Source: an uncultured Clostridia bacterium (GTDB lineage: Bacteria; Bacillota; Clostridia; Christensenellales; Aristaeellaceae). Taken from it: DNA of 64,000 nucleotides. The stretch is taken from the NCBI GenBank assembly GCA_946187775.1, contig CAMHSI010000003.1, forward strand, positions 1-64,000, given 5' to 3'. Position numbers and translations under genes: made by a program. This document shows positions 1-64,000 of the stretch, piece by piece (positions within the stretch are counted from its first letter, which is position 1; each line of letters begins with the position of its first letter). The notes beneath the pieces were generated by a model. The model worked only from the letters and a program-made list of their open reading frames with translations, was not told the DNA's origin and searched no databases.

Positions 1-1
1 C

Positions 2-73
2 GGTGCCATAGCCAAGTGGTAAGGCGAAGGTCTGCAAAACCTTTATTCTCCAGTTCGAATCTGGATGGCACCT
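2..73 (+). tRNA. tRNA-Cys (GCA)
   Basis: The 7-bp acceptor stem pairs GGTGCCA (2-8) with TGGCACC (66-72). The anticodon loop reads CTGCAAA, giving anticodon GCA. The T arm carries GTTCGAATC. The discriminator base is T73, the known identity base for cysteine. The CCA end is not encoded. The upstream promoter lies outside the window. Confidence 0.96.
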
Positions 74-80
74 CTCCAGG

Positions 81-106
81 CCTGCAGCGCGGCTGCAGGT
101 TTTTTT
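81..106 (+). terminator. Rho-independent terminator of tRNA-Cys
   Basis: CCTGCAG (81-87) pairs with CTGCAGG (93-99) around a short GC-rich loop. Seven T residues follow (100-106), directly after the tRNA. Confidence 0.88.
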
Positions 107-148
107 CATGCGCAAATACCCAAATTTCCTTAATTTGTAAAAAAGTTC

Positions 149-177
149 TGTACAAACCAAAAACAACATGGTATACT
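149..177 (+). promoter_or_regulatory. Candidate sigma-A promoter for the zinc-ribbon gene
   Basis: TGTACA (149-154) and TATACT (172-177) are separated by 17 bp. They would give a leader of about 130 nt before the gene at 317. A second TATACA-like element lies at 284-289 with no good -35 box. The rest of 107-316 shows no RNA structure I recognise. Confidence 0.4.
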
Positions 178-316
178 TTATCCCAAACCCAACCCCTGGT
201 CGTTACGGCGGTTCATTTCCTCCATGGTTGTTACTCAACACCATTGTCTGGAACGGGGCACAGTTCATCACCAATGGCGCGGGTATACAACATTTTTTAT
301 TCAGGAGGAATTAACC

Positions 317-607
317 ATGTACGAAGACAAGACCCTGACCTGCCGTGAGTGCGGCAACGAATTCGTTTTCTCCGCGAGCGAACAGGAATTTTTCGCTCAG
401 AAGGGCTTCCAGAATGAGCCCAGCCGCTGCCCGGCCTGCCGTGCCGCGCGCCGCGCCCAGAACGGCAACGGCGGTGCTCCCCGGCAGATGTTCACCGTGA
501 TCTGCGACGGCTGCGGATGCGAGACCCAGGTTCCCTTCCAGCCCCGCGGAGACCGGCCCGTGTACTGCCGTGAGTGCTTCGAAGCACAGCGCCAGGCCCG
601 GTTCTGA
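317..607 (+). CDS. Small double zinc-ribbon protein
   Basis: The 96-residue protein has two cysteine clusters. The N-terminal part has CRECGNEF and, about 40 residues on, CPAC, the pattern of the probable zinc-ribbon family (zf-trcl). The C-terminal part has CDGCGCE followed by CREC, a second CxxC/CxxC knuckle. The ATG at 317 is chosen because AGGAGGAATTAACC sits directly before it; longer in-frame starts have no such site. Arginine codons are mainly CGC/CGT, as in the ribosomal protein genes here and unlike most neighbours, so strong expression is likely. Family members are of unknown function, with nucleic-acid binding a guess. The gene stands alone between tRNA-Cys and a two-way terminator. 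Confidence 0.85.
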   Translation: MYEDKTLTCRECGNEFVFSASEQEFFAQKGFQNEPSRCPACRAARRAQNGNGGAPRQMFTVICDGCGCETQVPFQPRGDRPVYCRECFEAQRQARF

Positions 608-616
608 TTGACCGAA

Positions 617-649
617 CAAAAACAGGCTGCCGAACGGCAGCCTGTTTTC
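617..649. terminator. Bidirectional terminator
   Basis: AACAGGCTGCCG (621-632) pairs with CGGCAGCCTGTT (635-646) over a 2-nt gap. T residues flank it on the plus strand and A residues precede it, so it can serve both the zinc-ribbon gene and the convergent phosphoglucomutase gene. Confidence 0.85.
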
Positions 650-673
650 TTGTGCACTTTCCCGGGAGCGGGA

Positions 674-2332
674 TTATTCGCAGAGCTTCCGGACTTCCTT
701 TTCCAGCTTGTCCAGTTCGCGCTCGGCTTCCTCCCGGGCGGCGCCGCGGGCAAAGAGGTAGGCCTTCAGCTTCGGCTCTGTTCCGGAGGGGCGGACGATG
801 AACTTTTCCTCCCCGGGGAGCTGGAACGACAGCACATCGCTCTTCGGAAGGCCGGTTTCATCATGGAGGTAGTCCACGCGGGCGGAAAGGGGCAGGGCCG
901 GGGACGCCAGGTCGGAAAGGGGACGGCGCAGGTTTTCCATGATGGAGGCCATGCGGCGGGCTCCGTTTTCCCCTTCATACTCAAAGGTGAGGAGGCGCTG
1001 GGCGAAGAAGCCGAACTCGGCCCGGAGCTCCTCCAGGCGGGAAAGCAGGGTTTTTCCTTCTTCCTTGAGATTGGCAGCCATCTCGCAGAGCAGCAGGGCG
1101 GCATTGACCGCGTCCTTGTCCCGGACATCGGTGCCGGACAGGTAGCCGTAGCTTTCCTCAAAGCCGAAGAGGAAGCGTTCGGGGGTTCCTTCCTTCTCCA
1201 GGAGGCCGATCTGCTCGCCGATGAACTTGAAGCCGGTGAGCACATTCCGCAGCTCCACCCCATATTTGCGGCAGAGGGCTGAGGCCATTTCCGTGGATAC
1301 GATGGTTTTTACGGCCACCCGGGGAAGGGGGCCGGAGGGAGCGGCGCTGCGGCAGAGGTAATCCAGCATCAGGATTCCCATGTCATTGCCGCTGATGAGA
1401 ACCACATCGGACCCGACGCGGACGCCGGCGCCCATGCGGTCGCAGTCCGGATCGGTGGCAAAGCAGAGATCCGCACCGGTTTCGACGGTCTTACGGATGG
1501 CCAGGTCCATGGCTTCCCGGATTTCAGGATTGGGATAGGGACAGGTGGGGAAGTTTCCGTCGGGCAGCTCCTGCTCAGCCACCACATCCACCCGGATATT
1601 GCCCATACGCTTCATGATTTCGCGGACGGGGACATTGCCAGTGCCGTTGAGGGGAGAATAGACCAGGTGCAGCGGCTGGGAAGAGGGATGCACCCGCAGC
1701 TTCCAGACGGCCTGGTAATACGCCTCAATGGTGTCTTCCCCGATGAGGGTGATCATGCCTTCCCGGAGGTATTGCCGGTAATCCGGCAGGGAATCCGCCA
1801 GGTCCGGCTCACCGTCGATGAAGCGCTGGATCCGGTCCGCAGCCTCCAGGGTGATCTGGCATCCGTCGGGCCCGTAGACCTTATAGCCGTTGAACTTGGC
1901 GGGGTTATGGGAGGCGGTGACCATGACGCCGGCGGAGGTGTGCAGATGGCGCACGGCGAAGGAAAGCATGGGGGTGGGCTGGAGCCGGGGATAAAGATAA
2001 ACCCGGACGCCCATGGAGGCCAGGGCCGCGGCGGTCAGCTCCGCGAAATCCCGGCTGTGGATCCGGCTGTCGCAGCTGACGGCGCAGGAGGGATCCGGGA
2101 AGGCTTCCTTCAGGTAGCGGCCGAGGCCGCGGGTGGCTTTCAGGACGGTGAAGAAATTCATGCGGTTGGTTCCGGCACCGAGGACGCCGCGAAGGCCGCC
2201 TGTGCCGAAGGCCAGATCCCGGTAAAAGCTGTCGTTGCGGGCTTCCGCATCCATGCCGCGCAGATCCTCCAGCAGCTCGGGAACCATAGCGGGGCAGGAC
2301 AGCCAGGCTTCATACTTTTCATTGATGTTCAC
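674..2332 (-). CDS. pgcA: Phospho-sugar mutase (alpha-phosphoglucomutase)
   Basis: The 552-residue protein interconverts glucose 1-phosphate and glucose 6-phosphate in the cytosol. TASHNPAKFNGYK holds the phosphoserine (about Ser141). DPDCDR is the magnesium loop, GFEESYGYL the sugar-binding loop, and RPSGTEPK the C-terminal phosphate-binding loop, in the family order. The length is slightly below the roughly 570-580 usual for Firmicutes PgcA. The GTG at 2332 is chosen because GAGGAG lies 8 nt upstream and homologous sequence begins there; longer in-frame extension looks non-coding. The best name is phosphoglucomutase, although phosphomannomutase activity is possible in this superfamily. Together with pgi, pfkA and fba it covers hexose-phosphate metabolism in this window. 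Confidence 0.93.
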   Translation of the reverse strand: MNINEKYEAWLSCPAMVPELLEDLRGMDAEARNDSFYRDLAFGTGGLRGVLGAGTNRMNFFTVLKATRGLGRYLKEAFPDPSCAVSCDSRIHSRDFAELTAAALASMGVRVYLYPRLQPTPMLSFAVRHLHTSAGVMVTASHNPAKFNGYKVYGPDGCQITLEAADRIQRFIDGEPDLADSLPDYRQYLREGMITLIGEDTIEAYYQAVWKLRVHPSSQPLHLVYSPLNGTGNVPVREIMKRMGNIRVDVVAEQELPDGNFPTCPYPNPEIREAMDLAIRKTVETGADLCFATDPDCDRMGAGVRVGSDVVLISGNDMGILMLDYLCRSAAPSGPLPRVAVKTIVSTEMASALCRKYGVELRNVLTGFKFIGEQIGLLEKEGTPERFLFGFEESYGYLSGTDVRDKDAVNAALLLCEMAANLKEEGKTLLSRLEELRAEFGFFAQRLLTFEYEGENGARRMASIMENLRRPLSDLASPALPLSARVDYLHDETGLPKSDVLSFQLPGEEKFIVRPSGTEPKLKAYLFARGAAREEAERELDKLEKEVRKLCE

Positions 2333-2353
2333 GAAAACCACTCCTCTCTGATT

Positions 2354-2382
2354 AAAAAACGGCGTACCGCAAGCGGTACGCC
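2354..2382 (-). terminator. Terminator of the 175-residue unknown gene
   Basis: GGCGTACCGC (2361-2370) pairs with GCGGTACGCC (2373-2382). On the minus strand it is followed by a T run (A residues at 2354-2359). Confidence 0.85.
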
Positions 2383-2396
2383 GCATGGAAGCAGGA

Positions 2397-2924
2397 TCAG
2401 ACCACGCTCTGCCGGCCGGAGCCGTAGAGCTGGTTTTTCCGGAAGGGACGGATGACATTGTTGTCCCAGGTGAACCCGTCCAGGGTCATGCGGATCCCGT
2501 TCTCCGCCAGGAGATTGGCCACATCCTCGAAAAGGACGTAGAGATGGCGGGCGAAGAAACCCATTTCGGAGCCGGCAGGCTCGCAGATGAGCTCGTTCAT
2601 TCCCCAGATCCGGATGGGATCATAGCCATCAAAGGCAAAGGAGGAAGCATAGGGAGAAACGTTGGACGCCCGGAGATCCACCGGGGAGGAGCCCAGCCAG
2701 CTTCCGGCGTTGCGCAGGAGGCTGAAGAAGCACTGCATGACCCGGCCCGGAAGGCTGAAGCAAAGCTCATCAATAAAAATGCCGTCGGCATCATAGGTGC
2801 TGAAGGAAAGGATGCGGTTTTCATACAGAATGACGCAGAACCCTCCGTCTGCCGCGCGGTGATCATGAGCGAGGGGACGGAACTGATACTGGAATACAGG
2901 CTTACAGCTGTATCCTGCAATCAT
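2397..2924 (-). CDS. Unrecognised cytosolic protein, about 175 residues
   Basis: I do not recognise this protein. It has no signal peptide, no transmembrane segment and no obvious nucleotide-binding motif. It is rich in aromatic residues and contains ILSFSTYDADGIFIDELCF and a WDNNVIRPF segment near the C terminus. The ATG at 2924 is chosen because AAGGTGG lies 8 nt upstream; GTG at 2942 or ATG at 2930 would add six or two residues. The gene has its own promoter (2963-2991) and its own terminator (2354-2382), so it is a single-gene unit. That argues for a real, separately controlled gene. Confidence 0.7.
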   Translation of the reverse strand: MIAGYSCKPVFQYQFRPLAHDHRAADGGFCVILYENRILSFSTYDADGIFIDELCFSLPGRVMQCFFSLLRNAGSWLGSSPVDLRASNVSPYASSFAFDGYDPIRIWGMNELICEPAGSEMGFFARHLYVLFEDVANLLAENGIRMTLDGFTWDNNVIRPFRKNQLYGSGRQSVV

Positions 2925-2962
2925 AAACATCCCCACCTTCACGATTTCTTCATTTCTCGTCT

Positions 2963-2991
2963 ATGTTAACTAAATATACGCAGAAGGTCAA
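2963..2991 (-). promoter_or_regulatory. Promoter of the 175-residue unknown gene
   Basis: On the minus strand TTGACC and TAACAT are separated by exactly 17 bp, about 35 bp upstream of the start. Confidence 0.65.
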
Positions 2992-3043
2992 CAGAAGAAC
3001 CCTACATGTTGTGGTCAATTGTTTGAATTTTTTGTAACAAATT

Positions 3044-3066
3044 AAAAAAACCGGGCCTGGGCCCGG
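3044..3066 (-). terminator. Terminator of the lrp-aminotransferase-capA-ppd unit
   Basis: CCGGGC (3051-3056) pairs with GCCCGG (3061-3066) on the plus-strand numbering. On the minus strand it is followed by seven T residues (A run 3044-3050). Confidence 0.8.
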
Positions 3067-3097
3067 GGACGGAGCAATGGGGAAGAAAGAAAAACCG

Positions 3098-4231
3098 TTA
3101 TACTTTCTTAAGAAAATCCATAAAGGCATCCCGATTCTGCACCGGGGTGGTGGCGGGACGGCCGAGATCCGCCCGGGCGCCGCAGGCGCAACGGACTTCC
3201 AGCAGGATGGGCCCGGAGAGGGAAGCGATTTCCCGGAGGGCGGCATCCAGGGACGCGGCACTGTCCGCCCGGAAGACCCGGGCGTATCCGGCGGCGCGGG
3301 CCAGGGCCCCGATATCCAGGGCGCCGGAGCAGACGGGCATGCCGCCTACGGTTTCATGGGCGCCGTTGTTGATGACCACATGCACAAGATTTGCCGGCTT
3401 CCGGCGGCCGATGAGGGGAAGGGCGCCAAGATGCATCAGGAGGGCGCCGTCTCCGTCCAGGCACCAGACCCGGCGGTCCGGCTTCTCCTCGGCGATGCGC
3501 AGGGCGATCATGGAGGCGTGGCCCATGGAGCCGACGGTCAGGAAATCCCGGCGGTGATCCTCGCCGAAGGCCTCCCGGAGCTCATAAACCTCCCGGGAGA
3601 GCTTCCCGGTTGTGGAAACAAACACATCAGAGGGCGCGGCACTGCGGAGGATTCCTTCCGCGGCCTTTTCCCGGGTGAGGGACGCATTGTTTCCGTAAGC
3701 CGGACGGGCGGAGGAGGTGAGGGCTCCCTTGCGGACCACCAGGGCGGCGATCCTGCCGGCGGCCAGCTCCCGGCACAGGGAATCAAAGAGGGCACGGAAG
3801 GCGTCCTCCCCCGTATCCGGGGAAAGAACGGCATAAGGAATGCCGAGCAGGTCCAGCTGGGGCAGGGTGACGGCCCCCTGGGTTACATGCTGGGGCTCAT
3901 CCTTCGTGCCGGGCTCCCCGCGCCAGCCCACCACCAGCAGGCAGGGAAGGGCATAGACCTTCCCATCCATCAGGGAGGCGAGGGGGTTCACGGCGTTGCC
4001 GAGGCCGCTGTTCTGCATATAGCAGAGGGCGGGACGGCCGGAGGCAAGGTAATGACCGGCGCACAGGCCGATGGCGCCGCCTTCGTTATGGGCAACGATG
4101 TGACTGGGGGAATCCGTTCCGTAACGGCTGTACAGCTCATCGCACAGGCCTTTCAGGAAGGAATCGGGAACCCCGGTAAAAAAGTCGATGCCCGCCTGCA
4201 GGCAGGCATCGAGAAGAACGGAAGCGAGCAT
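3098..4231 (-). CDS. Phosphonopyruvate decarboxylase-like TPP enzyme
   Basis: The 377-residue protein matches the Ppd/AepY family: thiamine diphosphate enzymes that decarboxylate 3-phosphonopyruvate to phosphonoacetaldehyde. The N-terminal pyrimidine-binding domain carries FTGVPDSF, the HNEGGAIGLCAGHYLA segment with the cofactor-activating Glu, and NSGLGN. The C-terminal domain has GDGALLMHLG followed by VINN, the magnesium-diphosphate motif (about residues 255-290). AAGGAG lies 8 nt before the ATG. It is the last gene of a unit with capA, an aminotransferase and an Lrp regulator. No PEP mutase, the usual partner, lies in the window. Sulfopyruvate decarboxylase is a related alternative, so the substrate is uncertain. 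Confidence 0.82.
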   Translation of the reverse strand: MLASVLLDACLQAGIDFFTGVPDSFLKGLCDELYSRYGTDSPSHIVAHNEGGAIGLCAGHYLASGRPALCYMQNSGLGNAVNPLASLMDGKVYALPCLLVVGWRGEPGTKDEPQHVTQGAVTLPQLDLLGIPYAVLSPDTGEDAFRALFDSLCRELAAGRIAALVVRKGALTSSARPAYGNNASLTREKAAEGILRSAAPSDVFVSTTGKLSREVYELREAFGEDHRRDFLTVGSMGHASMIALRIAEEKPDRRVWCLDGDGALLMHLGALPLIGRRKPANLVHVVINNGAHETVGGMPVCSGALDIGALARAAGYARVFRADSAASLDAALREIASLSGPILLEVRCACGARADLGRPATTPVQNRDAFMDFLKKV

Positions 4232-4269
4232 GGGAACAGCTCCTTTACAGAAAATGGGCGAAAAGGGAA

Positions 4270-5484
4270 TTACTGGAATTCCAGGGGATAATCCGTGACA
4301 CCCCAGGAGAGGCGGCTGTCATTCTCCGTGTTGCCCTTCAGGGTCAGGAGGACGGAATCCCGGTCATACCCATCCGGGAAAATCCAGGGAACGAGATCGT
4401 TCCTCTCCTTGACGGAGGAAATCCGGATGGGGATTACGCGGAAATCCCGGAAGGAGACCTCGCCGTTTTTCACCCGGTAGCGGATCTGGAAAATAATGGA
4501 GGACATATCCCGGGGCTTGCTGTTTCCGGCAAAGCAGAAATTGCCGAGGGAATAGAGGATATATTTGTTGTTGTAGCACTCAATGGGCTGGATCCGGTGG
4601 GAATGGGTGCCCACCACCAGGTCTGCCCCGGCGTCCACCGCCATGCGGCCCAGGCGGATCTGGTTGTCCGTGGGGATATAGCCCTGCTGGGGATTGGAGT
4701 TGGTGGGTTCCTTTCCCCAGTGGAAGGAGACGATGACCAGGGGGTACAGGGCCTTGGCCTGGGCGATTTCGTCGCAGACGGCCTCCTCGAAGGTGTCATG
4801 GTCCAGGAAGGAAGCGGAATACTCCTCCGGGTGCTTCCTGAAGGAGGTGCCGTAGCGGTCGATACAGTTATAGGAAAGCATGGCAACCTGGATCTGGTCC
4901 TTATAGTTGAAGACCGCCAGGTCCAGGGGGGTGGAATACAGGACGCCGGCGGAATCCAGGGCGGCCTTCGTATCGGCGAGGCCTTCCTCCCCATGGTCCC
5001 GGACGTGGTTGTTATCGAGGGAAACAGCCTCCACCCCGTTGTCCGGAAGGACGGAGACGGCGGAGGGCGTGATGCTGAAGAGGAACTCATTATTCCGCTT
5101 GGAGGAGGGAACAGACTTCGTATCCGTGAGGGTGCCCTCAAAATTCAGGAGGGTCAGGTCATCGTCCATGAAGAGGGAGCGGACGTTTTCCATGACGAAA
5201 TTGATGTCCCCGCCGTGCCTTTCCAGCTCGGGAGTAAAGAGATCCTTATGGTGGTAGGTATCCCCGCCTATGGTGAAGTCCCCGGTGCAGGTAACGGTCA
5301 TGATATAGGCGCCGTCACTGTCCTTCTTCTCCCGGGCTTTTTCCTCCTCGGCGATCTCGATGAGCTCGGTGATATCGAGCTCGGGCTCCTCCATCATCAT
5401 CCCGGTGACTTCCGCTTCCTCAGCGAAGGCGCAGGAGACGCACAGGAGCAGGAGGGTGGCAAACAGGGCGAATTTTCTGAACAT
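4270..5484 (-). CDS. CapA-family exported protein
   Basis: The 404-residue protein starts with a signal peptide (charged start, LLLLC core, cleavage probably after AFA). A short acidic, glutamate-rich spacer precedes a calcineurin-like CapA/PgsA domain: TCTGDFTIGGD, LNFEGTLTD, SLDNNHVRDHG, VSFHWGKEP and GTHSHRIQPIE are the metal-ligand blocks in family order. CapA proteins take part in poly-gamma-glutamate or capsule assembly, but many Clostridia have stand-alone homologues whose substrate is unknown. No pgsB or pgsC lies nearby. GGAGG precedes the ATG. It lies 23 bp downstream of the aminotransferase gene and is probably co-transcribed with it. Confidence 0.87.
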   Translation of the reverse strand: MFRKFALFATLLLLCVSCAFAEEAEVTGMMMEEPELDITELIEIAEEEKAREKKDSDGAYIMTVTCTGDFTIGGDTYHHKDLFTPELERHGGDINFVMENVRSLFMDDDLTLLNFEGTLTDTKSVPSSKRNNEFLFSITPSAVSVLPDNGVEAVSLDNNHVRDHGEEGLADTKAALDSAGVLYSTPLDLAVFNYKDQIQVAMLSYNCIDRYGTSFRKHPEEYSASFLDHDTFEEAVCDEIAQAKALYPLVIVSFHWGKEPTNSNPQQGYIPTDNQIRLGRMAVDAGADLVVGTHSHRIQPIECYNNKYILYSLGNFCFAGNSKPRDMSSIIFQIRYRVKNGEVSFRDFRVIPIRISSVKERNDLVPWIFPDGYDRDSVLLTLKGNTENDSRLSWGVTDYPLEFQ

Positions 5485-5507
5485 ATCGGTCCTCCGGTTG
5501 TATGACT

Positions 5508-6689
5508 TCAGGAATTTTCGGAAACAAACTCCGCGATCCGGTCCAGCGCGGTATTCAGCTTATCCAGGGCTGTGGCGTAGCAGCAGCGGATATTGCCCTC
5601 GCCGCCGGGGCCGAAGGCGGTGCCGGGAACCGCGGCGACATTTTTGGACTTCAGGAGGCCGGCGCAGAACTCCTCGCTGGTCATGCCGGTTTTGCGGATG
5701 GAGGGGAAGACGTAGAAGGCGCCCCGGGGCTCGAAGCAATGGAGCCCCATGGAACGGAAGGCGTCCACCATCAGCCGGCGGCGGCGGTCATAGCTGTCCC
5801 GCATGCGCAGGACGTCCTCATAGCCGTTTTCCCGGCCGGTTTTCAGCGCGGCGGCGGCAGCAACCTGACCCTGCCGGGGAGCGCACATGATGGCGTACTG
5901 ATGGATCTTGTTCATGACGGAAATGATTTCCGCCGGGCCGCAGGCATAGCCCACGCGCCAGCCGGTCATGGCGAAGGCCTTGCTGAAGCCGTTGATGGTG
6001 AGGGTGCGCTCGTACATTCCTTCCACCGCGGCGAAGGCGGTATGGGTATGATCGCCGTAGATCAGCTCGGAATAGATTTCATCGGAAATCACCAGGAGGT
6101 CATGCCTGCGGATGATGGGGGCGATGGCCTCCAGGTCCTTACGGGTCATGACGCCGCCGGTGGGATTGTTGGGATAGGGAAGAATCAGCGCCCGGGTGCG
6201 GGGAGTAATGGCCGCCTCGAGCTTTTCGGGGGTGAGGCGGAACTCATCCTTCTCCAGGGTTTCCACCCCGACGGGGGTGCCTCCGGCGAAAACGACACCG
6301 GGGGAATAGGAAACATAGCTGGGCTCCGGAACGAGCACCTCGTCTCCGGGGGAACAGAGGGCGCGGAGCGCCAGGTCGATGGCCTCGGAGGCGCCGATGG
6401 TCACCAGGATCTGGGTTTCGGGATCATAGGAAACATTGTACCGCCCGGACAGATACAGGGAGATTTCCCGGCGCAGCTCCAACAGGCCGCGGTTGGCGGT
6501 ATACTGGGTTTCCCCGTCCACAAGGGAATTGATGGCAGCATTCCGGATATGGTAGGGCGTGCGGAAATCCGGCTCGCCCACGCCGAGGGAAATGGTATCC
6601 TTCATGGCGGCAGCAAGATCGAAGAAGCGGCGGATCCCGCTGGGGGGAACGGCCACAATCCGGGGATTCAGGTATTTATCGTAATTCAC
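5508..6689 (-). CDS. PLP-dependent aminotransferase, class I/II
   Basis: The 393-residue protein is a fold-type I aminotransferase. NGFSKAFAMTGWRVGY contains the Schiff-base lysine (Lys237), PNNPTGG and SDEIYSELIY bind the cofactor ring, and an arginine near the C terminus (GNIRCCYA) would bind the substrate carboxylate. This fits the aspartate/aromatic subgroup often paired with an Lrp-type regulator in Firmicutes; the exact amino acid cannot be read from the sequence. The start is GTG at 6689. It overlaps the lrp stop codon by 4 nt (GTGA), so translation is coupled. Confidence 0.92.
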   Translation of the reverse strand: MNYDKYLNPRIVAVPPSGIRRFFDLAAAMKDTISLGVGEPDFRTPYHIRNAAINSLVDGETQYTANRGLLELRREISLYLSGRYNVSYDPETQILVTIGASEAIDLALRALCSPGDEVLVPEPSYVSYSPGVVFAGGTPVGVETLEKDEFRLTPEKLEAAITPRTRALILPYPNNPTGGVMTRKDLEAIAPIIRRHDLLVISDEIYSELIYGDHTHTAFAAVEGMYERTLTINGFSKAFAMTGWRVGYACGPAEIISVMNKIHQYAIMCAPRQGQVAAAAALKTGRENGYEDVLRMRDSYDRRRRLMVDAFRSMGLHCFEPRGAFYVFPSIRKTGMTSEEFCAGLLKSKNVAAVPGTAFGPGGEGNIRCCYATALDKLNTALDRIAEFVSENS

Positions 6690-7177
6690 GGGGAGATCAC
6701 CAGCCTGCGGTCGGTCTTTTCATCGTCGAAAATGACGCCCTCTTCCTTATAGCGCTTCAGGACGAAGCTGGTGGCGGTGCCGGTGACGGCCTCGAGGGGG
6801 GAAAGCTTCCCGCTGACGAAGGCGGCCAGCTCCTTCAGGGTGCGCGCTTCCACAAGGACCAGCAGGTCGTAGGAGCCGGACATGAGGAAGACGCTTTTTA
6901 CCTCGTCAAAGCAGTAAATCCGGCGGGCGATGGCATCAAATCCCATATCCCGCTGGGGCGTTACCCGAACCTCAATCATGGCTTCCACCCGCTCCCGGTC
7001 CGTCAGATCCCAGTTGATCATCGGGGCATAGCGCAGGATGACGCGGCGCTCCTCCAGCCCCTGGATTACGGAGGCCACCTCCTCCAGGGAGGCCCCGGTC
7101 ATCACGGCAAGCTTTTCAAGGGGAAGACGGCAGTCCTCCTTCAGCAAATCCAGCAGATCCATTTCCAGCCTGGTCAT
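6686..7177 (-). CDS. Lrp/AsnC-family transcriptional regulator
   Basis: The 163-residue protein has an N-terminal helix-turn-helix (about residues 1-50: MDLLDLLKEDCRLPLEKLA, then SLEEVASVI) and a C-terminal RAM ligand-sensing domain (MSGSYDLLVLVEA). Such proteins bind amino acids and control amino acid metabolism. It is first in a unit with the aminotransferase it probably regulates. The ATG at 7177 follows AAGAAGGGCTGATC; the longer open frame upstream lacks family similarity. A promoter at 7212-7240 matches this start. Confidence 0.92.
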   Translation of the reverse strand: MTRLEMDLLDLLKEDCRLPLEKLAVMTGASLEEVASVIQGLEERRVILRYAPMINWDLTDRERVEAMIEVRVTPQRDMGFDAIARRIYCFDEVKSVFLMSGSYDLLVLVEARTLKELAAFVSGKLSPLEAVTGTATSFVLKRYKEEGVIFDDEKTDRRLVISP

Positions 7178-7211
7178 GATCAGCCCTTCTTTCACAAAGA
7201 ATAACGGAAAA

Positions 7212-7240
7212 ATTGTACAACAGAACAGGAAGGAAGGCAA
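7212..7240 (-). promoter_or_regulatory. Promoter of the lrp-aminotransferase-capA-ppd unit
   Basis: TTGCCT and TACAAT lie 17 bp apart on the minus strand, ending about 35 bp before the lrp start. Confidence 0.72.
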
Positions 7241-7266
7241 GTTTTTCGGCGGTACGGGAGGGACGG

Positions 7267-7300
7267 AAAAAACCGGCCGCGCCGGAAAACGGCGGGCCGG
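7267..7300 (-). terminator. Hairpin with T run downstream of the lrp promoter, minus strand
   Basis: CCGGCC (7273-7278) pairs with GGCCGG (7295-7300), and CGCCG (7280-7284) with CGGCG (7290-7294), with one bulged base. An A run at 7267-7272 reads as T6 on the minus strand. It ends the polyphosphate phosphotransferase transcript before the lrp promoter. Confidence 0.8.
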
Positions 7301-7322
7301 AAGGAGGTGAAGCAGGGGGCGC

Positions 7323-8813
7323 TCAGGCCAGGGAATCCCGGAAGTGGTTTTCAGAGGCTTTTTCCAGGGCCTTGACAATAATCCGCAGGGTTTTGATGCG
7401 GGCGTATTTTTTATCATTGGACTCGATGATATACCAGGGGGCATTTTCCGTGCTGGTTTTCGCCAGCATCTCGTCCACCGCGACTTCATACTGGGGCCAT
7501 TTCTCGCGGTTGCGCCAGTCTTCATCGGTGATTTTCCACTGCTTTTCCGGAGTGTTCTGCCGATCGGTAAAGCGGGCGAGCTGGGTATCCTGGTCGATAT
7601 GGATCCAGAATTTCATGAGGACGGCGCCCCAGTCGGTAAGCTGGCGCTCGAACTCGTTGATTTCGTTATAGGCGCGCTGCCAGTCCTTTTCGGAGCAGAA
7701 GCCCTCCAGCCGCTCCACCATGACGCGGCCGTACCAGGTGCGGTCAAAGATGCAGAAATGGCCGGTGCGGGGCAGCCGGGTCCAGAAACGCCAGAGGTAC
7801 TGGCGGTTGAGCTCGGGAGGCAGGGGGGAGGCGATGGGATGGACATCCACGCCGCGGGGATCCAGGGGATAGGCCACCCGGCGGATGTTGCCGCCCTTGC
7901 CGGCAGCGTCCCAGCCCTCGTAGCAGAGGATGACAGGGATCTTTTTGCGGTAGAGGATGTTATGAAGCTCGCTGAGCCGGGCCTGGAGCTTTTTCAGCTC
8001 CTTTTTGTAATCCTCATCGCTGATGACGGGGGACAGGTCCACATCCTTCAGCTTCGGCATCTTCACCAGGGGGAACTTCTCCTCGAAGGGTTCGCCCACA
8101 TAGCGGCCCTTTTCCAGGGCCTTGTCGATTTTGGAGACGAGGAGCTTCAGGGCGTCGCGGACGGCGGCCTTCCGGCGCATGCCGTCCAGGACGTGCCAGG
8201 AAACGTCTTCATCCGTTTTATCCATGAACTCATCATAGGCTTTGCGGAACTCGTCGTACTCCCGGTGTTGCCAGAGATCGTCCCCGTCCACGCGCCACTC
8301 GGTATCCGCGGATTCCCGGAGGGCTTTCAGGCGGTCAAACTGCTCCTCCTTGCTGATGTGGAGGAAGATTTTCAGGACGAGATACCCGCCGTCCCGCAGC
8401 TGGCGCTCAAACTCGTTGACCATGCGGACCCGGCGCTTGTACTCCTCCCGGGAGATTTCGAGGCGGAGCTTTTTCTGGACCAGGTTTTCCATCCAGCCGG
8501 AATCGAAGAAGGCCACATGCCCGTTTTCCGGAATGGCGGCTGCATAGGGATAGAGGAAGGGATACCTGGATTTGTTTTCCGGAATGATGGAGGGGGAAGT
8601 GACCTGATAGAAACGGGGATCCATCTCGCTGATGATCTCCTTGATCAGGCTGCCCTTGCCGGCGGCGGCCCAGCCCTCAATGAGGACCAGCACCGGGAGC
8701 TTGCCGGCGCGGAGCTGCTGCTGCTGGGCTACGAGGCGTGCGCGGAGGGCCTTGATTTCCTGATTCAGCGCGGCTTTATCTTCCTGCTTGTTTTTCTCCA
8801 GAGTTTCGAGCAT
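7323..8813 (-). CDS. pap: Polyphosphate:AMP phosphotransferase, two-domain PPK2
   Basis: The 496-residue protein contains two PPK2 domains in tandem. Each has its own P-loop: EGWAAAGKGSL in the first half and EGWDAAGKGGNIRR in the second. The second half also has the lid-like FDRTWYGRVMVERLEGF, whereas the first has FDSGWMENLVQKK, which is more degraded. Known two-domain members phosphorylate AMP to ADP using polyphosphate, with catalysis in the C-terminal domain. A coiled-coil-like start (residues 1-35) precedes domain 1. The ATG at 8813 has AAGGAGG 8 nt upstream. The gene appears to be transcribed alone. Confidence 0.92.
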   Translation of the reverse strand: MLETLEKNKQEDKAALNQEIKALRARLVAQQQQLRAGKLPVLVLIEGWAAAGKGSLIKEIISEMDPRFYQVTSPSIIPENKSRYPFLYPYAAAIPENGHVAFFDSGWMENLVQKKLRLEISREEYKRRVRMVNEFERQLRDGGYLVLKIFLHISKEEQFDRLKALRESADTEWRVDGDDLWQHREYDEFRKAYDEFMDKTDEDVSWHVLDGMRRKAAVRDALKLLVSKIDKALEKGRYVGEPFEEKFPLVKMPKLKDVDLSPVISDEDYKKELKKLQARLSELHNILYRKKIPVILCYEGWDAAGKGGNIRRVAYPLDPRGVDVHPIASPLPPELNRQYLWRFWTRLPRTGHFCIFDRTWYGRVMVERLEGFCSEKDWQRAYNEINEFERQLTDWGAVLMKFWIHIDQDTQLARFTDRQNTPEKQWKITDEDWRNREKWPQYEVAVDEMLAKTSTENAPWYIIESNDKKYARIKTLRIIVKALEKASENHFRDSLA

Positions 8814-8932
8814 TGTGACATCCTCCTTCATCCGGGTTGTATAAAACTGCGATCAAAGATAAGAATCCGAAAGGGATATAAAGCTGTTCCTTTTCCTTTA
8901 TCATGCCGAAAAACGGGATAAATGTCAAGACG

Positions 8933-8960
8933 AAAAAAAGCCCCGCGGCCGGAAGGCCGC
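8933..8960 (-). terminator. Terminator of tRNA-Trp
   Basis: GCGGCC (8945-8950), loop GGAA, GGCCGC (8955-8960). On the minus strand it is followed by GGGGC and then T7 (A run 8933-8939). Confidence 0.8.
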
Positions 8961-8974
8961 AGGACCCGCGGAAG

Positions 8975-9045
8975 CAGGGGCAGAAGGATTCGAACCCTCA
9001 ACAAAGGTTTTGGAGACCCACGTGTTACCATTACACCATGCCCCT
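8975..9045 (-). tRNA. tRNA-Trp (CCA)
   Basis: On the minus strand the acceptor arms are AGGGGCA and TGCCCCT, with discriminator G. The anticodon loop reads CTCCAAA, anticodon CCA. The T arm has GGTTCGAATCC. A1-U72 and G73 are tryptophan identity elements in bacteria. The CCA end is not encoded. Confidence 0.95.
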
Positions 9046-9063
9046 ATATCCGCAACAGGTTGA

Positions 9064-9092
9064 ATTATACGGGAGGCTTTGCCGTTTGTCAA
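9064..9092 (-). promoter_or_regulatory. Consensus promoter of tRNA-Trp
   Basis: TTGACA and TATAAT, both perfect, are spaced 17 bp apart on the minus strand and lie about 20 bp before the tRNA. They sit between the SpoU gene and the tRNA. Confidence 0.92.
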
Positions 9093-9100
9093 GGAGTTTT

Positions 9101-9847
9101 TCAGCGAACCAGGTCATACATCATAATCCCGGCGGCAACGGCCGCATTCAGGGACTCCGCGCCGCCGCGCATGGGCAGGCGGAGCCGGTGGGTCGCCTCG
9201 GCCCGGACGGCTTCTGAAACGCCGTTTCCCTCATTGCCGACGATCAGGACGAAGGAGGAAGAGACCCCCTGCCTTTCAAAGAAGGGATCCCCGTCGAGCT
9301 GTGAGGAAAGAACGGAATATCCCCGGGAGCGCAGGCTCCGGAGGGCGGCGGGAAGATCGGCCGGGAAGGCAAAGCACATGCGGAAGATGCTTCCCATGGT
9401 GGAGCGGAGCACCTTCGGGGAAAAGAGGTCGGCGCATTCGGGCCCCAGCAGGACGCCGTCAAAGCCGGCGGCATCGGCGGTGCGGATGATGGTGCCGACA
9501 TTTCCGGGATCCTGGACCGCGTCCAGGGCCAGGAGCTTCGGACCGTCGGGAGGAAGCACCCGGCGGGAAAGCACGGCGGCTACGCCCTGGGGGGTGCGGG
9601 TATCCGCAACAGCAGAGAAGGCGTGCTCCGAAAGGGTGAAGGCAGGAACGCCTGCCGGAAGGGGAAAATCCGGGACATAGTCCTCCCGGAGCAGGAGGGC
9701 GAGGACAGGGAAATCCGAGGCCAGGGCTTCCCGGACCATGCGGGTGCCCTCCACAAGGAAGGCATCGGAGGCTTCGCGGCCCTTCCGCTCCCGGAGGGAT
9801 TTCCAGGAGAGGACCCGGGGATTTTTGGCGGAGGTAATCAGTTCCAT
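9101..9847 (-). CDS. SpoU/TrmH-family RNA 2'-O-methyltransferase
   Basis: The 248-residue protein has an N-terminal substrate-binding domain (SAKNP, FLVEGTRMVREAL) and a C-terminal SPOUT knot. The three signature blocks are present: ALDAVQDPGNVGTIIRTADAAGF, IVGNEGNGVS and SLNAAVAAGI. It probably methylates a ribose in 23S rRNA or tRNA (RlmB/TsnR-like); the target cannot be read. AAAGGAG precedes the ATG. It starts 11 bp after the giant tubulin/actin-like gene, so the two are probably co-transcribed. Confidence 0.92.
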   Translation of the reverse strand: MELITSAKNPRVLSWKSLRERKGREASDAFLVEGTRMVREALASDFPVLALLLREDYVPDFPLPAGVPAFTLSEHAFSAVADTRTPQGVAAVLSRRVLPPDGPKLLALDAVQDPGNVGTIIRTADAAGFDGVLLGPECADLFSPKVLRSTMGSIFRMCFAFPADLPAALRSLRSRGYSVLSSQLDGDPFFERQGVSSSFVLIVGNEGNGVSEAVRAEATHRLRLPMRGGAESLNAAVAAGIMMYDLVR

Positions 9848-9858
9848 AGGGGCTCCTT

Positions 9859-12800
9859 TCAGGCCAGGTCCAGCAGGTTGCCGATCCAGGCGGACAGGGA
9901 ATCATAGGGCCGGGGCATTTCCGCAGGCGGGAAGGACTGATCCAGGGACGCCGCGATCAGCGCGTCGCCGCGGTCTGTAAAGGGATGGTAATAATCCCCG
10001 GTGAAAAAGCCCGGGAAAAGCATTTCCGCAGAGGCGGGAAATTCCCGGCGGAAGCGGAGCAGGAATTCCGGAAGCAGCTCCGACGGACGCACGGCCACGG
10101 AGGCGGGGACCACGGAGGCCGGGGGAAGACCGGGATACGTTTCCTGCAGCATGGACAGGCCCACGGGGATCTCCATTTTCTTCTCCGAGGAGAAGAGGAG
10201 GGACAGGGAGGCCACACGCCTGTTGCGGAACATGGAGAGGAAATGCCAGAGGGAGGTTTTCAGGGGCGGGGGAAGCGCCTCCAGGAGGGTGGCTCCCCGG
10301 CCGGCCAGGCACAGGGTCATCTGCTCCGGCAGGAAATCGTTGCGGCTGGGATCGGCGGCCAGCTGCAGAAGCACGAGCCCGGAAAGCATCAGCAGATAGG
10401 AAAGATGCAGCAGCAGGAGGGCGCCGGCACGGGAGGGAGTTCCGCCGGAGGCCAGGGAAAGGGACATGGAAACCAGCAGGGAAAGATGGTCCGCGACAAA
10501 ATAATCCAGCGCCGCCCGGGCCCGGCGAAGGGCGACGGCGTCCGTACGCGCGGCGTGAAGCGCCTTTGTAAGCAGGGAAAGATCCCGGAGGAACCGCTCA
10601 TCCGGGCAAAGGCCGAACTCCCGGGCGAGGAGATCCGGATCCCGCAGGAGGGAGGGCAGCAGCATATAGTGTACCCCCAGGGGGATCTGGCAGGTGCGGA
10701 CGGCCTGCTCCCGGCCGCGGAGGAACAGGGAGATATCCGCCGTGCCGGCGCCCAGGTCCAGCACCATGAAACCTCCGCGGGTATCCTCCGGCGCGCAGTA
10801 ACGGAAATAGGCGCCGAGGGCGGAGCTTTCGGAGGCAAAGGAAACGGGGAGGTTTTCTTCGGAGGCAGGATAACCGCTTTCCCGCAGGACGCTGAGGCAG
10901 AGGGAGCGGAAGAGATTCATCAGGGATTCCCGGCCTTCCTTCGCCATTTCATCCGGAAGGGAGAAGCGCCAGGAAAGGGAGGGCGCTCCCTCACACCGGG
11001 CCTGGAGGGCGGACATCAGCAGGATCTGATGGAGGCAGAGCATGCCGGAGCGCCCCTTCTCCTCCTCCCATTTCAGGCCGGTGTATACAGCATCGGAGGG
11101 AGTGCTGACGAGATCCTCCAGATCCGAGGACATGAGCACCATTCCGTCCACAAAGGGAACGGGAGAAGCGCCTGGCACATTCCGGAAGATCCGCACCACC
11201 GTGGGGAACAGGGCGGATACGGGAACGGCCGGAATAAACTCACGGCGGAGCAGCTCCCGGGAGGAGGCGGGGTTGTTCAGCAGGGTGCGGACCATGACGG
11301 GACCGTTGAGGGGCTTGCGCTGCCGGCTGAAGGCGACGACGGCGGAGGTGCCGGAGGAGCCGAAATCCATGCAGACCTCCACGGGGCAGCCCTCCACGGC
11401 AGCGGGCCGGGGAAGCACATTGGGCAGGACGCCCATGGTCTGATCCTCCCGAAGGAGGGAGAAACAGAGGGGAAAGGATTCAAAACGGGCGGAGAAGCGA
11501 TTCTCGGCAACGGCGTCAACATCGGTGAATTCACCGCCCTCGGGCAGGACACGGAGGGTGTAAGCCTCGGGCATATGGGCATAGACAAAATACGCTTTCC
11601 AGTCCTCCGGGGGAAGCGGAAGGGAGGGCCAGAGGGCGAGGGTCGGAATATCATGGGAATAGAGGTTCAGGACTTCCTCCGGGCCATAGGTGCGGACCAT
11701 GCGCACGGGGAAAGCGCCGTCCAGGGTGAGGACCACACGGTAGGAGCCTTCCTCCGCACGCTCAAAGGAAAGGAGGCCGGGCTGCAGCAGGGTGCGGCCT
11801 TCCGGAAGGACGCAGAGGGCCCGGCCGAATTCCGGCGAAAGGGGAGGAAGCACCGCGTCCGGCGGGATTTCCGCCGCTTCCTGATCGGGATCGGCAGGAG
11901 GAGCCGGCCAGAGGGCACACATGGAGGACAGCAGGGCATCCCCGATGACATCCCGCCCCCGGGCGGGGAAAACCGTGAGCAGATCCGAGAAGAGATTCAT
12001 TGCCGCAAGGGGGAGGGATTCCCCCAGGGACTCGCGCAGGACCGTCTGCATGGAGGGGGATTTCGGATCCCAGGGCCAGACGAATTCCGGCGCCCGGCGG
12101 TCCAGCGGGTTTTCCGCCTCCTCCAGGAGGGAGAGGGCGGAGGAACGCACCTCCGGCAGCAGGGAGGGAGACCGGGACAGCATTCCGGCGAGATTCCGGA
12201 CCAGGGCGTCCCGGTAATCATCCGAGGAGGCGGAGAGGACGGAACATTCGGCGGCGAGGCGGCCCAGGGTGTACTCCTCACCGGCGGAGCGGGGGCTTTC
12301 CAGAAGAAGCCGGGAGCTTTCCCGGGCAAAGGGAACATCCCGGTAGAGGTAGAGCACCTCCTCGGGAACACCGGTGCAGGCGGAAGCTGGGAAGGAGGGA
12401 GACCCCGCCAGGACGGAGCCGAGCAGATCATCCCCGGAAAACCGCTCCCAGCGGCAGGACTCTTTGCGGACGCTGCCGGAATATGCGGAAAGGGAGAACA
12501 GGCCGCAGACCGCCCGGATCCTGGTTTTCAGGGCACGGTCCTCCCTGAAGGGCTCCGGATCCCGGGAAAGATCCCGGAGGAACTCCCGGAGGAAGACCCC
12601 GAGCCGGGAAGACGCTTTTTCCCCGGAGAGGGCGCCGGCAAAGGCATTCAGCCGCTCCAGGAGCAGCATCCGGTCCCCTTCGCCCAGGGAATTGCAGGGA
12701 TCGGAGAAGATCCCTTTTTCCCGGTCAAACCAGGTGACGAAGGAAGGAACCAGGGGAGTACAGGCCGCGGTTCTCCGGGCGGGGAGGAAATCCTCCCCGG

Positions 12801-15012
12801 GAAGGACCAGGGCAAAGGGATACGCATCCCCCTCCCGATCCAGGGAAAGGACGAAAACCTTCTCCGCGCGGCGGGCGGAGAGCCAGCAGCGGGAAACGGG
12901 AGAATCCCCGGAAACGCAGGAGGAGACCAGGGAGGCTTCGCCGGGACGGAGGGAGCGGTACTGCCGGAGCAGGAGCATGGCCAGCAGGCCCCGGCGCTCC
13001 GCGACGGCGCTTTCCGGCGGGGTTTCCTCCGGCAGGAGGGAGAGCACATTCCGAAGGGTGAGCAGGGGAGATTCCGGAATCAGGTCCGGCAGCAGGGGAA
13101 GGGCGGGCATGCCGCCGCCGGACAGGAAGCGGCAGCCGGAAAGCTCCTCCGCGCAGAGGGAAAGGGACTGATCCAGCAGGAAGACAAAGGGATCCGCCGG
13201 GACAAGATCCTTACAGGCGGACTGCAGCGCCTTCCAGCGGTTTTTCGCATCCGCGGCGGGAAGATCCCGGAAAAGCGGGGACGGAATCCGCAGGGAGGCG
13301 TCGGCGGGATCCGCGGCGCAAAGCTGCTCCAGGGCGCGCCCCGCTTCGGGAGTGAGGCATGTTCCGTCGTAGGGACCGGCATGCTGCAGGCGGGAAACCG
13401 GCAGGGCGGACACCTGGGACTGGACGGAAACGGGATCCAGCTCCGCCTCGCAGCGGGCGACGGCCGCCTTCAGCAGGCGGATCCGCCGCTCAGCCTTCAG
13501 GAAGGCCAGGTGATCTGCATATTCCGTGGGGGAGGCGGCTTTTTTCTCCGCGTCTCGCAGGGCGGAACGACAGCGGTTCAGGCAGTCCAGCCGTACCTGG
13601 AGGGAACGGTAGCCGCCCAGGGAGGAGAGAATGCCGGAACGGGCGCGGCCTTCTTCCTCCAGCTGCTGCTCCATGGCCGCCAGGCGGCGGGCAAGCTTTT
13701 CCTCCTCAGTATCCGCCAGGGAATCACGATGCACGGGGCGGACGGCATCCAGCCCGGATTCCCGCGCTTCCGCCACGGAGGTATCATATTCGGAGGCAAC
13801 GGTGATATACCGCCCGCAGGCGTTGACCGCCTGCTGCCAGAGGGTGGCGGCCTCCGGGGAATCGCGGAGGGCGGAAGGGACGGAACGGAAGAGACGCAGG
13901 ATGTTCGAGAGAAGCATCCGGAGGGTTTTCCCGGCCTGCTCCGGAAGGGCAGCAAGGGCCGCGGGATCCGGGACATCGGAAAAAAGACGGCGGAGAACGG
14001 CCGTACGGGGGTTCACCGTCAGGGAGCGCAGGCGGGAAGGACGGGAAAGGAAATTTTGCAGGGAGGGGAACACATCGGAGAGCATCCAGGCCATCCAGTT
14101 TACCCGGGCGGCGAAGACGGGAGCCTGGTCCCCGAGGGACGACAGGGAAAGAATCCCGTCGGTTTCCCGGGTATGGAGGCCGGGGGCGGGCTCCGTTTCC
14201 CCGCCCAGGACAGCGCCGAGGATCCGGGCGGTGGACAGGGCCAGCAGCCGGCCGGATTCCCCGGACTCCGCAAGGGAGGAAGGCAGGGACAGCAGCCAGG
14301 CAGCATCCGCCCCGCGGGCCGGGGCATCCCCGGATAAGCGAAGCAGGGCACGGTCCTCCATGGCCTGCAGCGTACCCCGAAGAACGGGACGCACGGATTC
14401 GGGCAGGGGGGAGGACACTTCGGAAAGACCGATCAGATATACAGACATCGGTCTGTTTTTAAGCAGCTCCCGCAGCTCCTGCAGAAGCACCAGGAGAATG
14501 CCGGCGGAAAAAGGATCGCTCAGATCCGCCAGGAGAAACAAACGGACCGGATCCTCCGGATCCCGGCCGGAAGGAAACTCCCCAAGCCAGGAGAAAAAGG
14601 GCTGCAGGGAGGAAGACTCCCCACGGCGGAGCAGATCCGAGAAGGACCATTCCACGGCTTCCCGGTCCGTTGCGATGGACAGGGGGAGCCCCCGGCCCCG
14701 GAGGGCCGAAATCAGGACGGAGGCATCCGGATCCTCCGTCAGCTCCCGGAGGGAACGGAAGGAGGGAACGCAGGAAGCAAAGGCAACTCCTGCGGGAAAA
14801 ACGGCGTTCTTTCCTGAAAAGCCCGGCAGGCGCCGGCAGGCGGAAAGCCCTGACGCCAGCTCCGCCGCCTCAGCGCAGGATTCCTGATCCTGGGAAAGGC
14901 TGAAGACATTCAGCTGTTCCACGGGCAGGGAAACGCCGCAGGAAAGCGCTGTGAAAAGATCCGGCAGGAGCTTTTGGGCGGCGGTGCCGATGCTGAGCAG
15001 GAAGGAAGACAA
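9859..15012 (-). CDS. Giant tubulin-like / Hsp70-actin-like fusion protein
   Basis: One intact frame encodes 1717 residues. The C-terminal third (about 1210-1640) has the actin/Hsp70 ATPase pattern: phosphate-1 loop VCMDFGSSGTSAVVAF, phosphate-2 loop VLDLGAGTADISLF (about 1415), and adenosine loop LCLAGRGATLLEAL (about 1570). The N-terminal 250 residues look like a decayed tubulin/FtsZ fold: an initial FLLSIGTAAQKLL strand-loop-helix, and ADLSDPFSAGILLVLLQEL where tubulins have the GGGTGSG loop. Residues about 435-560 are charged and probably coiled coil. There is no signal peptide or clear membrane span. TTG at 15012 is chosen because AAAGGAG lies 8 nt upstream; GTG at 15021 overlaps that site. 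Related large tubulin-like and Hsp70-like proteins occur in Clostridia, usually as separate genes. Function is unknown. Confidence 0.82.
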   Translation of the reverse strand: MSSFLLSIGTAAQKLLPDLFTALSCGVSLPVEQLNVFSLSQDQESCAEAAELASGLSACRRLPGFSGKNAVFPAGVAFASCVPSFRSLRELTEDPDASVLISALRGRGLPLSIATDREAVEWSFSDLLRRGESSSLQPFFSWLGEFPSGRDPEDPVRLFLLADLSDPFSAGILLVLLQELRELLKNRPMSVYLIGLSEVSSPLPESVRPVLRGTLQAMEDRALLRLSGDAPARGADAAWLLSLPSSLAESGESGRLLALSTARILGAVLGGETEPAPGLHTRETDGILSLSSLGDQAPVFAARVNWMAWMLSDVFPSLQNFLSRPSRLRSLTVNPRTAVLRRLFSDVPDPAALAALPEQAGKTLRMLLSNILRLFRSVPSALRDSPEAATLWQQAVNACGRYITVASEYDTSVAEARESGLDAVRPVHRDSLADTEEEKLARRLAAMEQQLEEEGRARSGILSSLGGYRSLQVRLDCLNRCRSALRDAEKKAASPTEYADHLAFLKAERRIRLLKAAVARCEAELDPVSVQSQVSALPVSRLQHAGPYDGTCLTPEAGRALEQLCAADPADASLRIPSPLFRDLPAADAKNRWKALQSACKDLVPADPFVFLLDQSLSLCAEELSGCRFLSGGGMPALPLLPDLIPESPLLTLRNVLSLLPEETPPESAVAERRGLLAMLLLRQYRSLRPGEASLVSSCVSGDSPVSRCWLSARRAEKVFVLSLDREGDAYPFALVLPGEDFLPARRTAACTPLVPSFVTWFDREKGIFSDPCNSLGEGDRMLLLERLNAFAGALSGEKASSRLGVFLREFLRDLSRDPEPFREDRALKTRIRAVCGLFSLSAYSGSVRKESCRWERFSGDDLLGSVLAGSPSFPASACTGVPEEVLYLYRDVPFARESSRLLLESPRSAGEEYTLGRLAAECSVLSASSDDYRDALVRNLAGMLSRSPSLLPEVRSSALSLLEEAENPLDRRAPEFVWPWDPKSPSMQTVLRESLGESLPLAAMNLFSDLLTVFPARGRDVIGDALLSSMCALWPAPPADPDQEAAEIPPDAVLPPLSPEFGRALCVLPEGRTLLQPGLLSFERAEEGSYRVVLTLDGAFPVRMVRTYGPEEVLNLYSHDIPTLALWPSLPLPPEDWKAYFVYAHMPEAYTLRVLPEGGEFTDVDAVAENRFSARFESFPLCFSLLREDQTMGVLPNVLPRPAAVEGCPVEVCMDFGSSGTSAVVAFSRQRKPLNGPVMVRTLLNNPASSRELLRREFIPAVPVSALFPTVVRIFRNVPGASPVPFVDGMVLMSSDLEDLVSTPSDAVYTGLKWEEEKGRSGMLCLHQILLMSALQARCEGAPSLSWRFSLPDEMAKEGRESLMNLFRSLCLSVLRESGYPASEENLPVSFASESSALGAYFRYCAPEDTRGGFMVLDLGAGTADISLFLRGREQAVRTCQIPLGVHYMLLPSLLRDPDLLAREFGLCPDERFLRDLSLLTKALHAARTDAVALRRARAALDYFVADHLSLLVSMSLSLASGGTPSRAGALLLLHLSYLLMLSGLVLLQLAADPSRNDFLPEQMTLCLAGRGATLLEALPPPLKTSLWHFLSMFRNRRVASLSLLFSSEKKMEIPVGLSMLQETYPGLPPASVVPASVAVRPSELLPEFLLRFRREFPASAEMLFPGFFTGDYYHPFTDRGDALIAASLDQSFPPAEMPRPYDSLSAWIGNLLDLA

Positions 15013-15033
15013 GGCGATCACTCCTTTAGCTGT

Positions 15034-15069
15034 AAAAAAGGGTTACCGCTTAAGGCGTGGTAACCCTTT
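15034..15069 (-). terminator. Terminator of the nucleotidyltransferase gene
   Basis: AAAGGGTTACC (15037-15047) pairs with GGTAACCCTTT (15059-15069). On the minus strand T residues follow the stem. It separates the nucleotidyltransferase from the giant gene. Confidence 0.85.
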
Positions 15070-15107
15070 GAAAGCCTTCCGCAAAGGAAGGGCGGGAAGA
15101 TCCGGGA

Positions 15108-16013
15108 TCAGAGAGCGGGGGGATAGCTGCCGTTTTCATGGAGCTTTTTGAGCTCGCCGGCGACGTAGGCCTTATCCTCCTTGTAGGTGACACCGAACCA
15201 GACGGCCTTTGTGGAGAGAACCTCCACCTGGAGGCCGGTGGTATGCATAAGGTGGTCCACCAGGGCGGGAAGGAGGCACTCCTTCTTCAGGGGATCCCCG
15301 GAAGGATCGTTCAGGAAATCACGGAGGTACTTCATTCCGTATTCAAAGAAGGAGGGAGCGAAGCCCCAGAGGTTCATGGACACCAGCGCGTCGGGATCGA
15401 GGATCACGCCGTCGGGATCATCGTGGATATCGCGGATGGTTCCGTCCGGGAAAGGAAGGATGCTGTAGGTTTCGGTGACCCGGACAAGATGGCCGGCATC
15501 ATCCGTGGTGCAGACACCGCGGGTGACATGCCCGTTTTTGGAAACGGTGTTTTTGAGGTAATAGGCGACCATGGAGGCCTTGTTTCCGCCCTCACGGAGG
15601 CGGCGGAGGGAATCGGCCATGGCCACGAAAGCGTCCTTGCCGTAATAATCGTCGGCATTGATGACGGCGAAGGGCTCATGGATCAGGTCCTTGGCGCACA
15701 TGACGGCATGCACGGTTCCGTAGGGCTTTGTCCTGTCGGCCGGGGGAACGAAGCCGCCGGGCAGGGAATCGTATTCCTGGTAAGCGTAGGAAACCTTGAC
15801 CTTTTTCGCGATTTTATCGCCGATGATTTCGCGGAACATTTCATCCATGCTGCGACGGATGACGAAGACCACCTTTGTGAAGCCGGCTTCCACGGCATCG
15901 TGGATGGAGTACTCCATGAGGATTTCGCCGTTGGGACCGATGTGATCCACCTGTTTATTTCCACCGTAACGGGAACCAAGGCCGGCGGCCATGATGAGCA
16001 GTGTCGTGTCCAT
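15108..16013 (-). CDS. Sugar-phosphate nucleotidyltransferase family protein
   Basis: The 301-residue protein has the nucleotidyltransferase signature LLIMAAGLGSRYGG followed by NKQ, INADDYYG for the metal-binding acidic pair, and a C-terminal YLRDFLNDPSGDPLKKEC region. Such enzymes join a sugar phosphate to an NTP, as in UDP- or dTDP-glucose synthesis. The subfamily resembles stand-alone clostridial nucleotidyltransferases, so the sugar is unknown. No acyltransferase repeats follow the catalytic domain. GAAGGAG lies 11 nt before the ATG. It has its own promoter and terminator. Confidence 0.85.
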   Translation of the reverse strand: MDTTLLIMAAGLGSRYGGNKQVDHIGPNGEILMEYSIHDAVEAGFTKVVFVIRRSMDEMFREIIGDKIAKKVKVSYAYQEYDSLPGGFVPPADRTKPYGTVHAVMCAKDLIHEPFAVINADDYYGKDAFVAMADSLRRLREGGNKASMVAYYLKNTVSKNGHVTRGVCTTDDAGHLVRVTETYSILPFPDGTIRDIHDDPDGVILDPDALVSMNLWGFAPSFFEYGMKYLRDFLNDPSGDPLKKECLLPALVDHLMHTTGLQVEVLSTKAVWFGVTYKEDKAYVAGELKKLHENGSYPPAL

Positions 16014-16050
16014 AAAAAACCAAACTCCTTCATCGCTGAGATTACCTCAA

Positions 16051-16080
16051 ATTTTACCACAGCGCAAAGAGGAATGTCAA
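16051..16080 (-). promoter_or_regulatory. Promoter of the nucleotidyltransferase gene
   Basis: TTGACA and TAAAAT are separated by 18 bp on the minus strand, about 40 bp upstream of the start. Confidence 0.75.
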
Positions 16081-16136
16081 CGAAGGGGAACCCGCTGCCG
16101 CGGGAGGGGAAATTGCGCTGAGGGGAACAAAAATGG

Positions 16137-16165
16137 TTTACATTTCAATGTAAGAATGATAAAAT
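16137..16165 (+). promoter_or_regulatory. Promoter of the 16237 gene-tilS-hpt unit
   Basis: TTTACA (16137-16142) and TAAAAT (16160-16165) are 17 bp apart, with an extended -10 TGA just before TAAAAT. Confidence 0.72.
16138..16153. promoter_or_regulatory. Inverted repeat over the -35 box, candidate operator
   Basis: TTACATT-TC-AATGTAA is a perfect 7-bp inverted repeat that covers the -35 box of the promoter at 16137-16165. A repressor bound here would block that promoter. No regulator can be named. Confidence 0.4.
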
Positions 16166-16236
16166 TCATCGTTAGGCTGCACCCATTCCGGAGCAGCGAA
16201 GGGAACCACGCCGGAAACGGCGGAAAGGGAATGTGA

Positions 16237-17826
16237 ATGAACCAGAACGGTATGAATCAGGGATATCCGCCCGCACAGGGAGGACAGTTCCAGGGATCTT
16301 ACGATGGATACAGGCCGGGCTCGGCTGCAGGCTACAATTCCCCGGCGGGATACCAGCCGCAGCAGGGATACACCGCGCCGCAGGCCGCATACAATACCGG
16401 GCTTCCGCAGGGATACGCCCAGGATCCGCAGGCAGCGCCCTACGCCGGCGCTCCGGTGAACGCCGGGGCTCCCTACGGCGCGCCGGGAGGGTACAACCTG
16501 CCGCCCCAGGGAGGCAGCGGCGGAAGCTATATTCCGCAGACGCCCTACAGCCCGGGATACACAAGCCCGGGATACCAGGCATCCCAGAACGGATACCAGG
16601 CCCCCCAGGCCGGAAACGGCGGGAGCTACATTCCGCAGACGCCCTACAGCCCGGGATACACAAGCCCGGGATACCAGCCGCCCCAGGGCGGATACCAGGC
16701 ACCCCAGGGCGGATACCAGCCCGGGTACAACCCCTACGGGCAGATGGGCCGGGCGCCGCAGATGCCCCAGGATCCGGCGGCGACAAACTCCATTCCGCTC
16801 AACGGCGGCGGATATGTTCCCCAGCGGGTGCCTGTGAGGAAAAGGCCCTTTGCGATCCGGGACTGGCACCTGATCGCGGCGGGAGCCCTGCTGGCGGTGC
16901 TTTTCGCGGTGGGCGTGCTGGTGACGCGGAGCGTTCCGCTGAAGATCCTGCTGATGGTGCTGGCGGCGGGCTCCACCGCGCTGCTGTGGGTCCGTCCCAT
17001 GGGGGTTGATCCGAACAAACGGCAGACCTACTCCATTGTGGCGGCAGCCCTCTGCGTGCTGACGGCGGCGAGCTTCCTGCTGAAGGCCCCGGCGGACACC
17101 ACCAACACCCCGGAGAAAACCAACGGCGGGTCCGTTGCCGCAAGCTCCGGAGAAACCGGCGGGGTTCCGGAAATTCCCGCCGAAAACGGATTCATCGCCG
17201 CCACCGCTCCGCCGGAGGTTACCCCGGAGCCGCAGACCAGGGACAACAGCCTGATGGAGCGGCTGGTTACCTTCTTCCAGTACTGGAGCGGCAACCGGCA
17301 GGATGAAATGCTGGCCCTGTGCGCGCCGAGCTGGCAGAACAAGCAGGAGAATCCGCGCACGAGCCTCTTCGGCCTGCTGGCGAACAGGACGCCCCAGGAC
17401 TGCACGCCGGAAAACATCACCGGCACCGACGCGGACACCAGCCGGCAGGTGACCCTGACCTCGACCATGGACCGGCACAACGGCAAGGATCCGGAGAAAT
17501 ACCGGATGACAGTGCTGATGCTGAAGGAAGGCGAGGAATGGTACGTGGATCCCCAGAGCCTGCAGTCCTTCGTGGCAGAGGAGACTCCGGATCCCAACGT
17601 GACGCCGACCCCGGCGGTTACGGCCACCCCCGCCGTATATTCCAACACGGTGCTGTACTACAACCCCAGCGGCGGTGAGTACTACCACCTGGATCCGAGC
17701 TGCAGGATCATCAACTCCAAGTTTACGCCGCTGCAGGGGCAGTTCACCTTCGCGGAGCTGGGCAACGATCCCTACAACAAGCTGAAGCCCTGCAACGTGT
17801 GCGGCGCGCCGCTGCCCGAATCATAA
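16237..17826 (+). CDS. Membrane protein with Pro/Tyr/Gln/Gly-rich tail and C-terminal His/Cys motif
   Basis: The 529-residue protein has four parts. Residues 1-200 are low complexity (GYQPQQGY, PPQGG, SPGYTSPGYQ) with a 33-codon unit repeated twice. Residues about 208-280 hold three hydrophobic segments (HLIAAGALLAVLFAVGVL, LKILLMVLAAGSTALLWV, SIVAAALCVLTAASFLL). Residues 285-460 form a probably extracellular region with VTFFQYWSGNRQDEMLALC. The last 55 residues carry YYHLDPSCRIIN and later LKPCNVCGAPLP, an H-x4-C ... C-x2-C pattern that could bind metal. AAAGGG lies about 9 nt before the ATG. It is first in a unit with tilS and hpt, overlapping tilS by 1 nt. No established function is known to me. 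Confidence 0.83.
   Translation: MNQNGMNQGYPPAQGGQFQGSYDGYRPGSAAGYNSPAGYQPQQGYTAPQAAYNTGLPQGYAQDPQAAPYAGAPVNAGAPYGAPGGYNLPPQGGSGGSYIPQTPYSPGYTSPGYQASQNGYQAPQAGNGGSYIPQTPYSPGYTSPGYQPPQGGYQAPQGGYQPGYNPYGQMGRAPQMPQDPAATNSIPLNGGGYVPQRVPVRKRPFAIRDWHLIAAGALLAVLFAVGVLVTRSVPLKILLMVLAAGSTALLWVRPMGVDPNKRQTYSIVAAALCVLTAASFLLKAPADTTNTPEKTNGGSVAASSGETGGVPEIPAENGFIAATAPPEVTPEPQTRDNSLMERLVTFFQYWSGNRQDEMLALCAPSWQNKQENPRTSLFGLLANRTPQDCTPENITGTDADTSRQVTLTSTMDRHNGKDPEKYRMTVLMLKEGEEWYVDPQSLQSFVAEETPDPNVTPTPAVTATPAVYSNTVLYYNPSGGEYYHLDPSCRIINSKFTPLQGQFTFAELGNDPYNKLKPCNVCGAPLPES
16531..16677 (+). repeat. Tandem 99-bp coding repeat
   Basis: A 48-bp block at 16531-16578 recurs unchanged at 16630-16677, a 99-bp period, within the low-complexity tail of the gene at 16237. 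It encodes the repeated IPQTPYSPGYTSPGYQ stretch. Surrounding bases are similar but diverged. Confidence 0.85.
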
Positions 17827-19184
17827 TGAAGAAAGAGCCATTGCTGCAGCTCCGGCCGGGAGCGTTCCCGGAGGGAAAATGCGCCGCCGGTTTTTCCGGG
17901 GGAGCGGACAGCACCGCGCTGATGGTGCTCCTGGCGGCCGAGAAGGAAGCGGGGAGGACCGAAATCCTGGCGGTGCACGTGAACCACGGGCTTCGGGGAA
18001 GGGAATCGGACGAGGACGAGGAATTCTGCCGGAACTTCTGCAGGAAGCTGGGAATCCCCCTGCGCACGGCGCGGGCGGACCTGGGCGGCAGGACGGACGA
18101 GAACGCCTGCCGGGAAGCGCGGTTCCGCTGCTTCCGGGAAATCATGGAGGAGACGGGAATCCGGAACCTGGTGCTGGCCCACAACCGGGACGATGTAGCG
18201 GAGACTTTCCTGATGCGCCTGATGCGGGGAGCCGGAACAGAAGGCCTCGGATGCATGGGGGAAAGGGATTTCCGGGAAGGATTCACCATCTGGCGGCCGC
18301 TGACCGGCACAGGCCGGGAGGAAATCCGCGCGGCGCTGCGGGAGGCGGGCATTCCCTGGCGGGAGGACTCCTCCAACGAGAGCGGCGCATACCTGCGGAA
18401 CAGGATCCGGAAGGAGCTGCTTCCGCTGATGGAGAAAATGGCCGGCGGGGTTACGGAAAGGATTGCCCGGACCGCCGCCGTGATTGCCGGGGACAACCGG
18501 GCGCTCCAGGGAGAAGCGGAAAGCTTCCTCCGGGAGCACAGCCGGGACGGATGGCTGGACACGGAAGCGCTGGCGGCCCTGCCGGAGGCGCTGGGGGACA
18601 GGATCCTGAGGACCTGGTGGAAGAGATACGCCCCGGAGCGGAAGGATCACGCCCTGGACGCGCGGCAGACGGAGGAGCTGAGCCGGCTGGCGAAAGCCGG
18701 GCGGGGAAAGATCAGCCTTCCGGGAGACCTGACCGCCGAAAAAGGACGAAACGGCATCTACCTGACCGGGATCCGGAAAAAGAATATGGAGGAGATTCCA
18801 TACACCGCCCCTGAAACGCGGTTCGGGGAGATTACCCTGAGGACACTGCCCCCTGCCGGGAATCCGGGAAACGGAACGACGGCGCAGGAGGTGCCGGCGG
18901 GATTCGCGGAAGGCTGCACGGTACGCACCCGCAGGCCGGGGGACAGGATCCGGCCCTTCGGCATGGAGGGAAGCAGGAAACTGCAGGACTATTTTACGGA
19001 CCGGGGCGTGGACGCCCCGTGGCGGGACGAGATTCCCCTGCTGTGCCGGGGAAACGAGGTTCTCCTGGCCGCGGGCATCGGCGCCGGAGCCGTACCCCCC
19101 TGGCGGGAGGACGCCGGGAACATCCGGCTGGAATGGCAGGGAGAACTCCCCTGGAAGAACAGTAAAGGAAAGGAAAAAGACTGA
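17826..19184 (+). CDS. tilS: tRNA(Ile)-lysidine synthase
   Basis: The 452-residue enzyme attaches lysine to C34 of tRNA-Ile(CAU) using ATP. The PP-loop SGGADST is at residues 24-30, followed by AVHVNHGLRG, NACREARF and LAHNRDDVAETFLMRL. The substrate-specificity and C-terminal TilS domains follow (VRTRRPGDRI, LQDYFTDRGV). The ATG at 17826 overlaps the preceding stop (TAATG) and has no ribosome site of its own, so translation is coupled. The order tilS-hpt-ftsH is conserved in Firmicutes. Confidence 0.95.
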   Translation: MKKEPLLQLRPGAFPEGKCAAGFSGGADSTALMVLLAAEKEAGRTEILAVHVNHGLRGRESDEDEEFCRNFCRKLGIPLRTARADLGGRTDENACREARFRCFREIMEETGIRNLVLAHNRDDVAETFLMRLMRGAGTEGLGCMGERDFREGFTIWRPLTGTGREEIRAALREAGIPWREDSSNESGAYLRNRIRKELLPLMEKMAGGVTERIARTAAVIAGDNRALQGEAESFLREHSRDGWLDTEALAALPEALGDRILRTWWKRYAPERKDHALDARQTEELSRLAKAGRGKISLPGDLTAEKGRNGIYLTGIRKKNMEEIPYTAPETRFGEITLRTLPPAGNPGNGTTAQEVPAGFAEGCTVRTRRPGDRIRPFGMEGSRKLQDYFTDRGVDAPWRDEIPLLCRGNEVLLAAGIGAGAVPPWREDAGNIRLEWQGELPWKNSKGKEKD

Positions 19185-19744
19185 TGGATCGGAACGCTGG
19201 ATTATACAGGGACCTGGACCGGATTCTGCTGACGAAGGAAGAAATTGCGGAGAAGGTTCGGGAGCTCGGGAAGCAGATTACCCGGGACTATGAAGGGAAA
19301 ACGCCGGTGCTTGTATGCATCCTGAAGGGGGCTTCCGTGTTTTTCGCGGACCTGATCCGGGAAATTGAACTGCCGATGACCCTTGATTTCATGGCGATTT
19401 CCAGCTACGGAAGCGCCACGAAAACCAGCGGCGTCGTCCGGATCCTGAAGGACCTGGACAACGACATCCTGGGGAAGGACGTCATTGTTGTGGAAGACAT
19501 CGTGGACTCGGGAGTCACGCTGAATTACCTGAAGCAGATCCTGTTCCAGCGCGGGGCCAGCAGCCTCCGGATCGCGACGCTGCTGGACAAGCCGGCCAGG
19601 AGGAAGGTCAAGGACCTGAAGGTGGACTACATGTGCTTCGACATTCCGGACGCCTTTGTGGTGGGGTACGGACTGGACTATGACCAGAAGTACCGGAACC
19701 TGCCGGATATCGGGGTGCTGAGCCCGCGGATCTACGAGAAATAA
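19184..19744 (+). CDS. hpt: Hypoxanthine phosphoribosyltransferase
   Basis: The 186-residue purine salvage enzyme converts hypoxanthine or guanine plus PRPP to IMP or GMP. The PRPP loop VVVEDIVDSGVT (about 101-113) carries the catalytic acid pair, ILKGASVFFADL is the flexible-loop region, and DIPDAFVVGYGLDYD binds the purine. The start overlaps the tilS stop by one base (TGATG), with AAGGAAAGG upstream. Confidence 0.96.
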   Translation: MDRNAGLYRDLDRILLTKEEIAEKVRELGKQITRDYEGKTPVLVCILKGASVFFADLIREIELPMTLDFMAISSYGSATKTSGVVRILKDLDNDILGKDVIVVEDIVDSGVTLNYLKQILFQRGASSLRIATLLDKPARRKVKDLKVDYMCFDIPDAFVVGYGLDYDQKYRNLPDIGVLSPRIYEK

Positions 19745-19807
19745 GAAGGCTCCGGGTCCGAAGGGACAGACGGAGCGAAAGATTATAAAAAACAGGAGGA
19801 TACAAGG

Positions 19808-21853
19808 TTGAAACAGAAACCGTCGAGGGGAATACTCGGATATTTCATCCTGATCGGTACCCTGCTCATCATCGCCATTCTGCTGAACGGCGGGCTGAAC
19901 CGCACCGTGAGCAAGCGGATCGAGTACCCGGACCTGCTGAAGGCAGTGGACAAGGGAGAAGTAGGCCGGGTGGCCATCCGCGGAACGTCCCTGGTGGGTG
20001 TGTTTGACGGAAAGAACCGGCAGACCCAGACCGCCGACGTGGATTTTCCGGAAAGAAGCTATGACTTTGAGACCACCATCGGGGAAGACTTTATCCAGAC
20101 CGTGCGGCAGATGAAGGCCACCAAGGAAGGAAAAGAGCTGGACGACGTTTCCGTGAAAGACCTGGACTTCAGCATCCAGTACAGGGCGCCCATCACGATT
20201 CCGTGGTGGTATGAATTCATCCCTTACCTGATCATGCTGGGGATCATGGCCGTTGTATGGTACGTGATGATGCGGGCCCAGGGCGGCGGCAACGGACGGG
20301 TGATGTCCTTCGGCCGCAGCCGGGCGAGAATGCAGGATCCTTCCAAGAACCAGGTAACCTTCGCGGACGTTGCGGGGGCGGACGAGGAAAAGGAAGAGCT
20401 CCAGGAAATGGTGGATTTCCTGAAGAACCCGAAGAACTATACCGAGGTCGGCGCCCGGATCCCCAAGGGCGTCCTGCTGGTGGGCCCTCCCGGAACGGGA
20501 AAAACCCTGCTGGCCAAGGCGGTTGCCGGGGAAGCGGGCGTACCCTTCTTCTCCATCAGCGGCAGCGACTTTGTGGAAATGTTCGTGGGCGTGGGCGCCA
20601 GCCGTGTGCGGGACCTGTTTGAACAGGCGAAGAAGGTGGCTCCCGCCATCGTATTCATCGATGAAATCGACGCGGTGGGCCGTCACCGGGGCGCGGGCCT
20701 CGGCGGCGGACACGACGAGCGGGAACAGACCCTGAACCAGCTGCTGGTTGAAATGGACGGTTTCGCTGTAAACGAGGGGATCATTGTGATGGCCGCCACC
20801 AACCGGCGGGACATCCTGGATCCGGCGCTGATGCGCCCGGGCCGGTTTGACCGGCAGGTGACGGTGAACTATCCGGACCAGGAAGGCCGCGTTGCCATCC
20901 TGAAGGTGCACAGCCGGGGGAAGACCCTGGCGGAGGACGTGGACCTCAACAATATCGCGAAGCGGATGCCCTACGCCACGGGCGCGGATCTGGAGAACGT
21001 GATGAACGAAGCGGCCATCCTGGCGGCGCGGGCGCGGAAAAAGAAGATCGACCAGCAGCTGCTGATCGACGCCATTGCCCGGGTTCAGATGGGTCCGGAA
21101 AAGAAGAGCCACAAGGTCAACGAACAGGACAGGCGCATGGTGGCCTACCACGAAGGCGGCCACGCCATCGTCGGCCACCTGCTGAAGGGCTGCGACGAGG
21201 TGCACCTGATTACCATCGTGCCCCGGGGACAGGCTGCAGGCCACACCCTGGCATTGCCTGCGGAGGAGCATGACAACATCAGCAGGAGCCAGCTGATTGA
21301 CCAGATTACGATGATGCTGGGCGGACACGCGGCAGAGGAGGTTGCCCTGGGCGAGATCTACACCGGGTCCTCCAGCGACCTGAAGCGGGCCACGGAGATC
21401 TGCCGGAAGATGGTTACCCAGTTCGGCATGAGCGACAACATCGGAACGATTTACCTGGGCAGCGACCAGGAAGTGTTTGTCGGCATGGAATTCGGCCAGA
21501 GCCGGGAATACAGCGAGGAGATTGCCGCGAAGATCGACCGGGAGGTTGCTTCCATCCTGGCCCGGTGCTACGAGCAGGCGAAGGCCATTCTCCGGGAGAA
21601 GAAGGACCGGCTGGACGCCCTGGTGGACGCCCTGCTGGAGCATGAGACGCTGAACCGGGCGGAATTCCTCTCCGTGATGGAAACCGGCGCCGTTGAAGAA
21701 GGCCTTGGGGACGACAAGCCCAGGACCGCGGCCCAGGTGCTTGAGGAAGTGAAGGACGTCCTTGCGGCGGAGGAAGCCGAGCGGGCGGCAAAGAAGAGAG
21801 AAGAAGAGGAAAACGGAGAAAAGGGTCCGGACGACCAAGAGCTCCTGAACTGA
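19808..21853 (+). CDS. ftsH: ATP-dependent zinc metalloprotease FtsH
   Basis: The 681-residue membrane AAA+ protease degrades unstable membrane and cytosolic proteins. Two transmembrane segments (about residues 10-29 and 133-155) flank an extracytoplasmic loop. Walker A GPPGTGKT lies near 225, then [10 protein letters not shown], the SRH with [20 protein letters not shown], and the zinc motif HEGGH near 448. The start is TTG at 19808 with AGGAGG upstream. The tail is long, charged and Glu/Lys-rich. A 63-bp gap separates it from hpt. Confidence 0.97.
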
Positions 21854-21948
21854 AACAACCATGAGAAAAACAACGAAAGGCGGGATGAACCACGGATCAG
21901 CAGCATAGAAACCGGCGTTCCTCCCGCCAGGCCTCCCCGCCGGAGCGG

Positions 21949-23601
21949 GTGACAAACGCGGCGGAACAGATGCGGAATACCGGCGCCTACGGGCCCTACC
22001 GGGGATTTGTGCCGCAGCAGACGGGAACCCAGCGGCCGGTGCAGCAGCCGGGGCGGGGAAATTACCCGAATATGCCGGGGACACAGGGCATGGCACCGCC
22101 CCCCTACGGCTACGGAAATGGCGTGCAGGGAGCGGCGGTTCCCGCCTCTCCCGCAGTGCCGGAGAAGAAAGGCAACCGAAAGGCGCTGATTGCAGCGGTT
22201 GTGACGGTGGTGGTGCTGGCGCTGATCGGAGGCGCGGTGTGGGCCGGGATCCACGTATCCCGGGACATGACGGAAAAGAAGAAGATCAGCGACAAGGTGA
22301 CCCCCTACGACAACGTTTACTGTCCCGGAATTTATGTGGACGGCATCGCCCTGGAGGGAATGACGCCGGAGCAGGCAATCAATTCCGTGATGAGCCAGAT
22401 CAACCAGCGCCACGACGCCTGGAAGGTTCAGCTGGTTTACGAGGGCAAGGTTGCGGCCAACATTGACACGAACCTGCTGAACATGAACACGGACCAGAAC
22501 GAGCTGCACGAAATCCTGAACGAAGCATGGAGGCTGGGGCACACCGGAACCCAGGCGGAGCGGTATGAACAGATGGAACAGCTGGAGAAGCAGCCCTTCT
22601 CCGCATACACCGCAAGGCCGGACGGGGACACGCAGCAGATTGACAGCCTGCTGGCGGAGCTGAAAAGACAGATCGACGTTCCGGCCCAGGATGCCCAGGT
22701 GCTTGCCTTTGACACCACCCGGGCGTACCCCTTCGTCTTCCAGCAGGAGGTTCCGGGACGGGTGCTGAATACGGAACCGCTGAAGGAACAGCTGTACCAG
22801 ATGGTGAGCACCATGACGAGCGGGACGGTGGAGCTGGTTCCGGAGGAGATCCAGCCGCAGCAGACGGTGGCCGCGCTGGAGAAGCACTACGCGCTGCGGG
22901 CTTCCGCCACAACGCCCATTGACAAGCACTCCACGGAGGACCGGAACAACAACATCCGGAGATGCTTCCAGCTGATTTCCGGGACGGTGCTCCAGCCCGG
23001 GAAGACGTTCAGCTTCAACAAGACGGTAGGCGAGAGAACGATCGCCAACGGATTTTTCCCCGCCATTGAGTACATCAACGACGAGCATGTTGAGGGAATC
23101 GGCGGCGGGGCCTGCCAGGCCAGCACGACGGTTTACCAGGCGGCGGTATGCGCGGGGATGCAGATTGTAAGCCGCAGGCCGCACTCGGATTCCGTATCCT
23201 ACGCGGAATACGGGAAGGACGCCACGGTGTATATGGGCGGAAAACAGATCGACATGGTGTTCAAGAACACCACGGAGGAGCCGATTTACATCACGGCGGA
23301 GGTGCTGAACGACCCCAGCAACAAAAACCGGCTGATGGCCAAGGTCAGCATTTACGGCGCGGACACGGGAAACGAGAAGTACACGCTGGAAACGGAGACG
23401 GTTGAGGTGCTGCCCTCCATCATGGAACCGGTATACGTGAGCGAGAAGGAAAGCGCCGCCAACGCCAAGGACGGATGCATCGTCAACAGCTACCGGGTTA
23501 CCTACACGGACGGCGTGATGACGAACCGGGAGCTCCTGTTCAAGGATACCTACAACCCGAAGCCCGCGAAGATCTACGATCCCCTGCTGGCCGAACAGTA
23601 A
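21949..23601 (+). CDS. VanW-family peptidoglycan-associated membrane protein
   Basis: The 550-residue protein has a Pro/Gln/Gly-rich cytosolic tail (residues 1-75), one membrane span (ALIAAVVTVVVLALIGGAVWAG), a putative peptidoglycan-binding-like region (IYVDGIALEGMTPEQA onward) and a VanW domain (TVGERTIANGFFPAIEYI, GGGACQASTTVYQAAVCAGM, RRPHSDSVSY). VanW proteins are linked to the cell wall; their activity is unproven. The start is uncertain: GTG at 21949 has only GGAG at 3 nt, ATG at 21970 has none, and the frame is open only back to about 21889. The interval 21854-21948 shows no promoter or terminator I can support. Confidence 0.85.
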   Translation: MTNAAEQMRNTGAYGPYRGFVPQQTGTQRPVQQPGRGNYPNMPGTQGMAPPPYGYGNGVQGAAVPASPAVPEKKGNRKALIAAVVTVVVLALIGGAVWAGIHVSRDMTEKKKISDKVTPYDNVYCPGIYVDGIALEGMTPEQAINSVMSQINQRHDAWKVQLVYEGKVAANIDTNLLNMNTDQNELHEILNEAWRLGHTGTQAERYEQMEQLEKQPFSAYTARPDGDTQQIDSLLAELKRQIDVPAQDAQVLAFDTTRAYPFVFQQEVPGRVLNTEPLKEQLYQMVSTMTSGTVELVPEEIQPQQTVAALEKHYALRASATTPIDKHSTEDRNNNIRRCFQLISGTVLQPGKTFSFNKTVGERTIANGFFPAIEYINDEHVEGIGGGACQASTTVYQAAVCAGMQIVSRRPHSDSVSYAEYGKDATVYMGGKQIDMVFKNTTEEPIYITAEVLNDPSNKNRLMAKVSIYGADTGNEKYTLETETVEVLPSIMEPVYVSEKESAANAKDGCIVNSYRVTYTDGVMTNRELLFKDTYNPKPAKIYDPLLAEQ

Positions 23602-23622
23602 CGCGGAAAAACGAAGGAACAC

Positions 23623-23661
23623 AAAAAAGGTGCTGAAGCGAGAAACGCTTCAGCACCTTTT
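23623..23661. terminator. Bidirectional terminator
   Basis: AAAGGTGCTGAAGCG (23626-23640) pairs with CGCTTCAGCACCTTT (23646-23660) around AGAAA. T residues follow on both strands. It is shared by the VanW gene and the convergent fba gene. Confidence 0.93.
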
Positions 23662-23679
23662 GAATGAACCGGAAAACGA

Positions 23680-24618
23680 TCAGGCCTTTCCATCGCAGCC
23701 CAGAACGTCAACGATCTTATGCGCGACCATATCGTGCACAGCCTGACGGGCGGGCTTGAGGTACTGCCGGGGATCGAAATGATCCGGATGCTCCGCGAAG
23801 TACTTGCGGATGACAGCGGTCATGGCCAGACGGATATCGGAGTCGATATTGATCTTGCAGACAGCGCTGCGGGCGGCCTGACGGAGCTGATCTTCCGGAA
23901 CGCCGATGGCACCGGGCATATTTCCGCCGTACTGGTTGATGATGTTCACGAATTCCTGCGGCACGGAGGAAGAACCGTGGAGCACGATGGGGAAGCCGGG
24001 CAGCTGCTTGGAGCACTCTTCCAGAACGTCAAACCGGAGCTGCGGCTTGGTGCCGGGCTTGAACTTGTAAGCGCCGTGGCTGGTTCCGATGGCGATGGCC
24101 AGGGAGTCGCAGCCGGTGCGGGTAGCGAAGTCGACGACTTCTTCCGGATGGGTGTACATGGCCTTGTCGGCTTCGACGGAAACTTCGTCTTCAACGCCGG
24201 CGAGGGTGCCGAGCTCCGCTTCGACCACGACGCCGTGATCATGGGCGTACTCAACGACCTGACGGGTCAGGGCGATGTTCTCTTCGTAGGGCTTGGAGGA
24301 AGCATCGATCATAACGGAGGTGAAACCGCCGTCAATGCAGCTCTTGCAGAGTTCGAAGCTGTCGCCGTGATCCAGATGCAGGGCGATCGGGATTTCGGGA
24401 TTCAGCTCAACAGCAGCCTCCACCAGCTTGACCAGGTAGGTGTGGTTGGCATAGGCGCGGGCACCCTTGGACACCTGGAGGATGACGGGAGCTTTCAGCT
24501 CGCCGGCAGCATCGGTGATTCCCTGGATGATTTCCATGTTGTTGACGTTGAACGCGCCGATGGCGTATCCACCGTCATAGGCTTTTTTAAACATTTCAGT
24601 TGTAGTAACAAGTGGCAT
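23680..24618 (-). CDS. fba: Fructose-bisphosphate aldolase, class II
   Basis: The 312-residue zinc enzyme splits fructose 1,6-bisphosphate. LHLDHGDSFELC carries a catalytic/zinc region, VEAELGTLAGVEDE the second block, IGTSHGAYK and VLHGSSSVP further zinc and phosphate ligands, and CKINIDSDIR the C-terminal phosphate loop. The ATG at 24618 has AAGGAGG 8 nt upstream; the longer frame is not supported. It is transcribed alone from the promoter at 24650. Confidence 0.95.
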   Translation of the reverse strand: MPLVTTTEMFKKAYDGGYAIGAFNVNNMEIIQGITDAAGELKAPVILQVSKGARAYANHTYLVKLVEAAVELNPEIPIALHLDHGDSFELCKSCIDGGFTSVMIDASSKPYEENIALTRQVVEYAHDHGVVVEAELGTLAGVEDEVSVEADKAMYTHPEEVVDFATRTGCDSLAIAIGTSHGAYKFKPGTKPQLRFDVLEECSKQLPGFPIVLHGSSSVPQEFVNIINQYGGNMPGAIGVPEDQLRQAARSAVCKINIDSDIRLAMTAVIRKYFAEHPDHFDPRQYLKPARQAVHDMVAHKIVDVLGCDGKA

Positions 24619-24649
24619 GGGAAAGACCTCCTTTTTACAAAGTACAAAC

Positions 24650-24678
24650 ATTATAGCACAGGTAAAAATGAAATAAAA
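24650..24678 (-). promoter_or_regulatory. Promoter of fba
   Basis: A perfect -10 TATAAT (24650-24655) with extended TGC before it on the minus strand, and a weak -35 TTTTAT 17 bp upstream. Confidence 0.75.
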
Positions 24679-24763
24679 GCTTTATCGGGGAAAGTTGGAC
24701 AGAAATCAGGGCGGGGCCGGAGCGCCTGCGGGAAAGGAAAACGGAAGGAAGACAGGGAAGCAG

Positions 24764-24792
24764 TTGCGCGGAGAAGGGGAAAAGAGTAGAAT
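24764..24792 (+). promoter_or_regulatory. Promoter of the nfnA-nfnB unit
   Basis: TTGCGC (24764-24769) and TAGAAT (24787-24792) are spaced 17 bp and lie 33 bp before the TTG start. Confidence 0.6.
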
Positions 24793-24825
24793 AAATCCAT
24801 TCTGAAAATGCGGGAGGGAACAGCA

Positions 24826-25668
24826 TTGTACCCTATTGTCAGGAAGCAGGAACTGAATGAAACCACCACCCTGATGACGGTGGAGGCGCCGATGGTGGCC
24901 AGGAAGGCCAAACCGGGGCAGTTTATTATTTTCAGGATTGACGAGGAAGGGGAGCGCGTGCCGCTGACCATTGCCGGATACGACCGGGAAAAGGGAACGG
25001 TTACGATTATCTTCCAGCGGGTGGGCTATACCACGGAGAAGCTGAACTCGCTGGAGGAGGGAGACGCGCTGCTGGATTTCGTCGGGCCGCTGGGTGAGCC
25101 CAGCGCCACGGAAGGGATCCGCCGGGCAGCCGTGATCGGCGGCGGACTGGGCGTGGCCATTGCCTATCCCCAGGCGAAGGCGCTGCACGAAGCCGGCGCG
25201 GAGGTGGACCTGATCGTCGGCTTCCGGAACGAGCATTTGATTATCCTGAAGGACGAGCTGGAGGCCGCGTGCTCCAACCTGATCATCATGACGGACGACG
25301 GGAGCAACGGAAACAAGGGATTCGTGACCCAGGCCCTGGAGAAGCAGATCCAGGCCGGCAGGGAATACGACACCGTGATCGCCATCGGGCCGCTGCCCAT
25401 GATGAAGGCAGTCAGCGAAATGACCCGGCCGCTGGGGATCAAAACCATTGTGAGCATGAATCCCATCATGATCGACGGAACGGGAATGTGCGGCGGATGC
25501 CGGCTGACGGTCGGCGGGGAAACCAAGTTTGCCTGCGTGGACGGACCCGATTTCGACGGACACCTGGTGGACTTTGACGAGGCCATGGCCCGGGGAAGGA
25601 TGTTCCGCCCGGAGGAAGCGCAGGCCCGTGAAAAACACATCTGCAGACTGACAGGGGAGGCAAGATAA
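24826..25668 (+). CDS. nfnA: NfnA/SudB-like FAD-NAD and [2Fe-2S] subunit
   Basis: The 280-residue protein is a ferredoxin-NAD(P) reductase-type subunit. An FAD barrel comes first (AKPGQFIIFRI, RVPLTIAGYD), then the NAD domain with IGGGLGVAIAYPQAKAL, then a C-terminal [2Fe-2S] site with GTGMCGGCRL and FACVDGPDFD. With the next gene it forms the NADH-dependent ferredoxin:NADP+ transhydrogenase NfnAB, an electron-bifurcating complex. TTG at 24826 has GGGAGGG 7 nt upstream and gives the family length (about 280). An earlier ATG at 24808 lies before that site. Confidence 0.9.
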   Translation: MYPIVRKQELNETTTLMTVEAPMVARKAKPGQFIIFRIDEEGERVPLTIAGYDREKGTVTIIFQRVGYTTEKLNSLEEGDALLDFVGPLGEPSATEGIRRAAVIGGGLGVAIAYPQAKALHEAGAEVDLIVGFRNEHLIILKDELEAACSNLIIMTDDGSNGNKGFVTQALEKQIQAGREYDTVIAIGPLPMMKAVSEMTRPLGIKTIVSMNPIMIDGTGMCGGCRLTVGGETKFACVDGPDFDGHLVDFDEAMARGRMFRPEEAQAREKHICRLTGEAR

Positions 25669-25670
25669 AC

Positions 25671-27053
25671 ATGCCGAATATGTCTTTGAAAAAGAATCCC
25701 ATGCCGGAGCAGGATCCGGCGGTGCGGGCAGGCAATTTCAAGGAAGTCGCCCTGGGCTACACCCGGGAAATCGCCATGGAGGAGGCGGATCGCTGCCTCC
25801 GTTGCAAGAACAGCCCCTGCGTCAGCGGATGCCCGGTGAACGTTCCGATTCCGGACTTTATCGCGAAGATCCGGGAGGGGGACATTACCGGCGCCTATGC
25901 GGTGATCCGCAGCCAGAACGCGCTTCCGGCCATCTGCGGCCGGGTGTGCCCGCAGGAAAGCCAGTGCGAAAGCAAGTGCGTGCGCGGGATCAAGGGCGAG
26001 CCGGTGGGAATCGGCCGGCTGGAACGTTTTGCCGCGGACACGGCCATGGCGGAAGGCACGGCGAAGGCGGAAACAAAGCCGAAGAACGGAAAGAAGGCTG
26101 CAGTGATCGGCAGCGGCCCCGCGGGACTTACCTGCGCGGGAGAGCTGGCGAAGGCCGGATGGGACGTTACCATCTTCGAAGCGCTGCACACTGCGGGAGG
26201 CGTACTGATGTACGGCATTCCCGAGTTCCGGCTGCCCAAGGCGCTGGTTGCCCGGGAGATTGAATCCCTGAAGGAGATCGGCGTGCGGATTATCACCAAC
26301 GCGGTAGCCGGAAAGGCATTCACGGTGAACGAGCTGCTGGAGGAAGGATACGACGCGATCTTCATCGGAAGCGGCGCCGGACTTCCGAACTTCCAGAAAA
26401 TCCCGGGAGAGAACCTCTGCGGCGTATATTCCGCCAACGAGTTCCTGACCCGGCTGAACCTGATGAAGGCTTACACCTTCCCGGAGCATGACACCCCGGT
26501 GAAGATCGGAAAGCGGGTGGCGGTGATCGGCGGCGGGAACGTAGCCATGGACGCCGCGCGCTGTGCCAAGCGGCTGGGAGCCGAGGTGACCATCGTTTAC
26601 CGGCGGAGCGAGAAGGAGATGCCCGCCCGGGCGGAGGAAGTCCACCACGCGAAGGAAGAGGGAATCGCCTTTAAGATGCTGACGGCTCCCACCTCCATCG
26701 AAGGAGACGGGAACGGCTTCGTCGCGGGGATGAAGTGCATTGAGATGCAGCTGGGCGAGCCGGACGAAAGAGGCCGGAGAAGGCCGGTGCCGGTCCCCGG
26801 AAGCGAATTTGAGATGCCGGTGGAAACCGTGATCGTGGCCATCGGGAACAGCCCGAACCCGCTGATCAAAAAAACGACCCCGGACCTGCCCACGGAGAAG
26901 TGGGGCGGCATCAAGACCGACGAGACGGGCAGGACGGGAATGAAGAACGTATACGCCGGAGGAGACGCCGTTACGGGAGCCGCCACCGTGATCCTGGCCA
27001 TGGGGGCCGGGAAGAAGGCGGCCGCGGCGATCCTGGAGGATCATCCGGACTGA
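25671..27053 (+). CDS. nfnB: NfnB/GltA-like NADPH-binding flavoprotein
   Basis: The 460-residue protein resembles the small subunit of glutamate synthase and NfnB. CLRCKNSPCVSGCPVNVPI and CGRVCPQESQCESKC are the cysteine clusters for two [4Fe-4S] centres. GSGPAGLTCAGELA binds FAD and IGGGNVAMDAARCA binds NADPH; the C-terminal GGDAVTGAATVILAMG closes the FAD site. It lies 2 bp after nfnA, which argues for NfnB and against a stand-alone glutamate synthase subunit. GGGGAGG precedes the ATG. Confidence 0.92.
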   Translation: MPNMSLKKNPMPEQDPAVRAGNFKEVALGYTREIAMEEADRCLRCKNSPCVSGCPVNVPIPDFIAKIREGDITGAYAVIRSQNALPAICGRVCPQESQCESKCVRGIKGEPVGIGRLERFAADTAMAEGTAKAETKPKNGKKAAVIGSGPAGLTCAGELAKAGWDVTIFEALHTAGGVLMYGIPEFRLPKALVAREIESLKEIGVRIITNAVAGKAFTVNELLEEGYDAIFIGSGAGLPNFQKIPGENLCGVYSANEFLTRLNLMKAYTFPEHDTPVKIGKRVAVIGGGNVAMDAARCAKRLGAEVTIVYRRSEKEMPARAEEVHHAKEEGIAFKMLTAPTSIEGDGNGFVAGMKCIEMQLGEPDERGRRRPVPVPGSEFEMPVETVIVAIGNSPNPLIKKTTPDLPTEKWGGIKTDETGRTGMKNVYAGGDAVTGAATVILAMGAGKKAAAAILEDHPD

Positions 27054-27074
27054 CCTGGGAGGAGAAAGGGACCC

Positions 27075-28556
27075 ATGACATTCGCCTTTGATGAACAGTT
27101 TGCCATGTTTGACATCACGCCGGTGGAAAACCAGTTTATCCTGGAATACCTTCCGGGCGCGAAGGGCGACTATGTCAAGGTATACCTGTACGGACTGCTG
27201 TGCTGCTACCACCCCAAGAAGGAGATGGACGCGGGCAGCATGAGCCGGGAGCTGGGCATGACGGAGGAGGAAATCCTGACGGCCTTCCGATACTGGGAGC
27301 GCAGGGGGATCGTACGCAGGATCCAGGATCATCCGCCGGCCTGGCAGTATGTCAACATCAAACAGAAAACCTTCGCGGGGGACGAGCCGGTAGATACGGA
27401 ATACGTGCAGTTCTGCAGGGAGCTTGAAAGCTGCTTCGACGGCATCCGGGATTTCCACGGATCGGAAATCGCGGCGTGCTACGAGTGGAAGGAGGACCTG
27501 CATCTTTCCCAGGAAGTGATCCTGATGCTCCTGAAATACATGGTTCGGACCCGGGGAAAGCATTTCCGGATCAAGGACGCAGAGAAAACGGCCATGATGC
27601 TTTCGGACGAAAAGGCCTTCACCGCGGAGGAAGCGGAGCAGGTGCTGGAGAGGGACGAGGCCATGAACGCCGGATTCCGGAAGGTGCTCCGAAAGATGGG
27701 CAAGAGGTACAATCCCTCGGACGCGAACCTGATGCTGTACCGCAAATGGGTGCAGGAATGGCATTTCACCCAGGAGGCCATCGAGGACGCCTGCGACAGG
27801 ACGGGAACCAGCGATCCGAGCCTGGCGCTGGTGGACTCCATCCTGGAGCAGGCCTACCGGAGCCGGGGAGAAACAGACCGGCCCCTGGGGAAGGCGGAGC
27901 TGGACGCCTACGAACAGGAAAGGAAGAACCTGAAGCAGGTGCTTTCCGAGGCGGGCCAGTACGGCCCGGTGACAGCGGCCCAGCGGAAGCTGTACAAACA
28001 GATGACGGAAATGTATCCCCAGGAGATCATCCTGATTGCCGCCCGGGAGTGCGGGACAAAGCGCCACTCCTTCGACTCGGTGCTCCGGCTGCTGGAAAGC
28101 TGGAAGGAGCGGGGATTCAGGCGGGAGGAGGACATCCGGGAGCATATTGAGGCGTTCCACGAAAAGGAGGAATACCTGCGTTCGCTCCGGAGGAAATGGA
28201 CCTCCCGGGACGCGGAAACAGGCCAGAAGACGCTGCAGATGCTGGACAAATGGGAAAGCGAGCTCGGCTTCAGCCGGGAGATGATCACCATGGCGGCGGA
28301 GCTTGCCTTCGAGTCCAAAAAGCCGGTGAGCTATATGGACAAAATCCTTACCGGATGGGCGGAAAAGGGCATCCGGACCCCGGAGGAGGCCGGAAAGGAA
28401 ATCCGGGAGCGAAGGAGAAAAACCGCAGAGACGCAGGGCAGGAGCGGCGGAAAAGGCGTGACGGCCCAGCAGTATGAACAGCGGGATTATTCGGGAGAGC
28501 AGGAAGAAGCCATGCAGCGGATGCTTTCCATGAACGGAGGGGACGGGCATGCGTGA
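27075..28556 (+). CDS. DnaD-domain replication protein
   Basis: The 493-residue protein has an N-terminal winged-helix region (FDITPVENQFILEYLPGAKGDYVKVYLYGLL) and two or three DnaD/DnaB_2-type helical domains; the last holds LDKWESELGFSREMITMAAELA and YMDKILTGWAEKGI, close to the YxxxI motif. DnaD-type proteins help load the replicative helicase in Firmicutes. It overlaps the helicase-loader gene by 8 bp. GGGAGGAGAAAGGGACCC precedes the ATG. The length is greater than B. subtilis DnaD (about 230) and nearer DnaB (about 470). Confidence 0.9.
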   Translation: MTFAFDEQFAMFDITPVENQFILEYLPGAKGDYVKVYLYGLLCCYHPKKEMDAGSMSRELGMTEEEILTAFRYWERRGIVRRIQDHPPAWQYVNIKQKTFAGDEPVDTEYVQFCRELESCFDGIRDFHGSEIAACYEWKEDLHLSQEVILMLLKYMVRTRGKHFRIKDAEKTAMMLSDEKAFTAEEAEQVLERDEAMNAGFRKVLRKMGKRYNPSDANLMLYRKWVQEWHFTQEAIEDACDRTGTSDPSLALVDSILEQAYRSRGETDRPLGKAELDAYEQERKNLKQVLSEAGQYGPVTAAQRKLYKQMTEMYPQEIILIAARECGTKRHSFDSVLRLLESWKERGFRREEDIREHIEAFHEKEEYLRSLRRKWTSRDAETGQKTLQMLDKWESELGFSREMITMAAELAFESKKPVSYMDKILTGWAEKGIRTPEEAGKEIRERRRKTAETQGRSGGKGVTAQQYEQRDYSGEQEEAMQRMLSMNGGDGHA

Positions 28557-29517
28557 GGACCTGCTGAACGAACTGATGAATGAATACGCCGCGCAGCGGG
28601 CGGAGAACGAAAAACAGGAAGCCGGCCGGAGGGAAAGGATCAGAAGCGGGCATCCTGAAATCGAGGCGCTGGCGCGGGAACGGGAGGAGCTGGTTTTCGG
28701 CACGATCCGGGGAATCCTGGACGGCAACGCGAAGGCGGAGAACCTTCCGGAAAAAATGCAGGAGCTGAACCGGAGGATCGGGCAGAAGCTGCAGGAAGCG
28801 GGATTTCCGACGGATTACCTGGCGCCGGTATACCGCTGCGCCACCTGCAGGGACACGGGATATGTCGGGGACACGGTGCGGGAGCCCTGCGAATGCCTGC
28901 AAAAGGCCTACCAGCAGAAGCTGCGGGACAGGATCGGACTGGGAAACAACCCGGACGAGACCTTTGAGAAATACGACGCTTCCCTGATTCCGGATGAACC
29001 GGTGAACGGAACGGGAATCACCCAGCGGAAGCTGACCGCCATTGCCCGGGAACAGTGCGAAAAATGGGCGGACCAGTACCCGGAGGTGAAGCAGCGGGAC
29101 CTGCTGCTGACCGGGGGAAGCGGGCTGGGGAAGACCTTCCTGATGCGGGCGATGGCCGCGAGGCTGGTGGAACGGGGGATGAACGTGCTGATCGTGAGCG
29201 CGTACACCTTCCTGCAGATGGCCCGGAAAAGCTACTTCGAATCGGAAAACGGCGTGCGGGAGCTGACGGACGTTCCGGTGCTGATGCTGGACGACCTCGG
29301 AAGCGAGCCGCTGATGCAGAACATTACGGTGGAACAGCTGTTTAACCTGCTCAACGAGCGGCAGAACCGCGGGCTGTCCACGGTGATCAGCACGAACCTG
29401 AACCTGCAGGAGCTGCGGGAGCGCTACACGGAGCGGGTGGCTTCACGGCTGAACAATCCGAAGAACTGCCTGATCCTGACGCTGGCCGGCAGGGACCTGC
29501 GGAAATTCGAAAGGTAA
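28549..29517 (+). CDS. DnaC/DnaI-type helicase loader ATPase
   Basis: The 322-residue AAA+ protein has an N-terminal helical region, a cysteine knuckle (CATCRDTGYV, then CECL), Walker A GGSGLGKTFL and Walker B VLMLDDLGSE, then STNLNLQELRERY with sensor and arginine-finger residues. It fits DnaI/DnaC, which delivers the replicative helicase, working with the DnaD-type protein encoded just upstream. The IstB transposition helper is related, but no transposase is present. Confidence 0.92.
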   Translation: MREDLLNELMNEYAAQRAENEKQEAGRRERIRSGHPEIEALAREREELVFGTIRGILDGNAKAENLPEKMQELNRRIGQKLQEAGFPTDYLAPVYRCATCRDTGYVGDTVREPCECLQKAYQQKLRDRIGLGNNPDETFEKYDASLIPDEPVNGTGITQRKLTAIAREQCEKWADQYPEVKQRDLLLTGGSGLGKTFLMRAMAARLVERGMNVLIVSAYTFLQMARKSYFESENGVRELTDVPVLMLDDLGSEPLMQNITVEQLFNLLNERQNRGLSTVISTNLNLQELRERYTERVASRLNNPKNCLILTLAGRDLRKFER

Positions 29518-29522
29518 AGGGA

Positions 29523-29861
29523 ATGAACATTCAGATTTACTTCGGGAAGAAGAACTTCGACACCCAGAAGGCGGAACGGTATTTCAAGGAGCGCAGGATT
29601 CCCTACCAGGGGCTGGACCTCAAAAAGCACCGGCTGGGGGAGCGGGAAGTACGCCTGATGATGGACGCCATCGGGCCGGAGAAGCTGCTGGACCGGGAGG
29701 ACCGGAAGGTGAAGGAGCACCCGGCCTGCTACTACGACCGGGCGGAGCTGCTGATTCCCGCGATCCAGGAGAATCCCTGGCTGCTGAAAACCCCGATCGT
29801 TCGGAACGGAAATAAAATCACTGCCGGCTATCAGCCGGCAGTGTGGGAAACATGGGAATAG
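29523..29861 (+). CDS. ArsC/Spx-like thioredoxin-fold protein lacking the catalytic Cys
   Basis: The 112-residue protein follows the ArsC/Spx pattern: a first strand (IQIYFGKKNFDTQKAERYF), then IPYQGLDLKKHRLGEREV, and LLKTPIVRNGNKITAGYQP near the end. The cysteine normally found in the YGxPxCsTC loop is replaced by KKNFDTQ, so arsenate reduction by the usual mechanism is not expected. It starts 5 bp after the dnaC-like gene. The last codons (29819-29843) form an 11-bp hairpin that doubles as the pfkA terminator on the other strand. Confidence 0.82.
   Translation: MNIQIYFGKKNFDTQKAERYFKERRIPYQGLDLKKHRLGEREVRLMMDAIGPEKLLDREDRKVKEHPACYYDRAELLIPAIQENPWLLKTPIVRNGNKITAGYQPAVWETWE
29811..29843 (-). 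terminator. Terminator of pfkA, inside the ArsC-like coding region
   Basis: CACTGCCGGCT (29819-29829) pairs with AGCCGGCAGTG (29833-29843). On the minus strand it is followed by ATTTTATTT. It lies 34 bp past the pfkA stop. Confidence 0.72.
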
Positions 29862-29876
29862 GATGGGAAGACGGCA

Positions 29877-30947
29877 TCAGTCACCAAAGCTGATGCCGAT
29901 ATTTTTTGCGGTGACGATCATCTGGTGATCCACGGGAACGGGCTTCGGCACGCCGGCGATTTCGCTGAGGAGATTGTGGTGAACCTGGTTGCCCTTGAGG
30001 GCAACGGAGACGCCGTAAATCTCATCCCGGATGAGCTCCGCCGCGTGAACGCCGAACTCCGTGGACAGGATCCGGTCGTAGGCGCAGGGGGTACCGCCAC
30101 GCTGGATATGGCCGGGAACCACGCTCCGGGCTTCCACGCCAACGGCTTCCTGCAGCTGCTGGGCCAGATAGGCGCTGGCGGAGAAGTGGGAAGCGGCGCG
30201 CTTCGCCTCCCGGTCTTTCTTTTTCAGCTTGGCCTCTTCCCGGTCCATGGCGCCCTCGGCAATGGCGATAATGGTGAAGCCCTTGTTGCTTTCGGCGCGG
30301 CGCTTGACGACCTCGGCCACCTTGTTGATATTGTAGGGGATCTCAGGAATGAGGATGACATCGGCACCGCCGGCAACGCCGGAATACAGGGTCAGCCAGC
30401 CGGCCTTGTTGCCCATGATTTCGATGACCATGCAGCGGCCGTGGCTGGCGGCGGTGGAATGAATCCGGTCGATAATCCCGGTGGCGATATCGTTGGCAGT
30501 GTGGAATCCGAAGGTGAAATCGGTGCCGTACAGGTCGTTGTCAATGGTTTTGGGAAGGCCGATCACGTTGAGCCCTTCCTTGGCGAGGAGGTTGGCGGTT
30601 TTATGGGTTCCGTTGCCGCCGAGGGTTACGAGGCAGTCCAGCTTCTGGGCCTTGTAGGTTTTTTTCATGGCGGCCACCTTGTCAACCTGGTCGTCGCCGA
30701 TTTTCCGCATATCCCGGAAGGGAGTACGGCTTGTGCCGAGAATGGTTCCGCCGATGGTGAGAATACCGGAGAACTGGCTCCGCTTCATTTCGGAACAGTC
30801 GCCCTCGATGAGGCCGCGGTAGCCGTCGTGGATACCGACGATTTCAGCATCGAACATTTCATAGGCGGCACGGGCAACACCGCGGATGGCGGCGTTCAGG
30901 CCCGGGCAGTCGCCGCCGCTGGTCAGGATACCGATTCTTCTTTTCAT
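29877..30947 (-). CDS. pfkA: 6-phosphofructokinase
   Basis: The 356-residue glycolytic enzyme phosphorylates fructose 6-phosphate. ILTSGGDCPGLNAAIRG, TLGGNGTHKTA, GLPKTIDND (catalytic Asp), EIMGNKAGWL and GHIQRGGTP follow family order. The donor loop reads GGNGT where ATP enzymes usually have GGDGS, and PKTIDND has Lys where ATP enzymes have Gly, a feature of pyrophosphate-type enzymes. The donor is therefore uncertain. AAAGGGG precedes the ATG at 30947. Confidence 0.92.
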   Translation of the reverse strand: MKRRIGILTSGGDCPGLNAAIRGVARAAYEMFDAEIVGIHDGYRGLIEGDCSEMKRSQFSGILTIGGTILGTSRTPFRDMRKIGDDQVDKVAAMKKTYKAQKLDCLVTLGGNGTHKTANLLAKEGLNVIGLPKTIDNDLYGTDFTFGFHTANDIATGIIDRIHSTAASHGRCMVIEIMGNKAGWLTLYSGVAGGADVILIPEIPYNINKVAEVVKRRAESNKGFTIIAIAEGAMDREEAKLKKKDREAKRAASHFSASAYLAQQLQEAVGVEARSVVPGHIQRGGTPCAYDRILSTEFGVHAAELIRDEIYGVSVALKGNQVHHNLLSEIAGVPKPVPVDHQMIVTAKNIGISFGD

Positions 30948-30967
30948 CGTTCAGATACCCCTTTCAG

Positions 30968-30983
30968 TTTTCATATATGAAAA
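30968..30983. promoter_or_regulatory. 16-bp perfect palindrome at the pfkA start site, candidate operator
   Basis: TTTTCATATATGAAAA is a perfect palindrome between the -10 box and the coding start of pfkA, near the expected transcription start. It could bind a dimeric repressor such as a sugar-phosphate sensor. Confidence 0.45.
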
Positions 30984-30991
30984 TTATATCA
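30983..30991 (-). promoter_or_regulatory. Extended -10 promoter of pfkA
   Basis: TGATATAAT on the minus strand gives a perfect -10 with TGn extension. No good -35 box is visible at 17 bp. Confidence 0.65.
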
Positions 30992-31020
30992 TGGGGAAAG
31001 CTGAAAGAAAACCATTTTCA

Positions 31021-31049
31021 TTGCCTTTTTTACAACCGGATGGTATAAT
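31021..31049 (+). promoter_or_regulatory. Promoter of the yicC-remA-gmk-rpoZ-coaBC operon
   Basis: TTGCCT (31021-31026) and TATAAT (31044-31049) are 17 bp apart, 45 bp before yicC. Confidence 0.85.
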
Positions 31050-31094
31050 TCTACCCACGAATACGGAATCATTCCGAAGGAGGATGCGCGGCAT

Positions 31095-31967
31095 ATGCAA
31101 AGCATGACAGGATGCGGAACGGGACGGGCTGAGGGAAACGGCTGGGAAGTGACTGCCGAGCTCAGGACCGTGAATCACCGCTTCCTGGACATCAGCATGC
31201 GGCTGCCGCGGAACATTTCCTTCCTGGAGACGCCGGTTCGGGAAGCAATCGGCGCCGGAATCAGGCGGGGACATACGGACGTGTTCATGACCGTGCGCAG
31301 CACGGAGGCCTCCTCCGTCCGGATCGAGGTGGACCGGGAGGCGGCGCGCCAGTACTGCCAGGCGGGCCGGGAGCTGAGCGAGGAGCTTGGCGCGGAGTAC
31401 GACCTGAGCGTCAGCAGGCTGCTGCAGATGGAGGCCGTGACCACCCTCACCGAGAAGGAAATGGATTCCGAGCTGATTACCTCCCTGTGCACCGAAGCCG
31501 TTCGGCAGGCGGTGGAGCAGCTGAAGGCCATGCGGGAGCGGGAAGGCGCCCACCTGAAGGAGGACCTGCGGACGCACCTGGACAAGGCGGCGGAGCTGCG
31601 GGAAAAGATTGCGGAAAGGGCGCCCTTCGTGGTTTCGGATTACAGGGAAAAGCTGGAGGCGCGGCTGAAGGCGCTCCTGACGGAGGAGATCGACCCGCAG
31701 CGGCTGGCCCAGGAAACGGCGATCATGGCCGACCGGTGTGCCATTGACGAGGAGCTGGCCCGGCTGGAAAGCCACCTGAAGCAGATGCGGCTCTACCTTG
31801 ACGCGCCGGAGGAAATCGGCAAGAAAATGGATTTCCTGATCCAGGAAATGAACCGCGAAACAAACACCATCGGATCCAAAGCGCAGGACGGGGCCATCGC
31901 CCGGTGCGTTGTTGACCTGAAGAGTGAGATTGAGAAGCTGCGCGAACAGGTTCAGAATGTGGAGTGA
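31095..31967 (+). CDS. yicC: YicC/YloC-family endoribonuclease
   Basis: The 290-residue protein begins MQSMTGCGTGRAEG and has ELRTVNHRFLDISMRLPR, both diagnostic of YicC. The C-terminal DUF1732 region includes AIMADRCAIDEELARLESH and DFLIQEMNRETNTIGSKA. Family members cleave RNA in E. coli and B. subtilis. GGAGGATGCGCGGCAT precedes the ATG. First gene of a classic Firmicutes operon. Confidence 0.95.
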   Translation: MQSMTGCGTGRAEGNGWEVTAELRTVNHRFLDISMRLPRNISFLETPVREAIGAGIRRGHTDVFMTVRSTEASSVRIEVDREAARQYCQAGRELSEELGAEYDLSVSRLLQMEAVTTLTEKEMDSELITSLCTEAVRQAVEQLKAMREREGAHLKEDLRTHLDKAAELREKIAERAPFVVSDYREKLEARLKALLTEEIDPQRLAQETAIMADRCAIDEELARLESHLKQMRLYLDAPEEIGKKMDFLIQEMNRETNTIGSKAQDGAIARCVVDLKSEIEKLREQVQNVE

Positions 31968-31972
31968 GCGGA

Positions 31973-32227
31973 ATGAAATTCATTAACGTGGGATACGGAA
32001 ATATGGCGGCAGCCCACCGGCTGATCGCCGTTGTTTCACCGGACGCGGCCCCTGTGCGCAGGCTGGTGCAGGACGCCCGGGACGCGGGGCATGTGATCGA
32101 CGCCACCTGCGGACATAAGACCCGGGCGGTGCTCGTGATGGACTCGGAGCATGTGATCCTGTCCCCGCTCATGCCGGAAACCATAGCCGCCAGGATCGAC
32201 GGGAAGACAGAGGAGAGGGAAGCATGA
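31973..32227 (+). CDS. remA: RemA-family (DUF370) DNA-binding regulator
   Basis: The 84-residue protein shows the family pattern FINVGYGNMAAAHRLIAVVSPDAAPVRRL followed by DARDAGHVIDAT and VLSPLMPETIA. RemA forms rings that wrap DNA and activates biofilm matrix genes in Bacillus. ATG at 31973 is chosen since GGAG lies 8 nt upstream; the GTG at 31964 would add three residues. It sits between yicC and gmk as in many Firmicutes. Confidence 0.93.
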   Translation: MKFINVGYGNMAAAHRLIAVVSPDAAPVRRLVQDARDAGHVIDATCGHKTRAVLVMDSEHVILSPLMPETIAARIDGKTEEREA

Positions 32228-32826
32228 AGGAAAAAAGAAAGGGAATGCTTCTGGTGATTTCGGGGCCGTCGGGGGCCGGGAAAGGAACCCTGGTGGCAAA
32301 GCTGCTGGACAAGGATCCGTCCTTTGCGTTTTCCGTCAGCGTTACGACACGGGCGCGGCGGGAAAACGAAATAGAAGATGTGCACTACCACTTTATTTCC
32401 GACGCGGAATATGATAAACTGCTCAGCGAGGACGCGTTCCTCGAGTACGCGTGCGTGCACATGCACCGCTACGGCACGCTGAAAAGCGAGGTGTACGAGC
32501 GGATCGAGCGGGGGCAGAACGTGCTCCTGGATATCGACCCGCAGGGCGCGCGCTCCGTTATGGAGAAAGAAAAGGACTGCGTCAGCGTTTTCATTCTTCC
32601 TCCGAGCTATCACGACCTGAAGGTGCGCCTGCACACCCGGAACACGGAGAACGAAGAAGAAATACAGCGCAGGCTGCACAACGCCAGGGGCGAAATCGAG
32701 CAGATGGGCCGGTACCGGTACCTGGTTGTGAATGATGACCTGGAGCTGGCTTTCGACCAGCTGGCTGCCATTGTACGGGCGGAAAAACAGAACTCCGTCC
32801 GCTATTTTCCGGAAATCGAAGAATGA
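32224..32826 (+). CDS. gmk: Guanylate kinase
   Basis: The 200-residue enzyme phosphorylates GMP. P-loop GPSGAGKGT is at residues 14-22; VSVTTRARRENEIEDVHYHF and YGTLKSEVYERIERGQNVLLDIDPQGA bind GMP. The start overlaps remA by 4 nt (ATGA). Confidence 0.96.
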   Translation: MKEKRKGMLLVISGPSGAGKGTLVAKLLDKDPSFAFSVSVTTRARRENEIEDVHYHFISDAEYDKLLSEDAFLEYACVHMHRYGTLKSEVYERIERGQNVLLDIDPQGARSVMEKEKDCVSVFILPPSYHDLKVRLHTRNTENEEEIQRRLHNARGEIEQMGRYRYLVVNDDLELAFDQLAAIVRAEKQNSVRYFPEIEE

Positions 32827-32843
32827 GTCAGGAGGAAAAGAAA

Positions 32844-33062
32844 ATGTCCATCGTAGATCCGAGCGTACTTGAACTGCTGAACCACGCAGATAGCCGCTAC
32901 ACCCTGGTTGTGGAAGCCAGCAAGCGGGGCCGCGAAATCGTTAACGGCGCCATGCCGATGATCGACGCGGAGGGAATGAAGCCGCTGAAGGTTGCCGTGG
33001 AAGAAATCAACCGCGGCCTGCTGACCTATGATAAACCGACTGAGACAGAGGAGCAGGAATAA
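32844..33062 (+). CDS. rpoZ: RNA polymerase omega subunit
   Basis: The 72-residue protein has the omega core SIVDPSVLELLNHADSRYTLVVEASKRGREI and KPLKVAVEEINRG. The ATG at 32844 is chosen because AGGAGG lies 8 nt upstream; ATG at 32823 would put seven residues before it and include that site in the coding region. It sits between gmk and coaBC as usual. Confidence 0.94.
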   Translation: MSIVDPSVLELLNHADSRYTLVVEASKRGREIVNGAMPMIDAEGMKPLKVAVEEINRGLLTYDKPTETEEQE

Positions 33063-33063
33063 A

Positions 33064-34266
33064 ATGAACCTTGCCGGCAAAAAGATCGTGCTGGGCGTGA
33101 CGGGAGGCATCGCAGCGTACAAAAGCGCTGAGATTGTCTCCCGTTTGCGTCATCTGGGGGCGGAGGTCCATGTGATCATGACCGAAAACGCCGCAAAGTT
33201 TGTGGCGCCGCTGACCTTCCAGACCCTTTCGGCCAACCCGGTTGTAACGGACACCTTCGCTACGCCGGAAACCTGGAACGTGGAACACGTGGCCCTGGCG
33301 AAGCTGGCGGACATCTTTGTGATTGCGCCGGCCACGGCGAACATCCTGGCGAAAATGGCCTGCGGCATCGCGGACGACATGCTCAGCACCACCGTGCTGG
33401 CCACAAAGGCCCCGGTTCTTGCGGCCCCGGCCATGAACACGGGCATGTGGACCGCGCCGGCCACGGCGCAGAACGTGGAAACCCTCCGGAACCGCGGCGT
33501 GCACATCATCGGCCCGGGCTCCGGCATGCTGGCCTGCGGGGACGAGGGCGCCGGGAGAATGAGCGAGCCGGAGGAGATCGTTGCCGAAATCGAAAGGATT
33601 CTGGCAGCGAAAGCGGACCTGCAGGGACTGAAGGTGCTGGTTACCGCCGGGGCAACCCGGGAGCGGCTGGACCCGGTTCGGTTCCTGACCAACGATTCCA
33701 GCGGAAAGATGGGATTCGCGCTGGCGGAAGCCGCCCGGGACAGGGGAGCCGAGGTTACCCTGGTAAAGGGAAGCACCACGGCGAAGGTTCCTTCCGGGGT
33801 TCGCATCGTTGAAGCGGAATCCGCGGCGGACCTGCTGCGGGCCATGAAAAAGGAAGCGGGACGGCAGGATATTGTGATCCAGGCAGCCGCCGTGGCGGAC
33901 TACCGGCCGGCGACCTTCTCGAAAACAAAGATCAAGAAAAAAGCGGGGGAAGCGCTGACCGTCACCCTGGAGGAGAACCCGGACATCGCGAAGGCGGTGG
34001 GGGCCATGAAGAAAAAAGGCCAGATCCTGGCGGGATTCGCGGCGGAGACGGACCATGTGGTGAAGCACGCGAAGGAAAAGCTTGCCGCCAAGAACCTGGA
34101 CCTGATTGTGGCCAACGACGTAACCCGGCCGGGAGCGGGATTCAACACGGACACAAACATCGTTACGCTGATCACCGCGGATCGGACGGAGGAACTGCCG
34201 ATCATGACCAAGCGGGCAGCGGCGGAAATCATCCTGGACCGGATCCTGGAGATCCGGAAGGGTTAA
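33064..34266 (+). CDS. coaBC: Bifunctional phosphopantothenoylcysteine decarboxylase/phosphopantothenate-cysteine ligase
   Basis: The 400-residue protein performs two CoA biosynthesis steps. CoaC half: GVTGGIAAYKSAEIVSRL, PATANILAKMA, the PAMNTGMW substrate clamp and GSGMLACGDEGAGRM with the catalytic Cys. CoaB half (from about 190): VLVTAGATRERLDPVRFLTN, SSGKMGFALAEAA, QAAAVADYRP and KIKK. The ATG at 33064 follows GGAGCAGGAATAAA, one base after the rpoZ stop. Dephospho-CoA kinase, the last CoA step, is at 61297. Confidence 0.96.
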   Translation: MNLAGKKIVLGVTGGIAAYKSAEIVSRLRHLGAEVHVIMTENAAKFVAPLTFQTLSANPVVTDTFATPETWNVEHVALAKLADIFVIAPATANILAKMACGIADDMLSTTVLATKAPVLAAPAMNTGMWTAPATAQNVETLRNRGVHIIGPGSGMLACGDEGAGRMSEPEEIVAEIERILAAKADLQGLKVLVTAGATRERLDPVRFLTNDSSGKMGFALAEAARDRGAEVTLVKGSTTAKVPSGVRIVEAESAADLLRAMKKEAGRQDIVIQAAAVADYRPATFSKTKIKKKAGEALTVTLEENPDIAKAVGAMKKKGQILAGFAAETDHVVKHAKEKLAAKNLDLIVANDVTRPGAGFNTDTNIVTLITADRTEELPIMTKRAAAEIILDRILEIRKG

Positions 34267-34283
34267 AAAGCAATACGCAAAGC

Positions 34284-34312
34284 AAAAAGCCGTTCACAGC
34301 GAACGGCTTTTT
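34284..34312. terminator. Bidirectional terminator
   Basis: GCCGTTC (34289-34295) pairs with GAACGGC (34301-34307), with A5 before and T5 after. It ends the coaBC operon and the convergent rsfS unit. Confidence 0.92.
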
Positions 34313-34335
34313 CAATACGGGAGCGGGAAGGCGGG

Positions 34336-34701
34336 TCAGTCCGGCACCGTCTGGTCGAAGGGAAGATCCAGCGTGTTGGTGCCGTCGTTCCACAGGCGGT
34401 CGAGGCCGTAAAAGGCGCGCTCCTCCTGGTGGAAAAGGTGAACCATGATGCTGCCGTAATCCAGAACGGCCCAGCGGCCCTCCCGGGAGCCTTCGCTGCG
34501 GCGGAGGAGGACGTTTTCGCCGGCCATGAACTCATCGGCGACATCGGTCAGGGAAGAGACCTGATTCGCGGTTCTTCCGCTGGCGATGACAAGATAGTCG
34601 CACAGCACCGTGAGATGGGATACATTGAGGACAACGATGTCCCGGGCTTTTTTTTCATAGAGCAGGGATGCCAGATGAAGTACCAGTTCCTGATCCTGCA
34701 T
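34336..34701 (-). CDS. rsfS: Ribosomal silencing factor RsfS
   Basis: The 121-residue protein binds ribosomal protein uL14 and blocks subunit joining under starvation. YEKKARDIVVLNVSHLTVLCDYLVIASGRTANQV and the C-terminal WAVLDYGSIMVHLFHQEERAFYGLDRLW are diagnostic. The ATG at 34701 has AGGAGG upstream; the longer frame runs through the intergenic gap and the previous gene. Confidence 0.95.
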   Translation of the reverse strand: MQDQELVLHLASLLYEKKARDIVVLNVSHLTVLCDYLVIASGRTANQVSSLTDVADEFMAGENVLLRRSEGSREGRWAVLDYGSIMVHLFHQEERAFYGLDRLWNDGTNTLDLPFDQTVPD

Positions 34702-34721
34702 GAGATTCCTCCTGTTCAGTA

Positions 34722-35672
34722 TTATTTGACGGAAACGGCGGGCAGTGCCCTGAGCCAGGCAATGGTATCCAGGGTTCGCGGATACAGCGGGTATCCTCTG
34801 GAGCGGACGTGGTCTGCAGTGCTTTCCAGGGAGAAGAGGAGCGCCTTTTCCAGGGAGGACCCGGCGAGATGGCGCGTTTCCTCCAGCCCGGGGAAAGGTT
34901 CCCGGTTGGGCTCGATAAAATCGGCAAGGCAGACGCACATGGCAAGGGGGGACATTCCGGGACAGCCGGTATTATGGTACGCGATGGCGGAAAGCATGTC
35001 CGGATCGGTGATCCCGTAATCCCGGCGGGCCAGGACGGCGCCGACGATGGAATGAAGCAGAGCCGGGGAGGCCAGCACTTCGGGCTCGTCGGTCAGGTGA
35101 TTCTCGCGGGCGATTTCCTGCATCTCCGGAAGGGGAAGGCACTTGGCGCAGTCATGAAACAGGCCGGCTTCCTCCGCCTTTGCCGCATCGGCGCCAAAGG
35201 CTGCGGCAAGCTGCGCCGCGGTGCGGGCAACGGAGAGGGAATGGGCGAAGCGATGGGGATTCAGCGCCTTGAAAAGGAGGCGGATCCTGGACTCCGCATC
35301 GTCGATCCGGGGACGGCGGGCGCCGTACAGATCCAGCAGATCGCAGTACTCCTGCACAGAGGGGCACAGCTCCTTCCCGGCGGAAACCGGCGGGGGAAGG
35401 GGAATCAGCTTATCCCCGGGGAACAGGGCGCGAAGGGCGGCAGACCCCTCACCCCTTTTCAGCTTCACGGGGACCAGGTCCCTGGATCCGGCGCAGGCAG
35501 CGACCAGCATCCTCCAGCGATCCCTTCGGGGCGTTCCGGCGGAAGCGCCGGACAGCACAAGCAGGACCCGGTCCAGCCGAAGCTCCCGGAGGGAGGAAAG
35601 GCAGGATTCCGTGTGTGCCAGGGAGACGGGATCGAAGGTACCGAGGAGATAGCCAGTGCGATAACCAGACAA
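34722..35672 (-). CDS. YqeK-type HD phosphohydrolase with a degenerate NadD-like N-terminal domain
   Basis: The 316-residue protein joins two domains. Residues 1-125 resemble a shortened NadD nucleotidyltransferase: GTFDPVSLAH lies where active enzymes have GTFDPxHxGH, so the first His and the Gly are Ser and Ala; the ISSTxIR block is missing. Residues 140-316 match YqeK, with RFAHSLSVARTAA, LFHDCAKCLP, LLHSIVGAVLA and AYHNTG as HD metal ligands. YqeK hydrolyses diadenosine tetraphosphate. TTG at 35672 is chosen because GGAGG lies 8 nt upstream. In Firmicutes nadD-yqeK-rsfS are normally adjacent; here nadD and yqeK are fused and the NadD part looks inactive. Confidence 0.85.
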   Translation of the reverse strand: MSGYRTGYLLGTFDPVSLAHTESCLSSLRELRLDRVLLVLSGASAGTPRRDRWRMLVAACAGSRDLVPVKLKRGEGSAALRALFPGDKLIPLPPPVSAGKELCPSVQEYCDLLDLYGARRPRIDDAESRIRLLFKALNPHRFAHSLSVARTAAQLAAAFGADAAKAEEAGLFHDCAKCLPLPEMQEIARENHLTDEPEVLASPALLHSIVGAVLARRDYGITDPDMLSAIAYHNTGCPGMSPLAMCVCLADFIEPNREPFPGLEETRHLAGSSLEKALLFSLESTADHVRSRGYPLYPRTLDTIAWLRALPAVSVK

Positions 35673-35721
35673 AGGAGCGTCCTCCGCGAAAACAATATAA
35701 AACAGCCTTGAAACTACATTC

Positions 35722-35750
35722 ATTATAAACCAAAGCCGGCCGGATGGGAA
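35722..35750 (-). promoter_or_regulatory. Promoter of the yqeK-rsfS unit
   Basis: TTCCCA and TATAAT are 17 bp apart on the minus strand, about 50 bp before the TTG start. Confidence 0.68.
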
Positions 35751-35791
35751 GGGAAAAAAGCCCGGAATGATACATTTTTTTCGGGAAAGGG

Positions 35792-35820
35792 TTGCAATTT
35801 GGACGCAAACATGATATTAT
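35792..35820 (+). promoter_or_regulatory. Promoter of rpsT
   Basis: TTGCAA (35792-35797) and TATTAT (35815-35820) are 17 bp apart, with TGA extending the -10. The rpmE promoter (51694-51722) has the same boxes and spacing. Confidence 0.85.
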
Positions 35821-35865
35821 GCCATGCGATGGTTTTTTAAGGATCCTAAGGGGAGGTGAACCGAG

Positions 35866-36132
35866 TTGCCGAATATCCAGTCCGCTAAGAAGCGCGTCAA
35901 GGTCAGCGAAAAGAAAAACCTGCGTAATCGCATCGTTAAGAGCGGCATGCGTACTTCCGTTCGCAAGTTTGATGCTGCTGTAGCCGCCGACCCGTCCAAT
36001 GCCAATGAGCAGTTGTCCGCGACTTCCGCTGTGATCGATAAGGCTGCTTCCAAGGGCGTTATTCACAAGAATGCCGCCAATCGGAAGAAGGCCCGTCTGG
36101 CCAAGCAGCTGAACAAGGCTGCCGCGGTGTAA
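35866..36132 (+). CDS. rpsT: 30S ribosomal protein S20
   Basis: The 88-residue basic protein has the S20 pattern PNIQSAKKRVKVSEKKNLRNR and a C-terminal IHKNAANRKKARLAKQLN. It binds 16S rRNA. The start is TTG at 35866 with GGGGAGGTGAACCGAG before it. TTG or other weak starts are known for rpsT in other bacteria, where they serve in autoregulation. Codons favour CGT/CGC for Arg. Confidence 0.96.
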   Translation: MPNIQSAKKRVKVSEKKNLRNRIVKSGMRTSVRKFDAAVAADPSNANEQLSATSAVIDKAASKGVIHKNAANRKKARLAKQLNKAAAV

Positions 36133-36152
36133 GCGAGAGAATCGCGTGTGAT

Positions 36153-36189
36153 AAACTCCTTTCCGAACAAGAAGGGGGTTTTTCTTTTA
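36153..36189 (+). terminator. Terminator of rpsT
   Basis: AAACTCCTTTC (36153-36163) pairs, with a few G-T pairs, with GAAGGGGGTTT (36171-36181), followed by a T-rich tract. Confidence 0.78.
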
Positions 36190-36251
36190 TCCTTCGGAAG
36201 GAAAACGGGGACTGACCCGTTTGATTAGCGTAAGATATCGCAGGGAATGCC

Positions 36252-36281
36252 TTGCCACGGGGCATGATATGCGTGTACAAT
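36252..36281 (+). promoter_or_regulatory. Promoter of the SH3 repeat protein gene
   Basis: TTGCCA (36252-36257) and TACAAT (36276-36281) are spaced 18 bp, 45 bp before the chosen start. Confidence 0.65.
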
Positions 36282-36326
36282 CATTAAGGATCAGAGATGC
36301 ATCCAGAGAAGGAGACTGATACGGAA

Positions 36327-37265
36327 ATGATACGGAAAGCAAGGCGTTTTCCCGCAGCGCTGTTCCTTGCCCTCGTGATACTGTTTGCCGCAGTGTGCGG
36401 CACGGCGGGCGCGGAGAGAACAGGGAAGGTACGCGGAGGATGGCTGATCCTGCGCAGCTATCCGTCCTACAACGGGAAACAGCTGGCCAGCTATCCGACG
36501 GGGACGGTTGTGACCATTACCGGGCAGAGCGGCGCCTGGTACGCGGTGACCGCGCCGGACGGACTGAGCGGATACATGCTCGGGAGCTACCTGACCGTGA
36601 GCGGGGACGACCTGGTGGTCGGCGGGGACGCCTGGGTAACCAGCACGAACGGGCTGAACGTGCGGCTCCGGTCCGGCAACGGAACGAGATACGGCGTGAT
36701 CGCGTCCTATCCGCCGGGAACAAAATGCAAAATCGTGGACAAGCTGGGGACCTTCTGCAGGATCGATATCGGCAAATACACCGGATATATGATGACGAAG
36801 TTCCTGACGGCAACGGATCCGGGCAGCGGCGGAGGAGGAGGAGGAACGGTGCTGTATGACGTATACGTTACCAGCACCAACGGCCGGGGCGTGAACATGC
36901 GCTCCACGCCCTCCAAGGGAAACAACGTGATTGGCTTCTACGACGTTGGGACAAAGGCGGGAATGATCACCCCGGGAGGAACCTGGAGCCGGATTTCCAT
37001 CGACGGGAAAACCGGATACATGATGACGGCGTTCCTGAGCAAAACGGTGCCGGATCCCTTCGTTCCGAGCGGCGGCAGCTATGTGATCAGCTACAACGGA
37101 AAGAATGTCAACCTGCGGAACGGCCCGGGATACAACCACACGGTAATCGGAACCTACGCCCCGGGAACCCCCCTGACGATCCTTACGCCCGGCCCCCAGT
37201 GGGATTTCATCCTGATCGGCGGGGTATACGGGTACATGATGAACCAGTTTATCGTGACCAAATAA
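36327..37265 (+). CDS. Secreted protein with four SH3b repeats
   Basis: The 312-residue protein has a signal peptide (IRKARRF, hydrophobic core, cleavage probably after AGA) and then four bacterial SH3 repeats of about 65 residues. Each ends in an aromatic-Gly-Tyr-Met block (SGYMLGSYL, TGYMMTKFL, TGYMMTAFL, YGYMMNQFI). SH3b domains bind peptidoglycan. No enzymatic domain is attached. ATG at 36327 makes a standard signal peptide; ATG at 36297 has AGGA at 6 nt and would add ten residues, so the start is uncertain. A glycine run links repeats 2 and 3. Confidence 0.85.
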   Translation: MIRKARRFPAALFLALVILFAAVCGTAGAERTGKVRGGWLILRSYPSYNGKQLASYPTGTVVTITGQSGAWYAVTAPDGLSGYMLGSYLTVSGDDLVVGGDAWVTSTNGLNVRLRSGNGTRYGVIASYPPGTKCKIVDKLGTFCRIDIGKYTGYMMTKFLTATDPGSGGGGGGTVLYDVYVTSTNGRGVNMRSTPSKGNNVIGFYDVGTKAGMITPGGTWSRISIDGKTGYMMTAFLSKTVPDPFVPSGGSYVISYNGKNVNLRNGPGYNHTVIGTYAPGTPLTILTPGPQWDFILIGGVYGYMMNQFIVTK

Positions 37266-37346
37266 ACCGGGAAACCGCAAGGGATTTTATGTCAGAAATA
37301 TGAAAAAAAGATGAATATCCTTCTTTCTTTTTCAGGGTAGCTCGTG

Positions 37347-37352
37347 TATAAT
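37347..37352 (+). promoter_or_regulatory. -10 box of the cdaA operon
   Basis: A perfect TATAAT lies 29 bp before cdaA. The region 17 bp upstream (TTTCTT) is a poor -35 box. Confidence 0.55.
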
Positions 37353-37381
37353 AAAATGAAAGGGAAGAAGGGGGTGAGCAG

Positions 37382-38263
37382 ATGACCAACCTGATGGGGA
37401 CGCTGAGAACCATGATCTGGAATCTGACTCACCGGGTCAGAATCACCGACATGATCGACATACTGATCGTGGCGGTGATTATTTATGAGCTTCTTCTGCT
37501 TACGCGGCATACCAGGGGCAGCGCGCTGCTGAAGGGAATGCTGATGATCCTGGTGATCGTGCTGCTGAGCAACCTGCTGGGGCTGGTGAGCCTGAACTGG
37601 CTGCTGAACGCCATCCTGCAGAACGGCGCGGTTGTGCTGGTGATCCTGTTCCAGCCGGAGCTGCGGAAGGCGCTGGAACGCATGGGCCGGAGCCGCGTGT
37701 TCAAGAAAGGCCCCAAGAAAAGCCAGGACGAAGAGCGGGATACCATTATTTCCGAAATTATCCAGACCATTATGGACCTGAGCAAGCGCCGGGTCGGCGC
37801 CCTGATCGTTTTTGAGCAGCAGACAGGGCTGCAGGACGTGATTGATACCGGGACCAGGCTGAACGCTGAAATCTCCGCACCGCTGCTGGAGAACATCTTT
37901 GAGCCCAACACGCCCCTTCATGACGGAGCCGTTGTGATCCGGGACAGGGAGATTATGGCAGCGGCGTGCATCCTGCCGCTGGCGGAGGCCAGCGGCGTCA
38001 GCCGGGAGCTCGGTACGCGGCACCGCGCCGCGGTGGGCATCAGCGAGAATACGGACGCGCTGGTGCTGGTGGTTTCTGAGGAAACCGGAATCGTCAGCAT
38101 GGCCCGGGACGGCGCCCTGACGAGGCCGCTGACGGTGAAAGCCCTGGAGAAGATCCTGGACGAGCTGTACACCGAGAAGAAGACCAAGCTGCTCTCTTTC
38201 CTGAAAGCCATGATAGACGGGAAAGATCCGGAAGCGGAAGCGGAGGGAAAGACAAGTGAGTAA
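37382..38263 (+). CDS. cdaA: Diadenylate cyclase CdaA
   Basis: The 293-residue enzyme makes c-di-AMP from two ATP. Three N-terminal membrane segments (about 22-100) precede the DAC domain with the two signature blocks: DGAVVIRD (DGA at about 180) and GTRHRAAVGISE (RHR at about 212). GGGGGTGAGCAG precedes the ATG. It overlaps cdaR by 8 nt. The usual third gene, glmM, is absent; unrelated genes follow. Confidence 0.96.
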   Translation: MTNLMGTLRTMIWNLTHRVRITDMIDILIVAVIIYELLLLTRHTRGSALLKGMLMILVIVLLSNLLGLVSLNWLLNAILQNGAVVLVILFQPELRKALERMGRSRVFKKGPKKSQDEERDTIISEIIQTIMDLSKRRVGALIVFEQQTGLQDVIDTGTRLNAEISAPLLENIFEPNTPLHDGAVVIRDREIMAAACILPLAEASGVSRELGTRHRAAVGISENTDALVLVVSEETGIVSMARDGALTRPLTVKALEKILDELYTEKKTKLLSFLKAMIDGKDPEAEAEGKTSE

Positions 38264-39329
38264 AGCATCCTTCTCCGCCCGGGCGAAGGCCGCCGGCAAG
38301 CAGCTGCGGATGATCTTCCGGCACATCGTATTCCACAACGGATGGATCAAGCTGATCGCGGTGCTGATCTCCGTGATCCTGTGGGCCGGGCTGATCTCCC
38401 AGGATGATTCCCTGACACGGGACAAGACCTGGCAGAACGTGAACATCACCGTCAGCGGAGCGGACACGCTCCGGCGGAACGGATATGTGGTGGTCAGCGA
38501 TATGGACCAGCTGCTGTCCAACGTTACCGTTACTGCAGCGGTTCCGCAGCGGCAGTATGAAACGGCGGAAACATCCGCCTACAACCTCCGGGTGGACCTT
38601 TCCAGGATCAGCGGAACCGGGAAGCAGGAGCTGAAAATCCTGAGCACGGCAAGCGGCACCTACGGGAAGGTTGTGAACACTGTTCCCTCGGCACTGACCG
38701 TTGATGTGGAGGACTACGTTGTGCGGCAGCGGATTCCCGTATCGGTGACGGTTACGGGGGATTACCAGAACGGATGGTACAGGGACTGGTACATTCCCAG
38801 TCCTTCGGTGGATCCGGCGCTGATTTCCGTAAACGGGCCGAGATCCCTTGTGCAGACCATTTCAAGGGCCAGGGTTTTCCTGGACCCGGATTCCCTGGAC
38901 TGGACCGAGGAATCCGTTCTTACCACCGGGGAAATCAAGCTGTACAACCGGGCGGGGGAACTGGTTGAAAGCCCGCTGCTGGGGATCACAACGGAATCCC
39001 TGATGATTGACTCCGTGCTGATTGAGGCCAGCGCGCTGCCGACAAAGGCTTTTTCCACCGAGGAGCAGATCGGCCTGAGCGGAAGCGTCCGGGACGGATA
39101 CAGGGTGGTGTCCATGAAAATCTCCCCGGAGACGGTCCGGGTAGCCGCGAAGAGCGAAATCCTGGAGCAGCTGGACGACCTTCCCCTGGATCAGTACATC
39201 ATTGACCTGCAGACGCTGCAGGAAGGAACCACGGTATTCAACATCAAAGTGCAGAAGCCTTCGGAGGACGCGGTTCTTTCCAACGATACCGTGATTGTTA
39301 CGCTCGAGGTTGAGAAGGTCGAAGAATAA
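38256..39329 (+). CDS. cdaR: CdaA regulator CdaR (YbbR-domain protein)
   Basis: The 357-residue protein has one N-terminal membrane span (LIAVLISVILWAGLI) and extracytoplasmic YbbR repeats (for example RIPVSVTVTGDYQNGWY and SVNGPRSLVQTISRARVFLD). CdaR modulates CdaA. The start is GTG at 38256, with GGAGG 9 nt upstream, inside the cdaA 3' end. Confidence 0.93.
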   Translation: MSKASFSARAKAAGKQLRMIFRHIVFHNGWIKLIAVLISVILWAGLISQDDSLTRDKTWQNVNITVSGADTLRRNGYVVVSDMDQLLSNVTVTAAVPQRQYETAETSAYNLRVDLSRISGTGKQELKILSTASGTYGKVVNTVPSALTVDVEDYVVRQRIPVSVTVTGDYQNGWYRDWYIPSPSVDPALISVNGPRSLVQTISRARVFLDPDSLDWTEESVLTTGEIKLYNRAGELVESPLLGITTESLMIDSVLIEASALPTKAFSTEEQIGLSGSVRDGYRVVSMKISPETVRVAAKSEILEQLDDLPLDQYIIDLQTLQEGTTVFNIKVQKPSEDAVLSNDTVIVTLEVEKVEE

Positions 39330-39340
39330 AGGAGCTATGA

Positions 39341-40024
39341 ATGGGCAGCTTTGCAAATACCGTTTTCAGCGTTCTGCTGGGATGGGTGCAGGCCGTGATT
39401 TCCATGCTCTGGTCTGCCCTGTCTTCCGGAAACGGAAACCCGTTTCTTCAGTTCATCGGAAACAACTGGATCGTGATTGCCCTGGTCCTGTGCGCAGCAG
39501 GACTTGCGGCTGATTTTACCGTTTATCTTTTCCGGTGGAAGCCGTACAAGGTCTGGCGGTCCGCCCTGCGCAGGCTGCTGGGAAGAAGGGGTGAAACCGG
39601 GGAAACGGCGGAAGAAGAGGCCGCGCCGGCGGAGCCCGAGGTTCCCGCGCGCAGGTTTGCGGCGCAGCGGGAAGCGGAACCGGAGACGGACGAGCTTGAA
39701 AGATGGCGGACTCCCGAGGAAGAGATCCCGGAGGCGCCGGAAGAGGAAGAGCCGGACGAGGTTACCCCGGCAGGATACGTTGTTCCCGCGGACAGCCCTT
39801 ACCGGAGGCCCGCGCAGGCATACACGGAAGAGGAACGGCAGATTCCGGCGGAAAGGGAACGGCCCGGAAGGAGACGGACCCGGCTGATCCGCCTGCTGGG
39901 GGATCCGGACAACGAAGAGGAATTCCACTATAATCCCCCGAAACCGATCGTGGACCGGCGGGAAGCGTACAACGCCCCGGTCTATCCGGAAAACTGGCAG
40001 GGAAGCAGGGATCAGGACAAATGA
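39341..40024 (+). CDS. Unrecognised membrane protein with acidic tail
   Basis: I do not recognise this 227-residue protein. Two hydrophobic segments (about 8-27 and 40-63: WIVIALVLCAAGLAADFTVYLF) are followed by a basic patch (RRLLGRR) and a long Glu/Pro/Arg-rich, probably disordered cytosolic tail. The C terminus has a DPDNEEEFHYNPP motif. AAGGAG precedes the ATG. It lies 11 bp after cdaR and overlaps the next ATPase gene by 4 nt, so it is part of the c-di-AMP operon. Confidence 0.78.
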   Translation: MGSFANTVFSVLLGWVQAVISMLWSALSSGNGNPFLQFIGNNWIVIALVLCAAGLAADFTVYLFRWKPYKVWRSALRRLLGRRGETGETAEEEAAPAEPEVPARRFAAQREAEPETDELERWRTPEEEIPEAPEEEEPDEVTPAGYVVPADSPYRRPAQAYTEEERQIPAERERPGRRRTRLIRLLGDPDNEEEFHYNPPKPIVDRREAYNAPVYPENWQGSRDQDK

Positions 40025-40710
40025 CGAACATATTCGGAAAACACCGGTTTGTGGTGATCACCGGAAACTACGGCAGCGGGAAAACGGAGATTTCCCTGAA
40101 TCTCGCGATGGAATGCGCAAAAAGGGAAAAGACCACGCTGGTGGACCTGGACATCGTGAACCCATACTTCAGGACGGGAGAGAAGGCGGAAGAGCTGAAA
40201 GCAGCCGGCATCCGGGTGCTGATGCCCACCTTCGCCCTGACAACCGTGGATATTCCGGCCTTGCCGGCGGAGATCCAGAGCGTGTTTGAGGTGCCCTCCG
40301 ACCGGGTGATTTTTGACGTGGGGGGAGACGATACGGGAGCGGCGGCGCTGGGCAGGTATTATCCGTCCTTCATGAAATTCAGGGAGAATACGGTTTCAGC
40401 GCTGGTGATCAACTGCATGCGGCCCCTGACCGGGACGGCAGAGGACATCCTGGACCTGGCCCGGCGGATTGAAGGCAGGGGCCGGCTGAAGACCGACCTG
40501 CTGATCAACAACACCAACCTGGCGGACCAGACTACCCCCGAAATGATTGAGCATGGAGAGCGCATTGTGCTTGAATGCGCCCGGGAGCTGGGGATCAGCC
40601 GGGTCTGCACCACCGGGAAAGAAGAGATTCTCCGCCGGAGCAGCCTGCATACCCCGGTGATCCCGGTGCGGAGATACATGGTTCCTGAATGGATGGAGGA
40701 ACAGGAATGA
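40021..40710 (+). CDS. P-loop ATPase of the MinD/ParA type
   Basis: The 229-residue protein has GNYGSGKTE (15-23) as P-loop and LVDLDIVNPYFRTGE as switch-like block, then VIFDVGGDDTGAAAL and DLLINNTNLADQTT. The fold is SIMIBI (MinD/ParA/Mrp), but the deviant Walker A lysine (KGGxxK) is absent. The role is unknown. It starts inside the stop of the membrane protein gene (ATGA) and ends inside the start of the rRNA methyltransferase gene, so all three are translationally coupled. Confidence 0.82.
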   Translation: MTNIFGKHRFVVITGNYGSGKTEISLNLAMECAKREKTTLVDLDIVNPYFRTGEKAEELKAAGIRVLMPTFALTTVDIPALPAEIQSVFEVPSDRVIFDVGGDDTGAAALGRYYPSFMKFRENTVSALVINCMRPLTGTAEDILDLARRIEGRGRLKTDLLINNTNLADQTTPEMIEHGERIVLECARELGISRVCTTGKEEILRRSSLHTPVIPVRRYMVPEWMEEQE

Positions 40711-42017
40711 CCGCATTGCCGGAAGCCTTTACGGAAAGAATGAGCCGACAGCTCGGAGAGAAGCTGCCGGATTTTTTGCGTGCGCTGGCGGGAAGACCGG
40801 TGCGGGGGATCCGGATGAACCCGGAGAAACCCTTCGAGGGAATGGAAGCCTATACGGGGGGAGAAAGGATTCCCTGGACGGAGACAGGATATGTGCTTCC
40901 GGAAGAAAGCACGGCCGGCGCCACGGTGTTTCACGAGGCGGGGGCCTTCTACCTGCAGGAGCCGGCGGCGATGCTTCCGGCGGAGGTGATGGACGCCCGG
41001 CCGGGAGAGATCCTGCTGGACCTGTGCGCCGCGCCGGGAGGAAAATCGACGCAGATGGGCCTGAAGCTGAAGGGAGAGGGGCTCCTTGTATGCAACGAGC
41101 CGATCCGGAAAAGGGCGCAGATCCTGAGCCGGAACATCGAGCGGATGGGGATCACGAACAGCATCGTGACCAGCTGCTTTCCGGACAAAATACCGGAAAG
41201 CTGGAACGGGATGTTCGACGGTGTGCTGGTGGACGCCCCCTGCTCGGGAGAAGGAATGTTCCGGAGGGACCCGGAGACCCGGAAGGAATGGACCGCGGAG
41301 CAGGCGTCGGGATGCGCGAAAAGGCAGCGGGAGATCATGCGGGAGGCCGCGCGGCTTGTGAGACCCGGGGGACGGCTCGTGTACTCAACATGCACCTACA
41401 ATCCGGAGGAAAACGAGGAGATTGTCGGGTGGTTCACCCGGGAGTTTCCGGAATTCCGGACGGAACCGTTCCGGGTTCCGGGAGCGGACGGGGAGAAGGG
41501 ATACTACCTCTGCCTTCCGCACCGGGACATCGGAGAGGGACAGTTTACAGCCCTGATGAGGAGAACGGGGACAGGGGAGCGGCCTCGGATGAACCGGCCC
41601 TTCCCCCTGCCGGACCGGGAGGAGCTGCGGCTGTTCCGGGAGCAGTTCCCCTGGCTGCCGGAGCCGGACGGCCGGTTCGGAAGCCTGCTGGTGCGGACGG
41701 GGCAATGCCCGGACCTGCGGGGCGTTCCTGTGCTGCGGGCTGGACTGCACCTGGCGGAAGCGCGGGGGAAGATCCTGATTCCGGACCATGCGGCCGCGCT
41801 GGGCGGAAGGATCGTCAATGACGCGCCGGTGACGGAGCTGGGAAGGGAAGACGCCGCCCGGTATCTTTCCGGACTCAGCGTTGAGGGGGACGCCGGGGGA
41901 TGGACCGTCCTCCGGTACCGGGGTCTTCCGCTGGGCTGGGGAAAGGGAAGCGGCGGACAGATCAAGAACCATTACCCGAAGGGACTCCGCAAGGAACGGA
42001 TCCTTACGGAACCGTAA
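40707..42017 (+). CDS. RsmB/RsmF-family rRNA m5C methyltransferase
   Basis: The 436-residue protein has the NOL1/NOP2/Sun fold: LDLCAAPGGKSTQM (SAM binding), VDAPCSGEGMFRRD (PC motif), and YSTCTYNPEENE (TC catalytic Cys). The N-terminal VRGIRMNPEK and a C-terminal LGWGKGSGGQIKNHYPKGLR region match the RsmF/YebU-like group. It methylates a cytosine in 16S rRNA or a tRNA. ATG at 40707 has GGAGG 7 nt upstream. Confidence 0.92.
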   Translation: MTALPEAFTERMSRQLGEKLPDFLRALAGRPVRGIRMNPEKPFEGMEAYTGGERIPWTETGYVLPEESTAGATVFHEAGAFYLQEPAAMLPAEVMDARPGEILLDLCAAPGGKSTQMGLKLKGEGLLVCNEPIRKRAQILSRNIERMGITNSIVTSCFPDKIPESWNGMFDGVLVDAPCSGEGMFRRDPETRKEWTAEQASGCAKRQREIMREAARLVRPGGRLVYSTCTYNPEENEEIVGWFTREFPEFRTEPFRVPGADGEKGYYLCLPHRDIGEGQFTALMRRTGTGERPRMNRPFPLPDREELRLFREQFPWLPEPDGRFGSLLVRTGQCPDLRGVPVLRAGLHLAEARGKILIPDHAAALGGRIVNDAPVTELGREDAARYLSGLSVEGDAGGWTVLRYRGLPLGWGKGSGGQIKNHYPKGLRKERILTEP

Positions 42018-42057
42018 AAAAAGCGCGGAGAAGGGCCTGAAAACAGAAAGAAAATGC

Positions 42058-42086
42058 TTGACTTGCAGGGACGTATGAGGTAAGAT
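42058..42086 (+). promoter_or_regulatory. Promoter of rplM-rpsI
   Basis: TTGACT (42058-42063) and TAAGAT (42081-42086) are separated by 17 bp. The leader is about 100 nt. Confidence 0.75.
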
Positions 42087-42180
42087 ATTCGTTGGCATCA
42101 AAAGCTCCGCCAGCCCCGGAAGCTCTTGACACTGATCCCGACATGCGACCATCATGGAGGGAATGATCAACCATCACTCT
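42087..42180 (+). promoter_or_regulatory. Candidate ribosomal protein L13 leader
   Basis: The roughly 100-nt leader can form an AGCT-CCG/CGG-AGCT hairpin near 42109-42134 and an ATCAT/ATGAT hairpin (42151-42167). L13 autoregulatory leaders are known upstream of rplM in Firmicutes. A covariance search would be needed to assign it. Confidence 0.35.
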
Positions 42181-42198
42181 AGGAGGAATAACCTTTGA
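42154..42198 (+). other. Possible 14-codon upstream ORF overlapping the rplM start
   Basis: The frame ATG (42154) to TGA (42196-42198) encodes [14 protein letters not shown]. Its stop shares TTGA with the TTG start of rplM. It has no clear ribosome binding site, so it may be chance. Confidence 0.2.
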
Positions 42199-42626
42199 AG
42201 ACTTTTATTCCGAAGACTGCGGACATTGACCGTAAATGGTATGTCGTAGATGCAGAGGGTATGGTTCTTGGCCGCCTGGCCAGCCAGGTTGCGAACATTC
42301 TTCGCGGCAAGAACAAGCCCATTTATACCCCCAATATGGACACCGGTGATTACGTGATCATCATCAACGCCTCCAAGGCGGTGCTGACGGGCAAGAAACT
42401 GGATCAGAAGATCTACTACCACCACAGCGGATACGCCGGCGGACTGAAGGAAACCAAGTATCGCAAGCTGATGGCCGAAAAGCCTGAATTTGCGGTCCGC
42501 CACGCGGTTGTCGGCATGCTGCCGAAGGGACCGCTGGGACGCCAGATGGCGAAGAAGCTCAAGATCTATGCCGGCGCTGAACATGATCAGGCTGCCCAGA
42601 AGCCTGAAGTGCTGGAACTGAAGTAA
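42195..42626 (+). CDS. rplM: 50S ribosomal protein L13
   Basis: The 143-residue protein has the L13 blocks [46 protein letters not shown] and [15 protein letters not shown]. The start is TTG at 42195 with AGGAGG 8 nt upstream. First gene of the rplM-rpsI pair. Confidence 0.97.
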
Positions 42627-42649
42627 GACGCGGAAAGGAGTAATCAGGA

Positions 42650-43039
42650 ATGGCTAAGGGAGAATACAGTGCTGTTGGCCGTCGTAAGAAAGCCGTTGCC
42701 CGCGTCCGTCTGGTATCCGGCGATGGCAAGATTGTGATCAACAAGCGCGATATCGACAACTATTTCGGACTTGAAACACTGAAGATGACGGTTCGTCAGC
42801 CCATGAACCTGACCAATGTCGGAAATTACGACGTGATGGTCAACGTTCGCGGCGGCGGACTTACCGGCCAGGCCGGCGCCATCCGTCACGGCATCAGCCG
42901 CGCCCTGTGCAAGGCTGATCCCGAGCTGCGGGGAACCCTGAAGAAGGCTGGTCTGCTGACCCGCGATCCTCGTATGAAGGAACGCAAGAAGTACGGTCTG
43001 AAGGCTGCCCGCCGGGCACCCCAGTTCAGCAAGCGCTGA
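42650..43039 (+). CDS. rpsI: 30S ribosomal protein S9
   Basis: The 129-residue protein has [38 protein letters not shown] and the basic C terminus ending in SKR that reaches the P-site tRNA. AAAGGAG precedes the ATG. Operon partner of rplM, 23 bp downstream. Confidence 0.97.
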
Positions 43040-43060
43040 TTTCAGTACGGAATTTTGCAT

Positions 43061-43097
43061 GGCTGTCCCGAATCAACCGGGACAGCCTATTTTTTTA
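43061..43097 (+). terminator. Terminator of rplM-rpsI
   Basis: GGCTGTCCCG (43061-43070) pairs with CGGGACAGCC (43078-43087), followed by TA and a T7 run. Confidence 0.93.
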
Positions 43098-43136
43098 TAC
43101 TTCGAAAGAAGGAACATCAAAGGAACAATACAGGAA

Positions 43137-43166
43137 TTGCGGGCGGGAAGTACAGTATGTTAAAAT
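43137..43166 (+). promoter_or_regulatory. Candidate promoter of the amino acid ABC transporter
   Basis: TTGCGG (43137-43142) and TAAAAT (43161-43166) are 18 bp apart, with TGT extending the -10. It gives an 80-nt leader. Confidence 0.55.
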
Positions 43167-43246
43167 TCCGGTGTATTGCAAAGCTGTGTACCGGATCCGG
43201 AGGACGGCCGGGCACGGGAAGAATTGAACAAGGAGGCTTATTTTCG

Positions 43247-44086
43247 ATGAAGAAGGTTCTTACAGGCATCCTGGCCCTGATGCTGATGACGGTGTTCTGC
43301 GCCGCGGCAGGTGCCGAAGGGATCAAGGAAACGGAAGACGGCGTGCTGACGGTGGCGATGGAATGCATGTACGCCCCCTATAACTGGTCCCAGCCGGATG
43401 ATTCCAACGGCGCTGTTCCGATCAAGGACAGCAACATGTACGCCAACGGATACGACGTTATGACGGCGAAGGCCATCTGCGAAGCGAACGGATGGCAGCT
43501 GGAAATCCTCCAGCTGGACTGGGAATCCCTGATTCCCGCGGTTCAATCCGGAATCTGCGACGCGGTTATCGCCGGACAGAGCATGACCAGCGAGCGCATG
43601 GAATCCGTTGACTTTGCCGGACCGTACCTCTATGCGAGCATCGTGTGCCTGGCGAAGAAGGACAGCAAGTTTGCCGAGGCAAAGGGAATCTCCGACCTGG
43701 CCGGCGGAAGCTGCACGAGCCAGATCGGAACGATCTGGTATAAAGACTGCCTGCCGCAGATCAAGGACGCGAAGATCAGCATGCCCGCGGAATCCGCTCC
43801 GGCGATGCTGATGGCGGTGGAATCCGGAATGGTTGATTTCGTCTGCACCGACATGCCCACGGCCCAGGGCGCGCTGATTGCCTATCCGGATCTCGTGCTG
43901 CTGGACTTCTCCGGAAGCGACGATGATTTCCAGGTTTCCGACGAGGAAATCAACATCGGCATCTCCGTGAACAAGGGAAGCACGGCGCTGGTTGACGCCA
44001 TCAATGCATACCTGAAGGACAAGACCGCTGACGACTTCAACGCGCTGATGGCGGAAGCGATCAAAATCCAGCCGCTGAGCGAATAA
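43247..44086 (+). CDS. Amino acid ABC transporter substrate-binding protein
   Basis: The 279-residue protein has a signal peptide (KKVLTGILALMLMTVFCAAAGA) and a family 3 solute-binding fold: LTVAMECMYAPYNW, ANGYDVMTAKAICEANGW, DAVIAGQSMTSERMESVDFAGPY. No lipobox is evident, which is unusual for a Gram-positive binding protein. AAGGAGG lies 10 nt before the ATG at 43247. It is followed by permease and ATPase genes. Confidence 0.93.
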   Translation: MKKVLTGILALMLMTVFCAAAGAEGIKETEDGVLTVAMECMYAPYNWSQPDDSNGAVPIKDSNMYANGYDVMTAKAICEANGWQLEILQLDWESLIPAVQSGICDAVIAGQSMTSERMESVDFAGPYLYASIVCLAKKDSKFAEAKGISDLAGGSCTSQIGTIWYKDCLPQIKDAKISMPAESAPAMLMAVESGMVDFVCTDMPTAQGALIAYPDLVLLDFSGSDDDFQVSDEEINIGISVNKGSTALVDAINAYLKDKTADDFNALMAEAIKIQPLSE

Positions 44087-44113
44087 CAGCGAAACAAGGA
44101 ACGAGGGATCATC

Positions 44114-44941
44114 ATGTTAATCCAGCTGTTTTCCGATATCGGCAAGCTGTGGGAAAAATACGGATCCGTCTACCTGACCGGAATTGCCAACACGCTGATT
44201 CTTGCCACGGTTGCAACGCTGATCGGATGCGTGATCGGCTTTCTGTGCGGCATACTCAAGACCATTCCCTACGGCCCGAATGACAATATTATCAAACGGT
44301 TCCTTCTCCGGCTGATCCGGATCATCATCCAGGCCTATGTGGAAGTGTTCCGGGGAACCCCCATGATCCTGCAGGCGGTCTTTATCTACTACGGACTCCC
44401 GTATTTCTTCGGGGTGGCCTTCAAGGATATCTGGACGGTAAGCATTCTCGTGGTTTCCATCAATACGGGAGCGTATATGGCGGAATCCGTGAGAGGCGGG
44501 ATCATGAGCATCGACGTCGGCCAGTTTGAGGGAGCAAAAGCGATCGGTATGAACCACTGGCAGGCCATGCTTTATGTGATCCTGCCCCAGACGCTGAGAA
44601 ACATCCTGCCGCAGATCGGAAACAACTATATTATCAACGTCAAGGATACCTCGGTGATGTTCATCATCGGTTTCTCGGACTTCTTTGCGGTGCACAAGAT
44701 GGTATCCGGGGCGGTGTTCAAGTATTTCCCCTCGGCTACGATGGAAATGGTCGGATACCTGTGCCTGACGCTGCTGGCATCCTTCCTGCTGCGGAAGATT
44801 GAGAAAAAGATGGCCGGAAAATCCAATTACGAGCTGGTGAACACAGACCAGCTTGTGATGACGGCCGGGACATACAGCCTGCCGAAGGACGCGGCATCGC
44901 CCTTTGACGAGGTCAACAAAGACATCAGGGAGGGGAAATAG
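44114..44941 (+). CDS. Amino acid ABC transporter permease
   Basis: The 275-residue membrane protein has the His/Glu/Gln/Arg/opine permease fold with about five membrane spans and the ATPase-contact EAA loop ([29 protein letters not shown]). [13 protein letters not shown] is the conserved N-terminal block. It ends in a long hydrophilic tail (about 45 residues) beyond the last span. Part of the three-gene transporter. Confidence 0.94.
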
Positions 44942-44943
44942 GC

Positions 44944-45684
44944 ATGGAGAATCCAATCCTTGAAGTCCGGCACCTGTCCAAAACTTTCGGAACGAACGCG
45001 GTGCTGAAGGACATTGACTTCACCGTAAACAAAGGGGATGTCACCTCGATTATCGGAGCAAGCGGAAGCGGAAAAAGCACGCTGCTGCGCTGCATCAACC
45101 TGCTGGAAACGCTGACGACAGGCGAAATCCTTTACCACGGGCAGGATGTGACCAAGGGAAAGGTGAACGCGTCGGAATACCGGGCAAAGGTCGGCATGGT
45201 ATTCCAGAGCTTCAACCTGTTCAACAACATGACGGTGCTGAAAAACTGCATGATCGGACAGGAGAAGGTCAGCCACATCAAAAAGGAGGAAGCCAGGGAC
45301 CGGGCGCTGTATTACCTGAACAAGGTAGGGATGGCCCCCTACATCAACGCGCGGCCGGCACAGATTTCCGGCGGGCAGAAGCAGCGGGTGGCCATTGCCC
45401 GGGCGCTGGCCATGGAACCGGAAATTCTGCTGTTTGACGAACCGACATCGGCCCTGGACCCGGAAATGGTGGGAGAGGTGCTGGATGTTATGAAATCCCT
45501 GGCCAGCGACAAGATGACCATGCTGGTGGTTACCCACGAAATGGCTTTTGCGCGGGACGTGAGCACCCACGTGGTGTACATGGCGGACGGCGTGATCGAA
45601 GAGGAGGGGCTTCCGGAGAAAATCTTCACCAATCCGGAGAGCCTGAGCACCAGAAGCTTCCTGAAGCGCATACTGAACGAATGA
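44944..45684 (+). CDS. Amino acid ABC transporter ATP-binding protein
   Basis: The 246-residue ATPase has Walker [11 protein letters not shown]-loop [17 protein letters not shown], signature [17 protein letters not shown], Walker [15 protein letters not shown] and the switch His (VVTHEM). It is the GlnQ/HisP type. GGGAGGGGAAATAGGC precedes the ATG, which lies 2 bp after the permease stop. Confidence 0.96.
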
Positions 45685-45695
45685 ACCGAAACAGA

Positions 45696-45724
45696 CGGCC
45701 GGCCGGAAGGCGGGCCGCCTTTTT
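45696..45724 (+). terminator. Terminator of the amino acid transporter
   Basis: CGGCCGGCC (45696-45704), loop GGAA, GGCGGGCCG (45709-45717) with one mismatch, then CC and T5. The 45725-45777 stretch holds nothing else I recognise. Confidence 0.72.
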
Positions 45725-45777
45725 GCGCCCGGGGGCGCCCGGGACGGAACGAAAGGCGCTTTTCATTCCGAAATTCA

Positions 45778-45806
45778 TTGCGAAGGAGATGTAATTCAAG
45801 TATAAT
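45778..45806 (+). promoter_or_regulatory. Promoter of pgi
   Basis: TTGCGA (45778-45783) and TATAAT (45801-45806) are 17 bp apart, leaving a leader of about 90 nt with no recognised riboswitch. Confidence 0.8.
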
Positions 45807-45902
45807 ACATACGGTTTTTTGTGATGCGAAGCCCCGGAAGCCGAAGACGGGAACACGGGGTACAACAGGATACCTACCAAGGAAAAACGGAGGATGAAAG
45901 AG

Positions 45903-47483
45903 ATGGAATGGAAAAACCTGGATACACTGAAGACATATCAGGATATGAAGCAGGAAGGATGCCGTACAGACCTTACGAAGGAACTGGCGGGGGAAAAAGG
46001 CGCCCGGCGTGTCGCAGCGTACCAGGTTCCCATGGCAGAGGGCATGATCTATTCCTACGCCGCAAAGCAGGTGGACGATAAGGTGCTGGAGCAGCTGCGC
46101 GCCCTGGCGGAGGAAAGCGACCTGGCGGATAAATTTGCGGAGCTGTACAACGGCGCCGTGATCAATACCGGGGAGAAGCGGCTGGTGCTTCACCAGCTGA
46201 CCCGGGGACAGCTGGGAAAGGACGTGGTGGCCGACGGAGTCAACAAACGCGCGTTTTACCTTGAACAGCAGAAACGGATCGCCGAATTCGCGGAGAAAAT
46301 CCACAAGGGTGAAATCACCAACGAAAAAGGCGAAAAATTCACCACGGTTGTGCAGATCGGCATCGGCGGCAGCGACCTGGGCCCCCGGGCGATGTACCTG
46401 GCGCTGGAAAACTGGGCAAAGAAGAACGGCTGCTTCCGGATGGAAGCGCGGTTCATCAGCAACGTGGACCCGGACGACGCCTCGGGCATCCTGAACATCA
46501 CGGATCCGGAGAAATCGCTGTTCGTGCTGGTTTCCAAGAGCGGAACCACGCTGGAAACCCTTACAAACGAGGCGTTTGTGAAGAACGCGCTTGAAAAGAA
46601 GGGGCTGGACGCCTCAAAGCATATGATCGCGGTTACCAGCGAGACCTCCCCCCTGGCAAAGAGCAGCGATTACCTGGAAGCGTTCTTCATGGACGATTAC
46701 ATCGGAGGACGGTATTCCTCCACTTCCGCCGTCGGCGGAGCGGTGCTGTCCCTTGCCTTCGGGCCGGAGATTTTCGGCCGGTTCCTGCAGGGCGCGGCAG
46801 AGGAGGACAAGCTTGCCGCAGAACGGGATCCCATGAAAAATCCGGCCATGCTGGACGCGCTGATCGGCGTGTATGAGCGGAACATCCTGGGATACCCGGC
46901 AACGGCGGTGCTGCCGTACAGCCAGGCCCTGAGCCGTTTCCCGGCACACCTGCAGCAGGTGGACATGGAATCCAACGGAAAGAGCGTCAACCGCTTCGGA
47001 GAGCCCGTTGACTACCCGACGGGGCCGGTGATTTTCGGCGAACCCGGAACCAACGGACAGCACTCCTTCTACCAGCTGCTGCACCAGGGAACGGACATTG
47101 TTCCGCTGCAGTTTATCGGATTCCGGAAGAGCCAGATTGAGAACGACGTCCAGATCCAGGGCAGCTCCAGCCAGCAGAAGCTCTGCGCGAACGTGGCGGC
47201 CCAGATCATGGCCTTTGCCTGCGGCAAGGAAGACGAAAACAGGAACAAGTATTTCGCGGGAAACAGGCCCAGCAGCATCATCATCGGGGACCAGCTGACC
47301 CCGGAAGCCCTGGGCGCGCTGCTGTCCCATTTTGAGAACAAGGTGATGTTCCAGGGATTCCTGTGGAACCTGAACAGCTTCGACCAGGAGGGCGTACAGC
47401 TCGGAAAGGTGCTGGCGAAGCGGGTGCTGGCCCATGAAACAGACGGCGCCCTGAAAGCCTTCAGCGACCTTCTGGACATCTGA
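45903..47483 (+). CDS. pgi: Glucose-6-phosphate isomerase
   Basis: The 526-residue glycolytic enzyme has VQIGIGGSDLGPRAM, LFVLVSKSGTTLETLTNE, the active-site stretch GGRYSSTSAVGGAVLSLAFG, EPGTNGQHSFYQLLHQGTDIVP (catalytic Glu/His region) and a C-terminal NLNSFDQEGVQLGKVLA with the catalytic Lys. ATG at 45903 has GGAGG 9 nt upstream; ATG at 45894 abuts that site and would add three residues. It sits alone between its own promoter and terminator. Confidence 0.95.
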   Translation: MEWKNLDTLKTYQDMKQEGCRTDLTKELAGEKGARRVAAYQVPMAEGMIYSYAAKQVDDKVLEQLRALAEESDLADKFAELYNGAVINTGEKRLVLHQLTRGQLGKDVVADGVNKRAFYLEQQKRIAEFAEKIHKGEITNEKGEKFTTVVQIGIGGSDLGPRAMYLALENWAKKNGCFRMEARFISNVDPDDASGILNITDPEKSLFVLVSKSGTTLETLTNEAFVKNALEKKGLDASKHMIAVTSETSPLAKSSDYLEAFFMDDYIGGRYSSTSAVGGAVLSLAFGPEIFGRFLQGAAEEDKLAAERDPMKNPAMLDALIGVYERNILGYPATAVLPYSQALSRFPAHLQQVDMESNGKSVNRFGEPVDYPTGPVIFGEPGTNGQHSFYQLLHQGTDIVPLQFIGFRKSQIENDVQIQGSSSQQKLCANVAAQIMAFACGKEDENRNKYFAGNRPSSIIIGDQLTPEALGALLSHFENKVMFQGFLWNLNSFDQEGVQLGKVLAKRVLAHETDGALKAFSDLLDI

Positions 47484-47494
47484 TCCCCTGACAT

Positions 47495-47535
47495 AAAAAA
47501 GCCTTCCGGAGTGCAACAACCCGGAAGGCTCTTTT
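47495..47535. terminator. Bidirectional terminator
   Basis: GCCTTCCGG (47501-47509) pairs with CCGGAAGGC (47521-47529). T6 follows on the minus strand and TCTTTTC on the plus strand. Shared by pgi and the convergent sua5 unit. Confidence 0.85.
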
Positions 47536-47548
47536 CATTTGCTAAAAA

Positions 47549-48586
47549 TCAGGCATGGATGATCCGGAAGGCGGCGGCGCGGCCGAGGCGGTTCATGACG
47601 GCAAGGCCCATTTCCTCCGGTGGCAGGACTTCGCTGAAGACAACCTCCATCCCTTCCCGGTCCAGGCCGCGCAGGGAGGAGAACAGCCGGTGGGCGACCT
47701 CTTCCGGATGGGCGGAGGAACCGATGTCATGGGGGGAGCAGGACTGAAGCTGCTCCACATGCTCGGAAAAGCAAAGGACGCAGGTCTTACGGCCCTGGGC
47801 GGTTTCCTGCCGGTACAGCTCCTGCAGGCGGGCAAGGACAGCGGACTCCTCTCCGTCCACCAGGGTTACGGACGCCCTGGGGGCGTAATGCTTATAGCGC
47901 ATGCCGGGAGACAGCGCCTTTTCATCCGGCTTCAGGGGGCGGAGAATGCTTCCGGCAAGGGAGACTTCCTGCCCCAGGACGCTTTCCAGCATCTTTCGGG
48001 TTACTCCGCCGGGACGGAGAATCACGGGGGCTCCGTGGCCCAGATCCAGGACGGTGGATTCAACCCCCACATCACAGGGCCCGCCGTCGAGGATCAGCGG
48101 AATCTTTCCGTTCATATCCTCCAGCACATCCTCGGCACGGGTAGGGCTCGGGCGGCCGGAGGAATTGGCGGAAGGGGCCGCGACGGGCAGACCGCATTCG
48201 CGAAGCAGGGACGCCGCTACCGGGTGGGAGGGCATCCGGACCGCTACGGTGGGAAGGCCGGCGGTGACAGCATCTGGGATTGAAGGAAGCTTATTGAACA
48301 GGATCGTAAGCGGCCCCGGCCAGAAAGCGTCCATCAGCGGAACGGCCTGATCCGGAACGGTGCAGATATCCCGCAGCTGAGAGCGGGAATGAATATGGAC
48401 GATCAACGGATTATCGGCAGGGCGGCCTTTCGCCCGGAAAATGGACAGGACCGCCTGCTCATTGGTGGCGTCTGCGCCGAGCCCGTAAACCGTTTCCGTC
48501 GGAAAGGCCACCAGGCAGCCGCTGCGGAGCAGGGAAGAGGCCAGGGAGAGGGAATTCCCGTCAGCGGGAAGAAGCTGCGTTTCCAT
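47549..48586 (-). CDS. sua5: L-threonylcarbamoyladenylate synthase (Sua5 type)
   Basis: The 345-residue enzyme makes the intermediate for tRNA t6A37. The YrdC domain (about 1-205) has LVAFPTETVYGLGADA, IFRAKGRPADNPL, FWPGPLT, PSANSSGRPSPT and VGVESTVLDL. A Sua5 C-terminal domain follows the SPGMRYKHYAPR linker. GAAAGGG precedes ATG 48586. Last gene of the yqhQ-prmC-prfA-sua5 operon. MtaB at 56789 acts on the same tRNA position. Confidence 0.95.
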   Translation of the reverse strand: METQLLPADGNSLSLASSLLRSGCLVAFPTETVYGLGADATNEQAVLSIFRAKGRPADNPLIVHIHSRSQLRDICTVPDQAVPLMDAFWPGPLTILFNKLPSIPDAVTAGLPTVAVRMPSHPVAASLLRECGLPVAAPSANSSGRPSPTRAEDVLEDMNGKIPLILDGGPCDVGVESTVLDLGHGAPVILRPGGVTRKMLESVLGQEVSLAGSILRPLKPDEKALSPGMRYKHYAPRASVTLVDGEESAVLARLQELYRQETAQGRKTCVLCFSEHVEQLQSCSPHDIGSSAHPEEVAHRLFSSLRGLDREGMEVVFSEVLPPEEMGLAVMNRLGRAAAFRIIHA

Positions 48587-48606
48587 GTTTAAAAACCCTT
48601 TCGAAA

Positions 48607-49662
48607 TCAAAGCGTATTTGTGACTGCGGTTTTTTCCGCAAGACGCAGGGCGTCTATAAAAGGAGCCAGATCACCGTTCATGACATTGGCCACCCGGTTG
48701 ACCGTAAGGCCGATACGGTGATCCACCACATAATCATGGTTAAAATAATAGGTTCTGATTTTATCGCTGCGATCGCCCCAGCCGATCTGCATCCGCCGGT
48801 CCCGGAACCGGGATTCGGCCTCGGCGCGCTGCTTCTGGTCCAGCAGCCTGGATCGCAGGACTTTCAGCGCCTTGGCCTTGTTTTCCAGCTGGCTGCGCTC
48901 ATCCTGGCAGGTTACAACGGTGCCGGAAGGCAGGTGGGTGATACGGACGGCGCTGTCCGTTGTATTGACGCCCTGGCCGCCGTGGCCGGAGGCGTGGAAA
49001 ACATCGATCCGGAGATCAGAGGGGTTGATTTCCAGCTCCACTTCTTCAGCCTCCGGGAAAACGGCGACGGTGGCGGTGGAGGTATGGATGCGGCCGCTGC
49101 TCTCCGTGACAGGGACACGTTTCACGCAGTGGACACCGCTTTCGAACTTCATCCTGGCGAAGGCATCCTGCCCGGAAATCATCAGGAGGGCCTCATTGAC
49201 CCCGCCGAGATCGGAATCACTCAGGGAAAGAATTTCGAAGGACAGGGAGTTCCGGTCCGCGTATTTCTGGTACATACGGAGCAGGTCCGCGGAAAACAGC
49301 GCGGCTTCCGCGCCGCCGACCCCGGCCCGGATTTCCAGGATCACATTCCGGGAATCCATCGGATCCGGGGGAACCAGCAGGAGCTTCAGCTCCTCGGTGA
49401 GCTTTTCCTGCAGGGGAGAGAGGTCCGCCAGCTCGGAGGCCGCCTCCGCGGAGAAATCCGGATCGGAAAGCAATTCCCGGGCTTCCCGGATCTGGCGGGA
49501 AACAGACAGGTATTCATGATATTTTTCAAAAAGAGGCTGCAGGCCGGACCGCTCCTTCAGAAGGACCTGGTATTTCTCATAATCCTGGAAAATTTCGGGC
49601 TGGGAAAGGGCTTCATCCAGCTCCCGGCAGCGATCCAGCAGCGCATCCAGCTTGTTAAACAT
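48607..49662 (-). CDS. prfA: Peptide chain release factor 1
   Basis: The 351-residue factor reads UAA and UAG stops. GHGGQGVNTTDSAVRI carries the GGQ peptidyl hydrolysis motif, and the codon-recognition domain contains RVPVTESSGRIHTSTATVAV; the PVT matches the RF1 PxT tripeptide. ATG at 49662 has GGAGG 4 nt upstream and overlaps prmC by 8 nt; PrmC methylates the GGQ glutamine. Confidence 0.96.
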   Translation of the reverse strand: MFNKLDALLDRCRELDEALSQPEIFQDYEKYQVLLKERSGLQPLFEKYHEYLSVSRQIREARELLSDPDFSAEAASELADLSPLQEKLTEELKLLLVPPDPMDSRNVILEIRAGVGGAEAALFSADLLRMYQKYADRNSLSFEILSLSDSDLGGVNEALLMISGQDAFARMKFESGVHCVKRVPVTESSGRIHTSTATVAVFPEAEEVELEINPSDLRIDVFHASGHGGQGVNTTDSAVRITHLPSGTVVTCQDERSQLENKAKALKVLRSRLLDQKQRAEAESRFRDRRMQIGWGDRSDKIRTYYFNHDYVVDHRIGLTVNRVANVMNGDLAPFIDALRLAEKTAVTNTL

Positions 49663-50509
49663 AATTCCTCCCGGGAGAAAAGACGGCAAGGATCATCCGA
49701 TCCACGCCGCTGAGATCTTTGCGGACGACAATATCCGAGGCGCCTGCCTTGCGGAGCAGGGCCGAGACGGCGGCGGATTCCCCGAAACCGAGCTCCATCA
49801 GCAGCTTTCCCCCGGCTTTCAGGACACGGGGCGCATCCGAAGCAATCCGCCGGTAGCAGTCCAGGCCGTCGGTGCCGCCGCTGAGGGCGAGGACCGGTTC
49901 CCGCAGGACCTCCGGCTGGAGGGAAGGGCACTCGCCGGCGGGAATATACGGCGGATTGGAAACAACCAGATCGAAGGAATCCTTCGGAAACTCCGACATC
50001 AGATCACTTTGGGAAAAGGATACCCGGACATCCAGCGAGGCCGCATTGCCCCGGGCAACGGCGAGGGCATCTTCGGAGATATCGGAAAGGGTTACGGAAC
50101 AACCAGGCCGCTCCGCGGCAATCGTCAGCCCGATGCAGCCGCTTCCGGCGCACAGGTCCAGCACACGGAGGTTTGCCCCGTACGGAAGCAGGTCCAGCGC
50201 CCAGCGGCACAGCTCTTCCGTTTCGGGACGGGGAATCAGCACACGTTTGTCCACCCTGAAGAAACGGCCGCAAAAAGGTGCCTCTCCAAGAATATACTGA
50301 AGAGGCTCACGGGTGAGGCGGCGATCGGCGAGCGCGGCGAAGGATTCCAGGGTATCCGGATCCAGGACCGTATCCGTGTCCAGCCGAAGGGACAGGGGAG
50401 GCCGGCGGCAGAGGAAGGAAAGAATCAGCGCGCTGTCTGTTTCCGGATCCGGGATTCCGGCCTGCCGGAAACGGGCTGCCGTTTGCCGGAGGAGTGCACA
50501 GGGGGTCAT
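49655..50509 (-). CDS. prmC: Release factor glutamine methyltransferase
   Basis: The 284-residue enzyme has an N-terminal helical domain that binds the release factor ([34 protein letters not shown]), a SAM site [16 protein letters not shown] and the catalytic NPPY (VVSNPPYIP). It overlaps yqhQ by 4 nt and prfA by 8 nt. Confidence 0.96.
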
Positions 50510-51570
50510 GCTTCGGGAAGGGCGGGCCCCTCTTCGGGAAGGGCCGCCGTACGGACGTACCCGGGCTCCGATTCCTCATAGGATTTAAAGATGCCCCAGC
50601 CTTCCGGGGTCTTTGGCGTTCCCTCCGGGAAGCCGTTCAGGACCACATTGACGGAAACAATCGCGCATTCGAGCATGGAGGCATCGGGCTCACGGGTGGT
50701 GAGGCGCTGCAGCTGCATGCCGGGAATGCGAAGGATGCGGGCGATCCGGGAATCGGAATGCGCCAACCCCATGAGGACTTCATAGCTTACGCCGGCCACA
50801 ACGGGCAGCATTGCCAGATGGAAGAGGAAACGCAGGAAGAAATTGCTGATGGGAACCAGCAGGTTCAGCACGAGGAACAGCAGGATGCTGATGGAAAACA
50901 CGATCAGCAGGAAAGCGGTTCCGCACCGGGGGTGCAGGCGGGAAAAGGTCTGCGCGTTTTCCGGGGTAAGGGGAAGGCCGGATTCCTGGCAATGGACGGA
51001 TTTGTGCTCGGCGCCGTGATACTGGAAGGTGCGGCGGATATCGGGAACAAAGCTGACGAGGAACATATAGCCCATCAGGAGCGCAATCTTCAGGAGGCCG
51101 CCCAGGAGGGTGTAGCCCACAGGGCCCATACCGGAGCTTTTCAGCACGGATTCAAGACCGGCGGGAAGGGCCATAAAGAGGCCCAGGGAAAGGGCAACCG
51201 CCAGGACAATGGCAACGGCCATCACGATTTTATCCACGCCCTTGCCCAGCTTCTTCGCAAGCCATTTTTCGAACTTGGTGGGCTCCTCATCCAGGATGCC
51301 GAGCATTTTTGTGGCATCGCTGAGGGTGTTCATTCCGTAATACAGCATGGTGCACATATTGACGATGCCGCGCAGGAAGGGCTTTCCCATCCAGGGATGC
51401 TTTTCCTTCATAGGGACAAAGGGGGTCAGCTTGGTGACCATCGTTCCGTCCGGCCGGCGGACGGTCACGGCGGTGGCGTTCGGAGAGCGCATCATAACGC
51501 CTTCCAGGACGGCCTGGCCGCCGACATCAAATTTTCTTTTTCCCCCGATGGGGCAGGATTTATCAGACAT
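50506..51570 (-). CDS. yqhQ: DUF1385 membrane protein (YqhQ-like)
   Basis: The 354-residue protein has the DUF1385 core: [57 protein letters not shown] and [22 protein letters not shown]. About four membrane segments are visible between residues 115 and 270. It is conserved next to prmC-prfA in Firmicutes. Function unproven; the His/Glu/Cys blocks suggest metal binding. ATG at 51570 has GGAGG 6 nt upstream. Confidence 0.93.
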
Positions 51571-51607
51571 AATCAACCTCCGGAATTAAACACTTTTAAC
51601 AGAGGCA

Positions 51608-51637
51608 ATTGTACATCAAAGGGCGGGAAGATGTCAA
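51608..51637 (-). promoter_or_regulatory. Promoter of the yqhQ-prmC-prfA-sua5 operon
   Basis: TTGACA and TACAAT are 18 bp apart on the minus strand, about 38 bp before yqhQ. Confidence 0.8.
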
Positions 51638-51693
51638 AAACAAACGGCCGGAGGAAAAATGGCCCAATACACATGGGAAAGACGAAAAAAATG

Positions 51694-51722
51694 TTGCAAA
51701 AGTACCGGCGTTATGTTATTAT
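51694..51722 (+). promoter_or_regulatory. Promoter of rpmE
   Basis: TTGCAA (51694-51699) and TATTAT (51717-51722) are 17 bp apart with TGT extending the -10, matching the rpsT promoter at 35792-35820. Confidence 0.85.
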
Positions 51723-51771
51723 CCTTTTTGCGGTTATACGCCATTGCATACGCGAAAGAGGTGAAACAGCA

Positions 51772-51972
51772 ATGAAGGAAAATATCCATCCCCAGTACGG
51801 CAAGTGCATTGTTCGCTGCGTGTGCGGTGAAACATTTGAAACCGGTTCTACCAAGAAAGAGATGAAGGTTGATATCTGCTCCAAGTGCCATCCTTTCTAC
51901 ACCGGTAAGCAAAAGCTGGTTGACACTGGCGGACGTGTTGATCGCTTCAAGAAGCGCTTCAATATGGAATAA
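51772..51972 (+). CDS. rpmE: 50S ribosomal protein L31, zinc-binding form
   Basis: The 66-residue protein has the L31 pattern [22 protein letters not shown], then [30 protein letters not shown]. The CxC and CxxC cysteines mark the zinc-containing (C+) form. AGAGGTG lies 8 nt before the ATG. A longer in-frame extension upstream overlaps the yqhQ operon promoter and is not coding. Confidence 0.97.
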
Positions 51973-51977
51973 AAGAC

Positions 51978-52012
51978 GAAGGGCGTACGTTGGTACGGCC
52001 TTCTCTTTTTTT
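51978..52012 (+). terminator. Terminator of rpmE
   Basis: GAAGG-G-CGTAC (51978-51988) pairs with GTACG-G-CCTTC (51993-52003) around GTTG, followed by TC and T7. Confidence 0.87.
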
Positions 52013-52052
52013 GTATTTTCTGCATTTTTTTTACAGATCCCTCAGCGGCGCC

Positions 52053-52081
52053 TTGCGGCGTAAGCGGAGGGGAAGTATAAT
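52053..52081 (+). promoter_or_regulatory. Promoter of the secreted SH3-like protein gene
   Basis: TTGCGG (52053-52058) and TATAAT (52076-52081) are 17 bp apart, 34 bp before the ATG. Confidence 0.82.
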
Positions 52082-52115
52082 AAAAAAAGAGATTGCATAC
52101 AAGGGAGGAATGCGG

Positions 52116-53075
52116 ATGAACAAAAAGATTGCTGCACTGCTTCTTGCTGCGGTCCTTCTGGTCATCACGGCTCCGGCAGGGGCGGACAGGCTTCCTGAGG
52201 AAAGGCCTGACGACTACATCGGAGCGATGCGCGTAGTTTGGTGCAAGGAATGGGTCTCCCTCCGCGAGGCCCCGAAAAAGACATCGGACCGGCTGGCGCA
52301 GATTCCCCTGGGGGATATTGTGTACTCCTGCGTGCCTACGAAAGATCCGCGCTTCTACAAGTGTGAATACCAGGGGCAGGAAGGATACGTCCTTTCCGGG
52401 TATCTTATTCCCGCGCCGGAATGCGAGCCTCCGCTGTCCTCAGCCGTAAAGAAAAAGATGACCATGGAGGAACTGAAGGGCAACGGGGAAATCGTGCTGG
52501 ACTGGAAGGATTACAATATGTCCGTTGTGGCAGTACGGGATCATGTGCAGGAAAACAAAAGGAAATGGGAAGTGCTGCGGATCGGCTGCTTTATTGACGG
52601 AACCCCCGTATGGGGCCATGAGGAAAAAGTTGAGGAAGGGCAGCTGGAAAGACTGAAGGTATTCATCGGCGGCGTGCAGGACGACTGGAAGGTGATGCTG
52701 TACGACGGGGGATACGGACTGTCCATGCTGGACCTGCTGAGCGGAAAGGAAAAATGGACGCTGTCCGTTGCCAATTGCCCGCTGGGAGATGCCGCGGCGG
52801 TTGCCGTGGACAAAAACGGCACCATGTATATCGCCGGGTCGGACGGACCGGATCCTGTGGCAATTACCCTCGGAGGCCGGGTGCTCTGGAAATCGGACAT
52901 CAGTGATCCGAATGTTTTCGGGCCTTTCGAAATTGCCCTGGAGGACAGCAAAGTGCTTGTCAAGTACCGGTGCGGCCTGACGGATGAATACCGGATGGTG
53001 ACGCTGGACAGCAACGGGGGGCTGGTTTCCATCGGGAACCAGAAGGCTGAGACGGCCCCGACAGAAGCTGAGTAA
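52116..53075 (+). CDS. Secreted protein with an SH3-like domain and a beta-rich C-terminal half
   Basis: The 319-residue protein starts with a signal peptide (NKKIAALLLAAVLLVITAPAGA). Residues about 35-95 form one SH3-like domain (VSLREAPKKTSDRLAQIPLGD, then CEYQGQEGYVLSGYL). The rest contains repeated strand motifs (LYDGGYGLSMLDLLSGKEKW, VDKNGTMYIAGSDG, LGGRVLWKSDIS) that resemble PQQ-type propeller blades, though too few for a full propeller. Likely a surface protein of unknown role. AAGGGAGG lies 7 nt before ATG 52116. Single-gene unit. Confidence 0.82.
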   Translation: MNKKIAALLLAAVLLVITAPAGADRLPEERPDDYIGAMRVVWCKEWVSLREAPKKTSDRLAQIPLGDIVYSCVPTKDPRFYKCEYQGQEGYVLSGYLIPAPECEPPLSSAVKKKMTMEELKGNGEIVLDWKDYNMSVVAVRDHVQENKRKWEVLRIGCFIDGTPVWGHEEKVEEGQLERLKVFIGGVQDDWKVMLYDGGYGLSMLDLLSGKEKWTLSVANCPLGDAAAVAVDKNGTMYIAGSDGPDPVAITLGGRVLWKSDISDPNVFGPFEIALEDSKVLVKYRCGLTDEYRMVTLDSNGGLVSIGNQKAETAPTEAE

Positions 53076-53109
53076 AAAAGAAGGATGCGGCAGCAGGCCG
53101 CATCCTTTT
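53074..53109. terminator. Bidirectional terminator
   Basis: AAGGATGCGGC (53081-53091), loop AGCAG, GCCGCATCCTT (53097-53107), with T tracts on both strands. Shared with the convergent rho gene. Confidence 0.92.
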
Positions 53110-53122
53110 CTGATTCGAATGC

Positions 53123-54862
53123 TTATCTGTTCATCAGGGCGAACCAGTCTTTCATCTTCAGCAGGAGATCCTCGTTGGTCTCCGCTTTTTCCATCATGGA
53201 AAGAAGCTGGGGAATGGCGACGGAGGAAGAGGTGGATCCGAGAAGGGTCCGGATCAGGGACAGGCCTTCCTTCTGCCGGTCATTCAGGAGGATATCGGCG
53301 TTTTTGGTAAAGCTGTGCTGCAGATTGAGCGCGGGGGTGATGCCGGCGCGGGCAACCGCGAGATCCAGGGTCAGCTCCATATTGGCTGTTCCCTTGAATT
53401 CCTCCACAACGGAATCATCCACCTTGGAGCCGGTTGCGATATCCATGGCCGCGATTACGGTAAGGCTTCCGCCCTCCTTGCAGGAGCGGGCGGCACCGAA
53501 CATCCGTTTGGCGCGGAAAAGGCTTGCGGGATTCACCATGCCGGGAAGACTGCGGCCCTGCTGCACGGCAGCGGTGGTATAGATCTTCGCCAGGCGGGTA
53601 AGGCTGTCCACCAGGAGGATGACGTCCTTTTTCTGCTCCACAAGGCGCATGGCGCGCTCCAGGACGATCTCCGCAAGGCGCAGGTGAGCTTCCGGTGCCT
53701 GGTCGAAACTGGAGGCGAGAACCGGACAGGGGATGGATTCACGCATCAGGGTGGCATCCTCGGGATTTACATCGATGAGCAGCATCAGCACTTCCGCATC
53801 CGGGTAATTGCTGCTGATGACGCGGGCAAAATTGCGCATCAACTGCGTTTTGCCGGTATTGGGAGGACAGAGGACGAGCCCGCGCTGGCCGAAGCCGATG
53901 GGGGCGATCAGGTCAATCAGGCGCATATCCGGCATGGAAGAATCCCCGGGGATCTCCAGGGAGATCCGGCGATCGGGATAAACCGGGGTCAGTTCATCGA
54001 AGGCAGGCCGGTTAAAGGCCTCTTCCTCCGGGACGCCGTTTACGGAAGAGATATAGAGGAGGGCGGAATACTTGTCGCCCTCGCGCTGGGGACGGATTTT
54101 TCCTTCAATGAAGTCACCGGTGCGAAGTCCGAAACGACGGATCTGCGCCATGGAGACATAGATATCCTTCGTGGAGGGGAGGAAAGACGGCGCACGCAGG
54201 AAGCCGTATCCGTCGGGATGAAGCTCCAGAATGCCGCTGCCTTCTTCGTAATTGCCGGAAGCAAGCAGCTCCTCCAGCGTCGGGGCTGAAGCGGCAGCAT
54301 CCTGGGAAGCCGCGGGAGCAAAAGGCTCGGGACTGCGGCCCTGGGCATTGTACGCAGGGGTGTAATTCGCGGTGATCCTGTGGGTGTAGGAAGGGACAGA
54401 ATCGCCGAAACGATGCTCCGGCAGCGGATTTACCACAGGAGGACGGGGCGTTTCCCGGTGGGGGGCCGCAGGCTCCTCAGCGGCAGGCTGCGGGGCAGCC
54501 GCCGGACCGAAGCGGGGCGTGAAGCCGCCGGGACGGGCAGCCGGAACCCGCTGCTGCGGGGGAAGCTGATGCCCGGAAGGCGTGGTATTCTGCCAGGCCG
54601 GACGGGCAGGGCTGCCGGACGCCTGATAAGCGGGACGCGCGTTGAAACGGGGAGCGTCCGCATTATGCCAGGCGGCCTGGAAACGGGGCTCGGCCTCGGC
54701 GGGCGCATCGGAGGAAGATTTTTCCTCGGCGTCCGGGACATTTTCCAGAATTTTACGAACGATTCCGGCTTTATCGATTCCGGAACCGAGAGAGATATTC
54801 TGCTCCTTTGCAAGCTTGCGAAGCTGCATGACGGTCATTGCTGACAGTTCTTTTTCCGTCAT
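53123..54862 (-). CDS. rho: Rho-family transcription termination factor, divergent
   Basis: The 579-residue protein begins with a Rho N-terminal helical domain (VMQLRKLAKEQNISLGSGIDK), followed by about 150 low-complexity Pro/Ala/Arg residues, a cold-shock-like RNA-binding region (GILELHPDGYGFLRAPSFLPS) and the RecA-like motor. Walker A reads CPPNTGKT (about 332) instead of PPKAGKT, and LLIDVNPED (about 361) replaces LLIDERPEE, losing the glutamate counted as catalytic in E. coli Rho (E211). LLVDSLTRLA, AARSCKEGGSLTVIA and EEFKGTANMELTLD remain. AAGGAGG precedes the ATG. It is either a specialised or a weak-ATPase Rho. It follows a methyltransferase gene by 15 bp. Confidence 0.9.
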   Translation of the reverse strand: MTEKELSAMTVMQLRKLAKEQNISLGSGIDKAGIVRKILENVPDAEEKSSSDAPAEAEPRFQAAWHNADAPRFNARPAYQASGSPARPAWQNTTPSGHQLPPQQRVPAARPGGFTPRFGPAAAPQPAAEEPAAPHRETPRPPVVNPLPEHRFGDSVPSYTHRITANYTPAYNAQGRSPEPFAPAASQDAAASAPTLEELLASGNYEEGSGILELHPDGYGFLRAPSFLPSTKDIYVSMAQIRRFGLRTGDFIEGKIRPQREGDKYSALLYISSVNGVPEEEAFNRPAFDELTPVYPDRRISLEIPGDSSMPDMRLIDLIAPIGFGQRGLVLCPPNTGKTQLMRNFARVISSNYPDAEVLMLLIDVNPEDATLMRESIPCPVLASSFDQAPEAHLRLAEIVLERAMRLVEQKKDVILLVDSLTRLAKIYTTAAVQQGRSLPGMVNPASLFRAKRMFGAARSCKEGGSLTVIAAMDIATGSKVDDSVVEEFKGTANMELTLDLAVARAGITPALNLQHSFTKNADILLNDRQKEGLSLIRTLLGSTSSSVAIPQLLSMMEKAETNEDLLLKMKDWFALMNR

Positions 54863-54877
54863 GAATACAGTACCTCC

Positions 54878-55891
54878 TTAAGGGTTGTTCTTCAAAAAAA
54901 CGACATCCCGGACAACCGCCTGCTCCACCTCGTGGCGGAGATGCATGAAACGGTCCTCCTCGCAGGGGGAAAGGCCGGCATCACGCGCGGCATCGAAAAC
55001 CTGCCGGGCAGGAAGGGTAAGCGTGTTGAAACTGAGGGCCATGACGCCTCCGGGCAGCAAGGCCTTCTTCCAGCGGGGAAGGGCGCGCCGGAGCAGGCTG
55101 ACAAAGGACTCGGGCTTGCTGCCGAAGGAAGGCGCGTGCTGGATCCCGTAGGGAAGATCCGCAACCAGCAGATGGGCCGGGTGATGACGGCAGAGGGCGA
55201 ACGCGTCCGCCGTATCGCCGGAGGCAAGGCGCAGGAAGCGGGTATCCTTTTGCTGAAAATGCTCCTTTGAATCGGAAAAAACGAACTCGGTAACCGGAAG
55301 AGCGGTTTTGCCGGCGGTTTCCGAAAGGGTGCGGACGGTGTGCTTCAGGAGATGGACCTTCAGGTATCTTGAGAAGAAATCCGAAGCCTCCCGGACCGCT
55401 TTGCGGTCCTGATCCAGGCCGACCGCGTTCATTCCGGCCTGCAGGGCGCAGAAACAGACGGTTCCCTTTCCGCAGAGAGGATCCAGCACCGTAAGGGGAT
55501 GATCCTCCGGGGGAAAGGACGTCAGGGAAAGCGCCATGTTGATCATCAGCCGGATGAAAGGAGCGGAGGTTTTTCCTTTATACTTCAGGATTTCGGGAAG
55601 ATCCTCCTCCAGGTAGTTCCGGCAGACAACGGGGAGGGGCAGGAGCGCATCCCCGCTTTTTTCGGCCATAAAGGCGACGGAAGAGTGACCGGAAAGGAAG
55701 CTGACCTCAGCCCCGGAAAGGGGACGGCATTCGAAGGAAAGAAAATCCGCGCCGCCCATGGATTCCTGAACAATTTCACAATCGATGGAAAGGGAATGAA
55801 GCATGGAAAGCAGCTCATAACGGGAAAGGCGATTCACGGAATCGCGATAGCGAATATTCGCATGCTTATCCAACCCGAACGTATAAACCAT
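54878..55891 (-). CDS. TRM11/UPF0020-like SAM-dependent methyltransferase
   Basis: The 337-residue protein has an N-terminal substrate-binding region without clear motifs and a C-terminal Rossmann methyltransferase: VLDPLCGKGTVCFCALQAG (SAM), GLDQDRKAVREA (motif II), and VADLPYGIQHAP in place of the NPPY-type motif, as in archaeal and eukaryotic Trm11 (DPPYG). It probably methylates guanine in tRNA or a related nucleic acid. AGAGG precedes the ATG. Upstream of rho in the same unit. Confidence 0.8.
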   Translation of the reverse strand: MVYTFGLDKHANIRYRDSVNRLSRYELLSMLHSLSIDCEIVQESMGGADFLSFECRPLSGAEVSFLSGHSSVAFMAEKSGDALLPLPVVCRNYLEEDLPEILKYKGKTSAPFIRLMINMALSLTSFPPEDHPLTVLDPLCGKGTVCFCALQAGMNAVGLDQDRKAVREASDFFSRYLKVHLLKHTVRTLSETAGKTALPVTEFVFSDSKEHFQQKDTRFLRLASGDTADAFALCRHHPAHLLVADLPYGIQHAPSFGSKPESFVSLLRRALPRWKKALLPGGVMALSFNTLTLPARQVFDAARDAGLSPCEEDRFMHLRHEVEQAVVRDVVFLKNNP

Positions 55892-55926
55892 TGCTTCCTC
55901 TTTTCATCAGATCATGATATAGAACG

Positions 55927-55955
55927 ATTATAACAAATGAAATCCTTGATTTCAA
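55927..55955 (-). promoter_or_regulatory. Promoter of the methyltransferase-rho unit
   Basis: TTGAAA and TATAAT, 17 bp apart on the minus strand, lie 36 bp before the start. Confidence 0.85.
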
Positions 55956-55975
55956 TAGTTTTTAAGAAACTCCGG

Positions 55976-56007
55976 GCAAAAAGAAAACCCTTCCCGGCAG
56001 GGAAGGG
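55976..56007 (-). terminator. Terminator of rpsU
   Basis: CCCTTCCC (55988-55995) pairs with GGGAAGGG (56000-56007). On the minus strand TTTTCTTTTT follows. Confidence 0.87.
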
Positions 56008-56021
56008 AGCTGGAAAACAAG

Positions 56022-56195
56022 TTACCACTTGCGCTTACGGGCGGCTTCAGCCTTTTTCTTGCGCTTGACGCTGGGCTTCTCATAATGCTCGCGCTTACGA
56101 ACTTCCTGAAGGACGCCGCTGCGGGCGCACTGCCGCTTAAACCGTTTGAGCGCACTTTCCAGGGACTCATTTTCGCGGATACGAACCTCGGACAC
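56022..56195 (-). CDS. rpsU: 30S ribosomal protein S21
   Basis: The 57-residue basic protein is below common gene-length cut-offs. Its start [21 protein letters not shown] and the following [21 protein letters not shown], then [13 protein letters not shown], are typical S21. The start is GTG at 56195 with GGGGAGGG 6 nt upstream. It has its own promoter and terminator. Confidence 0.95.
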
Positions 56196-56269
56196 TTTTA
56201 TCCCTCCCCTCGCTCATTCACGCCTTGCCAGCAGCCGGCCACACGGACGGACGGCAAAACCGTATGATC

Positions 56270-56298
56270 ATTATACCGCTAATCGGAATAACAGTCAA
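56270..56298 (-). promoter_or_regulatory. Promoter of rpsU
   Basis: TTGACT and TATAAT are 17 bp apart on the minus strand, giving a leader of about 70 nt. Confidence 0.87.
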
Positions 56299-56360
56299 CT
56301 TTTTTTCAAAAAAGCGGACAACAGGCAGAGAAGAGGACACAGAAAAGCACGGAAAAGGAC

Positions 56361-56702
56361 TCAGGCCATTTTATCCGCCATCTGGCGGCCGCCGAGAATA
56401 TGGAAATGCAGATGGGGAACAGACTGGCACGCGTCGGGGCCGCAGTTTGAAATGACCCGGAACCCGCCGGAAAGAGAGGCATCCGCAGCGATTTTCGCCA
56501 CTGCGCGAAGGCAGGCAGCGACCTCGGAATCCTCCAGCTTGTCGATTTCAGCGACGGAGGCTACATGCTTCTTCGGGACGACAAGCACATGGAAGGGCGC
56601 CTGGGGGTTGATATCCCGGAAAGCAAAAACCCGGTCATCCTCATATACCTTGTCAGAGGGAATATCACCGTTGACAATCTTGCAGAAAAGACAGTTTTCC
56701 AT
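56361..56702 (-). CDS. HIT-family nucleotide-binding protein
   Basis: The 113-residue protein carries the histidine triad HLHFHILGG near the C terminus and the N-terminal CLFCKIVNGDIPSDKVYEDD block of the Hint/YcfF group. Such enzymes hydrolyse purine nucleotide phosphoramidates. ATG at 56702 has GGAGG 7 nt upstream. It lies downstream of mtaB with its own candidate promoter. Confidence 0.94.
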   Translation of the reverse strand: MENCLFCKIVNGDIPSDKVYEDDRVFAFRDINPQAPFHVLVVPKKHVASVAEIDKLEDSEVAACLRAVAKIAADASLSGGFRVISNCGPDACQSVPHLHFHILGGRQMADKMA

Positions 56703-56740
56703 CACGATACCTCCGGATAAATATGATGCAGGATACGAAT

Positions 56741-56769
56741 ATTATACACACGGGAAGGCTGAATTGCCA
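56741..56769 (-). promoter_or_regulatory. Candidate promoter of the HIT gene
   Basis: A perfect -10 TATAAT lies 17 bp from a weak -35 TGGCAA on the minus strand, about 40 bp before the start. Confidence 0.5.
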
Positions 56770-56788
56770 TCCGCCGGGGAAGAAAAAT

Positions 56789-58084
56789 TCACAGGAGCAC
56801 GCCGCTGAGCCCACGGGGGCCCGCCTGGCGGACCAGGACCCGGACCGGGACTCCGGAGGTACATTCAGCTTCCGGATTCAGCCGGACGCGAAGGTATTCC
56901 GGGGAATACCCCTCCCAGCAGCCCTCCACTTTCTCCTCCGGAAGGAGGAAGGTTTCGCGCCCGATCCACTGACGCTGATAACAGGAGGCAACCTCCCGGC
57001 CCAGGGCAATCAGTTCCCTGGCGCGGCCCTGCTTCACATCCTCGGGGATCTGGCCGGGCATCTCCGCAGCCGGCGTGCCGGGACGGGGAGAATAAGGGAA
57101 CACGTGAATCCTGGCAAAGCCGGCTTTCCGGATCAGATCCTTTGTTTCCCGGAACTCATCTTCCGTTTCCCCGGGGAAACCGGTGAGCACATCGGTGGTA
57201 AAGGCGGCAAGGGGAAAGACGGAACGCAGGCGGGACAGGGCGTCCATATACCCGGCGGAGGTGTACTGCCGGCGCATCCGCCGGAGGACGCCGTCGCTGC
57301 CGGACTGGAGCGCCAGGTGGAACTGGGGGCAGATCTTCGTCAGGGAACGCAGGGAGTCCGCGAATTGCTGCGTGGCGATCCCGGGCTCAAGAGAACCGAG
57401 ACGGACCCGGAGGATGCCATCCGTATCCTGAAGGATCTTCAGGACATCGAGGAGGGATGCGGGAGAGGAAAAATCCTTCCCGTAGGAAGACAGGTGAATG
57501 CCCGTGAGGACGATTTCCCGGTAGCCGGCAGCCGCAAGCGCTTTTGCCTCTGCACGTATATCCTCCGGATCGCGGGAGCGGATGGGGCCCCGGACGGAAG
57601 GGATCACGCAGTAGGAGCAGCGGTTGCGGCAGCCTTCCTGGATTTTCAGGACAGCGCGGGTATGGTCGTCATGGGCGGTAACATGAAGGGATTCATAAGG
57701 CATTTTTTCCGGCAGCGGCTCCACGGCGCAGCAGGGGACGCCGGTGGACAGCACCCGGCGGAGCAGCGGAACGATATCTGAGCGCCCCTGGGTTCCGATA
57801 ACGAGGTCCGCTCCGGCGGAAAGAAGCTGCTCCCCCCGAAGCTGGGCAAGGCATCCGCAGAGGACAAGCGTGCTTCCGGGATGCTCCCTCTTCAGCCGGC
57901 GGGCGAGCTGCAGGCTTTTGCGGTCCCCGGTGCCGGTTACGGTACAGGTATTGATCAGGTAAACATCCGCTTCCTCCGGAAAAGGAACCTTCGTGAAACC
58001 GTCGGCGGAAAGCAGCTCCTCCATCGCCTGGGTGTCATACTGATTGACCTTGCAGCCGAGGGTGTGGTAAGCAATGGTGGGCAT
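56789..58084 (-). CDS. mtaB: tRNA t6A37 methylthiotransferase MtaB
   Basis: The 431-residue radical SAM enzyme converts t6A37 to ms2t6A37. The N-terminal domain has the three cluster cysteines (LGCKVNQYD, NTCTVTGTGD, VLCGCLAQ). The radical SAM motif CRNRCSYC lies near 149-156 after VLKIQEGC. A TRAM domain ends the protein. It is 6 bp downstream of rsmE in the prmA-rsmE-mtaB order common in Firmicutes. GGAG lies 9 nt before the ATG. Confidence 0.95.
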   Translation of the reverse strand: MPTIAYHTLGCKVNQYDTQAMEELLSADGFTKVPFPEEADVYLINTCTVTGTGDRKSLQLARRLKREHPGSTLVLCGCLAQLRGEQLLSAGADLVIGTQGRSDIVPLLRRVLSTGVPCCAVEPLPEKMPYESLHVTAHDDHTRAVLKIQEGCRNRCSYCVIPSVRGPIRSRDPEDIRAEAKALAAAGYREIVLTGIHLSSYGKDFSSPASLLDVLKILQDTDGILRVRLGSLEPGIATQQFADSLRSLTKICPQFHLALQSGSDGVLRRMRRQYTSAGYMDALSRLRSVFPLAAFTTDVLTGFPGETEDEFRETKDLIRKAGFARIHVFPYSPRPGTPAAEMPGQIPEDVKQGRARELIALGREVASCYQRQWIGRETFLLPEEKVEGCWEGYSPEYLRVRLNPEAECTSGVPVRVLVRQAGPRGLSGVLL

Positions 58085-58090
58085 AACAGG

Positions 58091-58825
58091 TTACTCCATT
58101 TCACCGTATAATCCGAAAAAGACGCTTGCTGCGGCAAGGCCTGCAGTCTCCGTGCGGAGGATCCGCGGGCCGAGGGTCACCGTTTCACAGCCGGAGCACA
58201 GAAGCGCGTCAGCTTCTTCCCCGGAAATTCCGCCCTCGGGCCCGATTACGATTCCGAGGGAAGAAAGGGAAGGATGACGGGAGAAAAACGAAAGGGGGCC
58301 GCCTTCCGGGCAGTTTTCCCACGGAACAGCGACCTTTTCACAGCCCGAAAGAAGGCCGGGAAGGGAAGAAAAGGATACGGGGGAAAGGATCTCCGGAACA
58401 ACGCACCTGCCGGACTGCTTGCCGGCTTCCCGGGCAATTTTCCGCCACCGATCCAGCTTTTTACCGGATTCCCGGACATCGGGATGAACCACGCACCTGG
58501 AAAACAGGACGGGAACGATCCGGGAGACGCCAAGCTCCACGGATTTCTGCACGATCCAGTCCATTTTATCGCTTTTCGGAAGGCCCTGGAAAAGCGTCAG
58601 GGAAAGCCGGGGCTCGGTGGAGGGAAGCTCTTCCGTGGGAAAGAGGGAGACGCCGGCGGGAGAAAGCTCCCGGATCTGCGCAAGGTAGCGCCGGCCTCCG
58701 AAAATCACTTCCACAAGGTCTCCCGGCTGCAGCCGGAGAACCTTCACGGCATGACGCGTATCCGCGTCATCCAGGCGGAAAAGCTCCGCATCGGAGCAAT
58801 CCGGATCAGCGTAGAATCGGTGCAT
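58091..58825 (-). CDS. rsmE: 16S rRNA (uracil1498-N3)-methyltransferase
   Basis: The 244-residue SPOUT enzyme has MHRFYADP at the start, LFQGLPKSDKMDWIVQKSVELGV, the IVIGPEGGISGEEAD knot and LGPRILRTETAGLAA. ATG at 58825 has AGGAGG 8 nt upstream and overlaps the prmA stop by one base. Confidence 0.96.
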   Translation of the reverse strand: MHRFYADPDCSDAELFRLDDADTRHAVKVLRLQPGDLVEVIFGGRRYLAQIRELSPAGVSLFPTEELPSTEPRLSLTLFQGLPKSDKMDWIVQKSVELGVSRIVPVLFSRCVVHPDVRESGKKLDRWRKIAREAGKQSGRCVVPEILSPVSFSSLPGLLSGCEKVAVPWENCPEGGPLSFFSRHPSLSSLGIVIGPEGGISGEEADALLCSGCETVTLGPRILRTETAGLAAASVFFGLYGEME

Positions 58826-59766
58826 CAGTCGTTCCTCCTGGAGAGGAAGGCGGTCCATTCCCCTTTGTGCTCTGTTTTCAGGATTTCAAAGCCGGCGGCG
58901 AGAAGTGCCTGCCGGACTTCCTCCTCCCGGACGTTGACAATGCCGGAGCAAATGAACAGTCCGCCCGGAAGAATATGCTCCTTCAGGGGCGTGGCGAAGG
59001 AAATGATGATATCGGAGATAATATTCGCCACACAGATTTCACAGGTATCCGGGACATCCTTCAGGAGGTCTCCCTCCAGGACCGTTACAACATTTTCCAC
59101 ATGATTATGCGCCACGTTCTCCGAAGCAACGCGCACGGCGTCCGGGTCGATATCCACGGCCAGCACATGGCCCGCGCCAAGCAGCGCGGCCGCGATGGCG
59201 AGAATGCCGCTGCCGGTTCCCACGTCGATGATCCGCTCGCCGCCGCGGACGGTTTCCTCCAGCAGGGAAATACACATGCCGGTGGTTTCGTGGGTTCCGC
59301 TGCCGAAGGCCATACCGGGGTCAATTTCAATGACACGGTCCCCGGGGGCGGGCGAGAAGTCCTCCCAGGTGGGCTTGATTACCAGATGATCCCCGGCGTA
59401 AAAGGGCTTGTAATATTTTTTCCAGACCTCCGCCCAGGAATCCTCGGACACGGTTCTTGTATCCGTAAGGAGCGAGCCGAAATCGGCCCTTTCCTGCCGC
59501 ATGGCGTCCAGGCGGCCCTGCAGGCCGGAGAGGATGGACGGGAAGGAGGAATCGGGAACAAACCAGGCGTGGACCAGCACATCCTCCGGCATATCATCCA
59601 GCAGTTTGGGATCAATGATTTCCCAGATTCCGTGGGGCTTGGAGGGATCCGGAATGTCCGCCTTGTCCTCAATCATGGTGCCGGTGGCTCCCAGCTCCAT
59701 AAGGCAGTCAGAAACCCAGTCCGATCCGACGGTGGTGGTGTGGACAATCAATTCAATCCAATTCAT
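58825..59766 (-). CDS. prmA: Ribosomal protein L11 methyltransferase
   Basis: The 313-residue enzyme trimethylates L11. GMAFGSGTHETTGMCI is the family signature, DVGTGSGILAIAAALLGA binds SAM, and VANIISDIII is the N-[IV]-motif. GGGAG precedes the ATG. The start lies 50 bp after the binding-protein gene on the same strand; a short hairpin there has no T run. Confidence 0.95.
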   Translation of the reverse strand: MNWIELIVHTTTVGSDWVSDCLMELGATGTMIEDKADIPDPSKPHGIWEIIDPKLLDDMPEDVLVHAWFVPDSSFPSILSGLQGRLDAMRQERADFGSLLTDTRTVSEDSWAEVWKKYYKPFYAGDHLVIKPTWEDFSPAPGDRVIEIDPGMAFGSGTHETTGMCISLLEETVRGGERIIDVGTGSGILAIAAALLGAGHVLAVDIDPDAVRVASENVAHNHVENVVTVLEGDLLKDVPDTCEICVANIISDIIISFATPLKEHILPGGLFICSGIVNVREEEVRQALLAAGFEILKTEHKGEWTAFLSRRND

Positions 59767-59816
59767 GCGAAACTCCCTTCGACAAATCGTTTTCAGGCAA
59801 GACCGCTGTGCTGCGG

Positions 59817-61403
59817 TCAGCGGGTAGTAAAGGATTCTATGCCGCGAAGCAGCTCGTATTCGCGGACATCCCGGCAGGTTGTGTACATATAACGGGAAAT
59901 CACATTCCCGGTGCGCCAGTAGAGGCAGACGAAGGGGCAGTCCGTCAGGAACTGGTGCTGAATCTCCATGAGCTTCTGGCGGTACTCTTCCTGGGTGGTC
60001 TGCTTGCGCAGGCTCTTGAACAGCTCATCCATCCTGCTGCTTTTATAGCGGTTATAGTTTCCGCTTTTGACGTTTTCCGACATCAGCATAAACCCGGGAT
60101 CCGGGGCAGGATCCATGGCAAAGGCGATCAGGGCCAGATCAAAACTGCCGCTGCTGAGCCGTTCCTGGAGGCTTGCCATGGTCATGGCCGTGATTTTGCA
60201 TTCGATCCCAACCTCCGCAAGGGCGGCGGAGATGATGTTGGCAGTTTCCTCGCGGACATCGTTGTCGGGTTCCTCGTAATAGAAGAAACGCAGGTGAAGG
60301 TTTTCCAGCTCGCCGTCACCGTTGATCCGGTCCAGGACGCCGTTTTCATCGGAATCCTCCCAGCCGGCTTCCGCAAGGAGGCGCTTCGCTTCCTCCACAT
60401 CGTGGGTGATGGAGGAATCAAGGCTGTCGTTATACATCCACGTTCCCGGATAGAAGGGGAAATTCGTGGGAACCGCCAGCCCCATATAGGAGGTGGAGAT
60501 GATTTTGCTTTTATCAATCAGGGCGCGGATGGCCTGGCGGACCTCCAGGGTGAGCTCCCGCGCGTTATTGTTCATATACAGGCACTCCAGCTGATTGGTG
60601 CGGTAGCTCATGGTAAGGGAATTCGCGTTTGTTTTATGCTGGGCGCCGGCGATGGAACGGGTAAAGATGGCTTCCACCTGCGCGAACTCATAGCTCTCCA
60701 CAACGGCGGAGGAAGTGTTCTGGAACATGAAGAGGATTTCGCGGACCTGCGGCTGGGCCTTCCACCAGTTTGTGTTGGCGGAGAGCCACATCCTTTCCCC
60801 GGCATGGAATTCCGTGATGACATAGGGCCCTGTTCCGGGAGGATTGTCAACGGTTTCATAGCCTGCCGGGACGATGGGGAAGGTCATCTGGAACAGAAGG
60901 CCGTAATAAGGCCTTTTTGCCGTAACGGTGACGGTGTAGTCATCCTTTGCGTCGACGGAATCCACAAAGCGGTTCAGGTTCTGGTAGAAGCCGTGGTCCG
61001 TGATGTTGGTATCCTGCGCCTTTGCAAGGATATAATTGACGGACGAGACCACATCCCTGGCGGAGAAAGGAATTCCATTGGAAAAACGGACATCCTCCCG
61101 CAGATGGAAGGTCCAGACCTTTCCGCTGGCGGACACTTCCCAGCTTTCCGCAAGGCAGGGCTGGGGAAGATAGCTGTCATCCAGCGAGACCAGGGATTCG
61201 TAGACCATATTGTAGGCGGAAAGGATATCCGCCTCCACGGGCTCAAAGGGGCGGACGAGGAGCGTCTTCGAGGACTGGATGGCGATGACGATACTGTCAC
61301 CGATTTCCGCCGAGGAGGCTGAAGCGCCCGAAAGAAACAGCAGAAGGATCGCCACCGTCCAGCAGCAGATCCTCAGAAAAGTATTTCGCCCGGTAAATGC
61401 CAT
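59817..61403 (-). CDS. Peptide-type ABC transporter substrate-binding protein
   Basis: The 528-residue exported protein has a signal peptide (FLRICCWTVAILLLFLSGASA) and a family 5 solute-binding fold: SYLPQPCLAESWEVSASGKVWTFHLREDVRFSNGIPFSARDV, NPPGTGPYVI, and the C-terminal DCPFVCLYW. No lipobox is present and no permease or ATPase genes are nearby. Its first 107 nt overlap, in another frame, the 3' end of the coaE fusion gene; AAGGG lies 12 nt before the ATG. A downstream start would delete the basic part of the signal peptide, so the overlap looks real. Confidence 0.88.
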   Translation of the reverse strand: MAFTGRNTFLRICCWTVAILLLFLSGASASSAEIGDSIVIAIQSSKTLLVRPFEPVEADILSAYNMVYESLVSLDDSYLPQPCLAESWEVSASGKVWTFHLREDVRFSNGIPFSARDVVSSVNYILAKAQDTNITDHGFYQNLNRFVDSVDAKDDYTVTVTAKRPYYGLLFQMTFPIVPAGYETVDNPPGTGPYVITEFHAGERMWLSANTNWWKAQPQVREILFMFQNTSSAVVESYEFAQVEAIFTRSIAGAQHKTNANSLTMSYRTNQLECLYMNNNARELTLEVRQAIRALIDKSKIISTSYMGLAVPTNFPFYPGTWMYNDSLDSSITHDVEEAKRLLAEAGWEDSDENGVLDRINGDGELENLHLRFFYYEEPDNDVREETANIISAALAEVGIECKITAMTMASLQERLSSGSFDLALIAFAMDPAPDPGFMLMSENVKSGNYNRYKSSRMDELFKSLRKQTTQEEYRQKLMEIQHQFLTDCPFVCLYWRTGNVISRYMYTTCRDVREYELLRGIESFTTR

Positions 61404-62724
61404 AGTCTCTTAACACCCTTCCTGCGTACTGTTTTGTAGGCCCGTCCTGCAATGTATCGATACGGAGCGAGTATCCGTCATCGCTGTGGACCGGATCCGA
61501 AAGCCAGACCTTGACCTGGCCCTGGCCGGCGTGATAAGCCGCGGCAACCGCGGCCGGATCCCCGAGAAAGAGCCTGCTGAGATAATTGAGGTACCAGCAG
61601 CCGAAGCGGATGTTGGATTCAGGATCGTACATCCGCTCAAAGGCGTAACCGCTGACCCGAAGCTTTCCGGCGATCCATTCCGCCGTATCGGGCATCAGCT
61701 GCATGAGGCCCCGGGCGCCGACGCCGGATTCCGCATCCGGACGGAAGGAGCTTTCATTCCGGATGATGGCGGAGACAAAAGCCGGAGCCAGGTTGTATTC
61801 CCCTGCATACTGCTCGATAAGATCCCGGTAGAGCAGGGGATAATTGGCATCGATGGCTTTCTGCTCCCTGATATGCTGTTCCTCACAGGTGCGAAGGTAC
61901 GCGCTCATCAGGAGAGAGGCGGTAATTCCGACCAGCAGGACGGCAGTCGCCGCAATCAGGGAGGACATGAGCCACACCGGCATCCTCCAGCTGGCTTTCC
62001 TGTTTTTCTGGCGCGCGGAGGCTCCGTCGGGACGTTCCATGGTGACGGGAGGCTCCTGGGATTTCGCGGGCACATACGGCACGGGAGCAGCGGGCTCCCG
62101 GGACCGGCGGACAGGGGAGGAAGCGGCAGGGGCGGAGAGTTCTTCGTCGAGAAGATCCGCAACGACGGACAGGGTCTGTTCCGGAGTGCCGGAATTATCG
62201 ATGACCCGGTCTGCCAGGGACGCTTTCTCATCCGACGACAGAACGGAACGAATGCGGGACATGGCTTCCTCCCGGGTGTACCCGTCCCGGGCCATGAGGC
62301 GGGAAAGCTGCAGATCGAGGGGAAGCCAGACGGTCCAGACGGTATCGCAGAGCCGGTTATACCCCTTTTCAAAGAGGAGCGGCATATCCAGGAAACAAAG
62401 GGGAGCGCCGGAGGAACGGATCTCCTCGATGCGGCGGCGGGTCAGCGCCATAAGATGGGGCGCCATCAACTCATCCAGCCGGCGGCGGGCGGAGGGATCA
62501 TTGAAAACGAGCCGGCCCAGGCGCCGCCGGTTCAGCGTTCCGTCCTCACAGAGGACACCCGTGCCAAAGGCCTGTACGATTTCGGGGACGGCGGCTCCGC
62601 CGGGAGCGGTGAGCTCCCGGGAAATCCGGTCCCCGTCTATGACGGGAAAGCCCCGGGAAAGCAGGTAGGCGCTGACGGTGGATTTTCCGCAGGCTATACT
62701 TCCTGTTAATCCGATAATACGCAT
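61297..62724 (-). CDS. Dephospho-CoA kinase fused to a membrane-anchored lytic transglycosylase
   Basis: The 475-residue protein fuses two unrelated enzymes. Residues 1-195 are CoaE: P-loop TGSIACGKST (7-16), DGDRISRELT, FLDMPLLFEKGY and VIDNSGTPEQ. A Pro/Ser/Arg linker (197-246) leads to a membrane span (248-275). Residues 295-450 form an SLT goose-lysozyme-like domain with catalytic Glu324 in RNESSFRPDAESGVGARGLMQLMPDTA, then NIRFGCWYLNYL and AAYHAGQG. CoaE makes CoA in the cytosol; the SLT domain would cut glycan strands outside, consistent with an N-in topology. In Clostridia coaE and an slt gene are often adjacent, so this looks like a gene fusion. The ribosome site is weak (AAGGA, 13 nt). 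Confidence 0.92.
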   Translation of the reverse strand: MRIIGLTGSIACGKSTVSAYLLSRGFPVIDGDRISRELTAPGGAAVPEIVQAFGTGVLCEDGTLNRRRLGRLVFNDPSARRRLDELMAPHLMALTRRRIEEIRSSGAPLCFLDMPLLFEKGYNRLCDTVWTVWLPLDLQLSRLMARDGYTREEAMSRIRSVLSSDEKASLADRVIDNSGTPEQTLSVVADLLDEELSAPAASSPVRRSREPAAPVPYVPAKSQEPPVTMERPDGASARQKNRKASWRMPVWLMSSLIAATAVLLVGITASLLMSAYLRTCEEQHIREQKAIDANYPLLYRDLIEQYAGEYNLAPAFVSAIIRNESSFRPDAESGVGARGLMQLMPDTAEWIAGKLRVSGYAFERMYDPESNIRFGCWYLNYLSRLFLGDPAAVAAAYHAGQGQVKVWLSDPVHSDDGYSLRIDTLQDGPTKQYAGRVLRDYGIYRAKYFSEDLLLDGGDPSAVSFGRFSLLGGNR

Positions 62725-62754
62725 GAATTGCCCTGTCCTTCGGTGCAGATTGAG

Positions 62755-62780
62755 AACAAGCCCGGCGCTGGAGGCCGGGC
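62755..62780 (-). terminator. Weak hairpin downstream of telA
   Basis: GCCCGGC (62760-62766) pairs with GCCGGGC (62774-62780); on the minus strand only TTGTTCT follows, so read-through into the coaE fusion gene is likely. Confidence 0.45.
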
Positions 62781-62797
62781 CTGCAAGAGAAGATGAA

Positions 62798-63964
62798 TCA
62801 GACGTTGGTGGAAAGGAGCTTTTTCTTCAGCTCGGCTTCCATATTGTAGAGGGTCTTTTCCGCCTCGATCCGCTTGGCACGGCCTTCAGACTGGATGTTC
62901 ATAACCTCGTTGATCGTATCGATGAGATCCTGGTTGGTCTGCACAAGGGTTTCGATATCGATGATGCCGCGCTCAGCCTCCTTGGCGGTCTGGACGGTTC
63001 CGACCTTCAGGGCTTCGGCGTTCTTGCGGAGAAGCTCATTGGTCATATCGGTAACGGCTGTCTGGGCCTGGAGGGCCTGCTGGGAATGATGCATTCCGAG
63101 GGCAAGCACCATCTGGCTCTTCCAGAGGGGAAGCGTGTTGGAAAGGGTGGACTGAATCCGCTCCACCAGCAGGCTGTCATTATTCTGAAGCAGGCGGATC
63201 TGCGGAGCCATCTGAATGGAAACCTGGCGGGTCAGCTTGAGGTCGTAGAGCTTTTTCTCAAAACGGTCGCACTGGGCGGCAAGGTCGTTGGCCTTCTGGG
63301 CGTCCATGGCGTCACCGGACTGGGCGGCCTTTTCCTGCAGCTCTTTGAGCTCGGTGGCACGAACCTGCGCCAGCTTTTTATCCCCGGCGATGATATAGAG
63401 GGTGAGCTGATGGAAATAATCGTTGTTCTGATCGTAAAGCCGGTCGAACATGGCGACATCCTTGAGCAGCTGGGTCTGGTAGCCCTCGAGGGAACCGGCG
63501 ATGTTTTCCACATTGGCGGAAACCTTGTTGTAGCGGGCCTTCATCCGGGTGATCTTATCCTCAGCCTTGGAGAAAAGCTTTGCAAGGCCTTTGGGCTCTT
63601 CAGAATCCTTCTGGAAGCCTTTCAATTCGGAAACGAGGTTCACCAGCATGTTTCCGACTTCGCCGGTTTCCTGGGTCCTGACGGCGTCAAGGGCGGTTTC
63701 GGAGAAATCGGCAATCTTCTTCTGGGCGTCAGCACCGAAAAGCAGGACGTGATCGGGGTTTGTAACGTCCACTTTCTGGATGAATTCATCAATGGCCTTC
63801 TTTTCCGCATCGGTCAGCTGGCTTTCATCCAGCTTCGGGGCGGCCGTTTCCGGGGCGGAAGCGGCGGGAGCCTGCTGAATGCTCTCGGCGGAGCCGGCGG
63901 GAGCTTCAGGTTCGGGAGCGGAAGGCGCGAGGGAAAGCTGAAGCATCGGATTGGATTCGGACAT
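62798..63964 (-). CDS. telA: TelA/toxic anion resistance family protein
   Basis: The 388-residue cytosolic protein has a disordered Ala/Pro/Glu tail (1-50) and the helical TelA domain: FGADAQKKIADFSETALDAVRTQETGEVGNML, VSANVENIAGSLEGYQTQLLKDVAMFDRLYDQN, and LWKSQMVLALGMHHSQQALQAQTAVTDMTNELL. TelA proteins accompany TerD/TerC stress systems and XpaC-type genes; tellurite resistance is the historic name, the cellular role is unclear. AGGAGG precedes the ATG. Upstream partners, if any, lie past the window end. Confidence 0.93.
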   Translation of the reverse strand: MSESNPMLQLSLAPSAPEPEAPAGSAESIQQAPAASAPETAAPKLDESQLTDAEKKAIDEFIQKVDVTNPDHVLLFGADAQKKIADFSETALDAVRTQETGEVGNMLVNLVSELKGFQKDSEEPKGLAKLFSKAEDKITRMKARYNKVSANVENIAGSLEGYQTQLLKDVAMFDRLYDQNNDYFHQLTLYIIAGDKKLAQVRATELKELQEKAAQSGDAMDAQKANDLAAQCDRFEKKLYDLKLTRQVSIQMAPQIRLLQNNDSLLVERIQSTLSNTLPLWKSQMVLALGMHHSQQALQAQTAVTDMTNELLRKNAEALKVGTVQTAKEAERGIIDIETLVQTNQDLIDTINEVMNIQSEGRAKRIEAEKTLYNMEAELKKKLLSTNV

Positions 63965-64000
63965 TTTGACATTCCTCCTTTTGTGTTTTACCGGACGGAA

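Follow-up and report, generated by a model that had tools for sequence, protein, structure and literature searches.

An ATPase-site-degenerate Rho as the sole Rho found in a genus of gut and rumen bacteria

The sole Rho of a lineage of gut and rumen bacteria has, with a probability that we put at roughly 0.55, lost efficient ATP hydrolysis, and selection has preserved it as a Rho-fold protein that binds RNA. Its representative is encoded in the window (the whole stretch of 64,000 nucleotides that was analyzed). Loss of E211, R212 and R353 (here and below, the numbering of conserved positions follows E. coli Rho, in a sequence 100% identical to database records) is common to all 37 distinct Rhos of the window's genus and is found in none of the 45 canonical Rhos with which they were compared, a distribution that reflects neither chance nor sequencing error. 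We regard this ATPase-site-degenerate form as a new variant of Rho; it confirms and extends an observation made earlier, in a first-pass annotation of the same DNA.

The rho gene, its product and its surroundings

The gene lies at positions 53123..54862 on the minus strand, i.e. it is read from 54862 to 53123; the first-pass annotation had identified the open reading frame correctly and had omitted the strand. Its 579-aa product is a member of the transcription termination factor Rho family, as judged from profile and structure-database matches, and, given its single copy and its surroundings (see below), the rho orthologue. Both domains of the family are present: the OB-fold RNA-binding domain (PF07497, E 5e-30) and the RecA-like ATPase domain (PF00006, E 1e-15). 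The NF006886 profile, which names Rho, matches from residue 2 of the protein with 427.8 bits (cut-off 315); TIGR00767 does not reach its threshold (421.7 bits against 509). Among solved structures, those nearest in sequence are Rho, and by fold the best 50 PDB matches listed are all Rho.

At the N-terminus we find a helical Rho_N-like domain (residues 1–43, 54734..54862, minus strand; pLDDT about 90), even though a search of the 579-aa protein with Pfam Rho_N returned no match at E 0.001. It is followed by a disordered Ala/Pro-rich linker (residues 44–195, 54278..54733, minus strand) and by the OB-fold primary RNA-binding domain (residues 209–278, 54029..54238, minus strand; PF07497), in which the positions of E. 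coli F62, F64, R66 and Y80 are conserved. In the AlphaFold2 model, whose overall pTM of 0.50 supports the fold only, the linker has very low confidence, and helices 1–43 and most of the RecA fold have fair to high confidence.

The linker corresponds to the approximately 150 low-complexity residues that had been noted between the N-terminal and RNA-binding domains. It comprises 152 residues (21% Ala, 18% Pro), is predicted to be disordered (pLDDT mostly 28–45 over residues 44–193), and contains the motifs FQAAWHN, PAWQNT and PRFGPA. Since aromatic/Arg motifs are conserved throughout the genus (FQAAW in 35/37 and PRFGP in 35/37 sequences), the linker could be seen as the functional core of a protein whose main task is to form condensates, in line with the phase-separating form suggested in the first-pass annotation, or to store RNA; condensation through such a region is described for Bacteroides Rho (PMC11829017), and prion-like aggregates for C. 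botulinum Rho (PMC4703818). We regard this as quite improbable, because canonical Rhos too have long N-terminal regions, with up to 427 residues preceding the RNA-binding domain in canonical relatives, and because in the genus alignment conservation is higher in the folded domains than in the linker. Rhos with a long insertion or a disordered stretch at this place are already on record (PMC4499133, PMC11829017, PMC4703818). Thus, the linker is real, but it is not the novel part of the window Rho.

Fifteen bases upstream of rho and in the same orientation lies its conserved operon partner, a gene for a methyltransferase-like protein of 337 aa (54878..55891, minus strand), in which DPLCGKGT and DLPYG motifs were recognized by eye and which gives a weak Pfam match. 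This gene is found directly upstream of rho in every locus of the degenerate clade with room for it, except L089; in five other genomes of the order the methyltransferase is located elsewhere. We considered the pair as a feature specific to the degenerate clade and rejected this idea, because a relative with a canonical Rho (G058) has the same pair, which is therefore not tied to degeneration. Pattern matches alone point to a promoter-like TTGAAA-17-TATAAT sequence upstream of the methyltransferase and rho genes (55927..55955, minus strand) and to an intrinsic-terminator-like hairpin with a T tract directly after rho (53081..53107, minus strand). Beyond it lie four synteny markers: rpmE, encoding L31 (51772..51972, plus strand; PF01197), the gene for a DUF1385 protein (50506..51576, minus strand; PF07136), prmC (49655..50509, minus strand; PrmC_N) and a gene for a prfA-type release factor (48607..49689, minus strand; PCRF and RF-1 domains). 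We take these surroundings to be the familiar neighbourhood of rho in Bacillota. Elsewhere the window contains very long overlapping antisense reading frames (e.g. 9859–15021 on the minus strand versus 9985–14337 on the plus strand), which presumably result from high GC content and codon usage.

The window genome, which is 64% complete, has one Rho. A Rho match was found in 36/45 genomes of the genus, exactly one in each; the other nine, all of them incomplete, revealed no Rho and at most weak F1/V-type ATPase-like matches. All 13 genomes that are at least 90% complete with at most 5% contamination possess one Rho, and some of the assemblies consist of only one or two contigs, several being closed or nearly closed. 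The first-pass annotation had suggested, from the divergent active site, that the protein might be a regulatory paralogue, and that the genome should be checked for a second, canonical rho. No second Rho was found in the window genome or in any of the 45 genomes of the genus, and the gene resides near rpmE, DUF1385, prmC and prfA. Single copy and surroundings together exclude a regulatory paralogue within the genomes examined, and we find the idea of one beside a canonical Rho hardly credible.

The ATPase site

The sequences LLIDVNPED and PPNTGKT, reported in the first-pass annotation, are present as described. V365 stands for E211, so that the catalytic Glu is gone, and N366 stands for the arginine valve R212 (together 53765..53770, minus strand); in the Walker A motif N335-T-G-K338-T339 (53846..53860, minus strand) N335 stands for K181, K338 is kept, and T339 is variable in the genus. 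The accompanying remark on the good preservation of the rest is correct for the fold, but not for the active site, where further residues differ. According to the alignment, R353 is replaced by G507 (53342..53344, minus strand), the arginine finger R366 by K520 (53303..53305, minus strand), R347 by L501 and L320, in the bicyclomycin/catalytic pocket, by D474 (53441..53443, minus strand); F355 is changed as well. The Walker B Asp (D265) is kept as D419 (53606..53608, minus strand), and the Q-loop has the altered sequence QGRSLPGMV (residues 435–443, 53534..53560, minus strand), near-invariant in the genus.

The roles of these residues are known: E211 is the catalytic Glu, R212 the arginine valve and R366 the arginine finger, K181 contacts the gamma-phosphate and T185 serves Mg2+ (PMC8828861, PMC11718236); in E. 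coli Rho, M186 and F355 sandwich the adenine (PMC11718236), and L320 belongs to the bicyclomycin pocket, adjacent to the Walker A Lys (PMC8828861). E211, R212, T185, R347, R353, R366 and L320 are invariant in 45/45 canonical Rhos, and K181 is not. Among the 37 genus Rhos, E211 is replaced by Val (26), Met (4), Leu (3), Ile (2) or Ala (2), and R212 by Asn (24), Thr (12) or Ala (1), i.e. not a single sequence retains the Glu or the Arg. R353 is Gly in all 37, R366 is Lys in 35 and Arg in two, R347 is changed in 35, and K181 is replaced by Asp, Asn, Gln, Gly or Glu. T185 is kept in 19/37 and is Arg, Ala, Ser, Gln or Asn in the remaining 18, and the genus Rhos have mostly Glu or Asp at M186 and Thr, Ser or Arg at F355. 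The Walker A Lys (K184), D210, D265 and R269 are intact in 37/37 sequences, the RNA-site positions 62/64/66/80 read Y/F/R/Y without exception (100% kept), and the Q-loop has been rewritten genus-wide to an almost invariant QGRS.PGM.

Simple pairwise estimates within the genus (NG86-type) put dN/dS at about 0.12 over the core and at 0.08 over the OB-fold, and the reading frame is intact in every member of the genus with a Rho match; the genus Rho is under strong purifying selection. T185, E211, R347 and K181 nevertheless rank among the most variable ATPase columns of the genus (86th–96th percentile of entropy). Columns that are invariant elsewhere and variable here, in combination with a low dN/dS, are the signature of a protein on which the constraint of catalysis has been lost and the constraint on the protein itself retained.

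The E211A substitution has been reported to inactivate E. coli Rho, and in Mycobacterium tuberculosis (Mtb) Rho the equivalent E386A abolished activity with no drastic change in oligomeric state or in ATP and RNA binding (PMC4499133). Given these effects, loss of the Glu, the valve, the finger and K181 leads us to expect a ring that binds RNA and hydrolyses little or no ATP. Slow ATP hydrolysis, one of the interpretations offered in the first-pass annotation alongside the rejected paralogue, is thus the one best supported by the sequences, and the loss is deeper than was noted there; normal ATP binding has probably been lost too. On the other hand, the invariance of the Walker A Lys, the Walker B Asp and R269 would be odd in a protein that never binds nucleotide.

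The alignment reveals no compensating Glu nearby, but it does reveal a new invariant Asp in the pocket: position 320 is Asp in 37/37 genus Rhos, Leu in 45/45 canonical Rhos, and Asn in 10 Rhos of the sister group, nine of which possess Glu211. D474 could act in place of the Glu, and the protein could then be a rewired, active ATPase, the main rival to the reading above. In such an enzyme position 320 would have taken over the carboxylate from E211, Lys520 would provide a lysine finger, and hydrolysis and termination would proceed, perhaps slowly. Position 320 adjoins the Walker A Lys in the bicyclomycin pocket (PMC8828861), and other pseudoenzymes offer precedents for a catalytic residue that has changed its place (PMC10211241). 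However, T185 (in half of the sequences), K181, R212 and F355 are gone too, so that one moved carboxylate would not restore the contacts to phosphate, Mg and base, and the role of D474 may instead be to form a pair with the Walker A Lys. Although the still normal purine bias of the genus genes (see below) speaks for an active enzyme, we consider such rewiring rather unlikely, also in view of the relatives described next.

Repeated erosion in relatives, and termination

In a FastTree tree of Rho calculated with the catalytic columns removed, three sets are grouped with support 1.0: the window's genus, a Glu-keeping sister group and a Limiplasma-like group. Members of the sister group (L076, L077, L079–L081, L085, L086 and L124) have the sequence DENPED or DECPED, i.e. 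they keep Glu211 and lack R212 and R353, with mostly Lys for R366; L087 and L088 are further diverged. In the Limiplasma-like group, L094 has GKT and DERPE and is devoid of R353 and R366, and six relatives have a GRL-type Walker A motif, in which both Lys and Thr are gone, and Ile or Val for the Glu. Erosion is graded across these lineages, and, taken together, the tree and the residue patterns indicate that the genus and the Limiplasma-like group each lost Glu211 on their own. The Glu-less Limiplasma-like lineage has Ala at position 320, in addition to its loss of the Walker A Lys and Thr, so that no compensation of the kind envisaged for D474 took place there. Glu211 has also been lost in L088 (replaced by Lys) and in the unrelated L046 of G043. 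The latter comes from a member of the order outside the degenerate clade and combines a PPKTDPT Walker A with D210G, E211Q, R269K and R366M; its degeneration is independent of that of the clade. The contigs that carry these Rhos stem mostly from rumen and gut Clostridia assemblies, which we tentatively assign to Aristaeella within Christensenellales. Some further variants were observed: L109, a divergent Rho, has SGRVNRL in place of Walker A and an intact DERPEE, G039 has a canonical Rho that is incomplete because it lies at the edge of a contig, and the G074 assembly contains two degenerate Rhos that differ from each other, L085 (of the DENPED type) and L270 (N210/E211/T212, R269T), representing either a true duplication or a mixed assembly.

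No Rho was detected in G047, a relative from the same order that is 96% complete. Together with the recurrence of ATPase-site erosion in several lineages, the existence of at least one near-complete relative devoid of Rho could mean that Rho is dispensable in the order, and that the genus protein is functionless and its gene decaying toward loss. Intact reading frames, a dN/dS of about 0.12, invariant RNA-site residues and a Q-loop that is both new and invariant all speak for a protein under selection, and make decay improbable.

In Bacilli that contain Rho the genes are purine-rich, and this bias is weaker once rho has been lost (PMC13323073). We corrected gene purine excess for replication strand and GC, with a fit on only ten canonical genomes. 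The genus (four genomes) fits the canonical-Rho relatives (z -0.6 to +0.9), and the rho-less G047 has a purine bias clearly reduced for its GC (z -3.8); the values for G046 (-1.4), the Glu-keeping sister clade (-1.4) and the Limiplasma-like clade (-1.8) fall in between, those of the two clades being lower, yet not decisive. With four genomes and a ten-genome fit, the test for lost Rho-dependent termination is negative in the genus, which suggests that termination activity may persist, in a residual or motor-free form. An initial indication from purine content was dropped, as the genus equals canonical-Rho relatives after correction for strand and GC. Gene purine content is strongly strand-dependent (mean absolute strand term about 0.02–0.06 in the 20-kb samples of genus genomes L150–L169, L184–L203 and L239–L243), consistent with replication-strand skew. 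NusG is present in 31/31 near-complete genomes and is uninformative; many genomes of the genus encode extra NusG-like proteins besides the main NusG.

How could an RNA-binding Rho of this kind act? We tentatively propose, as a possibility with the odds somewhat against it, that the genus possesses a natural pseudo-ATPase Rho, which does not translocate and terminates or modulates transcription solely by binding RNA and RNA polymerase, and that such proteins evolved repeatedly within one order. Translocation by the ring, if one is formed, would be slow or absent. The protein would load on nascent RNA via its OB-folds, with additional contacts possibly made by the disordered linker, and its contact with RNA polymerase would lead to occupancy and allosteric inactivation of the elongation complex, similar to the ATP-hydrolysis-independent pre-termination states of E. 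coli. Alternatively, it may serve as an RNA-binding scaffold. Elongation complexes inactivated by Rho have been seen without ATP hydrolysis, according to work cited in PMC9160355, and hence action by occupancy and allostery is the simplest proposal. As counterpoints, termination by E. coli Rho in vivo tracks ATPase activity and translocation (PMC9160355), and Mtb Rho does not work unless its catalytic site is competent (PMC4499133); given this dependence on catalysis, motor-free termination would be unusual.

Relation to known systems

There is debate on whether Rho must pull on the RNA or can inactivate RNA polymerase by an allosteric route that needs no translocation (Epshtein 2010, Said 2021, Hao 2021; cited in PMC9160355). 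An only Rho that lacks the catalytic site and retains its RNA site and selection is a natural experiment on this question, for which the sister lineages with Glu211 supply intermediates. It suggests that in a genus of gut and rumen bacteria useful work by Rho is possible without a motor; if true, the annotation "Rho" implies neither a motor nor sensitivity to bicyclomycin. Most key residues were reported to be conserved when more than 1200 Rhos from bacteria were surveyed (PMC4499133), and the literature searched contained no description of a sole Rho with a degenerate ATPase site.

The genus Rho shares with the canonical Rhos of the E. coli, Thermotoga maritima and Bacillus subtilis type the domain order, the OB-fold RNA site, the RecA fold, the Walker A Lys, the Walker B Asp and R269, with a core identity to E. 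coli Rho of about 40–45%. Unlike them, it lacks the catalytic Glu, the arginine valve, R353, R366, K181 and F355, and its Q-loop reads GRSLPGM versus the canonical GKVLTGG. Mtb Rho (7oqh) resembles it in having a long N-terminal insertion, a weak motor and an altered position-320 pocket, where Met confers resistance to bicyclomycin (PMC8828861), but it is a true motor, with the Glu (E386), the valve and the finger in place (PMC4499133). The Rhos of C. botulinum and Bacteroides have a disordered region in the N-terminal part as well, and the available portions of the respective reports (PMC4703818, PMC11829017) describe no loss of ATPase residues for them. The short form of paralog_Rho2 (NCBIfam NF041509) shares the Rho fold and matches the window protein with 320.6 bits, which is far under the cut-off of 628, and no second Rho was found in the genus. 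The alpha subunit of F1-ATPase offers a parallel among RecA-like ring proteins, as a non-catalytic subunit that keeps the P-loop and lacks the catalytic Glu. However, the alpha subunit alternates with active subunits in its ring, whereas the protomers of a genus Rho ring would all be the same.
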